Part shown: in pieces, positions 1 through 39,631 of the stretch
How positions within the stretch are numbered: position 1 is the first letter of the stretch
Layout of the letters: each line of letters opens with the position of its first letter
Origin: Betaproteobacteria bacterium
GTDB lineage: Bacteria; Pseudomonadota; Gammaproteobacteria; Burkholderiales; Burkholderiaceae_C
Assembly: GCA_013289985.1 (NCBI GenBank)
Contig: JABCYW010000047.1
Location: 1 to 39,631 of the forward strand
Direction: 5' to 3'
DNA: 39,631 bases
Position numbers and translations under genes: made by a program
The notes under the pieces: generated by a model
Database searches by the model: none
The model's input: the letters and a program-made list of their open reading frames with translations, nothing else
What the model was told of the DNA's origin: nothing

Positions 1-1644
1 CGGCTGCGGCGCGAGGCGCGCAACGTGTTCCTGGTGGGCTCAGGCGAAGATCCGGCGCAGCAGCGCAAGCCCATCTTCGAGATCGAGCACTCCACGCTGT
101 CCGACTGCCTGGCCTATTTCGAGCAGTTGCACCTGGAGGGCGCGCGTGCCGACATCGCCGACAAGGTGGTGCGCGAGATCCGCAGCCGCCTCACCTTCCT
201 GAACAACGTGGGCCTGAACTACCTGAGCCTCGATCGCAGCGCCGACACGCTCTCGGGCGGCGAGGCGCAGCGCATCCGGCTCGCATCGCAGATCGGCTCC
301 GGCCTCACCGGCGTGATGTACGTGCTCGACGAGCCGTCCATCGGCCTGCACCAACGCGACAACGATCGCCTGATCGCCACGCTGCGCCACCTGCGCGACC
401 TCGGCAACTCGGTGCTGGTGGTGGAGCACGACGAGGACATGATCCGCGCCTCCGAGTTCTGCATCGACATGGGCCCGGGCGCCGGGCGCCACGGTGGGCA
501 GGTGATCGCGCAGGGCACGCCCGACGAGGTCGCGGCCAATCCCGACTCGCTCACCGGCAAGTACCTCTCGCGCGTGCTCCGCATCGAGGTGCCGGCCGAA
601 CGCCATCCGTGGCGCGACGAGCCCCAGGACGACGATCCGCAGAACGCCACCCGGCTGCGCCTGCGCGGCGCGCGCGGCAACAACCTGAAGAACGTGACGG
701 TGGACATTCCGGTGGGCCTGTTCACCTGCGTCACCGGGGTCTCGGGCTCGGGCAAGTCCACGCTGGTCAACGACACGCTCTACACCGCCGTCGCGCGCGA
801 GTTGTACGGCAGCCACGCCGAGCCCGCGCCGCACGACGCGCTGGAGGGCCTGGAGGCGTTCGACAAGGTGATCAACGTCGACCAGAGCCCCATCGGCCGC
901 ACGCCGCGCTCGAATCCGGCCACCTACACCGGCCTGTTCACCCCCATCCGCGAGATGTTCGCCGAGGTGCCGGCGGCGCGCGAGCGCGGCTACGGGCCGG
1001 GCCGCTTTTCGTTCAACGTGTCGGGCGGCCGCTGCGAGAGCTGCCAGGGCGACGGCGTGCTGAAGGTGGAGATGCACTTCCTGCCCGACGTCTACGTGCC
1101 CTGCGACATCTGCCACGGCAAGCGCTACAACCGCGAGACGCTGGAGGTTCTCTACAAGGGCAAGCACATCGCCCAGGTGCTGGAGCTGACGGTGGAGGAC
1201 GCACTGGAGTTCTTCAGCGCGGTGCCCAACATCGCGCGCAAGCTGCAGACGCTGCTGGACGTGGGCCTGGGCTACATCACGCTGGGCCAGAGCGCCACCA
1301 CGCTGTCGGGCGGCGAGGCCCAGCGCGTGAAGCTCGCGCTGGAGCTGAGCAAGCGCGACACCGGCCGCACGCTCTACATCCTCGACGAGCCCACCACGGG
1401 CCTGCACTTCGCCGACATCCAGCTGCTGCTCACCGTGCTGCACCAGCTGCGCGACGCCGGCAACACCATCGTGGTCATCGAGCACAACCTGGACGTCATC
1501 AAGACGGCCGACTGGGTGATCGACATGGGCCCCGAGGGCGGCGCCGGCGGCGGCACGGTGGTGGTAGAGGGCACGCCGGAGGACGTGGCGGCCTGCCCGG
1601 CGAGCCACACCGGAACGTACCTGGCGCGGCTGCTCGGCGAGTGA
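1..1644 (+). CDS. uvrA: Excinuclease ABC subunit A, C-terminal part
   Basis: This is the 3' portion (about 547 codons) of the UvrA damage-recognition ATPase of nucleotide excision repair; the start lies left of the window. The visible part opens near the end of the first ATPase half. It contains the first ABC signature and Walker B ([12 protein letters not shown], then [10 protein letters not shown]), the second Walker A (GVSGSGKST, near base 745), the second zinc finger (CESCQGDG ... [10 protein letters not shown], bases 1033-1130), and the second signature and Walker B ([12 protein letters not shown], then [13 protein letters not shown]). Full-length UvrA is about 940 residues, so a little over half is present and the reading frame is intact. 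It ends with TGA at 1642-1644, ten bases before the stop of the convergent GGDEF gene. UvrA acts in the cytoplasm as a dimer with UvrB. Identification is secure. Confidence 0.98.
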
Positions 1645-1653
1645 AGAGCAGGC

Positions 1654-2772
1654 TCAGCCGGCGCTGACCACCCGGTCGCGCCCGTTGTCCTTGGCCTGGC
1701 GCAGCGCCGCGCCGGCCCGCGCCAGCCAGGCCGGTGCCGGTTCGCCCTCGCGCGCCCGCGCCAGCCCGACCGAGAGCGTCACGCGCTCCGCGTCGCCCTG
1801 CTCCGGCCGGCGGATGCGGGCGCCGCCGATCTGGGCCCGCACGCGATCGGCCAGCAGGAGCGCCGCGGCGGCGTCGAGGCCGGGCACCAGCAGCCCGAAC
1901 GCCTCGCCGTCCACCCGCGCGAGCGTGGCGCCGGCGGGCACCAGCCCGAGCAGGGCGTCGGCCACCGCCTTGAGCACCTGGTCGCCGAATTCCCGGCCGT
2001 AGGCCTCGTTGATGCGCTGGAAGCGGTCGATGTCGGCCATCAGCAGCCAGGTGCCGCGCGTCTCCGGCGGCGCAGCGCCCGCGGGCGCCTTCGCCGCGTC
2101 GATGGCGGCCCGCGCATCGCGGGCGCCCGCCGCCGGCGCGGCCGGCGCGGCGAGGCAGGCCGCCACCGCCTGGTCGAACGCGCGCCGGTTGGACAGGCCG
2201 GTGAGCGAATCGCGCAGCGAATCCTCGCGGGCGCGGCGCACCTCCTCGCGCAGCCGGTCGATCTCGCGCCGGCTGTCGGCCAGGCGCTGCTGCAGGCCGC
2301 CGATCTGGCTGCGCATCGTGCCGGTGTCGGCGATCACCTCGGCGACGACGTCGGCCAGCTTCCGGGGCGGCGGGCCGTTGTGGGCGGCGTCGTCGATACC
2401 CCTGGCGGTATCGCCACGAACCAGGGCACCGGCCAGCTGCGCCAGCGAGGCGCTGTAGCGCGCCGCGTGGGCGCCGGCCGCGCCGGCGGCATCGCCGATG
2501 CCGCCGAGCACGCGCTGCATCTGGTCGACGACGCGCCGGGCGGCCTCCGGCGTGACGTCCGCCACGTGGCGCGCGAACAGGGCGTGGGTGGCGAACTCGT
2601 CGAGCGCGCCCTCGCGCGCCAGGTGCTCGTCGATCGCGGCGCGCAGCGGCGGATTGGTCTGCGCGACGTAGTCGAACCAGATGGCGTAGCTGACGGGATG
2701 CAGCCCGGCCTGCTGGCGCGACATCCACGGCAACGCCTGGCGCAGCAGCTCGGTGCTGCGCTCGATGCTCAT
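1654..2772 (-). CDS. GGDEF-domain protein with degenerate active site (DGEAF)
   Basis: A 372-residue protein with no predicted membrane segment. The N-terminal half (about 1-165) is a helical region of unknown function containing HPVSYAIWFDYV. A charged, probably coiled-coil linker (about 165-188) leads into a C-terminal GGDEF domain that starts at DSLTGLSNRRAF. The first metal-binding Asp is present (LLMADIDRF), but the signature that should read GG(D/E)EF is DGEAF (about residues 288-292). The usually essential fourth-position Glu is therefore Ala, and no RxxD inhibitory site precedes it. It is probably not an active diguanylate cyclase and may instead bind GTP or c-di-GMP, or act through protein contacts. 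ATG at 2772 is preferred because a GAGA sequence lies six bases upstream; TTG at 2784 is an alternative. A terminator separates it from the SWIB gene upstream. Confidence 0.85.
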   Translation of the reverse strand: MSIERSTELLRQALPWMSRQQAGLHPVSYAIWFDYVAQTNPPLRAAIDEHLAREGALDEFATHALFARHVADVTPEAARRVVDQMQRVLGGIGDAAGAAGAHAARYSASLAQLAGALVRGDTARGIDDAAHNGPPPRKLADVVAEVIADTGTMRSQIGGLQQRLADSRREIDRLREEVRRAREDSLRDSLTGLSNRRAFDQAVAACLAAPAAPAAGARDARAAIDAAKAPAGAAPPETRGTWLLMADIDRFQRINEAYGREFGDQVLKAVADALLGLVPAGATLARVDGEAFGLLVPGLDAAAALLLADRVRAQIGGARIRRPEQGDAERVTLSVGLARAREGEPAPAWLARAGAALRQAKDNGRDRVVSAG

Positions 2773-2952
2773 TTCGTATCTCAATCAGACCTCAACAACG
2801 GTGTTTATAAAGGGCCGCCCTCGCTCACGGAGACCGTGACGGGGCGCACTCCTGTCGTGCATTCTGCCTGTGCGTCACACGCGGTTACGTGACGTCCATC
2901 GCGCCGGGGAGGGAATTGGCCAGGACGTCCCGTCCAGCCCATGCGCGCAGGC

Positions 2953-2992
2953 AAAAAAAACCGGCGCGGCGACTTTCGTCGCGGCGCCGGTT
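2953..2992 (-). terminator. Rho-independent terminator after the SWIB gene
   Basis: Inverted arms at 2959-2973 and 2978-2992 form a 15-bp stem with one internal mismatch and a TTTC/GAAA loop. On the minus strand the stem is followed by eight consecutive T (2953-2960). It lies 43 bases past the stop of the SWIB gene and before the GGDEF gene, so it should end the SWIB transcript. Confidence 0.9.
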
Positions 2993-3034
2993 CCGGGCGT
3001 TGCGCTGGCGGCCGGCTGCGCGGCCGCGCGGCGA

Positions 3035-3454
3035 TCAGCTCAGGTGGCTGTTGATCAGCTTGGTCATCTCGAACATCGAGACTTGCGCCTTCTTGAAGAT
3101 TTCCTTCAGCTTGGCGTCGGCGTTGATCATCGTGCGCTTGGCCTTGTCCTGCAGGCCGTTCTTCTTGATGTACTCCCACACCTTCTTGGTGACCTCGGTG
3201 CGCGGGATCGGCGTGGCGCCGATCACGGCCGCCAGCGTCGGCGAAGGCGTCATCGCCTTCATGAACGCGGCGTTGGGAGTGCGCTTCTTGGCCGGAGCGG
3301 CCTTCTTCGCGGGAGCAGCCGCCTTCTTGGCCGGCGCTGCCTTCTTCGCGGGAGCAGCGGCCTTCTTTGCCGGTGCAGCCTTCTTCGCGGCCGGAGCGGC
3401 CTTCTTGGCCGGAGCCTTCTTGGCCGGGGCGGCCTTCTTCGTTGCAGTTGCCAT
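3035..3454 (-). CDS. SWIB/MDM2-domain protein with histone H1-like Lys/Ala tail
   Basis: A 139-residue basic protein. Residues 1-57 are a low-complexity tail of AAPAKK-type repeats resembling bacterial histone H1-like proteins. Residues from about 62 to the end form a SWIB/MDM2 fold (motifs PRTEVTKKVWEYIKKN and DAKLKEIF). Proteins of this architecture are common in Burkholderiales and are thought to associate with DNA; SWIB domains were first known from eukaryotic chromatin factors and chlamydiae. A nucleoid or DNA-binding role is inferred, not shown. ATG 3454 is chosen over the ATG at 3472 because GGAGAG lies just upstream and because the repeat tail starts there. The tail's DNA is built of near-identical 12-15 bp units and so is prone to length variation. 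A strong terminator follows. Confidence 0.93.
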   Translation of the reverse strand: MATATKKAAPAKKAPAKKAAPAAKKAAPAKKAAAPAKKAAPAKKAAAPAKKAAPAKKRTPNAAFMKAMTPSPTLAAVIGATPIPRTEVTKKVWEYIKKNGLQDKAKRTMINADAKLKEIFKKAQVSMFEMTKLINSHLS

Positions 3455-3680
3455 GTTGATTCTCTCCATCAAGAGGTTTTGATGCGCCGGGGTCTGGGTG
3501 AGGGTCGCGTGAACCCTCGTTTCTCTGCAGATCTCAGCGAAACGAATGGTACTGCCTCACGCAGGGCGTGAGAAGCCACTTCACCTATGAAAATCGTCAA
3601 ACTCACGAGGGAAACGCATGTTTTTGTCTCCTGGAGGCGTCATTCGGCCCCGCAGAGCGGGAATCGATGCGGGAAATCGT

Positions 3681-3696
3681 ATACCCCTGGCGGTAT
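3681..3696. promoter_or_regulatory. CsoR-like quasi-palindrome ATACCCCTGGCGGTAT
   Basis: This 16-bp element has 5-bp arms ATACC/GGTAT and a G/C-rich centre, the general layout of operators bound by CsoR/RcnR/FrmR-type metal or stress repressors. Exactly the same 16 bases occur inside the GGDEF gene at 2396-2411. No CsoR-family gene is in the window, so the assignment rests on resemblance only and chance cannot be excluded. Confidence 0.25.
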
Positions 3697-3842
3697 TTTG
3701 CGTTTCGCCGCGCGCGCTCGCGAAAGACGCGCGGCGCGCTTTTCCGCGGCGCCGGAGCGCGCGCGCACCCGGGTTGTCCCGCACGCGGCGCGGCGCGGGC
3801 ACGCCGCCTGCAGGTCCGCGAATCGCACGCCGACATCGCCGC

Positions 3843-3872
3843 GTGACGGATGGCGCGCGCTTGCCCCACAAT
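3843..3872 (+). promoter_or_regulatory. Possible sigma-70 promoter for the small membrane protein
   Basis: GTGACG (3843-3848) and CACAAT (3867-3872) are separated by 18 bases and match the -35 and -10 consensus at four of six positions each. Transcription would start roughly 25 bases before the ATG at 3904. This is a weak prediction from sequence only. Confidence 0.35.
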
Positions 3873-3903
3873 CCGGCGGAGATCCAACCAACGTCCACCC
3901 GTC

Positions 3904-4254
3904 ATGAAACTCATCGTCCGCTGGCTGCTGCTGGCCGCCGCGCTGTTGCTCGTGGCGCACCTGCTGCCCGGCGTCTCCGTCAAGAGCTTCGGCTCCGCGC
4001 TGGTCGCGGCGCTGGTACTGGGCCTGCTCAACATGCTCGTCCGGCCGCTGCTGGTGCTGCTCACGCTGCCCGTCACGGTGCTCACGCTGGGCCTGTTCCT
4101 GTTCGTGATCAACGCGCTGATGTTCTGGGCGGCCGCCGGATTGCTGGACGGTTTCCGCGTCGACGGCTTCGGCTCAGCGCTGATCGGCTCGGTGATCTAC
4201 AGCGTCGCGTCCACGATCATCGACGTCGCCATCGAGCACCTGTTCGAGGACTGA
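3904..4254 (+). CDS. Small four-helix membrane protein of the phage holin 4_2 family
   Basis: A 116-residue hydrophobic protein with about four membrane segments: KLIVRWLLLAAALLLVAHLL, then SALVAALVLGLLNMLVRPLL, then LPVTVLTLGLFLFVINALMF, then a C-terminal segment around SALIGSVIYSVASTIID. The NxLVRPLLxxLxLPxxxLTLGLF pattern is that of the widespread family annotated as phage holin family 4 superfamily 2. Despite the name, these are mostly chromosomal inner-membrane proteins of unknown function, and nothing here suggests a prophage. ATG 3904 is used because the family starts at this MKL; no clear ribosome site precedes it. The stop codon runs directly into a long hairpin shared with the convergent protease gene. 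Confidence 0.85.
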   Translation: MKLIVRWLLLAAALLLVAHLLPGVSVKSFGSALVAALVLGLLNMLVRPLLVLLTLPVTVLTLGLFLFVINALMFWAAAGLLDGFRVDGFGSALIGSVIYSVASTIIDVAIEHLFED

Positions 4255-4304
4255 GAACGTGTGAATGGACCCGCTCGGGCATGTCGGGTTCGTTCACACG
4301 TTCT
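4254..4304. terminator. Long hairpin between convergent genes
   Basis: Perfect 12-bp inverted arms (AGAACGTGTGAA at 4254-4265, TTCACACGTTCT at 4293-4304) continue inward through two G-U wobbles to ACCCG/CGGGT, giving a 20-bp RNA stem with an 11-base loop (4274-4284). It fills the space between the stop of the membrane protein (4254) and that of the M48 protease (4310). Neither side has a T tract, so it is not a standard intrinsic terminator. A bidirectional RNA-end stabiliser or a repeat element is equally possible. Confidence 0.6.
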
Positions 4305-4309
4305 GAACC

Positions 4310-6013
4310 TCACTGCCGGTCGGGATCGCCGCGCGAGTTCTTCAGCAGCTCGCGCCGCTCCGCCTCGAGTTCGCGCAGCCGCGAATCGATGATCGAGGCC
4401 TCCACGAAATCGACGCCGCCGGCGGTGCGCGTCAGCTTCTGGCCCGCGCGGAAACGGTCGATCGCGCCGATCAGGTCGCCCTGCGCGGCGTGCACCTCGG
4501 CCTCGGCGCGGATCGCGCGCAGCTTCTGGCCGAGCGGCTCGGCGCACTGCGCCAGCAGCGTCCACGCGAGCACGTCGCGCGGATGCTCGGCGACCCAGGT
4601 CTGCAGCGCCTCCAGCGACTGCTGAAGCGCGGCGCCGGCCGTGCGGTCGTGTGCGGCGGCGCGAGCGATCGAACCCTGGGCGCGCGCCATCGTCTCGGGG
4701 CGCGAGCGGGCATTGCCGAGCGCGGCCACGCTCACGACGATCGCCGCCGGGTCGCGCTTGCCCACCGCATCCTCCACGCGCAGCAGCGCGAAATCGCGCG
4801 CCACTTCGGGCTCGATCGGGTAAAGGCGCGGCCTCACGGTGACGAGCGCGGGCGGGTTCGGCGCAATGCCCGCGCTCTCGGTGGCCTGGCGCGGCGGCCC
4901 GGCGGCGATCGCGGCATCGCGTGCCTGCTGCTCGACCGCGGCGGCGTGCGCCGCCATCACCTCCTGCGCCGTCGCCAGCATCGCCTCGGCCGAGGCGAAG
5001 TCGCGCAGCTCGATCGACGCCAGCGTGCCGCCGTACAGCGTGCCCAGGCGTTCGGCGTCGTTCAGCGGAATGTTCAGGCGCGCCTGGCCCTGCATGCGGC
5101 GCAGCGCGACGTCGGAGGTGTCCATCAGCGCGCGGGCGCGGGCCCGCATCAGCGAATGCTCGGTGATGTGCGACTGGGCCGGATCCTGCGGCAACCCTTC
5201 GCGCGCGCGCAGGCGAGCCGCCGAGATGCGCTCGATCGTCAACGGGTGCGAGCGCAGCCAGGGGTACTGGTTGCTGTCGTTGAGCCGGCTGACTTCCTCC
5301 AGGCGCCCGAACATGTCGGCCATGCCCGACGGCGCGAAGCCGGCGTCGGTCATCACGTCCTGGCCGAAGGTGTCGGCCTCGGTCTCCATCTGGCGCGAGA
5401 AGGTGAGCTGGCCGGTGGCCATCGCGGCCTGGCCGGACGTGATCACGGCCATGGGCGCGTCCGCGTTGCGCGCCCGGGCCGAGAAGATCAGGCCGATCAG
5501 CATCGCCGCCATCGTCATCATGCTCTGGTGCGAGTTGGCCACCATGCTGCGCGCGATGTGGCGCTGGGTGATGTGCGACAGCTCGTGGCCCAGCACCGAG
5601 GCCATCTCGTCGCGCGTGCCCGCCTGCGCGATCAGCCCCAGGTTCACGCCCATGTAGCCGCCGGGCAGCGCGAACGCGTTGAACTCGGGGTCGTTGACGA
5701 GGAAGGGTTCCCACGCCAGCTTCTCCTCCTGCTCGGGGCTGATGTTGCCGCGCTTGAGGGCCGCCTCGTGCAGCCGCAGGAAGATGCCCATCAGGTACTG
5801 GTAGAGCACCGGGTCGTCGATGACCGCGGGATCCGGCCGGATCTGGCGCATGATCTGCTCGCCCAGCTTGCGCTCGTCGTCGAGGCTGAAGCTGTCGGAC
5901 TCGGCTTCGCCGAGCGCCGGCAGGTTCAGCTGGGCGGCAGGCGCCGCGGGCACGATGAACGCGTTCAGCACGAGGCAGGCAGCGGCGGCGAGGGTGGCGA
6001 GTTTCGGGCGCAA
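4310..6013 (-). CDS. M48 family periplasmic metalloprotease with TPR region (BepA-like)
   Basis: A 567-residue exported zinc protease. A signal peptide occupies about residues 1-27 (hydrophobic core LATLAAAACLVLNAFIV, then PAAPAA). The M48 catalytic domain carries HELSH at 143-147 and the third-ligand region METEADTFG at about 209-217. A long Ala-rich helical C-terminal half (about 270-560) resembles the TPR region of BepA/YfgC. BepA homologues degrade or help assemble outer-membrane proteins such as LptD in the periplasm, and this role is inferred by similarity. The start is TTG at 6013: GGAAAG sits eight bases upstream and the next residues form the signal peptide. It is divergent from moaC and convergent with the small membrane protein. 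Confidence 0.93.
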   Translation of the reverse strand: MRPKLATLAAAACLVLNAFIVPAAPAAQLNLPALGEAESDSFSLDDERKLGEQIMRQIRPDPAVIDDPVLYQYLMGIFLRLHEAALKRGNISPEQEEKLAWEPFLVNDPEFNAFALPGGYMGVNLGLIAQAGTRDEMASVLGHELSHITQRHIARSMVANSHQSMMTMAAMLIGLIFSARARNADAPMAVITSGQAAMATGQLTFSRQMETEADTFGQDVMTDAGFAPSGMADMFGRLEEVSRLNDSNQYPWLRSHPLTIERISAARLRAREGLPQDPAQSHITEHSLMRARARALMDTSDVALRRMQGQARLNIPLNDAERLGTLYGGTLASIELRDFASAEAMLATAQEVMAAHAAAVEQQARDAAIAAGPPRQATESAGIAPNPPALVTVRPRLYPIEPEVARDFALLRVEDAVGKRDPAAIVVSVAALGNARSRPETMARAQGSIARAAAHDRTAGAALQQSLEALQTWVAEHPRDVLAWTLLAQCAEPLGQKLRAIRAEAEVHAAQGDLIGAIDRFRAGQKLTRTAGGVDFVEASIIDSRLRELEAERRELLKNSRGDPDRQ

Positions 6014-6043
6014 GTGAGAAGCTTTCCAGTCCGGCTAGCGGTG

Positions 6044-6072
6044 CCGACGCGGCGGCACACGGTCGCTATGAT
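6044..6072 (+). promoter_or_regulatory. Possible moaC promoter
   Basis: TATGAT at 6067-6072 is a good -10 match (five of six). With a 17-base spacer the -35 would be CCGACG at 6044-6049, which is weak. It lies in the 136-bp gap between the divergent protease and moaC genes. Confidence 0.35.
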
Positions 6073-6149
6073 GACACCGCCATGTATCGGCCGTGTAGCG
6101 CGCGTCCGCGGCCCCACGCGGTCGGATCCCCATGCCCCTCCAAGGTTCC

Positions 6150-6653
6150 ATGAACGACAGCCCCGAATCTTCCGCCGCCGCCGGCCTCACGCACTTCGAC
6201 GCCCAGGGCCAGGCCCACATGGTGGACGTCGGCGGCAAGCCCGAGACCCGCCGCGTCGCGCGCGCCGCGGGCTCCATCCGCATGCAGCCGGCCACGCTGG
6301 CCGCCATCGCCGGCGGCCACGCGAAGAAGGGCGACGTGCTGGGCATCGCCCGCATCGCCGCCATCCAGGCCGCCAAGCGCACCGCCGACCTGGTGCCGCT
6401 GTGCCACCCGCTGCCGCTGACGCACGTGCAGGTGGACTTCGTCATCGACGCGCACGCGAACGCCGTGCACTGCACCGTGCAGTGCGAGACCCTGGGCCGC
6501 ACCGGCGTCGAGATGGAGGCCCTGACGGCCGTCCAGGTGGGCCTGCTGACCATCTATGACATGGTCAAGGCGATCGACCGCGGCATGGTGATGGGGGACA
6601 TCCGGGTGCTGGAAAAGCACGGCGGGAAGTCGGGCGACTGGACGGCGCCCTGA
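6150..6653 (+). CDS. moaC: Cyclic pyranopterin monophosphate synthase
   Basis: A 167-residue protein. MoaC converts 3',8-cyclo-7,8-dihydro-GTP, made by MoaA, to cyclic pyranopterin monophosphate in molybdenum-cofactor synthesis. Family motifs are all present: [11 protein letters not shown] near the N terminus, [16 protein letters not shown] (78-93), [10 protein letters not shown] (119-128), and the active-site stretch [11 protein letters not shown] (136-146) with the catalytic Asp and Lys (D137, K140). The family usually has YDMCKA; Cys is Val here. Length matches the family. ATG 6150 is preferred to ATG 6132 because AAGG lies five bases upstream. It stands alone here, with no other moa genes nearby. 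A hairpin downstream is shared with the convergent ligase gene. Confidence 0.97.
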
Positions 6654-6657
6654 CGCA

Positions 6658-6687
6658 CAAATGAAAAGGCCCGCATCGCGCGGGCCT
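6658..6687 (-). terminator. Terminator of the ligase cluster, also downstream of moaC
   Basis: Perfect 8-bp arms AGGCCCGC (6667-6674) and GCGGGCCT (6680-6687) enclose a 5-base loop. On the minus strand the stem is followed by TTTCATTTG, which fits an intrinsic terminator for the ligase gene ending at 6695. The same hairpin follows moaC on the plus strand, but there without a T tract. Confidence 0.8.
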
Positions 6688-6694
6688 CGTGCCT

Positions 6695-8470
6695 TCAGCG
6701 GAAGTCCCGCCAGGTGAGCCCCCGCGGCTCGGGCTGGCACTGGAACGGCTTGGGCGCGATCGTCGCGTCGGCGCAGGGCGCGAAGAATTCCTCGGCGTCC
6801 GTCTTGTCGAATTCCTTCAGGCGCGCCACCAGGTAGCGCGCGCGCTCGGTCTGGCCGCTTTCCGACAGCGCCACAGCCCAGGCCATCATCAGGCGGCTGT
6901 CCAGCAACGAGTGCGTGGTGTGCTCCAGCGCGCCCAGCGCCTGCGACGGCGGATCGGCGGTGGTGGCGTCGGCGTAGTCGGCGTGGTGGGCGAAGAACGG
7001 GCTGGTCTGGCCCGCCTGGATGCGTTCCTTCAGCGGCGCGAGGCCCGGGTCGTCGAGGAAGATCGTGGAGACACGCCAGTAGTCCCAGGTGGACGCCAGC
7101 GCCACCACCACCATCACGCCGCCGAACCAGCGCAGCGCGGTGCCCTCGCTGCCGAGGCGGATCAGCTTGCCCGGATCCAGCGGCGGGCTGCCGACGACGC
7201 CGCTGAGGGTCTCCACCGGCGCCGGGCCGGATCCCAGCGTGAAGCCCCAGGCCCAGGCCGCGGGCAGCAGGAAGTAGGCGTACCAGAGCGGGTATTCGTC
7301 GAGGCTGTGGATGGCGATCATCAGGATCATCATCCAGGCCGCGCGCGCGCCGTGGCCGGCCTCGCCCTGCGTGGCCCATGCGCGGCGCATGCCTTGCACC
7401 AGCGCCCAGACCATCAGTCCCAGCACCACCAGCGCGAGCGGGATGCCCAGCTCGACCAGCAATTGCAACGGCAGGTCATGCGTGTGGTCGAAGAATGCGG
7501 TGGGGCGGTGCGGGAACGGCGTCAACGTCCAGGCGAAGTTGAACTCGCCCCAGCCCACGCCCCGCAGCGGCTGCTGGCGGATCATCTCGACGGCGTTCTT
7601 CCAGATCGCGAAGTGCGAACTGTCGCCGTCGGAGGCCCGCGTGGCCGTGCCGATGGCCGCGTGCGTGAGATGCGAGGTGATCCACGGCATGACCAGGGCC
7701 AGCGCCACCGCCACCACGAGCGCGATGCGCGTGCTGGCCGACAGGCGCCCGTCGATGGCCGCCCACAGCACCAGGACGGCCGCGCCGCCGATGAGCCCGG
7801 TGCGCGAGCCGCTGAGGAAGACGCCATACATGATGAACAGCAGCAGCACGCCGCCCAGCCAGCGCGGGATGCGGCGCCATTCGACCAGCGGCACCAGCGC
7901 GATCACCGACCACACCAGCAGGCTGGCCAGGTGGTTGGGCTGGCGCAGGTTGCCGACCGCGCGGCCAGGCAGGCCCGACTGCGCGATGAGGTTGCCTTCC
8001 GCCAGCTTGGGGATCCACACCTGGATCACCGCGACCACGGTGCTGAGCACGCCCACCGCCACCACGCCGATGGCGAACGGCGCGAAGGCCTGCAGGCCGC
8101 CGGACTGGTCGCCCTCCTGCGCGGCGCGCGCGCCCAGCGCCGCCACGAAGCACGCCACCAGCAGCAGCAGCAGCGGCGGCAACGCGAGCGAGGTGGGCAG
8201 CGAGCCGAAGGTCCACGAGGCGACGACGGCCGCGCACATCAGCCCGAGCGCCCCGGCCAGCACGGTGGTGGCGCCGCGCCGGGCACCGGTGGTCGGTGTG
8301 CGGCCGGCCGCCAGCAGGCACAGGCCCCAGCCGAACACGCACAGCAACTCGTTGAGCTGGGTGGCCGACGGCGTGCGGTTGTAGGCCAGGAGCGGAGGCG
8401 CGATCAGCGCCAGCGCGTAGACGAGCAGGCGGATGTCGGAGCGATCGCTGGAAAAGGATTGACTGGTCAT
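6695..8470 (-). CDS. Wzy/PglL-like O-oligosaccharyl ligase, paralogue 1
   Basis: About 591 residues with some twelve predicted membrane segments. The central periplasmic loop carries the Wzy_C-type signature GVGWGEFNFAWTLTP followed by DHTHDLPLQLLVELG, whose conserved His is typical of O-antigen ligases and pilin oligosaccharyl transferases. The extracytoplasmic C-terminal region (about residues 430-591) ends in KPFQC ... LTWRDFR, nearly the same ending as the neighbouring paralogue. These enzymes transfer a lipid-linked glycan to protein or lipid A; the nearby pilin gene favours pilin glycosylation, but this is inference. ATG 8470 is used although no clear ribosome site is visible; a TTG at 8551 would extend it by 27 residues of non-family sequence. 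It is last in the cluster, before a terminator. Confidence 0.9.
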   Translation of the reverse strand: MTSQSFSSDRSDIRLLVYALALIAPPLLAYNRTPSATQLNELLCVFGWGLCLLAAGRTPTTGARRGATTVLAGALGLMCAAVVASWTFGSLPTSLALPPLLLLLVACFVAALGARAAQEGDQSGGLQAFAPFAIGVVAVGVLSTVVAVIQVWIPKLAEGNLIAQSGLPGRAVGNLRQPNHLASLLVWSVIALVPLVEWRRIPRWLGGVLLLFIMYGVFLSGSRTGLIGGAAVLVLWAAIDGRLSASTRIALVVAVALALVMPWITSHLTHAAIGTATRASDGDSSHFAIWKNAVEMIRQQPLRGVGWGEFNFAWTLTPFPHRPTAFFDHTHDLPLQLLVELGIPLALVVLGLMVWALVQGMRRAWATQGEAGHGARAAWMMILMIAIHSLDEYPLWYAYFLLPAAWAWGFTLGSGPAPVETLSGVVGSPPLDPGKLIRLGSEGTALRWFGGVMVVVALASTWDYWRVSTIFLDDPGLAPLKERIQAGQTSPFFAHHADYADATTADPPSQALGALEHTTHSLLDSRLMMAWAVALSESGQTERARYLVARLKEFDKTDAEEFFAPCADATIAPKPFQCQPEPRGLTWRDFR

Positions 8471-8567
8471 TGCTGCAAGGAAAGTGGCGCCGGCGGACAG
8501 GCCCTGCGGCGCGCGAACGGTGCACAGGGTAACGCCATTCGGCCGCGCCAAGGGCGCCGGCTTCCAA

Positions 8568-10295
8568 CTACCTGAAGTCGCGCCAGCTGACGGTGTGGTC
8601 GGGGGCCAGGCACTGGAACGGCTTTGCCATGACCGCGGGATCGCTGCAGGGCGCGAACCAGGGCCGCGGGCCGGGCAGGTCGAATTCGCGCAGCCGGTCC
8701 GCCAGGTAGCGAGCCTTGTCCACTTGGCCTTGCGCCGCTAACAGGTTGGCCCACACATACATGGCGCGTCCGGTGAGCAGCACGTGCGAGCTTCGTACCA
8801 CCAGCGGCAACGAGTCCGCGGTCAACGCCAGGTCGCTGACGGCGACGGCGTCGGCCTGGTTGGAGAACAGCGGGCTGGCCTGGGCGTGCACGATGCGGTC
8901 GACGAGCGGCAGCGCCGCTGGGGTCGGCAGGAACAGGTCGGCGACGATCATGTAGTCCAGCCACGCGGAGACCGCGCCCACCACCATCAACAAGCCGACG
9001 GCACGCCACGCGCGCCAGGGCGAGAGCGCAGCCGCCGGCACGCCGGGCGCGACCGATGCAAGCGGCGCACCAGCGCCCAGCGCCAAGCCGAACGTCCAGG
9101 CCGTCGGCAGCAGGAGGAAGGCATACCACAACGGGTACTCCAGCATACTGTGCACGCCCATCACGAGGACCAGCAGCACGGCGGCGCGCGCGGCGATGCC
9201 GGCCTCGCCCTCCAGCCTCCACGCGCTGCGGCCCGCCCTCGCGAAGGCGAACAGCAGCAGCCCCATCATCGCGAGCGCGGCCGGCAGCCCGAGCTCGACG
9301 GCGAGCTGCAGCGGCAGGTCATGCGCGTTGTCGACCACGCCGGCGTGACGAGCGATGCCGGGCGTCAGGGTCCAGGCGAAATTGAATCCGCCCCAGCCGA
9401 CGCCCAGCCAGGGCTGCTCCCGGATCAGCGCGATCGAAGCGCTCCAGATCTCGCTGCGGAACGAGGTCATGTCGGTCGTCCCATCGCGTTCGGTCAGCAC
9501 CACCGTCGCGCCGAGTGCGTGCGCTGCCGAAGAGACCACGGGCTGCAACGCGATCGCGACGAGCGGCGCCAGCACCAGTCCGATGCGCAACGTCCGCGCC
9601 ATCCGGCGGTCGACCACGCCCCAGCCTGCGAACAGCACCAGCGCGAACAGAGCCGTCCGTGATCCGGTAAGGACGACGCCCATCAGCATCAGCAACGCGG
9701 CGAAGGTCCAGCCGAGCCGGGGGAGCATCGCCCCGCCGGGAATGCGCCAGGCGCGCGCCAGCGGCAGCAGCGCGATCAGGCCCCACAGCATCAGATCCGC
9801 GAACTGGTTCGCCTGGCCGATATTGCCCCCGGCGCGGCCTTGCTGCGCCGGGATCGCGATGAGATGGTTGTCGAGCGAGTCGTACGCGAACACCTGCAGG
9901 ATCGCGATGCCGGCGCAGCACAGGCCAGCGACCAGCATCGCGATCGACATGGCGCGGAAGTAGCTGACCAGGGCCGTGGCACCCGCGCTCGCGCCGTGCA
10001 GACACACGGCCGCCGCGAGCCCGATGCAGGCCAGCACGCCGATGCCCGGCGGCGAAGGCTGGGAGCCGCTCGCGATGCCGATGGCACAGCCAGCGGCTGC
10101 GAGCGCGAGCACGCCAAGCAAGGGTGACACCGCGCGCAGCACGGGCCGCTGCAGCGCCGGCGCGGGAGAAAGCAGCAGCACCAGACCCCAACCGAGTATC
10201 GCCACCAGCTGGTTGGGCATCGTGACGCTGGGCGACACGTGGTAGTCGATCAACACCGCCAACGCGACGGCGATCAGGAACGAGAGAATTCTCAT
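8568..10295 (-). CDS. Wzy/PglL-like O-oligosaccharyl ligase, paralogue 2
   Basis: A 575-residue polytopic membrane protein, a clear paralogue of the next gene downstream. The N terminus is MRILSFLIAVALAVLIDYHV. The long periplasmic loop has GVGWGGFNFAWTLTP and VDNAHDLPLQLAVELG with the conserved His. The C terminus is SDPAVMAKPFQC ... VSWRDFR, closely matching paralogue 1. The family (Wzy_C plus a C-terminal Wzy_C_2-like region) includes PglL and related pilin glycosyl ligases acting on the periplasmic face. The start is ATG 10295; a GTG at 10313 is the alternative, and neither has a convincing ribosome site. A 97-bp gap separates it from paralogue 1. Upstream lies a 558-bp stretch holding a decayed gene, so transcription probably comes from farther upstream. 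Confidence 0.9.
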   Translation of the reverse strand: MRILSFLIAVALAVLIDYHVSPSVTMPNQLVAILGWGLVLLLSPAPALQRPVLRAVSPLLGVLALAAAGCAIGIASGSQPSPPGIGVLACIGLAAAVCLHGASAGATALVSYFRAMSIAMLVAGLCCAGIAILQVFAYDSLDNHLIAIPAQQGRAGGNIGQANQFADLMLWGLIALLPLARAWRIPGGAMLPRLGWTFAALLMLMGVVLTGSRTALFALVLFAGWGVVDRRMARTLRIGLVLAPLVAIALQPVVSSAAHALGATVVLTERDGTTDMTSFRSEIWSASIALIREQPWLGVGWGGFNFAWTLTPGIARHAGVVDNAHDLPLQLAVELGLPAALAMMGLLLFAFARAGRSAWRLEGEAGIAARAAVLLVLVMGVHSMLEYPLWYAFLLLPTAWTFGLALGAGAPLASVAPGVPAAALSPWRAWRAVGLLMVVGAVSAWLDYMIVADLFLPTPAALPLVDRIVHAQASPLFSNQADAVAVSDLALTADSLPLVVRSSHVLLTGRAMYVWANLLAAQGQVDKARYLADRLREFDLPGPRPWFAPCSDPAVMAKPFQCLAPDHTVSWRDFR

Positions 10296-10349
10296 GCAGG
10301 CTACTTTGCGCACGATCAGTGACGTAGCTCGATTATCGGGCGGTGGTGG

Positions 10350-10834
10350 CTACGCGTTCGAAGGCCGGCCCGGGATGCCAGGTAGGACTCGACACATCGT
10401 TCCCAAGACCATGGCCCAGCGAGCGCGACGGCCAGTGAACGAGCCGAGCGGGATCGACTCCAGTGCGCTCGCCAGGGGAGCGAGCGTGTCGCGCAGGCGG
10501 GCTGCACCGTCGTCGCCGGTGATATCCGCCGCCCATATGCGACGAGGATCGCCGATGGGGACGGCGCCGGCTACTTCCTGGCTGACCAGAACCGGCGTTC
10601 CTCACGCAAGTGCTCCTGGATGCTGAAATGGATCCTCGGCCAGGCGGATGTCCGCCGCGTCCTGATGCTCGGCGCGGCATGGTGACCGCTGAGCCAGAGG
10701 AACGGCGGATACAGCTGGTGACTGACGACGTCCCAGCTGACATCCTTGCCGGCGAACATCGTCCAGGCGATCAGTGCCAGGAAAAGGGCGAGGCGGGCCG
10801 CCTTTCCATTGGACGAGGGCAGCGGCATGTGCAT
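10350..10834 (-). pseudogene. Remnant of a polytopic membrane-protein gene (DUF2029/GT87-like N terminus)
   Basis: Directly after ligase paralogue 3 a frame opens at ATG 10834. It encodes a membrane segment (ARLALFLALIAWTMFAG) followed by KDVSWDVVSHQLYPPFLWL. This resembles the GKDxxWDxxNYHxYxPF motif at the start of the large DUF2029/GT87-like membrane glycosyltransferases common in Burkholderiales. Similarity ends about residue 50, and the frame closes at 10571. A different minus-strand frame with coding-like third-position GC bias runs to TAG at 10350-10352, broken by a TGA at 10602-10604. The whole remnant is about 160 codons, against 400-600 in intact members. I read it as a frameshifted, internally deleted pseudogene. 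The family call is from memory of the motif and is moderate at best. Confidence 0.5.
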
Positions 10835-10853
10835 GGGTGGATCGTTGGCCGAA

Positions 10854-12560
10854 TCAGGGTTGGCGCGGCCAAGCAGGCAATGGCTCGCCCTCGCTCCGCC
10901 AATACGCCCAGGCGCTTCGGCTTTCGTCGCACTGGAGCGGCATCATAAAGGTGCATCCGCGTTGCAAAGCGTCGATGGCTTGCGCGGGACGGCCGTTGAG
11001 CGCCATGAAGTGGGCGTAGAGTTCCTGGCTCGGCGCGGAAGGAAAACGCAACATGGGCTTACGCAGGCTCGCGACGACGTCCGCGGCGAGCCCACTCGTC
11101 ACGGGGTGAGCAGCGAACGCATGGAAGGCCTGCAACTGGTCGAGCAGTACCGCGTCGGGAACGTCGGCAGAGGCATTGAGCGACGCATGTTGCGTCGCCC
11201 GATCGGGGATCAGGACGGGTCGCGTGTCGCTCAGCGGAATGTAGTCACGCGCGAGGAGCATCAGGAGCAACGCCGGCGCGATCGCCAGGGTCGCGAAGCC
11301 GGCAGGCGTATTCAGAGGCAGGCGCCAGACGCGGGGGGCGCGCGGTTCGAGGCCGTTCACGGTGCCCATCATCAGGCCCATCGGAAACAGGAAATAGGTG
11401 TACTGCAATGGCAGCTCCACGAGGCCATGAAGCAACAGCGCCATGATCGCCAAAGCGGTCGTGAAGGCGGCCGCATCCGGCGCGCGCCTGAGCCGCAGGA
11501 AGACCGCGACGATCAGCGCCACGCCCGCCCCCGCTCCGACCGGGATGCCGAACCACACCACCAGGTCCAGCACCACGTCGTGCGCGCTGGTGAAGAGCCA
11601 GAACAGCGGCGGATGCGCCGGCGCGACAGCGAATTGCGCCGCCCCGTTCTGGAGCGCGCCCCAGCCAACCCACGGGTGCAGCCTGGCGGCGTCGAGGAAC
11701 AGCAGCCACGCATCGGGCCGTCGTCCGCCGCTGACGCGATCGCCGAGCGCCAAGCCGATGAAACCGAGTTGACTGTCGATCCAGGGCACAGCGATCGCGC
11801 CGACGCCGACGATGACGGCCGCGCCCACGATCAGCATGCCCCGTCTGCGAAGCTCAAAGCTATTGCGGCGCCACAGGAACGCCGCGCCCGCCGCGAGCAG
11901 CACCAGCCAGGCGACCCGGGATTGCGTCAGGTCGGCCGTCAGCAGGAACATCAGCGCGAGCACGCCGAACGGAATGCGGCCGAGCCGACCGCGTTCGCGC
12001 AGTCGCCATGCACCCAGGACGCCCTGGATCATCAGCGAGCACAACAGGTTGGTTTGCTCCATGTGCGCCACGGGGCGGCCGGCGGCGACTTTCGTCCCGA
12101 GGTCGAGGCGCAGCCAGCCCAGCCATTGCAGCACGGCCAGCGGAACGGAGCAGGCGGCTGCGAACAGCATCGCGGCGGCAAGGCGGTCGGCCAACGCGCC
12201 CCTGTCGGTGGCCGCCAGCGATTGGGCGACGGCGACGCAAAGCGCGAAGGCGAGCAGGTACGCGCTGACGAGAACGGCGTCGCCGCGGTAGAACTGGACG
12301 CCGCCCAGCCATTGCAGCCAGGGCACCGTCGCCAGGAGACACGCCGCGGTGGGCAGGGAAGCGGCGGCGACCCGCACGCTGGCGCGCTGGTGGCGCAATC
12401 GAGTCAGCACGCCCAGCAGGATCAACAGGACGGCGATCGCCGCTGTCCACTCGCGCCAGAAGCTGAACCAGGGCCCGTCGCCGACGGGCAGGAGCAACGC
12501 CACACCGAGCATGCCCGAACCGATGACATCAATGCCACGAACAGCGGTCAAGGCGCGCAT
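10854..12560 (-). CDS. Wzy/PglL-like O-oligosaccharyl ligase, paralogue 3
   Basis: A 568-residue protein with about twelve membrane segments and a C-terminal periplasmic region. It is more divergent than the other two paralogues. The Wzy_C loop reads GWGALQNGAAQFAVAP then LFTSAHDVVLDLVVWFG, keeping the His-Asp pair. The C terminus ends in GCTFMMPLQCDESRSAWAYWR, recognisably related to the KPFQC ... WRDFR ending of the others. It starts with ATG 12560, just past the terminator of the pilin gene, so it is likely expressed by read-through or from an unseen promoter. Its position directly after the pilin gene is the usual place for a pilin-glycosylating ligase (PglL/TfpO type), which makes it the best candidate for acting on that pilin. 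Substrate and glycan are unknown. Confidence 0.9.
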   Translation of the reverse strand: MRALTAVRGIDVIGSGMLGVALLLPVGDGPWFSFWREWTAAIAVLLILLGVLTRLRHQRASVRVAAASLPTAACLLATVPWLQWLGGVQFYRGDAVLVSAYLLAFALCVAVAQSLAATDRGALADRLAAAMLFAAACSVPLAVLQWLGWLRLDLGTKVAAGRPVAHMEQTNLLCSLMIQGVLGAWRLRERGRLGRIPFGVLALMFLLTADLTQSRVAWLVLLAAGAAFLWRRNSFELRRRGMLIVGAAVIVGVGAIAVPWIDSQLGFIGLALGDRVSGGRRPDAWLLFLDAARLHPWVGWGALQNGAAQFAVAPAHPPLFWLFTSAHDVVLDLVVWFGIPVGAGAGVALIVAVFLRLRRAPDAAAFTTALAIMALLLHGLVELPLQYTYFLFPMGLMMGTVNGLEPRAPRVWRLPLNTPAGFATLAIAPALLLMLLARDYIPLSDTRPVLIPDRATQHASLNASADVPDAVLLDQLQAFHAFAAHPVTSGLAADVVASLRKPMLRFPSAPSQELYAHFMALNGRPAQAIDALQRGCTFMMPLQCDESRSAWAYWRSEGEPLPAWPRQP

Positions 12561-12586
12561 GTTTGTTCAGAGAAAGAAATCAGGCG

Positions 12587-12619
12587 CAAAAATAAAAAGA
12601 GACGCCGAAGCGCCTCTTT
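12587..12619 (-). terminator. Terminator of the pilin gene
   Basis: Arms at 12596-12605 and 12610-12619 form a 10-bp stem, with one G-U pair in RNA, closed by a TTCG tetraloop on the minus strand. It is followed by TTATTTTTG. It lies 20 bases after the pilin stop codon and 27 before the ligase start. This is a textbook intrinsic terminator. Confidence 0.95.
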
Positions 12620-12638
12620 CCACTAAGCAAGCTGGCAA

Positions 12639-13136
12639 TCAGCCCTTGCAGGAACCCGGCAGGTACTTCGGCAGCGTACCAGTCCCGATGCAAGACCAGC
12701 GGTAGATCTGCGTGCCACCAATGCTGGCGGCGACGGCGGCGGCCTGCGCGGCAGCAGTGCCAGTGTATGGCGTCAGGGTCAACGTCTGGGCGGCGGCGGC
12801 GCCCAAATCAGGCGCGTTGGCAGCGGTCTGCAGCGTCACGGTGATGACGCCATTGGCGTCGGTCGTGACGGTGGAAACGTACTTACTCGAGGAGCCGGCA
12901 ACGGTCTGCTCGCAGCCCCAGCCATTGATTCCCGGAGGAGCGGTGGCGCTACCGGTCTGATAGACCTCTGAGATGGTCGTACGGCACTGCGAAGCAGCCA
13001 GCAGCGCTTCCGAGACCTTCGCCTTGATGGTGTAGGTCTGGTACGCCGGCAGGGCCACTGCGGCAAGGATACCGATGATCGCGACGACGATCATCAGTTC
13101 GATCAGGGTGAAACCCTGCTGAATGGTGCGCTTCAT
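12639..13136 (-). CDS. pilE: Type IV major pilin
   Basis: A 165-residue type IV pilin precursor. The short positive leader MKRTIQQG is cut after Gly8, leaving an N-methylated Phe; the mature helix [20 protein letters not shown] has the conserved Glu5. The globular part has four cysteines (C51, C75, C149, C163), consistent with two disulfides, and the ending [10 protein letters not shown] closes the usual C-terminal disulfide loop. The mature N terminus follows the Neisseria/Ralstonia-type pattern, and pilA is an equally valid name. ATG 13136 is certain: AGGAG lies seven bases upstream and the leader begins there. The gene has its own sigma-54 type promoter and strong terminator, and is followed by three oligosaccharyl ligases. 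Ser/Ala-rich stretches (VAGSSSKY and the [10 protein letters not shown] region) are possible glycan sites, but the C-terminal Ser used by TfpO enzymes is absent. Confidence 0.95.
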
Positions 13137-13204
13137 ATGAAGACTCCTGGGAGGTGTGAAGGGGACGACTGTTGGAACGAGACAGACATTCGCACACAGT
13201 CCTA

Positions 13205-13220
13205 TGCGAATGCCGTGCCA
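13205..13220 (-). promoter_or_regulatory. Sigma-54 (RpoN) promoter of the pilin gene
   Basis: Read on the minus strand, TGGCACGGCATTCGCA has GG (13219-13218) and GC (13207-13206) exactly ten bases apart. It matches the -24/-12 consensus TGGCACG-N4-TTGC with one change. The start point would fall near 13193, giving a 5' leader of about 57 bases. Pilin genes of Pseudomonas and relatives are known RpoN/PilR targets. Confidence 0.85.
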
Positions 13221-13272
13221 GCGTGCAGTGCGGCATTCTGGCCGATTTCGGTGTGATTTATGCACGGTCGAG

Positions 13273-13340
13273 TGACAGGCTGTGTCAGCGGCGTCTGACA
13301 GGGGTTGTCGCCGAGCACCAGGCACTGACAATTTTTGTCA
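13273..13340 (-). promoter_or_regulatory. Cluster of TGTCA/TGACA boxes, candidate PilR enhancer
   Basis: Six copies of TGTC(A/G) or its complement lie in 68 bp upstream of the sigma-54 promoter: 13273-13277, 13283-13287, 13296-13300, 13306-13310, 13326-13330 and 13336-13340. The last two form TGACA-N5-TGTCA. PilR of Pseudomonas binds (C/G)TGTC-type sites at such a distance. The last box overlaps the stop codon of the phosphodiesterase gene. PilR itself is outside the window. Confidence 0.6.
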
Positions 13341-14123
13341 CCCGAGCTCAAAAGTGTCACCCTTGAGCAGCTCCATCAGCGGCCGCTCCCGCTTGAGCGC
13401 CCTCAGCCCGGCCATGACGGCATCGATCTCGCCCGGCTTGATGTGGGTGATGTAGATGCTGGCGTCCGGCGGCGCGGTGGCCAGCTCGGCGGCCAGCGTG
13501 CTGGGGCAGTGGTGGCCGCTCGCCTTGGCCAGGCGGCACTCGGGCTCGCTGAACGCCGTCTCGATGACGACGTGCGCGACCGGGAACTGCGCGATGCGCT
13601 CCCAGAACGCCGGATTCGGGCCGGTGTCGCCGCTGAACACCCAGGCACCGCGGCCGCCGTCGGGGCCGTGGACGGCGAAGCCGCAGGCCGGCACCGAGTG
13701 GCGCGCGCTGAGCACCTCCACGCGGCGGCCGGCGAGCTCCAGCGTGTTGCCGACGTTGAACGGCACGAAGCGCAGAACCGGATATTCGGCGGTGGGCAGG
13801 CGCGTGAAGTCGGGCCACAGGTGGTTGTTGAACAGGTGCGCGCGCAGGACGGCCAGCGTCTCGGGCAGCGCGTGCACCTCGATCGGGGCCGCGCCGCGCG
13901 CCTGGCGCCGGCGCAGCACGCTGTCGGCCAGCAGCGGCACGCCCAGCACGTGGTCGAGGTGGGAGTGCGTCAGCAGGATGTGGTCGATGCGTTCCAGCGC
14001 GTCGAGCGACAGGTCGCCGACGCCGGTGCCGGCATCGATCAGCACGTCCTGGTCGAGCAGGAAGCTGGTGGTGCGGCAGTCGCGCGCGATCGACCCGGAG
14101 CAGCCGAGGACCTGGATTTTCAT
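13338..14123 (-). CDS. Class II 3',5'-cyclic-nucleotide phosphodiesterase (MBL fold)
   Basis: A 261-residue metallo-beta-lactamase-fold hydrolase with no signal peptide. The motif LLTHSHLDHVLGVPL (about residues 50-64) fits the class II cyclic-nucleotide phosphodiesterase signature HxHLDHxxG. Later metal ligands appear in SGDTGPN (about 169-175) and in THIKPGE (about 226-232). Class II enzymes such as yeast PDE1 and Vibrio CpdP hydrolyse cAMP or cGMP to the 5'-nucleotide. It starts 33 bases after the stop of the adenylate cyclase gene on the same strand, so the two are probably co-transcribed and form a make-and-degrade pair; this context strongly supports cAMP as substrate. Its stop codon falls inside the box cluster upstream of the pilin gene. 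No clear ribosome site precedes ATG 14123. Confidence 0.88.
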   Translation of the reverse strand: MKIQVLGCSGSIARDCRTTSFLLDQDVLIDAGTGVGDLSLDALERIDHILLTHSHLDHVLGVPLLADSVLRRRQARGAAPIEVHALPETLAVLRAHLFNNHLWPDFTRLPTAEYPVLRFVPFNVGNTLELAGRRVEVLSARHSVPACGFAVHGPDGGRGAWVFSGDTGPNPAFWERIAQFPVAHVVIETAFSEPECRLAKASGHHCPSTLAAELATAPPDASIYITHIKPGEIDAVMAGLRALKRERPLMELLKGDTFELG

Positions 14124-14156
14124 GCGGGGATCACGCGGAGGGTGGACGCGGGAGTG

Positions 14157-16595
14157 TCAACGGGAAGGTTGCTGTTCTTGGGCTTCTTCGGCTGCCAGCC
14201 TGGCCAGCCGGTGGGCCGCCAGTGCACGGAGCTGCGGCGAGGCCGGCCGGGCGGCGAGCAGCTCGGTCAGACGCGCCTGGGCGACAGCGCGCGCGGAGGG
14301 CATGGAAACCTCCCGCGTGGATTTGCCATGGTGCCCGCGCAGCGCATCGCGTGCAAGGCGCCAGAGGCCAAGTTGTTCATGAATCCCCGTGATTTCCTGC
14401 GCGTTTTCGGGGGCCGGACCCGACAATGTGACATCCGTAACCGGCAACGGCAGGTACAGGGTCACCAGCTGGCTGCGCCCCTTGACGGCCACCTCGTCCA
14501 CCTCCACCCAGGCGCAGCCCGGCAGCTCGCCGGCCGCGGCGCGCGTGGTGTCGGCCACCAGCAGCGGCACGTCGTAGCTGCGCGTGGCGCCCTCGATGCG
14601 CGCGGCCAGGTTCACGCCATCGCCCACCGCGGTGTAGCTGCGGCGCAGGGCCGAACCCAGGTCGCCCACGCACACCACGCCGGTGGCCAGGCCGATGCAG
14701 GGTGCCAGGGGCGGCAGGCCGCGCTCGGCCAGTTCGGCGTTGAGGGGCTCGACGGCGGCGATCATCGCCATCGCCGCCTGCACCGCGTGCGCGGCATGCC
14801 GCTCGTCGGGCTCGGGCGCGCCCCAGAACGCCATCACGGCGTCGCCGATGAACTTGTCCAGCGTGCCGCCGTGGCCGTGGATGATCTGGCTCATGCGCAG
14901 GAAATACAGGTTCAGCAGCTCGCGCAGGCGGTCCGGCGCCATCTTCTCGGACATCGGCGTGAAGCCGCGCAGGTCGCAGAACAGCACCGTCAGCTCGCGG
15001 TTCTCGGCGCTGCTGGCCACGTCGAGGAAGCGGTCCGGATCGCTGGCCATGGCGCGCACACGTTCCGGCGGCAGGTAATGGCCGAACAGCTGCGCCAGCG
15101 AGCGCCGCGAGTGCCATTCGCGCAGGTAGTTGGCCACGATGCCTACCACGCCCAGCAGCAGGCCGGCGGCCAGCGGCGCGGCGATGGGAATGTCCCAGCC
15201 GCGGCCGGTGAGCGCCCACAGGTCGCACCCCAGCAGCAGCGCCAGGATGGCGACTAGCGCCAGCACCGCCACCGGCCCGGCCAGGCGGCGCACGGCCATC
15301 GCGACGGCGGCCAGCACCCCGGCCAGCAGCAGCAGCTCGAAGCCTTGCGACCAGTCGGGGCGCACGCTCAGGTCGTTGTCCTCGAGGCCGGCCATCAGCT
15401 GGGCGTGCACCTCGATGCCGGGCAACGCGCGGTGCACGGGCGTGGCGCGCAGGTCGGCCAGCCCCGGCGCCGAGCTGCCCAGCAGCACCACCCGGCCTTC
15501 CAGCTCGCGCGGGCCCACGCGATGCGCGAGCACGTCGGCCGCCGGGATGTAGCGGAAGCGGCCGGTGCCCGGCGACATGCCCGGGTTCAGCGCCGCGCGA
15601 TAGGGCAGCGTGACGGCCCCGCGCGGGTCCACGCGCAGCGCGCGCAGGGGTTCGCCGTCGCTGGAGGTGAGCTGCAGCCCGGTCAGCCGCGTCGGACCGC
15701 CCGCCTCGCCGCGCCGGATCACGGGACGCAGCGCGCCCACGTGGTGCCACTGGCGCCACAGCGAGAGCGCGAACGACTCGTACACGGCGCCGCCGTAGCC
15801 GGTGACCAGCAGCGTGGAGCGCAGTTCGCCGTCGGCGTCGGGCAACGCGTTGACGAAGCCCGTGCCCGAGGCGGCGCGCAGCAGCGCCGGCACCGGCACC
15901 TCGACGCCCTGCCACGGCGTCATCGCCAGCGCGCTGGCAGGCAGCACGTCGGCCTCGGTGATCGGCGCGGGCGGCTGGGCCGCGGCGCTCCCCGGCGCGC
16001 CCGGGTCGGCCTGGTGGTTGAAGTGGTAGGCCAGCGTGACGGGACGGCCGGACAGCGCCCGCGCGAGGCGCGCGTCGTGGTCGGCGCGCGCCTCCAGCGT
16101 GCCCTGCCAGCGCGCGACGCCCGCGCGCAGGGCCGCGTCGCCGGGCGCGAGGCGGGTGAGCGACGCCAGCGCGTCGCGCACGGTGCGCGCCTGGTCGTCG
16201 GGCTCGGCCAGCACCAGGTCGATGCCCAGCGCCGCGGCGCGGTCGTCGTCGAACAGCGTCTCCACCAGCGTGGCGAGCCGGTCGCGCGGCCAGGGCCAGC
16301 GGCCGAGGGCGCGCAAGCTGGCGTCGTCGATGTCGACGATGACGATGTCGTCGCGCGGCGCCGCGACGGGCGAGAGCGCTATGGACTGGCGGACGTCGTC
16401 GAGCGCGAGCTCCAGGCGCGTCAGCGGGGCGATAGGCGCGACGATCACGTGCCAGGCGCCGACGAGCCACAGCACCGTGGCCACCAGCGAGAGACGGACG
16501 GTGGGGTGCCAGCCCTGGATCCGCTGCAGCACGCGCTGCCTGAGCGACAGCGGCGACTGCTTGGTCGCCGGGTCCCGGTCGGGCGCGGGGGTCAC
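14157..16595 (-). CDS. Membrane adenylate cyclase with CHASE2 sensor domain
   Basis: An 812-residue class III cyclase. Order: cytoplasmic N terminus, one membrane helix (about 33-55), a periplasmic CHASE2 domain (about 60-410, with the IVDIDDASLRALGRWPWPR hallmark), three closely spaced membrane helices (about 418-490), then the catalytic domain (about 535-715). Metal-binding Asp residues are D541 (FCDLRGF) and D585 (FIGDAVMAFWG). The base-selecting pair K581 and T655, with N662 and R666 for catalysis, fits a class IIIb adenylate rather than guanylate cyclase. A C-terminal tail of about 95 residues is of unknown function. The start is GTG 16595; no in-frame ATG lies nearby. It is 27 bases after the FHA gene stop and 33 before the phosphodiesterase, in one apparent operon. 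The CHASE2 ligand is unknown. Confidence 0.93.
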   Translation of the reverse strand: MTPAPDRDPATKQSPLSLRQRVLQRIQGWHPTVRLSLVATVLWLVGAWHVIVAPIAPLTRLELALDDVRQSIALSPVAAPRDDIVIVDIDDASLRALGRWPWPRDRLATLVETLFDDDRAAALGIDLVLAEPDDQARTVRDALASLTRLAPGDAALRAGVARWQGTLEARADHDARLARALSGRPVTLAYHFNHQADPGAPGSAAAQPPAPITEADVLPASALAMTPWQGVEVPVPALLRAASGTGFVNALPDADGELRSTLLVTGYGGAVYESFALSLWRQWHHVGALRPVIRRGEAGGPTRLTGLQLTSSDGEPLRALRVDPRGAVTLPYRAALNPGMSPGTGRFRYIPAADVLAHRVGPRELEGRVVLLGSSAPGLADLRATPVHRALPGIEVHAQLMAGLEDNDLSVRPDWSQGFELLLLAGVLAAVAMAVRRLAGPVAVLALVAILALLLGCDLWALTGRGWDIPIAAPLAAGLLLGVVGIVANYLREWHSRRSLAQLFGHYLPPERVRAMASDPDRFLDVASSAENRELTVLFCDLRGFTPMSEKMAPDRLRELLNLYFLRMSQIIHGHGGTLDKFIGDAVMAFWGAPEPDERHAAHAVQAAMAMIAAVEPLNAELAERGLPPLAPCIGLATGVVCVGDLGSALRRSYTAVGDGVNLAARIEGATRSYDVPLLVADTTRAAAGELPGCAWVEVDEVAVKGRSQLVTLYLPLPVTDVTLSGPAPENAQEITGIHEQLGLWRLARDALRGHHGKSTREVSMPSARAVAQARLTELLAARPASPQLRALAAHRLARLAAEEAQEQQPSR

Positions 16596-16622
16596 GCCAC
16601 GACTCGGCGACTGATCCGGGGA

Positions 16623-17270
16623 TCAGTTCTGCACGAACTGCATCTGGGTGCCGGCGAGATCGATGATGTCGCCGTGCTTCAGCGACACCGAGTCCTCGCC
16701 CACGGCCTGGCCGTTGACGCTGGGGCGCCGCGAGCCTTCGACATGCGACAGCACGTAGCCGCCCGGACGCTTGGTGACGGAGGCCACCTGCACGCCCGGC
16801 TTGCCGACGGTGGTGACCACCTTGGTGAGCAGCACCTCGCGGCCGGCCGCGCCGCCGTTGAGCACCTTGATGGACGCCGGGCCGGCGGCCGCGGGGCCGG
16901 CCGGCGGGGTCGCGCCGATCGTGCCCGGCGCACGGCCGAACGCGCCCGGGCGCAGGATCATCGTCTTTTCGTAGTCTTCCGCGTCCTCGGCCAGGAACTT
17001 GATGCGGTACTTGCCCACTTCGACGACGTCGTTGTTGGACAGCAGCTGCTTCTTGACCGCCTTGCCGTTGATGTACGTGCCGTTGGTGCTGTTCAGGTCT
17101 TCGATGAACACGTCGGATTGCGCCGCCGTCAGCACGGCGTGCTCGCCGCTGACGGCGAGGTTGTCGATCACGATGTCGTTGTACGGCCGGCGGCCGAGCG
17201 TGGTGCGCTCCTTCGTGATCTGGAACTCCTTGATCACGACGTTATCGAGCGAGACGACGAGTTTGCCCAT
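16623..17270 (-). CDS. FHA-domain phosphopeptide-binding protein (one intact, one degenerate FHA)
   Basis: A 215-residue soluble protein. Residues 1-95 form a canonical FHA domain with GRRPYNDI (G26, R27), SGEH (41-44) and LNSTNGTYINGK (59-70), the residues that bind phosphothreonine. A linker (96-132) contains EKTMILRPG, whose Thr103 looks like a kinase target of the type seen in other FHA signalling adaptors. Residues 133-215 resemble a second FHA fold (KVVTTVGKPG, PSVNGQAVGEDSVSLKHGDIIDLAG) but lack the Arg and SxxH that bind phosphate. It starts at ATG 17270 with GAGG seven bases upstream. It lies between the PP2C phosphatase and the cyclase, so it is a plausible link between Ser/Thr phosphorylation and cAMP synthesis. 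That link is inference. Confidence 0.92.
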   Translation of the reverse strand: MGKLVVSLDNVVIKEFQITKERTTLGRRPYNDIVIDNLAVSGEHAVLTAAQSDVFIEDLNSTNGTYINGKAVKKQLLSNNDVVEVGKYRIKFLAEDAEDYEKTMILRPGAFGRAPGTIGATPPAGPAAAGPASIKVLNGGAAGREVLLTKVVTTVGKPGVQVASVTKRPGGYVLSHVEGSRRPSVNGQAVGEDSVSLKHGDIIDLAGTQMQFVQN

Positions 17271-17386
17271 TGAAAACCTCAGTTTCTCTCGCGGCTTTCA
17301 GACCGCTTTTGCGGCCTCAAGACCGCTTGTCGGAAACGCCGCAGCGCTCGTTGTAATTCATCGTCCGGTTTCCACCGACCGGCCTG

Positions 17387-18172
17387 TCAGCGCCAGAACG
17401 ACCACCAGGACTTGGCCAAATCCCGAGTGCCCGGCTTGGCGCGTGCCAATATCACCGCAATATTATCTCGCCCGCCGGCCGCATTGGCGGCCTGAACCAG
17501 CATGGCCCCCGCCGCGGGCAGGCTGTCGTTGGTCCGCAACAGCTGTTCGACCTGTTCGTCGGTGAGCATGTCGGACAGGCCGTCGGAGCACATCAACAGC
17601 AGGTCGCCGGGCTCGACAGGATAATCGTGGATTTCGAGGTCGACGAGTTCATCGACCCCGACCGCACGTGTAACCAGATTCTTGTGCATCGAGTAGGCCG
17701 CCTGCTCCGCCGTGATCAGGCCGGCGTCGATCTGCTCCTGCAGCAGCGAGTGGTCGCGCGTGAGCTGTTCGAGGTGGCCGTTGCGGAAACGGTAGCCGCG
17801 CGAATCGCCGATGTGGCCCAGCCAGAGGCGATCGCCACGATAGACGGCCACCACCAGCGTGGTGCCCATGCCGGCGTACTCGGGGTGCGACATCGCGGCC
17901 TCGTACACCTCGCGATTGGCGCTGTCGACGGCGTCGAGCAGCGCCGTCTTGACCTCGGGATCGGTGGGAATGGCGCCGAGCGACTTCAGCCGGGTGCCGA
18001 GTTCGCCCTTGACGCGTTCGGAGGCCATGCCGCTGGCCACCTCGCCCGCGTTGTAGCCGCCCATGCCATCGGCCAGCACCGCGATGCGCCCGGGTTCATC
18101 GAGCGCCACGGAGTCTTCGTTGTTGCGGCGTGCGCGGCCGGTATCGGTAACGCTGAAGAACTCAAGGATCAT
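17387..18172 (-). CDS. PP2C-type Ser/Thr protein phosphatase
   Basis: A 261-residue cytoplasmic phosphatase of the bacterial PppA/Stp family. Motifs: RRNNEDS (15-21), VLADGMGGYNAGEVAS (32-47) with metal ligands D35 and G36, GHIGDSRGYRF (119-129), LMCSDGLSDMLTD (193-205) with D197, and GGRDNIAVI (233-241) with D236. All metal-binding Asp residues are kept, so it should be active on phospho-Ser/Thr. ATG 18172 begins directly with the family's MILEFFSVTDTGRxRxxNED. It follows the kinase gene by 40 bases on the same strand and precedes the FHA gene by 116 bases; that gap holds a short repeat (T-C-A-(A)-GACCGCTT twice, 17298-17326). The kinase, phosphatase and FHA protein would form a reversible phosphorylation module. 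Confidence 0.94.
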   Translation of the reverse strand: MILEFFSVTDTGRARRNNEDSVALDEPGRIAVLADGMGGYNAGEVASGMASERVKGELGTRLKSLGAIPTDPEVKTALLDAVDSANREVYEAAMSHPEYAGMGTTLVVAVYRGDRLWLGHIGDSRGYRFRNGHLEQLTRDHSLLQEQIDAGLITAEQAAYSMHKNLVTRAVGVDELVDLEIHDYPVEPGDLLLMCSDGLSDMLTDEQVEQLLRTNDSLPAAGAMLVQAANAAGGRDNIAVILARAKPGTRDLAKSWWSFWR

Positions 18173-18212
18173 GAGGACGGCAGGATGCGGCGAAACGGTT
18201 CGTTCGCGCTGT

Positions 18213-19319
18213 TTAGCTGGCGATTGTGCCTTGGAATGGATGGGATGCCGTCAAGTCGTGCGAGGGATCGTGTCCGGAATAGGCGCCGGGGGCGGTATCG
18301 GGCCATTCGGCCGCCGCGCTGCCGGGCTCGGCGGCGGCGCATTGCTGGCGGGCCAGGCGCAGCTCGAGGGCGACCTGGTGGGCGTCCTGCTGGCGCAGGC
18401 CCGGGGTCTTGGCCAGCAGCCGCGCGACGATGTCGTCCAGCAGCGGCGGCAGCTCGGGGCGCAGCATGCGCAGCCGCGGCGGCGACTGGTGGGCGATGCG
18501 GGCCAGCAGGTCGCCCATGGAATCGGCCTCGAACGGGCGCCGCCCGATCAGCAGCTCGAACAGCAGCACGCCCAGCGCGTACAGGTCGCACTGGGGCGTG
18601 GCGTCGACGCCGGCCAGCTGCTCGGGCGCCATGTAGGCGGGCGTGCCCATCATGACGCCGCTGCGCGTGGCGGCGGTGTCGGCGACCCGGGCCGAGCCGA
18701 AGTCGGTGACCTTGACCGTGCCGGTGGTGGGATCGAACAGGACGTTGGACGGCTTGATGTCGCGGTGGACGATGCCGTTGCGATGCGCCATGTCCAGCGC
18801 GAGCGCCACGCGCTGGCAGATGCCGACGACCACGCCCTCGGGCAGCAGGCGGCTCGCGCTCGCGTAGCGCGACATGTCGGTGCCGTGGATCCACTCCATC
18901 GCCAGCCAGCCGGTGGTGGCGTCGCCCTCGCCCTGCACGCCGCCGGCGTGCACGGTGACGATGTACTCGTGCTTGAGCCGGGCGACCGCCGCCGCCTCGC
19001 GCAGGAATCGCTCGCGCCACAGGCCGCGGTCGGTGCCGCTCGTGCTGCCGATGCGCACCGTCTTCAGCGCGATCAGCCGGCCGGTGCGGCGTTCCGTGGC
19101 CTGGTAGATGGTGGCCCGTTCGTTGCGCGCGATGACGTGGCGCAGGTCGTAGTCGGTGACCCGCGGCATTTGCCCGGACGCCTTGTCGTGCACCGGCCAG
19201 CCGGCGGGCGGCGCCGCGGCCGCCTCGGGCCGGCGTCCGAACATGCGTTTCAAGCGGAACCACGCCGGCGGCGCAGCCGGGGACGGCTGCGCGGGCTTCG
19301 GAAGCGAGGAACGCGGCAT
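18213..19319 (-). CDS. Soluble Hanks-type Ser/Thr protein kinase
   Basis: A 368-residue kinase. A Pro/Ala-rich N-terminal stretch (about 1-50) precedes the catalytic domain (about 57-330): invariant Lys in LIALKTVRI (K86), Glu in the C helix (FLREAAAV), HRDIKPSNV (185-193, D187), DFG (206-208), an activation loop with several Thr and Ser, and APEQ (231-234). There is no membrane segment or PASTA domain, so it is cytoplasmic. The glycine-rich loop is unusual: where GxGxxG is expected it reads ARNERA, so ATP binding may be atypical although all other catalytic residues are present. ATG 19319 is chosen because the protein becomes family-like after it; the frame upstream is unlikely to be coding. 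It is the first gene of the kinase-phosphatase-FHA-cyclase-phosphodiesterase run. Confidence 0.92.
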   Translation of the reverse strand: MPRSSLPKPAQPSPAAPPAWFRLKRMFGRRPEAAAAPPAGWPVHDKASGQMPRVTDYDLRHVIARNERATIYQATERRTGRLIALKTVRIGSTSGTDRGLWRERFLREAAAVARLKHEYIVTVHAGGVQGEGDATTGWLAMEWIHGTDMSRYASASRLLPEGVVVGICQRVALALDMAHRNGIVHRDIKPSNVLFDPTTGTVKVTDFGSARVADTAATRSGVMMGTPAYMAPEQLAGVDATPQCDLYALGVLLFELLIGRRPFEADSMGDLLARIAHQSPPRLRMLRPELPPLLDDIVARLLAKTPGLRQQDAHQVALELRLARQQCAAAEPGSAAAEWPDTAPGAYSGHDPSHDLTASHPFQGTIAS

Positions 19320-19419
19320 GGCGCTAGGTTGTCCGCAGATGCGGCGCGCGTCAACCCAACGTTTGTCACAGGACAGTTCCTTGAGGCATACGTCACGCGC
19401 GGTCGAGCGCGCGGCAACA

Positions 19420-20103
19420 TCAGGCTCGGACCTTGGCGCGGCGCTGGAGCAGTTTGCCCACGATGACCACCAGTACCGCGCCAATGACAGCGCCTGCCCG
19501 GGCGGCGGACTCGGGCATCCCGGGGAACCAGGCGCGCAGCGCCGGATCGCCAAGCATCATCTCGCCCGCCAGCCATCCCAGCAGGGCCGCGCCGGCGGTG
19601 ATGATCACGGGGAAGCGCTCCATCACCTTCAGGATCAGCGTGCTGCCGAACACGATCAGCGGGACGCTGACCGCCAGGCCGATGATCAGCAGCAGCGTGT
19701 TGCCCTGGGCCGCCGCGGCGACGGCGAGCACGTTGTCCAGGCTCATCACCAGGTCGGCCACGAGGATGGTGCGCACCGCGGCGGCGACGCCGGCGGGCTT
19801 GACGTCGTGGCCGTCCTCTTCATCGTCCCCGGCCAGCAGGTTCGCCCCGATCCACAGCAGCGCGACGCCGCCGGCCAGCTTCAGCCAGGGCAGGCCCAGG
19901 ATGCGCACGGCGACCAGCGTGAGCACGATCCGCATGACGATGGCCGCGCCGCTGCCGAACACGATGGCCTTCTTCTGCTGGCTGGCCGGCAGGCCGCGCG
20001 CGGCCATCGCGATGACCACGGCGTTGTCGCCCGACAAAAGCACGTTGGCCAGGATGATGGAGCCGAGGGCGGCCCAGAAGGCAGGGGTCAGCAGGAGATC
20101 CAC
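19420..20103 (-). CDS. TerC-family integral membrane protein (YjbE type)
   Basis: A 227-residue protein with about seven membrane segments. The two acidic motifs of the TerC family are present: LLSGDNAVVIAMA in segment 1 and ADLVMSLDNVLAVAA in segment 4. A short acidic cytoplasmic loop (DDEEDGHD) lies between them. Several TerC relatives (Alx/MntP-regulated, YceF, YkoY) export Mn2+ and help metallate secreted proteins; that function is known for relatives and only inferred here. The start is GTG 20103, which gives the usual family N terminus; no good ribosome site is visible. It lies just after the sucCD terminator, so it probably has its own weak promoter or is reached by read-through. The 100 bases between it and the kinase gene show no terminator. 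Confidence 0.92.
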   Translation of the reverse strand: MDLLLTPAFWAALGSIILANVLLSGDNAVVIAMAARGLPASQQKKAIVFGSGAAIVMRIVLTLVAVRILGLPWLKLAGGVALLWIGANLLAGDDEEDGHDVKPAGVAAAVRTILVADLVMSLDNVLAVAAAAQGNTLLLIIGLAVSVPLIVFGSTLILKVMERFPVIITAGAALLGWLAGEMMLGDPALRAWFPGMPESAARAGAVIGAVLVVIVGKLLQRRAKVRA

Positions 20104-20130
20104 GAAGTCGCGCGCGGGAGGTGGGCGGCC

Positions 20131-20157
20131 AAAAGAAAAGGAGCCCGAGGGCTCCTT
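20131..20157 (-). terminator. Terminator of sucC-sucD
   Basis: Arms AAGGAGCCC (20138-20146) and GGGCTCCTT (20149-20157) are perfectly complementary with almost no loop. On the minus strand they are followed by TTCTTTT. It lies 89 bases beyond the sucD stop and just upstream of the TerC gene. Confidence 0.88.
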
Positions 20158-20245
20158 GTCGTGCCGGCCTGCAGTCTACTCGCGGCCAGCAAGCTTCCGT
20201 TCAGTTTCGCGGGCGTTGTGCGCGAAACCGCGGGTTCGACTCAGA

Positions 20246-21139
20246 TCAGAGCAGGCCCTTCAGGAGCTTGCCCATTTCCGACGGGTTGCGCGTGACGGTG
20301 AAGCCGCAGGCTTCCATGATCTCGAGCTTCGCGTCGGCCGTGTCGGCGCCGCCGGAGATCAGCGCGCCGGCGTGGCCCATGCGCTTGCCGGCCGGGGCGG
20401 TGACGCCCGCGATGAAGCCGACGATCGGCTTCTTCATGTTGTCCTTGCACCAGCGCGCCGCGTCGGCCTCGTCCGGGCCGCCGATCTCGCCGATCATGAT
20501 GACGGCGTCGGTGTCGGGATCGTCGTTGAACGCCTTCATCACGTCGATGTGCTTCAGGCCGTTGATCGGGTCGCCGCCGATGCCCACCGCCGACGATTGG
20601 CCCAGGCCGATCTCGGTCAGCTGCGCCACGGCTTCGTACGTCAGCGTGCCGGAGCGCGAGACGACGCCGATGCGGCCCTTGCGGTGGATGTGGCCCGGCA
20701 TGATGCCGATCTTGATTTCTTCCGGCGTGATCAGGCCCGGGCAGTTGGGGCCCAGCAGCAGCGTCTTCTTGCCGCCGGCGGCTTCCTTGGCCTTCATCCG
20801 GTTGCGCACCATGAGCATGTCGCGCACGGGGATGCCTTCGGTGATCGCGACCACCAGGTCCAGGTCGGCCTCGACGGCCTCCCAGATGGCGGCGGCGGCG
20901 CCCGCGGGCGGCACGTAGATCACGGAGACGGTGGCGCCGGTCTCAGCCTTGGCTTCCTTGACGGACGCGAAGATGGGGATGTCCGAGAACTTCTCGCCCG
21001 CCTTCTTCGGGTTCACGCCGGCGACGAACGCGGCCTTGCCGTTGGCGTAGGCCTGGCAGCCCAGCGTGTGGTACTGGCCGGTCTTGCCCGTGATGCCCTG
21101 GGTGATGACCTTGGTGTCTTTGTTGATGAAGATCGACAT
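20246..21139 (-). CDS. sucD: Succinyl-CoA synthetase (ADP-forming) alpha subunit
   Basis: A 297-residue TCA-cycle enzyme subunit. With SucC it interconverts succinyl-CoA and succinate while making ATP or GTP. The N-terminal CoA-binding Rossmann domain begins [19 protein letters not shown]. The CoA-ligase domain contains the active-site His in [14 protein letters not shown] and the conserved [10 protein letters not shown] and [15 protein letters not shown] stretches. Length is normal. ATG 21139 has AAGGA nine bases upstream. It lies 23 bases downstream of sucC in the same operon and ends before a strong terminator. Confidence 0.98.
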
Positions 21140-21162
21140 GTCTTGAATTCCTTGATCTGGGC

Positions 21163-22323
<1,161 letters not shown>

Positions 22324-22537
22324 GGAAGCGTCTTCTTGAAGTGGTCGACTAAAGGGAGTGTCCGGGGGCTGCGCGGGAGCGCCGGGTTCTCGATCTCGGG
22401 GGGAGTCAGGACGCGCGGCGATTCGACAGGGGGCAGCGGACGGGATTCACGCAAGCGGGAGATTTTGCGATGGTTTGCTACACGCGGGGGGATATCCGCA
22501 GGGCGCGGATGCCCGGAAACCCGACGTAACCGGCGAC

Positions 22538-22565
22538 TTTATCATGGTGCACCGCACCATGTCGG
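22538..22565 (-). promoter_or_regulatory. Candidate sucC promoter with operator-like palindrome
   Basis: CCGACA (22565-22560) and GATAAA (22543-22538) on the minus strand are spaced by 16 bases, each matching consensus at four positions. The spacer is almost entirely a perfect 8-bp inverted repeat with a 3-base centre, CATGGTGC-ACC-GCACCATG (22543-22561). A protein bound there would block RNA polymerase. The remaining 22324-22617 region shows no gene. Confidence 0.4.
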
Positions 22566-22617
22566 CGCATGGCGCGGGTGACCGACTGCGCCGCAGGGGT
22601 GTCTCCAGGCGGCCCTG

Positions 22618-23295
22618 TCAGGATTCTTCCAGGCCTCCGACGATGCGGCGGACGAGGTCGGCGGCGAAGCCTCGGGCGGCCAGGAAGCGCGCCTGCTTCG
22701 CCCGCTCCCGCGCGTCGGCTGCCACCGCGCCGAACTTGCGTTGCCAGAGCGCCTGGGCGCGCGCGAATTCGCTCTCGCGCAGCGCGGCGGCCTGCTCCGG
22801 CTCCAGCGCCAGTCCGTGGCGCGACAACTCCATCTTGATTCGCAGCGTGCCCTGTTTGCGCGATCGGGCGTTCACGCGGCTCTCGACGAAGCGGGTTTCG
22901 TCGAGGTACTTGTTGGCGGTGAGCCAATCGAGCAACTGGTCGACGGCGGCCTCCGGGTCGGTGGCCTGCAGGTCGTCGACAGGCGATGAGGGCGCCGAGC
23001 TTGCCGCAGCCATCGCACGCACGGGCGGTGCAGTCGGCGCGAACGCATCGTCGATCCCGTTGGAGGATTGCGCATCCAGCGCCCGCGCCAGATCGAGAGC
23101 GGCCTTGCCGGCCGCCGCGCTCAGGGCCGCGTCCTCGCGCACGGGCTTGCGCAAGGCATCGAGGAGCTTCGCGCGCAACTCCTGCCGGCTGTGTTCCCGC
23201 CGGGACAGGAAGCCGATGGCCTGCATCTTCAGGCTGGGACGCGCCTTCGCCCGCCGGGGCGCGCGCGGCTCACGGAGGTTGCCGGGGGATGACAT
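22618..23295 (-). CDS. recX: RecX, regulator of RecA, with unusual insertion
   Basis: A 225-residue RecX. RecX proteins bind the RecA filament and limit its activity. The first helical repeat is seen at AIGFLSRREHSRQELRAKLL (about 26-45). The later repeats appear at LDWLTANKYLDETRFVESRV, QGTLRIKMELSRHGL and ARFLAARGFAADLVRRIV near the C terminus. Between the first and second repeats is a low-complexity Ala/Ser/Pro/Asp-rich stretch of about 60 residues (about 50-115) that ordinary RecX (about 150 residues) does not have. The start is ATG 23295. It lies 72 bases downstream of recA on the same strand, with a palindromic repeat in the gap, so it is probably co-transcribed at a reduced level. Confidence 0.93.
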   Translation of the reverse strand: MSSPGNLREPRAPRRAKARPSLKMQAIGFLSRREHSRQELRAKLLDALRKPVREDAALSAAAGKAALDLARALDAQSSNGIDDAFAPTAPPVRAMAAASSAPSSPVDDLQATDPEAAVDQLLDWLTANKYLDETRFVESRVNARSRKQGTLRIKMELSRHGLALEPEQAAALRESEFARAQALWQRKFGAVAADARERAKQARFLAARGFAADLVRRIVGGLEES

Positions 23296-23306
23296 GGCGG
23301 GGTGGG

Positions 23307-23330
23307 TCCTGCGACTGCTCGCAGGATGAC
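23307..23330 (-). repeat. Palindromic dispersed repeat, copy 1 (recA-recX gap)
   Basis: Read on the minus strand this copy begins GTCATCCTGCG and closes with CGCAGGA. It agrees with the first 24 bases of the copy at 39470-39497 at all but one position. The 3' arm of this copy is cut short (GGACCC in place of GGATGAC). The hairpin lies between the recA stop and the recX start, where it could attenuate recX. Confidence 0.7.
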
Positions 23331-23367
23331 GATGCCGCCACCCCGCGGATCGCGCCGACGACTCAGA

Positions 23368-24507
23368 TCACTCGGCCGCGGCGGCCTTGCCCTTCTTGGG
23401 GGCCGCGGCCTCGACGACCGGCACCAGCGGCACGCCCAGCGATTCGCGCACCTTGTTCTCGATCTCGATGGCCAGCGCCGGGTTCTCCTTCAGGAATTCA
23501 CGGCAGTTGTCCTTGCCCTGGCCGATCTTCTCGCCGTTGTAGGCGTACCAGGCGCCGGACTTCTCGACGACCTTGGCGACCACGCCCAGGTCGATGATCT
23601 CGCCCTCGCGGCTGATGCCCTGGCCGTAGAGGATGTCGAACTCGGCTTCCTTGAACGGCGGCGAGACCTTGTTCTTGACGACCTTGACCTTGGTCTCGTT
23701 GCCCACCACTTCCTCGCCGCGCTTGATGGAGCCGATGCGGCGGATGTCGAGGCGCACGGAGGCGTAGAACTTCAGCGCGTTGCCGCCGGTGGTGGTTTCG
23801 GGGCTTCCGAACATCACGCCGATCTTCATGCGGATCTGGTTGATGAAGATCACCATCGTGTTGCTCTTCTTGATGGTGCCGGTGAGCTTGCGCAGCGCCT
23901 GGCTCATGAGGCGGGCCTGCAGGCCGGGCAGCGAATCGCCCATCTCGCCTTCGAGTTCGGCCTTGGGCGTGAGCGCCGCCACCGAGTCGACGATGATCAG
24001 GTCGACCGAGCCCGAGCGCACCAGCGCGTCGACGATCTCGAGGGCCTGTTCGCCAGTGTCCGGTTGCGAGATCAGCAGTTCCTGCAGGTTGACGCCCAGC
24101 TTCTGCGCGTACTGGATGTCGAGCGCGTGTTCCGCGTCGATGAACGCGCAGACGCCGCCGACCTTCTGCATCTCGGCCGCCACCTGCAGGGTGAGCGTGG
24201 TCTTGCCGGACGATTCCGGGCCGTAGATCTCGATCACGCGGCCTCGCGGCAGGCCGCCGACGCCCAGCGCGATGTCGAGGCCCAGCGAGCCCGTGGACAC
24301 CACCTGGATGTCCTCGATGACCTCGCCGTCGCCCAGGCGCATGATGGAACCCTTGCCGAACTGCTTCTCGATCTGGGCCAGCGCGGCCTGCAGGGCCTTG
24401 GCCTTTTCGGCGTTCAGCGCCGGGGTCTGCGCGACCGGAGCGGCGTTGACGGCCTGGTTGGCGGCGGGGTTGGCGTTCTTCGAGGCGTTCTTGGTGGGGG
24501 CGTCCAT
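23368..24507 (-). CDS. recA: Recombinase RecA
   Basis: A 379-residue RecA, the strand-exchange protein of recombination and co-protease of the SOS response. Residues 1-35 include an Asn/Ala-rich N-terminal extension ([15 protein letters not shown]) not found in E. coli RecA. The core has Walker [11 protein letters not shown], the VDSVAAL Walker B region, [12 protein letters not shown], and the loop-2 region [21 protein letters not shown]. The C terminus ends in the usual acidic and basic tail. ATG 24507 has GGAGA eight bases upstream. A LexA box overlaps its promoter, so it is SOS-induced. recX follows. Identity is certain. Confidence 0.99.
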
Positions 24508-24540
24508 GCGGAATCTCCGTGTTCGGTTTGCGCTGCTGGG

Positions 24541-24569
24541 ATTATGACCATTAGCTGGATATCTGTACA
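24541..24569 (-). promoter_or_regulatory. recA promoter
   Basis: On the minus strand TGTACA (24569-24564) and CATAAT (24546-24541) are separated by exactly 17 bases, matching the -35 at four of six and the -10 at five of six. Transcription would start about 27 bases upstream of the recA ATG. The LexA box overlaps the -35 and spacer. Confidence 0.75.
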
Positions 24570-24570
24570 G
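24555..24570. promoter_or_regulatory. LexA (SOS) box upstream of recA
   Basis: CTGGATATCTGTACAG keeps the CTG-N10-CAG frame of proteobacterial SOS boxes (consensus CTGT-N8-ACAG), with an AT-rich centre. It overlaps the recA -35 and spacer, the expected place for repression by LexA. Confidence 0.88.
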
Positions 24571-24745
24571 CTATTGAGGAAAGATTGTTCGCGGGGCGAG
24601 GCTCGCTGCGTGAGCCAGTGGCAACACCCCGCGAAAAATCAATGTACGCGCGCGCCGCCGCCGCGCCGGGCGCCGAATCGCCGCGAAAATGGGCGCCGGA
24701 GCCAAACCCACCGATAACGAGGCTGAAAGCCCAGGAGAGCGTCGC

Positions 24746-25417
24746 ATGCGCATACTGATCGCCGAAGACGACCAGGTCCTCGCGGACGGCCTGCTGCGCT
24801 CGCTGCGCGGCTCCGGCTACGCGGTCGACCAGGTCTCCAGCGGCACCGAAGCCGACGCGGCGCTGGCCTCGCACGAGTTCGACCTGCTGATCCTCGACCT
24901 GGGCCTGCCCCGCCTGCACGGCCTGGAGGTGCTGCGCAAGCTGCGCGCCCGCGGCTCCACGCTGCCCGTGCTGATCCTGACCGCCGCCGACTCGGTCGAC
25001 CAGCGCGTCAAGGGCCTCGACCTGGGCGCCGACGACTTCATGGCCAAGCCGTTCTCGCTGCAGGAGCTCGAGGCCCGCGTGCGCGCCCTCACGCGGCGCG
25101 GCCTGGGCACCGCCTCCAGCCTGATCCGCCACGGCCCGCTCACCTTCGACGCCACGGGCCGCGTGGCCTACATCAACGACCAGATGATCGAGCTGTCCGC
25201 GCGCGAGATCAGCCTGCTGGAGGTGCTGCTGCAGCGCGCCGGCCGCCTGGTCAGCAAGGACCAGCTCGTCACCCGCCTGTGCGAATGGGGCGAGGAAGTG
25301 AGCAACAACGCGATCGAGGTCTACATCCACCGGCTGCGCAAGAAGATCGAGCAGGGGCCGATCCGCATCGCCACCGTGCGCGGCCTGGGCTACTGCCTGG
25401 AGAAGATCGCCGCCTGA
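24746..25417 (+). CDS. OmpR-family response regulator (QseB/TctD-like)
   Basis: A 223-residue response regulator. The receiver domain has acidic residues in AEDDQ (7-10), the phospho-acceptor D51 (LLILDLGLP), T79 and K101 (MAKPFSL). The C-terminal winged-helix DNA-binding domain contains LSAREISLLEVLLQRAGRLV and NNAIEVYIHRLRKKIE. ATG 24746 is set by AGGAGAG six bases upstream; an upstream ATG at 24689 has no ribosome site. It lies divergent from recA and 45 bases ahead of the histidine kinase, with which it forms a pair. Relatives (QseB, TctD, PmrA) respond to varied signals, and the stimulus here is unknown. Confidence 0.95.
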   Translation: MRILIAEDDQVLADGLLRSLRGSGYAVDQVSSGTEADAALASHEFDLLILDLGLPRLHGLEVLRKLRARGSTLPVLILTAADSVDQRVKGLDLGADDFMAKPFSLQELEARVRALTRRGLGTASSLIRHGPLTFDATGRVAYINDQMIELSAREISLLEVLLQRAGRLVSKDQLVTRLCEWGEEVSNNAIEVYIHRLRKKIEQGPIRIATVRGLGYCLEKIAA

Positions 25418-25462
25418 GAACGGCCCCTGCCGCCGCGGCCGTCGCTTATGCTGGCGCCCGCG

Positions 25463-26959
25463 ATGACGGACCGACATGAGCAACGTTCCCTGTTCGGCGA
25501 GATCCTCGACTGGATGCTCGCGCCGCTGCTATTGCTGTGGCCGATGAGCGTGGCGCTCACCTGGCTGGTGGCGCAGGGCATCGCCAACGGCCCCTACGAC
25601 CGCGAGCTCGGCCAGCTCGCGCACGGCGTGGCGCGCGAGATGCGCGCCGATCCGGCCTTCGACCGCGGCCTGGCCGGCCGCCACGACCTGCGCCTGGCCG
25701 AGCCAACCGCCGCGCTCCTGCGCAGCGACGACGTCGACCGCGTCTGGTACCAGGTGCGCAGCGTGCAGGGCGAGCTGGTGGCGGGCGACGCGGAGCTCGC
25801 GCCGCCGCCCGAGGAGCGCCAGGCGGCCGACGAGGTGCAGTTCCGCGACGCCACCGTGCACAACGACCCGGTGCGCGTCGCCTACCTGTGGGTGGGCACG
25901 CCCGCGGGCGCCAACAGCGGCGTCATGGTGCAGGTGGCCGAGACCTTCGACAAGCGCTCGCGCCTGGCCACGGAGATCATCAAGGGCGTGATCCTGCCGC
26001 AGTTCGTGATCCTGCCGCTGGCGGTGCTGCTGGTGTGGTTCGCGCTGGCCCGCGGCATCGCGCCGCTGAACGCGCTGCAGCAGCGCATCCGGCGGCGCCA
26101 GAGCCAGGACCTCAGCCCGATCGACGAGCACGACGTGCCCGAGGAGGTGGCGCCGCTGGTGAGCGCGATCAACGACCTGCTGGCCCGCCTCGACCAGACC
26201 ATGGGCTCGCAGAAGCACTTCCTGGCCGACGCGGCGCACCAGATGAAGACGCCGCTGGCCGGGCTGCGCATGCAGGCCGAGCTGGCGCAGCGCGAGATCG
26301 ACGCCGGCGGCGACCCGCAGGCCATCAAGCGCTCGCTCAAGCAGATCGCGCGCTCCAGCCAGAGCGCGGCGCACCTGGTCAACCAGCTGCTGGCGATGGC
26401 GCGCGCCGAGGATTCCGAGCAGGCCCGGCGGCTGCAGGACGTGCACATCGTCAAGCTGGCGCGCGAGGTGGTGCGCGACTTCGTGCCGCGCGCCATGGAC
26501 AAGCGCATCGACCTCGGCTACGAAGGCCCGGACGTCGATCCGCCCGCCCCGCGCATCGTCGGCCAGCCGGTGCTGGTGCGCGAGCTGATCCGCAACCTGG
26601 TCGACAACGCGCTGCAGTACACGCCAGCCGGCGGAACGGTCACCGTGCGCCTGATGCCCGACCCCTACGGCCAGGTGGTGCTGCTGCAGGTGGAGGACAC
26701 CGGACCCGGCATCCCGGAGGCCGAGCGCGAGCAGGTGTTCCAGCCGTTCTACCGCGCGCTCGGCACCGACGTGGACGGCAGCGGCCTGGGCCTGGCGATC
26801 GTCAAGGAGATCGCCGACAAGCATGGGGCGATCGTCACCATCGCCGATGCCACGCCGCCGCACGCGGGCGTCCATGCCGCCTCCGGCGCGTTGTTCAGCG
26901 TGCGCTTCGCCTGCGCGCCGCGGCCGGACATCGTGCCGGCCGGTTCGCCGGCGCCTTGA
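25463..26959 (+). CDS. Sensor histidine kinase (QseC/TctE-like)
   Basis: About 498 residues. A membrane helix (about 13-38) is followed by a periplasmic domain of about 130 residues of the 2CSK_N type, a second helix (LPQFVILPLAVLLVWFALA), a HAMP-like linker and the kinase core. The phospho-acceptor His lies in FLADAAHQMKTPLAGL. The ATP-binding part shows the N box (RNLVDNALQYTP), G1 (VEDTGPGIP), F box (FQPFYRALG) and G2 (GSGLGLAIV). It is the partner of the response regulator just upstream. The start is ambiguous between ATG 25448 and ATG 25463; neither has a clear ribosome site, and the second is preferred as closer to the family length. Its TGA directly abuts the stop of rodA on the other strand. 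Confidence 0.93.
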   Translation: MTDRHEQRSLFGEILDWMLAPLLLLWPMSVALTWLVAQGIANGPYDRELGQLAHGVAREMRADPAFDRGLAGRHDLRLAEPTAALLRSDDVDRVWYQVRSVQGELVAGDAELAPPPEERQAADEVQFRDATVHNDPVRVAYLWVGTPAGANSGVMVQVAETFDKRSRLATEIIKGVILPQFVILPLAVLLVWFALARGIAPLNALQQRIRRRQSQDLSPIDEHDVPEEVAPLVSAINDLLARLDQTMGSQKHFLADAAHQMKTPLAGLRMQAELAQREIDAGGDPQAIKRSLKQIARSSQSAAHLVNQLLAMARAEDSEQARRLQDVHIVKLAREVVRDFVPRAMDKRIDLGYEGPDVDPPAPRIVGQPVLVRELIRNLVDNALQYTPAGGTVTVRLMPDPYGQVVLLQVEDTGPGIPEAEREQVFQPFYRALGTDVDGSGLGLAIVKEIADKHGAIVTIADATPPHAGVHAASGALFSVRFACAPRPDIVPAGSPAP

Positions 26960-28114
26960 TCAGGTCTGCACGGAGCGCCGGTTGCGCGCGATCGAGGTGA
27001 GGAAGCCCAGCCCCAGCCCCAGCGTCACCATGGCCGTGCCACCGTAGCTGACGAACGGCAAGGGCACGCCCACCACCGGCAGGATGCCGCTGACCATGCC
27101 CATGTTGACGAACGCGTAGGTGAAGAAGCTCAGCGTGATCGAGCCGGCCAGCAGGCGCGTGAACACGGAGGGCGCATCGGCGGCGATCGCGAGGCCGCGG
27201 AAGATCAGCAGTGTGAAGCTGGACAGCAGCAGCAGCGCGCCCAGCATGCCGAACTCCTCGGAGAACGCGGCGAAGATGAAGTCCGTCGTGCGTTCCGGTA
27301 TGAATTCGAGATGGGTCTGCGTGCCGCTCATGAAGCCCTTGCCGGTGACGCCGCCCGAGCCGATGGCGATCATGCCCTGGATGATGTGGAAGCCCTTGCC
27401 GAGCGGGTCGGTGGTGGGGTCCAGCAGCGTGCAGATGCGGTGCTTCTGGTAGTCGCGCAGCAGCGGCCACACCACCTCGTCCTGGCAGATGCGGTCCTCG
27501 CTCCACACCACCGCCACGATGCCCAGCGCCGCCAGCAGCAGCACCGGCAGGATCAGCTTCCACGACAGGCCGGCGAAGAAGATCACGTACAGGCCGGCCG
27601 ACAGGATGAGGATGGCGGTGCCGAGGTCGGGCTGCTTGACGACGAGGCCCACGGGCAGCAGCAGGATCAGGCCGGCGATGGCGAAGTCGAGCGCGCGCAG
27701 CTGGCCCTCGCGCTTCTGGAACCACCAGGCCAGCATCAGCGGCATGGCCAGCTTCATGATCTCGCTGGGCTGGATCACCATGCCCACGTTGAGCCAGCGC
27801 TGCGCGCCCTTCTTGGTGATGCCGAACAGCGCGGTGGCGACCAGCAGCGCCAGGCCCAGGCTGTACAGCGGCACGGCGATGCGCATGAGGTTCTGCGGCG
27901 AGATCTGCGCCGCCACGAACAGCACGAGGAACGCGAGCGCCATGTTGCGCGCGTGGTCGGGGAAGCGCGTGCCGTAGTCGAAGCCGGCCGAGTACATCGT
28001 CACCAGGCCGATGCCGCAGATCATCAGCACGGCGATCATCAGCGTGAGGTCGAAGCCGAGCAGCACCGGGCGCAGCCGCTGCCAAAGCGTGGGACGTTCG
28101 ACGACGGCGATCAT
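26960..28114 (-). CDS. rodA: Rod-shape SEDS peptidoglycan polymerase RodA
   Basis: A 384-residue SEDS-family glycosyltransferase with about ten membrane segments. It polymerises lipid II during cell elongation together with the transpeptidase PBP2 encoded just upstream. Family marks include MYSAGFDYGTRFPDHA, the loop HLEFIPERTTDFIFAAFSEE with the functionally important Asp, and PLPFVSYGGTAMVTLGLGLG near the C terminus. The chosen start ATG (28114-28112) overlaps the mrdA stop codon as ATGA, implying translational coupling; an in-frame ATG at 28150 would lie inside mrdA. It is the last gene of mreB-mreC-mreD-mrdA-rodA, and its stop abuts that of the convergent histidine kinase gene. Confidence 0.97.
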   Translation of the reverse strand: MIAVVERPTLWQRLRPVLLGFDLTLMIAVLMICGIGLVTMYSAGFDYGTRFPDHARNMALAFLVLFVAAQISPQNLMRIAVPLYSLGLALLVATALFGITKKGAQRWLNVGMVIQPSEIMKLAMPLMLAWWFQKREGQLRALDFAIAGLILLLPVGLVVKQPDLGTAILILSAGLYVIFFAGLSWKLILPVLLLAALGIVAVVWSEDRICQDEVVWPLLRDYQKHRICTLLDPTTDPLGKGFHIIQGMIAIGSGGVTGKGFMSGTQTHLEFIPERTTDFIFAAFSEEFGMLGALLLLSSFTLLIFRGLAIAADAPSVFTRLLAGSITLSFFTYAFVNMGMVSGILPVVGVPLPFVSYGGTAMVTLGLGLGFLTSIARNRRSVQT

Positions 28115-30378
28115 GGGTTGCGCTTTCCGGACTTGGGCGTGGGCGTCCATTGCACGGGCTGGCGCCGCGTCGCGGCGGAGGCGCCCGAAGCCGCCACGGC
28201 CACGGCGCCGCTGCCGGCGTTCGCCAGGGCGGCGGCGGCGGCGGCGGCGCGCACCGCGCTCGCCGCGCTCGCCGCCACCGCTGCCTTCTCGGCGGCCGTG
28301 GGCGCGCTCGCACCGCTGGCGGCCTGGTAAGCCGCAACGGCGCTGGCCGCACCCGCGAGGGTGTCGGCGCCGTTGAGCGGCGTGCCGGCGGAATCGTCAG
28401 CGATGGGCGAGTGGTTGGTGCCCAGGCGGATGTTGGCGGCCAGCGAGATCGGCACGGGCTGGCTCTTGGGCGGTCCGGCCGTGCCGGCCTGCACGGCGGC
28501 GATGTCGTCGTCGGTCGGGTAGACGCCCTTGATCCAGTAGTCCATCACGCGGCGCGCGATCGGGCCGGCGTACTGCGCGCCGAAGCCCACGTTCTCCACC
28601 ACCATCGCGATGGCGATCGTCGGGTGGTCGGCCGGCGCGAAGGCGATGAACAGCGCGTTGTCGCGCTTGTGCTCGGCCACGGTGGCGGCGTTGTACTTCT
28701 CGTTGGCCTTGATGTCGGCCACCTGCGCGGTGCCCGTCTTGCCGCCCGAGACGTAGCCGGCGTTCAGGAAGGCTGCGTAGCCCGTGCCGGCCGCATCGCG
28801 GTTGACGCCCACCATCGCGTTGCGCACCACGTCGACGAACTCGGGGTTCAGGTTGAGCGGATCCAACGGGGCCGGTGCGATCGAGTGACGCGCGCCCGAG
28901 ACCACGTCCACCACGTCGCGCACGAGGTGCGGCGTGTGACGCTGGCCGCCGGTGGACAGCGTGCTCAGCGCGTTGGCGAGCTGCATGATCGTGAAGTTGT
29001 TGTAGCCCTGGCCGATGCCCAGCGAGATCGTCTCGCCCGCGTACCAGCGCTGCTGCTCGGGGCGCCGGTACGCCTTCTTCTTCCACTCGGTGGATGGCAG
29101 CACGCCGCGCAGTTCGCCCTGCAGGTCGATGCCGGTGGGTTGGCCGAAGCCGAAGGGCTGCATGAACGCGGCGATGTTGTCGACGCCGATGTCGTTGGCG
29201 AGCTGGAAGTAGTAGATGTCGCAGGAACGGACGATCGACTGGTACATGTCGACGAAGCCGTGGCCCTCGGGCTTGTCGTCGTGGAAGACGTGGTTGCCGA
29301 ACGTGTAGTGCCCCGGATCCTGCATGCCCCAGGCCGCGGTGCGCTTGCCCAGCGTGAGCGCGGCCAGCGCCATGTAGGGCTTGTACGTGGAACCGGGGGC
29401 GTAGGTGCCGCGGATCGCGCGGTTGAGCAGCGGCTTGTCGATGGACTCGTTCAGGTCCTTCCAGTTGTCGGCGTCGATGCCGTCGACGAACAGGTTGGGG
29501 TCGAACGTGGGCTTGGACACGAAGGCGAGCACCTCGCCGTTGCGCGGATCCATGGCCACCAGCGCGCCGCGGCGGGTGCCGTAGAGTTCCTCCACCAGGG
29601 CCTGCAGCCTGATGTCCACCGACAGCTGCAGCGTGTTGCCCGGCGTGGCCGGCTTGCTGGCGAGCTGGCGCACCGCGCGGCCGCCGGCCGAGGTCTCGAT
29701 CTGCTCGAAGCCGGTGGTGCCGTGCAGCTCCGACTCGTAGCTCTGCTCCAGCCCCAGCTTGCCGATGTACTCGGTGCCGCGGTAGTTGGCCTGATCCTCG
29801 TCCGACCAGTCGTCGATGATCTTCTGCTTTTCTTCCTGGTTGATGCGGCCGATGTAGCCCACCAGGTGGCTCGCGAGCTCGCCGTGCGGATAGTTGCGGA
29901 ACAGCCGCGCCTTGACCTCCACGCCCGGGAAGCGGAAGCGCTGCGCCACGAAGCGCGCCACCTCCTCATCGGTGAGCTTGGTGCGGATGGGCACCGACTC
30001 GAAGCTCTTGCCCTCGGCGGCCAGGCGCGCGAAACGCTTGCGGTCGCGCGGCGCCACCTCGATCACCTTGGCGATCTCGTTGATCGTGGACTCCAGGTCG
30101 GCCACCTTGGAGGGGGTGATCTCCAGCGTGTAGGCCGGATAGTTGGTGGCCATCACGATGCCGTTGCGGTCGACGATCAGGCCGCGGTTGGGCACGATGG
30201 GCACCACGCCGATGCGGTTGGCCTCGGCCTGCGCCTGCAGGTCGTCATGGCGCACCACCTGCAGCACGAACCAGCGGAACACGAGCACGCCGAAGCACAG
30301 CAGCACGAACGCCGCCGCGGCGATCGTGCGCGTGCGGAATCGATCGAGTTCGACCTCGATGTTCCGCAGTTCGGTCAT
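28111..30378 (-). CDS. mrdA: Penicillin-binding protein 2 (elongasome transpeptidase), with Ala-rich tail
   Basis: A 755-residue class B PBP. A single membrane anchor (about 18-42) is followed by the PBP dimerisation domain (about 60-230) and the transpeptidase domain with APGSTYKPYMA (S330, K333), SCD (about 386-388, the SxD form usual in PBP2) and GGKTGTAQ (546-553). E. coli PBP2 has 633 residues. Here a tail of about 130 residues follows the catalytic domain; it is Ala-rich, mostly short repeats of A, S, G and V, and ends in a basic stretch TPKSGKRNP. It acts in the periplasm with RodA to cross-link new wall. ATG 30378 gives the usual start MTELRN; GTG 30387 is less likely. It lies 27 bases after mreD. 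Confidence 0.96.
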   Translation of the reverse strand: MTELRNIEVELDRFRTRTIAAAAFVLLCFGVLVFRWFVLQVVRHDDLQAQAEANRIGVVPIVPNRGLIVDRNGIVMATNYPAYTLEITPSKVADLESTINEIAKVIEVAPRDRKRFARLAAEGKSFESVPIRTKLTDEEVARFVAQRFRFPGVEVKARLFRNYPHGELASHLVGYIGRINQEEKQKIIDDWSDEDQANYRGTEYIGKLGLEQSYESELHGTTGFEQIETSAGGRAVRQLASKPATPGNTLQLSVDIRLQALVEELYGTRRGALVAMDPRNGEVLAFVSKPTFDPNLFVDGIDADNWKDLNESIDKPLLNRAIRGTYAPGSTYKPYMALAALTLGKRTAAWGMQDPGHYTFGNHVFHDDKPEGHGFVDMYQSIVRSCDIYYFQLANDIGVDNIAAFMQPFGFGQPTGIDLQGELRGVLPSTEWKKKAYRRPEQQRWYAGETISLGIGQGYNNFTIMQLANALSTLSTGGQRHTPHLVRDVVDVVSGARHSIAPAPLDPLNLNPEFVDVVRNAMVGVNRDAAGTGYAAFLNAGYVSGGKTGTAQVADIKANEKYNAATVAEHKRDNALFIAFAPADHPTIAIAMVVENVGFGAQYAGPIARRVMDYWIKGVYPTDDDIAAVQAGTAGPPKSQPVPISLAANIRLGTNHSPIADDSAGTPLNGADTLAGAASAVAAYQAASGASAPTAAEKAAVAASAASAVRAAAAAAALANAGSGAVAVAASGASAATRRQPVQWTPTPKSGKRNP

Positions 30379-30405
30379 CGATCTCACGTGGGTGCCAATC
30401 GATTC

Positions 30406-30927
30406 TTAGAGGGGACGGTTCTCGTCGCGGTCGGGCGCGCGGCGTTGCGGCGCGAGCAGCATCCACGAGATGCCCGGCCACAGCAGCGCCTCGAACACGG
30501 GCGCCAGCAGCATCGGCCAGCCGGGGAAGCTGCCGCTGGACAGCAGCCGCACCACCAGGGACGCCGCATGCGCGACGATGAAGACCGGCAGGATCTGCAG
30601 CGCCTGCTCGGCCAGCCCGTACCACAGCAGGCGGCGGTGCATGGTGATGGCCAGGAAGCTCAGCAGCGTGTAGGCCTCGGCGTGCTGGCCCAGCACGGCG
30701 CCCTGGTGCACGTCCATCAGCAGGCCGAAGAAGAACGCGGCGCCGATGCCCACGCGGCGCGGCTGGTGCACGTTCCAGAACACGAGCACCAGCGCGACGA
30801 AATCGGGCATCGCGGCGACGCGGCCCAGCGGCAGCATGTTGAGCACCAGCGCGGCGAACAGCGAGAACCACAGGAACAGGGGGTTGACCGGCAGCAGGAG
30901 CTGGTCGGCGCCGCGCGGCATGATCAT
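30406..30927 (-). CDS. mreD: Rod-shape-determining membrane protein MreD
   Basis: A 173-residue inner-membrane protein with about five membrane segments, part of the MreBCD elongation complex. Family features include an N-terminal LLLPVNPLFLWFSLFAALVLNMLPL, the PDFVALVLVFWNVHQPRRVGIG stretch and FFFGLLMDVHQGAVLGQHA. The length fits. ATG 30927 overlaps the mreC stop (30924-30926) as ATGA, indicating coupling; ATG 30921 is an alternative two codons later. Charged residues RAPDRDENRPL end the protein in the cytoplasm. Confidence 0.95.
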   Translation of the reverse strand: MIMPRGADQLLLPVNPLFLWFSLFAALVLNMLPLGRVAAMPDFVALVLVFWNVHQPRRVGIGAAFFFGLLMDVHQGAVLGQHAEAYTLLSFLAITMHRRLLWYGLAEQALQILPVFIVAHAASLVVRLLSSGSFPGWPMLLAPVFEALLWPGISWMLLAPQRRAPDRDENRPL

Positions 30928-31850
30928 TTCCTGCCCCCTTTGGCGGGCTTGGCGTTCTTGTCCTTGCCCGCGTCGGGCTCGGGCGCCGGGCGCGCCGGCA
31001 ACTGCATCGCCATCGGCTCGAGCACCAGCACGTGGTGCACGCCGTCGGCGGACGCGGTGGGCGCCAGCGCGATGCGCGCGAACGAGGAATCGGCGCGCGG
31101 ATCCACCTTCACCACCTTGGCCACGTCGAGGCCCGGCGGGTAGATGCCGTCGACGCCGCTGGTCTGCAGGAGATCGCCCACCTTCACGTCGGCATTGCCG
31201 GCCATGAAGCGCAGCTCCAGCGCCGAGCCGTCGGCGCCGAAGGCCGCGCTGCGCTGGCGGGTGCGCGTGTTGAGCACGGGGATGGCGGCCTCCTTGTCGA
31301 TCAGCAGCGTCACTTCCGACGACAGCGGATAGACGCGCGTGACCTGGCCCAGCACGCCGGCCTCGTCGATGACCGGCGCGCCCGGCACCACGCCCTGCGA
31401 CGCGCCGCGGTCGATGAAGATCTTGTGCGAGAACGGGTCGCTCGCCTCGTAGAGCACCTCGGCGGCCATGGACTTGACGGCCAGCCCCGGCTTCAGGTCG
31501 ACCAGCGCGCGCAGCCGGGTGTTCTCGGCCGTGAGCGCGTCCACGCGCGCCGCCTTGGCCGATTGCGCGGTGAGCGCGAGCTCGGCGCGGCTCAGGTCGG
31601 CCTGGGCGGCGTGCAGCCCGCCCATGTACTCGCCAACGGCGTGCGTGACCTGCAGCGGCACCGCGAGCGCGCGCTCCACCGGCAGCAGCAGCATCTGCAG
31701 GCCCGAGCGCAGCGGGCGCGTGACCGCGAAGCGGGTATCGGCCGCCATCAGGAACAGCGCCACCGCGGAGAACACCGCCAGGCGCGTCAGTGCGGACGGG
31801 CCCTGGTGGAAGAACGGCGGCGGACGGCGGTCCAGGGTACCGAGCGGCAT
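30924..31850 (-). CDS. mreC: Rod-shape-determining protein MreC
   Basis: A 308-residue bitopic protein that scaffolds the elongasome in the periplasm and links MreB to PBP2. An N-terminal cytoplasmic stretch is followed by a membrane helix (about 21-40, LTRLAVFSAVALFLMAAD), a coiled coil (about 70-115, QADLSRAELALTAQSAKAARVDALTAEN in part), and the beta-barrel MreC domain with HKIFIDRGASQGVVPGAPVI and VGDLLQTSGVDGIYPPGLDVA. The C terminus has a Pro/Lys-rich tail. ATG 31850 is the family start. It lies 134 bases after mreB and overlaps mreD by four bases. Confidence 0.96.
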   Translation of the reverse strand: MPLGTLDRRPPPFFHQGPSALTRLAVFSAVALFLMAADTRFAVTRPLRSGLQMLLLPVERALAVPLQVTHAVGEYMGGLHAAQADLSRAELALTAQSAKAARVDALTAENTRLRALVDLKPGLAVKSMAAEVLYEASDPFSHKIFIDRGASQGVVPGAPVIDEAGVLGQVTRVYPLSSEVTLLIDKEAAIPVLNTRTRQRSAAFGADGSALELRFMAGNADVKVGDLLQTSGVDGIYPPGLDVAKVVKVDPRADSSFARIALAPTASADGVHHVLVLEPMAMQLPARPAPEPDAGKDKNAKPAKGGRK

Positions 31851-31984
31851 GGGATGCTCAACGCGCCGGGCGATCGGCCGCGGCGGAGGACAAGGGGGAA
31901 GGCGTTTGAGAAATTATCGCAAGGCCGGGTTCCGTGCCTTGTGCGGGATTGCCCCGCCATGAACGGGGTCCCGCGCCAACCATG

Positions 31985-33364
<1,380 letters not shown>

Positions 33365-33664
33365 ATGCCCCTGTCACCCGAAGACGTCAGCCGCATCGCG
33401 CACCTCGCGCGACTGGAGCTGTCGCCCGCCGAGGGTTCTGCGATGCAGACCCAGTTGAACGATTTCTTCAAGATCGTCGAGCAGATGAGCGCCGTCGACA
33501 CCTCCGGCCTCGAGCCGCTGCACACCCCGTTGTCGGCCATCGGCAATGTCGAGCTGCGCCTGCGGCCCGACGCCGTCACGGAAACGAACAATCGCGAGGC
33601 CAACATGGCCAACGCGCCGGCCTCCGAAGAGGGCCTGTTCCTGGTTCCGAAGGTGATCGAATGA
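33365..33664 (+). CDS. gatC: Asp-tRNA(Asn)/Glu-tRNA(Gln) amidotransferase subunit C
   Basis: A 99-residue GatC, the small belt-like subunit that stabilises the GatA-GatB complex. Family features: [20 protein letters not shown], the central [18 protein letters not shown] with the conserved D-T-x-x-(V/L)-xPL region, and a C terminus ending in [13 protein letters not shown] 33365 gives the family N terminus; the frame upstream is non-family. Its stop overlaps the gatA start as ATGA (33661-33664). It heads gatC-gatA-methyltransferase-gatB. Confidence 0.97.
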
Positions 33665-35145
33665 GCGCCCAACTGCATACGCTCGGCGTGGCCGAGCTGG
33701 GCCGCGCGCTCGCGGCGAAGTCCACCTCCAGCGTCGAGGCCACGCAGGCCCTGCTCGCGCGCGCCAAGGCCGACACCCACGGCGCGTTCCTGGTCGTCGA
33801 CGAAGACGCCGCGCTGGCGGCAGCGAAGGCCGCCGACGCGAAGCGCGGATCCGGCGACGCGCACCCGCTGCTGGGCGTGCCCATCGCGCACAAGGACATC
33901 TTCGTCACGCAGGAGTCCGCCACCACGGCCGGCTCGAAGATGCTGGAGGGATACCGGAGCCCGTTCGACGCCACCGTCGTGGCGCGCCTGAAGGCCGCGG
34001 GCGCGGTGTCGCTGGGCAAGCTCAACTGCGACGAGTTCGCGATGGGCTCGGCCAACGAGAACTCGGCCTACGGCCCGGTGCGCAACCCCTGGGACGCCAC
34101 GCGCGTGCCGGGCGGCTCGTCCGGCGGCTCCGCGGCCGCCGTCGCGGCGCAGCTCGTGCCCGCCGCCACCGGCACCGACACCGGCGGCTCGATCCGCCAG
34201 CCCGCCAGCTTCACCGGCGTCACCGGCATCAAGCCCACCTACGGCGTGTGCTCGCGCTTCGGCATGATCGCGTTCGCCTCCAGCCTCGACCAGGCCGGCC
34301 CGCTCGCGCGTTCGGCCGAGGACTGCGCGCTGCTGCTGTCGGCGATGAGCGGCTTCGACGAGCGCGACGCCACCAGCGTGCAGAGGCCCCCGCAGGACTT
34401 CCACGCGCAGATGCTTCAGGCACGCGCCGGCGCCACCGCGGCGCAGCCGCTCAAGGGCCTGCGCATCGGCCTGCCGAAGGAGTTCTTCCCCGCCGCGCTG
34501 GCCGCCGACGTGAGCGGCCGCGTGCGTGCGGCGCTCACCGAGATGGAGAAGCTGGGCGCCACGCTGGTGGACGTCTCGCTGCCGCGCACCGAGCTGTCGA
34601 TCCCCGTGTACTACATCATCGCGCCGGCCGAGGCGAGCTCGAACCTGAGCCGCTTCGACGGCGTGCGCTACGGCCATCGCGCCGCGCAGTACGGCGACCT
34701 GATGGACATGTACAAGAAGTCGCGCTCCGAGGCCTTCGGCCCCGAGGTGAAGCGGCGGATCATGATCGGCACCTACGTGCTCTCGCACGGCTACTACGAC
34801 GCCTACTACCTGCAGGCGCAGAAGCTGCGCCGCATGATCGCCGACGACTTCCAGGCCTGCTTCCAGCAATGCGACCTGATCGCCGGCCCGGTGGCGCCGA
34901 CGGTGGCGTGGAAGCTCGGCGAGCAGGGCGACGACCCGGTCAAGGCCTACCTCGCCGACATCTTCACCCTGCCCGGCTCGCTGGCCGGCCTGCCCGGCAT
35001 GAGCGTGCCCGCGGGTCTCGGCGAGGGCGGCATGCCGGTGGGCCTGCAGCTGCTGGGCAACTACTTCGCCGAGGGCACGCTGCTGCACGCGGCGCACGCG
35101 CTGCAGCTCGCGACGGATTTCCACCTGCAGCGACCCCGCGCCTGA
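33661..35145 (+). CDS. gatA: Asp-tRNA(Asn)/Glu-tRNA(Gln) amidotransferase subunit A
   Basis: A 494-residue amidase-signature enzyme that releases ammonia from glutamine, or asparagine, to amidate Glu-tRNA(Gln) and Asp-tRNA(Asn). The Ser-cisSer-Lys triad is visible: K78 (PIAHKDIF), S153 (PGGSSGGSA) and S177 ([12 protein letters not shown]), matching the positions in the family. Length is normal and all conserved segments are intact. It overlaps gatC by four bases. Its TGA (35143-35145) shares its last base with the ATG of the next gene, which is a DNA methyltransferase rather than gatB. Confidence 0.98.
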
Positions 35146-36101
35146 TGAACGCACGCGTCGACCACCTCCCCTTCGCCACCCCGGTGCGCGGCGGCGTGGT
35201 CGCGGGCGATTGCCTCGCGGTGCTGCGCACGCTGCCGGCGCAACGCGTCGACCTCATCGTCACGTCGCCGCCCTACGCCGACCAGCGCGCCTCCACCTAC
35301 GGCGGCGTGAGCGCGGACGATTACGTCGCGTGGTTCATGCCGCGCGCCGAGCAGTTCGCCCGCGTGCTCAAGCCCACCGGCTCGCTGGTGATCAACATCA
35401 AGGAAAAGGTGGTGGACGGCGAGCGCCACACCTACGTCCTCGAGCTGATCATCGCGATGCGCAAGCAGGGCTGGCTGTGGACGGAGGAGTACGTCTGGCA
35501 CAAGCGCAACTGCTTTCCCGGCAAGTGGCCCAACCGTTTCCGCGACGCGTGGGAGCGCTGCCTGCACTTCACCCGCGAACGCCGGTTCAAGATGAACCAG
35601 GACGCCGTGATGGTGCCCATGGGCGACTGGGCGAACACGCGCCTGAAGACGCTCGGCGCCAACGACGTGGTGCGCCACGACTCGCGCGTGGGCAACGCGT
35701 TCGGCAAGAACATCGCCAACTGGCAGGGCCGCGACCGCGCCTATCCCACCAACGTGCTGCACCTGGCCACCGAATGCGGCAACAAGGGCCACAGCGCGGC
35801 ATTCCCGCAGGCCTTGCCGCGCTGGTTCATCGAACTCTTCACCGACCCGGGCGACACCGTGCTGGACCCGTTCGCCGGCTCCGGCACCACGCTGGCCGCG
35901 GCGCTGGAACTCGGCCGCAACGCGATCGGCGTGGAGCTCGCGTCCGCGTACGTGGCGCGCGCCCGTGACGCGGTCGCGACCGCGCGCGAGGCCGCGCAGG
36001 CGCTGGCGCGCGCGCGCGTGGTCACCGAACAAGAACTCATTTTCCCGCGTCGCGGCGCGACCGCTTCGCCCCAAATTCCCAAGGACAACGTCCCATCATG
36101 A
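35145..36101 (+). CDS. Beta-class DNA methyltransferase inside the gatCAB operon
   Basis: A 318-residue AdoMet-dependent amino-methyltransferase. Catalytic motif IV comes first (DLIVTSPPY, residues 36-44), then a target-recognition region (about 115-215), then motif X and the AdoMet-binding motif I near the C terminus ([20 protein letters not shown], 238-257), followed by GVELASAY. This IV-TRD-X-I order is the beta class. TSPPY is most often seen in N4-cytosine enzymes, though some N6-adenine enzymes have it. No restriction gene is adjacent, so it looks like a solitary methyltransferase. Its ATG shares the A of the gatA TGA, and its own TGA overlaps the gatB ATG (36098-36101), so it should be translated with the Gat subunits. 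The C-terminal 40 residues are Ala/Arg-rich. The target sequence is unknown. Confidence 0.92.
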
Positions 36102-37552
36102 GCACCCTCATTCGCGGCTACGAAGTCGTGATCGGCTTCGAGACCCACACGCAGCTGTCGACGGCCAGCAAGATCTTCTCGGGCGCCTCCACCGAGTTCG
36201 GCGCGCAGCCCAACACGCAGGCCTCGGCCGTGGACCTGGCGCTGCCCGGCACGCTGCCCGTGCTCAACCGCGGTGCGGTCGAACGCGCCATCCGCCTGGG
36301 CCTGGCGGTCAACGCCACCATCGCGCCGCTGTCGATCTTCGCGCGCAAGAACTACTTCTACCCCGACCTGCCCAAGGGCTACCAGATCAGCCAGTACGAG
36401 ATCCCGGTGGTGCAGGGCGGCATCGTGCCGTTCATGCACAAGGGCGAGATGCGCCAGCTGCGCCTGACGCGCGCCCATCTCGAGGAAGACGCGGGCAAGT
36501 CGGTCCACGAGGGCCACGCCAACATGTCGGGCATCGACCTGAACCGCGCCGGCACGCCGCTGCTGGAGATCGTCACCGAGCCCGACATGCGCTCGTCCAC
36601 CGAGGCCGTGGACTACGCCAAGGCGCTGCACGCGCTGGTGCAGTGGCTGGACATCTGCGACGGCAACATGCAGGAAGGCTCGTTCCGCTGCGACGCCAAC
36701 GTGTCGGTGCGCCGGCCCGGCCAGCCCTTCGGCACGCGCCGCGAGATCAAGAACCTCAACAGCTTCCGCCACCTGCAGCAGGCGATCGACTACGAGATCA
36801 ACTGGCAGATCGACGAGCTGGAGGACGGCCGCGCCATCGTGCAGGCCACCGTGCTGTTCGACCCGGACACCGGCGAGACCCGCATGATGCGCACCAAGGA
36901 AGACGCGCAGGACTACCGCTACTTCCCCGATCCCGACCTGCCGCCGCTGGTGATCTCGCGCGAATGGGTGGAGCAGGTGCGCGGCCAGATGCCCGAGCTG
37001 CCGCGCGCGATGGCCGAGCGCTTCCAGGCCGCCGACGGCCTGGCGCCAGCCGATGCCGCATCGATGACGCAGTCGCTCGCGACGGCCCGCTACTACGAGG
37101 CCGCGCGCGACGCCGGCGCGCCGGCCAAGCTGGTGGCCAACTGGGTGATGGGCGAGCTCTCGCGCCGCCTCAACGCCGAGGACCTCTCGATCGTCGAGGC
37201 CCCGGTCGATGCGGCGCTGCTGGCGGCGCTGATCAGGCGCATCCAGGACGGCACGATCTCCAACAACGCGGCCAGGCAGGTGTTCGACGCGCTGTGGACA
37301 CGCGAGAAGGGCACGGCCGGCAACGTCGACGAGACGATCGACAGGCTCGACGTTCGCCAGAGCAATGACACCAGCGAGCTGGAGTCCATCATCGACGCCG
37401 TGCTGGCCGCCAACCAGAAGTCGGTGGACGAGTTCCGCGCCGGCAAGGAGAAGGCGTTCCAGGCGCTGGTGGGCCAGGCGATGAAGGCCAGCAAGGGCAA
37501 GGCCAACCCGGCGCAGGTCAACGAGATGCTGAAGAAGAAGCTGGGCGTCTGA
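36098..37552 (+). CDS. gatB: Asp-tRNA(Asn)/Glu-tRNA(Gln) amidotransferase subunit B
   Basis: A 484-residue kinase-amidotransferase subunit that activates the tRNA-bound Glu or Asp by phosphorylation. The cradle domain starts [21 protein letters not shown], with [16 protein letters not shown] and the conserved [12 protein letters not shown]. The C-terminal helical and YqeY-like tRNA-binding region ends in [15 protein letters not shown]. Length matches the family. The ATG overlaps the methyltransferase stop as ATGA; AAGGA lies twelve bases upstream. Its TGA abuts the stop of the convergent AraC-type gene with no space for a terminator. Confidence 0.98.
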
Positions 37553-38479
37553 TCAGGCCGGCACCAGCGTCGGCTCCTGCCCGCGCCCGTAGTGCCGCGG
37601 CGGCGCGCCCATCACGCGCTTGAACGCGGTGCTGAACGCGCTCTCCGACTCGTAGCCCAGCGCGGGCGCCAGCACCGAAACCGTCTCGCCGCCGTTGGTG
37701 AGCCGGTCGGCCGCCAGCAGCATGCGCCAGCGCGTGAGGTAGTCCATCGGCGACGCGCCGACCAGGCGCTTGAACTTCAGCGCGAAGGTGGAGCGCGACA
37801 TCGCGGCCACCTTCGCCAGGTCGTCGATGGTCCACCGGCGGCCAGGCTGCGCGTGCATCGCGGTCAACGCCGCGCTCACCTGGCGATCGCCCAACGCGAA
37901 TAGCCAGCCCACGCCCTGCCCGGCGGCGTCGCGCAAGTGCAGGCGCAGCGCCTGCACGAGCAGCATCTGCGCGAGTTGCTGCGCGATCAGGAAGCCGCCC
38001 GGTTGCGGCTCGCGCAGCTCCGCCATGAGGCGCTCGACCGACCAGCGCATCGCGGCCTTGTCCTCTTCGGAACGCAGGTGGACGATGGGCGGCAGCATGC
38101 CCAGCAGCATCTCGGCATGCTTGCCGGCGAACGCGAAGTGGCCGCCCAGCGCGAAGCAGCCGCCGCCGCCGTTGATCACGCGCGTGGTGCCGCGAAGCGG
38201 CGTGCGCAGGAAGGTCATGGCGTCCACCGGCGTCAGCGAGAGGTCGCTGGCGAGGCGGAACGGCAGCCCGCGCGGCAGCAGGTAGCAGTCGCCCGCGGAG
38301 ATGCGGATGGGCTCCGCGATGCCCTGGATCGCCAGCCAGCAGCTGCCGCTGGTCATGGCCTGGAACTTGATGCCGTCGTGGGCGCCGAACTCCACGGCCC
38401 AGTCGCCGCCGTAGTCGACGGCGCCCGACATGAAGCTGCGCGGCCGCAGCAGGGACAGGACATCGGACAACGGATCCAT
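37553..38479 (-). CDS. AraC-family transcriptional regulator with cupin sensor domain
   Basis: A 308-residue regulator. The N-terminal part (about 1-180) is a cupin-type domain of the AraC cupin_6 kind (AGDCYLLPRGLPFRLAS). The C-terminal part holds two helix-turn-helix units: WTIDDLAKVAAMSRSTFALKFKRLVG, in part, and ETVSVLAPALGYESESAFSTAFKRVMG, in part, followed by the signature PPRHYGRG. ATG 38479 is chosen as the start of family similarity; the frame runs up to 38563 across the intergenic operators. It is divergent from an SDR oxidoreductase gene, an arrangement in which regulators of this type commonly control the neighbour. The effector is unknown. Confidence 0.94.
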   Translation of the reverse strand: MDPLSDVLSLLRPRSFMSGAVDYGGDWAVEFGAHDGIKFQAMTSGSCWLAIQGIAEPIRISAGDCYLLPRGLPFRLASDLSLTPVDAMTFLRTPLRGTTRVINGGGGCFALGGHFAFAGKHAEMLLGMLPPIVHLRSEEDKAAMRWSVERLMAELREPQPGGFLIAQQLAQMLLVQALRLHLRDAAGQGVGWLFALGDRQVSAALTAMHAQPGRRWTIDDLAKVAAMSRSTFALKFKRLVGASPMDYLTRWRMLLAADRLTNGGETVSVLAPALGYESESAFSTAFKRVMGAPPRHYGRGQEPTLVPA

Positions 38480-38507
38480 GGCGATTCCGGACGATTGCGA
38501 AGATTTC

Positions 38508-38563
38508 GCGGACTGAACCGCATGGATTGTATCGACCGGGCGTCCTAAAGTGGACTGAACCAC
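38508..38563. promoter_or_regulatory. Pair of 14-bp operator-like palindromes, 42 bp apart
   Basis: GCGGACTGAACCGC (38508-38521) and GTGGACTGAACCAC (38550-38563) share ten central bases, GGACTGAACC. Each has compensating outer bases that keep its own inverted symmetry (GCGG/CCGC and GTGG/CCAC). Their spacing is 42 bases, four helical turns, so both face the same side of the DNA. They lie between the divergent AraC-type gene and the SDR gene and are the best candidates for the regulator's binding sites. Confidence 0.6.
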
Positions 38564-38583
38564 CCCCTCCAGGAGAAATCGAC

Positions 38584-39468
38584 ATGCGAGTCTTCCTCAC
38601 CGGCGCCACCGGATTCATCGGGTCCGCCCTCATCCCCGAACTGCTGCAACACGGCCATTCCGTGCTCGGCTACGCGCGCTCCGACGACGGCGCCGGGGCG
38701 CTGCGCAAGCTGGGCGCCACCGTGCACCGCGGCGACCTCGAAGACCTCGACGCGCTGCGCCGCGGCGCCGCGCAGGCCGAAGGCGTGGTGCACTGCGGCT
38801 TCATCCACGACTTCTCGAAGTTCGCCGAGAACTGCGCCATCGACGGCCGCGCCATCGACGCGCTGGCCGATGTGCTGGCCGGCAGCGGCAAGCCCCTGGT
38901 CGTGACCTCGGGCATCCCCGGCATGCAGGGCCGAATCTCCACGGAGGACGACGACCTGCCTGCCGGCTCGCCGATGCCGCGGGTGTCCGAGCCGAGGGCG
39001 CTGGCCGCGGCGGCCCGCGGGGTGCGCGCCTCCGTCATCCGCCTGCCGCAGGTGCATGACCGGGACAAGGCGGGCCTGGTGCCGTTCCTGATCGGCGTCG
39101 CGAAGCAGAAGGGCGTGTCGGCCTACGTCGGCGAGGGCCGGAACCGCTGGGCGGCCGCGCATCGGTTCTCGACGCCTTCGCTCTACCGGTTGGCGCTGGA
39201 GAAGGGCGTGGCCGGCGCGCGCTATCACGCGGTCGAGGAGGAAGGCATCACGCTGAAGGCCATCGCCGAATCGATCGGACGGGGGCTGAAAGTGCCGGTG
39301 ATTTCGGTGTCCGGCGACGAGGCGGCGGCGCATTTCGGCGCGATGGGGCACTTTGCCACCATGGGCAATCCCGCTTCGAGCGCCCTCACCCGCCAGCGAC
39401 TTGGCTGGACGCCCGGTACGCATCCGGGGTTGATCGACGACCTGGATCACTCGACCGCGTACGCATGA
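38584..39468 (+). CDS. Atypical SDR-family NAD(P)-dependent oxidoreductase
   Basis: A 294-residue protein of the extended/atypical short-chain dehydrogenase group, similar to NAD-dependent epimerase/dehydratases. The nucleotide-binding motif GATGFIG is at residues 7-13, and GDLEDLDAL marks the adenine-binding region. The usual catalytic YxxxK is not seen where expected: TSGIPGMQGRISTEDD occupies that place, so the reaction is uncertain. ATG 38584 has AGGAG eight bases upstream. It is divergent from an AraC-type regulator that probably controls it. A perfect palindromic repeat begins two bases after the stop codon. Substrate is unknown. Confidence 0.9.
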   Translation: MRVFLTGATGFIGSALIPELLQHGHSVLGYARSDDGAGALRKLGATVHRGDLEDLDALRRGAAQAEGVVHCGFIHDFSKFAENCAIDGRAIDALADVLAGSGKPLVVTSGIPGMQGRISTEDDDLPAGSPMPRVSEPRALAAAARGVRASVIRLPQVHDRDKAGLVPFLIGVAKQKGVSAYVGEGRNRWAAAHRFSTPSLYRLALEKGVAGARYHAVEEEGITLKAIAESIGRGLKVPVISVSGDEAAAHFGAMGHFATMGNPASSALTRQRLGWTPGTHPGLIDDLDHSTAYA

Positions 39469-39469
39469 C

Positions 39470-39497
39470 GTCATCCTGCGCGCAGTCGCAGGATGAC
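39470..39497 (+). repeat. Palindromic dispersed repeat, copy 2
   Basis: Perfect 11-bp arms GTCATCCTGCG (39470-39480) and CGCAGGATGAC (39487-39497) flank the 6-base loop CGCAGT. The sequence recurs in the recA-recX gap (23307-23330, opposite orientation) with one difference over 24 bases. It lies between the convergent SDR and PH-domain genes and may act as a transcript-end hairpin. Confidence 0.75.
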
Positions 39498-39498
39498 A

Positions 39499-39631
39499 CT
39501 AGAAGGTGGCGCCGCCGCTCGCCGCGTTGATCGCCCGCCGCGCCTCGGCCTGGAACCCCACCGGGTCGCCGATGCCGCGCAGGCGCAGGTCCTCGCTGCC
39601 CGTGCCGCGGATGGTGAGCGTGCCGTAGCCG
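39499..39631 (-). CDS. C-terminal end of a probable PH-domain (bPH_2) membrane-associated protein
   Basis: Only the last 44 codons are in the window; the start lies to the right. The reading frame ends in TAG (39501-39499) and gives GYGTLTIRGTGSEDLRLRGI followed by GDPVGFQAEARRAIN and a short Ala/Ser/Gly tail. This resembles the final strand and helix of bacterial pleckstrin-homology-like domains (the pattern GxxxIxGTG then IxDPxxFRxxV). Members are often small inner-membrane proteins of unknown role. The call rests on this short stretch. Confidence 0.6.
   Translation of the reverse strand, partial: GYGTLTIRGTGSEDLRLRGIGDPVGFQAEARRAINAASGGATF

Follow-up and report, generated by a model that had tools for sequence, protein, structure and literature searches.

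A methyltransferase gene in a betaproteobacterial gatCAB operon, a probable solitary remnant of a type II restriction-modification cassette

The window, a 39,631-nucleotide stretch of betaproteobacterial DNA, carries a DNA methyltransferase (MTase) gene inside its gatCAB operon. Very probably this gene is a solitary remnant: it would stem from a type II restriction-modification (R-M) cassette that lost its restriction endonuclease (REase), and the MTase would still methylate DNA and be kept by selection. A defence origin is proposed because in relatives the same MTase is accompanied by an REase, both in the gatA|gatB slot and elsewhere, namely in other operons and on mobilizable plasmids. No REase match adjoins the MTase in any of the nine rows of the window's genus and a PF14511 search gave no hits in the window's genome (G000) or in G139, which makes it most likely that the window enzyme is a solitary MTase derived from such a type II system.

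All genes of the operon are encoded by the forward strand. gatC (33,365–33,664; PF02686), gatA (33,661–35,145; PF01425) and gatB (36,098–37,552; PF02934/PF02637, and NF004014 above its cut-off) lie in line and score above the cut-offs of their equivalog models (TIGR00135, TIGR00132 with 561.9 bits against 481.1, and TIGR00133, respectively), which confirms a GatCAB operon. The MTase gene (35,145–36,101) is found between gatA and gatB. gatC and gatA overlap by 4 bases (33,661–33,664), the gatA stop and the MTase start have one base in common (TGATG, 35,143–35,147), and the MTase overlaps gatB by 4 bases (ATGA, 36,098–36,101), the position occupied by an REase gene of ~0.75 kb in gat-embedded relatives. 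These coordinates bear out the initial annotation, which described an intact MTase embedded by overlaps of 4, 1 and 4 bases and without an adjoining restriction gene; none lies between the MTase and gatB. Short gene overlaps are common in operons. The genus comprises four genomes (loci WIN, L031, L033 and L034, matched by us to G000, G589, G139 and G588); L033 belongs to Scleromatobacter humisilvae BS-T2-15, which likewise has the solitary MTase in gat. The ATGA junction is common to the four loci, while the gatA/MTase junction varies, with gaps of 7 bases in L031 and 13 bases in L033.

The 318 amino acid protein is a beta-class N4/N6 amino-MTase that matches PF01555 with 149.1 bits in a profile search (cut-off 26.7). 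It features the sequences TSPPY (residues 40–44; 35,262–35,276) and DPFAGSGT (residues 241–248; 35,865–35,888), which we take to be the catalytic motif IV and the AdoMet-binding motif I; motif IV precedes motif I, the order of the beta class. The best match by sequence among solved structures is M.PvuII (1boo; E 6e-27, residues 9–273), a beta-class N4-cytosine MTase that differs in belonging to another R-M system. Its closeness and the TSPPY motif suggest N4-methylcytosine as the product of the window enzyme. From 118 columns at least 95% conserved across 69 other rows, the window and L031 copies keep 114 and the L033 copy 116 (114 of 116 by a looser count in which a column is kept if any of these three orphans keeps it). 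The conserved residues, together with the dN/dS values given below, predict that the MTase is active in methylation.

The MTases of relatives have 59–90% identity to the window enzyme and most of them adjoin an REase match. An EcoO109I/PmeII-type REase (PF14511) match or remnant was found beside the MTase in 82 of 98 rows from many phyla, a count that includes duplicates, the window twice and some matches that are remnants only. PF14511 scores 259–263 bits on the REases of three relatives (cut-off 22.5). In many Betaproteobacteria the MTase and REase pair fills precisely the gatA|gatB slot. Among 87 non-redundant MTases, 31 are next to gatA and/or gatB, the usual order is gatA-MTase-REase-gatB, and the REase is at most 26 bases from gatB in 18 of the 23 gat loci measured. 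The same pair is carried by 5.6-kb mobilizable plasmids, whose copies are annotated as PmeII family. Unexpectedly, the cassette was also found inside leuS|lptE, nusB|thiL, trpD|trpC and topB|DUF924. For the upstream regions, betaproteobacterial rows were selected by title, by mreB/gat matches and by kinship; L119 lacks a neighbour of this kind and was set apart (39/46 when included). Only rows with at least 320 bases of upstream sequence were used, and alignment defined the MTase start in test rows, the open frame in controls. In one comparison locus filtering kept 80 of 118 loci.

The initial annotation had read the embedding in gat as a sign of a housekeeping rather than a defence role. This reading is not supported by the comparison with the relatives, in which the MTase stands with an REase in the same slot, on plasmids and in other operons. 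A dedicated epigenetic enzyme of the CcrM kind, tied to the translation machinery, is unlikely. It would fit the presence of the MTase in the four genomes of the genus (4/4), the purifying selection acting on it and the ATGA junction that couples it to gatB in all of them, but no comparable homologue was found in 194 of 200 genomes of the family and the gene is absent from 26 of 26 gat loci retrieved from other genera. At the level of the family this is the outcome that the initial annotation had named as refuting its reading. CcrM is likewise a solitary beta-class MTase, but similarity to it is weak: the CcrM model NF050803 gives 79.5 bits with the window enzyme against a cut-off of 830, and the CcrM motif is DPPY instead of TSPPY.

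Several stages of REase loss are found at other gat loci. L081 encodes an in-frame chimaera of the MTase and the REase tail whose end overlaps gatB by ATGA, L053 and L057 have REase tails only, and the REase pieces of L045 are spread over three frames. Judged from their sequences, these loci are half-way states of REase loss. Parsimony on REase state requires 11 changes over 84 scored rows (L003, L103 and L107 unscored; an intact REase was not confirmed individually for every row taken as "not lost"). The MTase/gatB junction of the window's genus retains no REase trace, and it is from its relatives that we infer that the genus once had the gene. It is very improbable that a working R-M system persists with its REase gene elsewhere in the genome. 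According to PMC3874152, an R-M system can function with its genes unlinked, and a nuclease of another family would escape our searches, but the L032 REase used as query against the window's genome (an assembly of 210 contigs, which may have gaps) had a best E value of only 0.78, and PF14511 was without hits there and in G139.

In the MTase tree the orphans fall in a group of 11 rows, 10 of them gat-embedded, with support 100/99. The tree omits the plasmid and phage copies and 11 near-duplicate or masked rows (L001, L002, L004, L094, L099, L101, L112, L114, L120, L121 and L122). A single clade of all 31 gat-adjacent MTases was rejected (p-AU 0.0013); their non-monophyly fits repeated entry into the slot and one entry followed by several exits alike. 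The gatA tree contained 25 rows with and 22 without R-M, leaving out L145, L148, L149 and L151 (partial gatA) and some gat loci. The ends of the window's gatA and gatB show, by eye, no excess similarity to R-M-bearing relatives that would reveal flank transfer. The tree is also relevant to the idea that the MTase arrived already solitary on a phage or plasmid, was inserted at gatA|gatB and never had an REase there. Homologues without an REase match exist: one, 71% over residues 21–265, lies among phage-type genes of a 48.6-kb phage-like plasmid of K. oxytoca (no REase match within 3 kb), and another, in Salmonella phage SE2, is split over two frames. Such an arrival has little probability, since the closest companions of the orphans in the tree are gat-embedded MTases, most of them with an REase, and the slot occupied is identical.

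The MTase of the orphan genus is under purifying selection, with dN/dS of 0.12–0.22 among the three full-length copies. Values for gatA/gatB in this genus, L034 included, are 0.15–0.29. In REase-bearing sisters the MTase values are 0.02–0.13 (dS near saturation) against 0.25–0.36 for their own gatA. The MTase is therefore no more constrained than gatA in the orphan genus and is well below gatA in the sisters, a contrast that looks like relaxed constraint following REase loss.

Besides the lack of an REase trace at the junction, three observations weigh against the remnant reading: the MTase of L034, a metagenome-assembled genome (MAG), has lost 30 codons by an in-frame deletion, dN/dS is lower in the REase-bearing sisters, and the stem of the orphan clade is long (0.74 changes per column), which makes a change of specificity possible. 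With the REase decay seen in other lineages, they would also suit a relic that has lost its function and is slowly decaying, retained merely because its deletion would disturb the gatA-gatB junction. We consider this improbable, though slightly less so than a CcrM-like enzyme, given the dN/dS of the three full-length copies and the conserved columns kept by the window copy.

The recognition site, for which GGWCC and RGGNCCY would be the candidates in an EcoO109I/PmeII-type system, was sought through avoidance of 1408 palindromic motifs. Pooled loci at first pointed to GGWCC, with observed/expected ratios of 0.38 in 21 betaproteobacterial gat loci with R-M and 0.36 in 7 non-gat loci with R-M; where R-M is absent, the ratio was 0.72 in 26 gat loci and 0.70 in 20-kb stretches. 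Ratios were 0.59, 0.63 and 0.77 in 20-kb stretches with R-M, 0.65 in other phyla, and 0.52 and 0.58 in orphan genomes. Genome by genome (9 genomes or groups with R-M versus 14 without), GGWCC ranked 538 of 1168 motifs (P 0.36), GGYSRCC was first (P 0.0001) and GTCGAC seventh (P 0.002); these P values are uncorrected and a few stretches overlap. The avoidance signal is unstable and the three motifs were all rejected as evidence for the recognition site.

The REases of relatives resemble the EcoO109I/PmeII systems by their PF14511 (RE_EcoO109I) domain and by the PmeII annotation of the plasmid copies. They differ by their partner, here an amino-MTase (PF01555), and the window lacks the REase. 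M.EcoO109I is a 5-methylcytosine enzyme. The EcoO109I/PmeII site is not transferable to the window enzyme. PmeII activity is given as m5C, with GGWCC as the P. mendocina motif, in PMC8112702.

According to the remnant reading, a cassette formed by the MTase followed by an EcoO109I/PmeII-type REase would have lodged between gatA and gatB. A deletion in the ancestor of the genus would then have removed the REase gene, leaving a whole MTase that ends in ATGA with gatB. Its transcription probably proceeds from the gat promoter and its translation by coupling. The conserved residues suggest that it may still methylate the site of the old system. It would be retained by selection, its likely use being to shield host and imported DNA from R-M systems, plasmids and phages of the same specificity; effects on gene expression, or a regulatory role, are possible.

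Solitary MTases from decayed R-M systems likewise retain the MTase without the REase. A number of them adjoin REase genes in a degraded state, a finding of Seshasayee et al. cited in PMC6471742, which also holds that R-M systems infrequently turn into orphan MTases. The present case differs in that several stages of loss are seen at a single, fixed position in an operon, with the gatB coupling kept. Metabolic operons with R-M genes placed in line among their own are described for the PabI family, and mentioned as reported for other R-M systems too, in PMC4615327; the operons here are gat, leuS, nusB, trp and topB, and many lineages share the same gatA|gatB slot. Among the titles listed by literature searches, none dealt with the presence of this R-M system in gat, which is not proof of absence; the papers matching gat genes and R-M together were judged unrelated from their titles and abstract starts.

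We tentatively propose a broader interpretation, which may well prove wrong. In Betaproteobacteria the cassette would squat between adjacent co-directional housekeeping genes (the gatA|gatB slot and the four others named above). It would overlap its neighbours or lie so close to them that most slots could not accommodate a separate promoter or regulator gene, and its expression would be drawn from genes that have to stay on in the cell. The window's genus would have lost the nuclease and domesticated the MTase, which would now have its own selected function. If squatting in operons is true, R-M genes would be expressed without control circuits of their own and be hard to delete. The puzzling MTase of an "essential operon" becomes a stage on the way by which a defence system is tamed, one genomic slot displaying the intact pair, a fusion, tail remnants and the clean solitary enzyme, and it cautions against deducing a housekeeping function from the position of a gene in an operon.

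The DNA methyltransferase (MTase) gene (35145–36101, forward strand; 318 aa) lies between gatA and gatB in the order gatC-gatA-MTase-gatB, with successive overlaps of 4, 1 and 4 bases. The embedding in gatCAB described by the initial annotation, four genes with their overlaps, is borne out by the sequence, and the gene families were confirmed. The MTase is a PF01555 enzyme whose motif order (TSPPY then DPFAGSGT) is that of the beta class. The closest solved structure, by sequence match, is the N4-cytosine MTase M.PvuII (1boo; E 6e-27), and N4-methylcytosine is the predicted product of the window MTase. At E ≤ 0.001 the MTase is the sole match within its own genome. Its G+C content (0.694) is close to that of the window (0.696) and its third-position G+C is 0.92 (0.96–0.97 in gatA and gatB, 0.87 in gatC), so that composition gives no sign of recent arrival. 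The gene would be transcribed from the gat promoter.

Relatives of the MTase came from a scan of named genomes (best 80 of 118 stretches, 62–90% identity). Their hosts, according to record titles, many of them of MAGs, include Betaproteobacteria, Verrucomicrobia, Planctomycetes, Acidobacteria, Chloroflexi and Nitrospirae, among others. With further loci added, the comparison set has 98 rows, duplicates included and the window counted twice, whose identity to the window MTase, itself apart, is 59–90%. A match to an EcoO109I/PmeII-type restriction endonuclease (REase) accompanies gatA and gatB in 26 rows, gatB in 4, and is found away from gat in 52; 7 rows have neither gat nor REase, and the 9 rows with gat and no REase match are all from the window's genus (duplicates included throughout). 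These REases are ~250 aa long and the three proteins tested score 259–263 bits with PF14511 (RE_EcoO109I). A profile of eight of them matched EcoO109I in the PDB with a whole-sequence E of 0.00045, no individual stretch being significant alone.

MTases adjoin gat genes in 31 of 87 non-redundant rows. The titles of their hosts include Thiomonas, Gallionella, Thiobacillus, Accumulibacter, Tepidimonas, Burkholderiaceae and Candidatus Glomeribacter, among others. The commonest order is gatA-MTase-REase-gatB. The REase stop is within 26 bases of the estimated gatB start, or overlaps it, in 18 of the 23 such loci measured; the spacing is 134–648 bases in the other five (L040, L043, L044, L048, L068). 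In two Candidatus Glomeribacter loci (L038, L044) the pair adjoins gatB and no gatA match was found within the loci read; upstream of the pair and the retained gatB, L038 has divergent genes resembling rpsB, tsf and pyrH (named by eye). The embedding is thus not supported as evidence of a housekeeping role: in relatives the same slot holds REase partners.

Insertion of restriction-modification (R-M) systems into operons is stated as known for the PabI family and other systems (PMC4615327). Outside gat, betaproteobacterial cassettes were found at leuS|lptE (L115–L118), nusB|thiL (L055, L061) and topB|DUF924 (L066; in L050 the upstream side alone, contig data stopping after the REase), and an MTase without REase at trpD|trpC (L062, L064), with spacings from overlaps up to 39 bases. 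The names leuS, trpD, topB and thiL are ours; Pfam supports the neighbours tested, namely a class I tRNA synthetase and LptE (L116, L118), Glycos_transf_3 and IGPS (L062), topoisomerase and DUF924 (L066), and NusB (L061) and AIRS (L055), the last two being one side per locus in two loci. Placement is looser or different in L039 (66 and 189 bases), L006, L041, L046 and L119. In 39 of 45 betaproteobacterial rows the MTase start lies no more than 60 bases from the end of a same-strand frame of 100 codons or longer; these rows are related, gat-heavy and thus not independent (39/46 with L119, left out; L033 scored a miss though its gatA ends 13 bases upstream). The corresponding counts are 9 of 40 rows of other phyla and 5 of 24 distant control MTases.

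The pair is also carried by small plasmids of enterobacteria and Aeromonas. MTase matches occur in 15 plasmid records, 14 with 60–80% identity across ~73–78% of the MTase, and 11 are mobilizable by typing. An REase match was confirmed in all three short plasmids opened (L209, L211, L212), and the annotation given to plasmid copies is 'PmeII family type II restriction endonuclease'. An MTase homologue of 71% identity is encoded on a 48.6-kb K. oxytoca plasmid that also carries phage-type genes (L210, CP026278.1), and Salmonella phage SE2 (L213, JQ007353.1) has one split over two frames; no REase match was found in the 3-kb flanks of either.

All 40 relatives searched have gatB, and of 30 gat loci fetched (4 from the window's genus) none of the 26 outside the genus has an MTase match. 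The estimated gatA-gatB gap is ≤98 bases in 22 of these; other DNA of 232–762 bases fills it in four from other families (L145, L148, L149, L151), and the junction seems permissive. By eye, the inserts of L145 and L148 hold a putative exported protein frame and a GNAT-like frame, respectively. MTase homologues better than E 1e-100 occur in 6 of 200 family genomes (next best 3.6e-41), and homologues reaching 1e-60 in 9 of 399 genomes of the order sample, the window's included in both counts. The 31 gat-adjoining MTases are rejected as a single clade (p-AU 0.0013). Context (gat or non-gat) needs nine changes on the MTase tree, at least four forced by starred branches. On the gatA tree (47 rows) R-M presence needs eight, at least six forced, and the window's genus is nested among R-M-free relatives (support 99/91 and 99/96). 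Repeated entry at one slot and a single old entry followed by many losses or exits both fit this distribution.

All four genomes of the window's genus carry the MTase in gat, and none has an REase match beside it. A PF14511 search of 200 family genomes gave hits in 8; the two genomes of this genus in that sample (G000, the window's own, and G139) had none. The REase was presumably lost in the ancestor of the genus. Solitary MTases adjoining degraded REase genes are known (PMC6471742). Intermediate states occur in further gat loci: L053 and L057 retain REase tails only and L045 has REase fragments spread over three frames. In L081 (4001–4991) an in-frame chimaera runs from the MTase into the last 64 REase residues and overlaps gatB by ATGA; its close relative L085 retains both genes. 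In L005 (G152) the stretch between gatA and gatB holds MTase and REase fused in one uninterrupted open frame of 536 aa. No intact REase was scored in 15 of 84 rows, with 11 changes on the tree, a count that does not give their direction.

The window MTase is under purifying selection. Its dN/dS (Nei-Gojobori) is 0.12–0.22 among the window, L031 and L033, and 0.28–0.32 once L034 is included, in a genus where gatA has 0.15–0.24 and gatB 0.17–0.29. In 69 other rows 118 columns are at least 95% conserved; 114 of these are kept by the window, 114 by L031, 116 by L033 and 114 by all three jointly. The MTase of L034 (G588) has an in-frame 30-codon deletion corresponding to residues 154–183 of the window protein, possibly an assembly error in this single MAG. 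On the MTase tree the orphan clade has a long stem (0.74). In sister loci, REase-bearing or unscored (L003, L032, L035, L036, L037), MTase dN/dS is 0.02–0.13, with dS near saturation, far below that of their own gatA (0.25–0.36). The orphan MTase is thus relatively less constrained, which counts against a strong function. That it is a functionless relic is improbable; its dN/dS, higher relative to gatA than in the sisters, slightly strengthens this explanation and slightly weakens that of a lodged cassette. The killing that follows loss of an R-M system can be attenuated by a solitary MTase with the same site, as reported for Dcm and EcoRII (PMC3874152). The window MTase may confer a present benefit, and its recognition site may be unchanged since the REase was lost. 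The embedded MTase is very probably best read as the mark of an R-M cassette that lodged in the gat operon and whose nuclease is gone.
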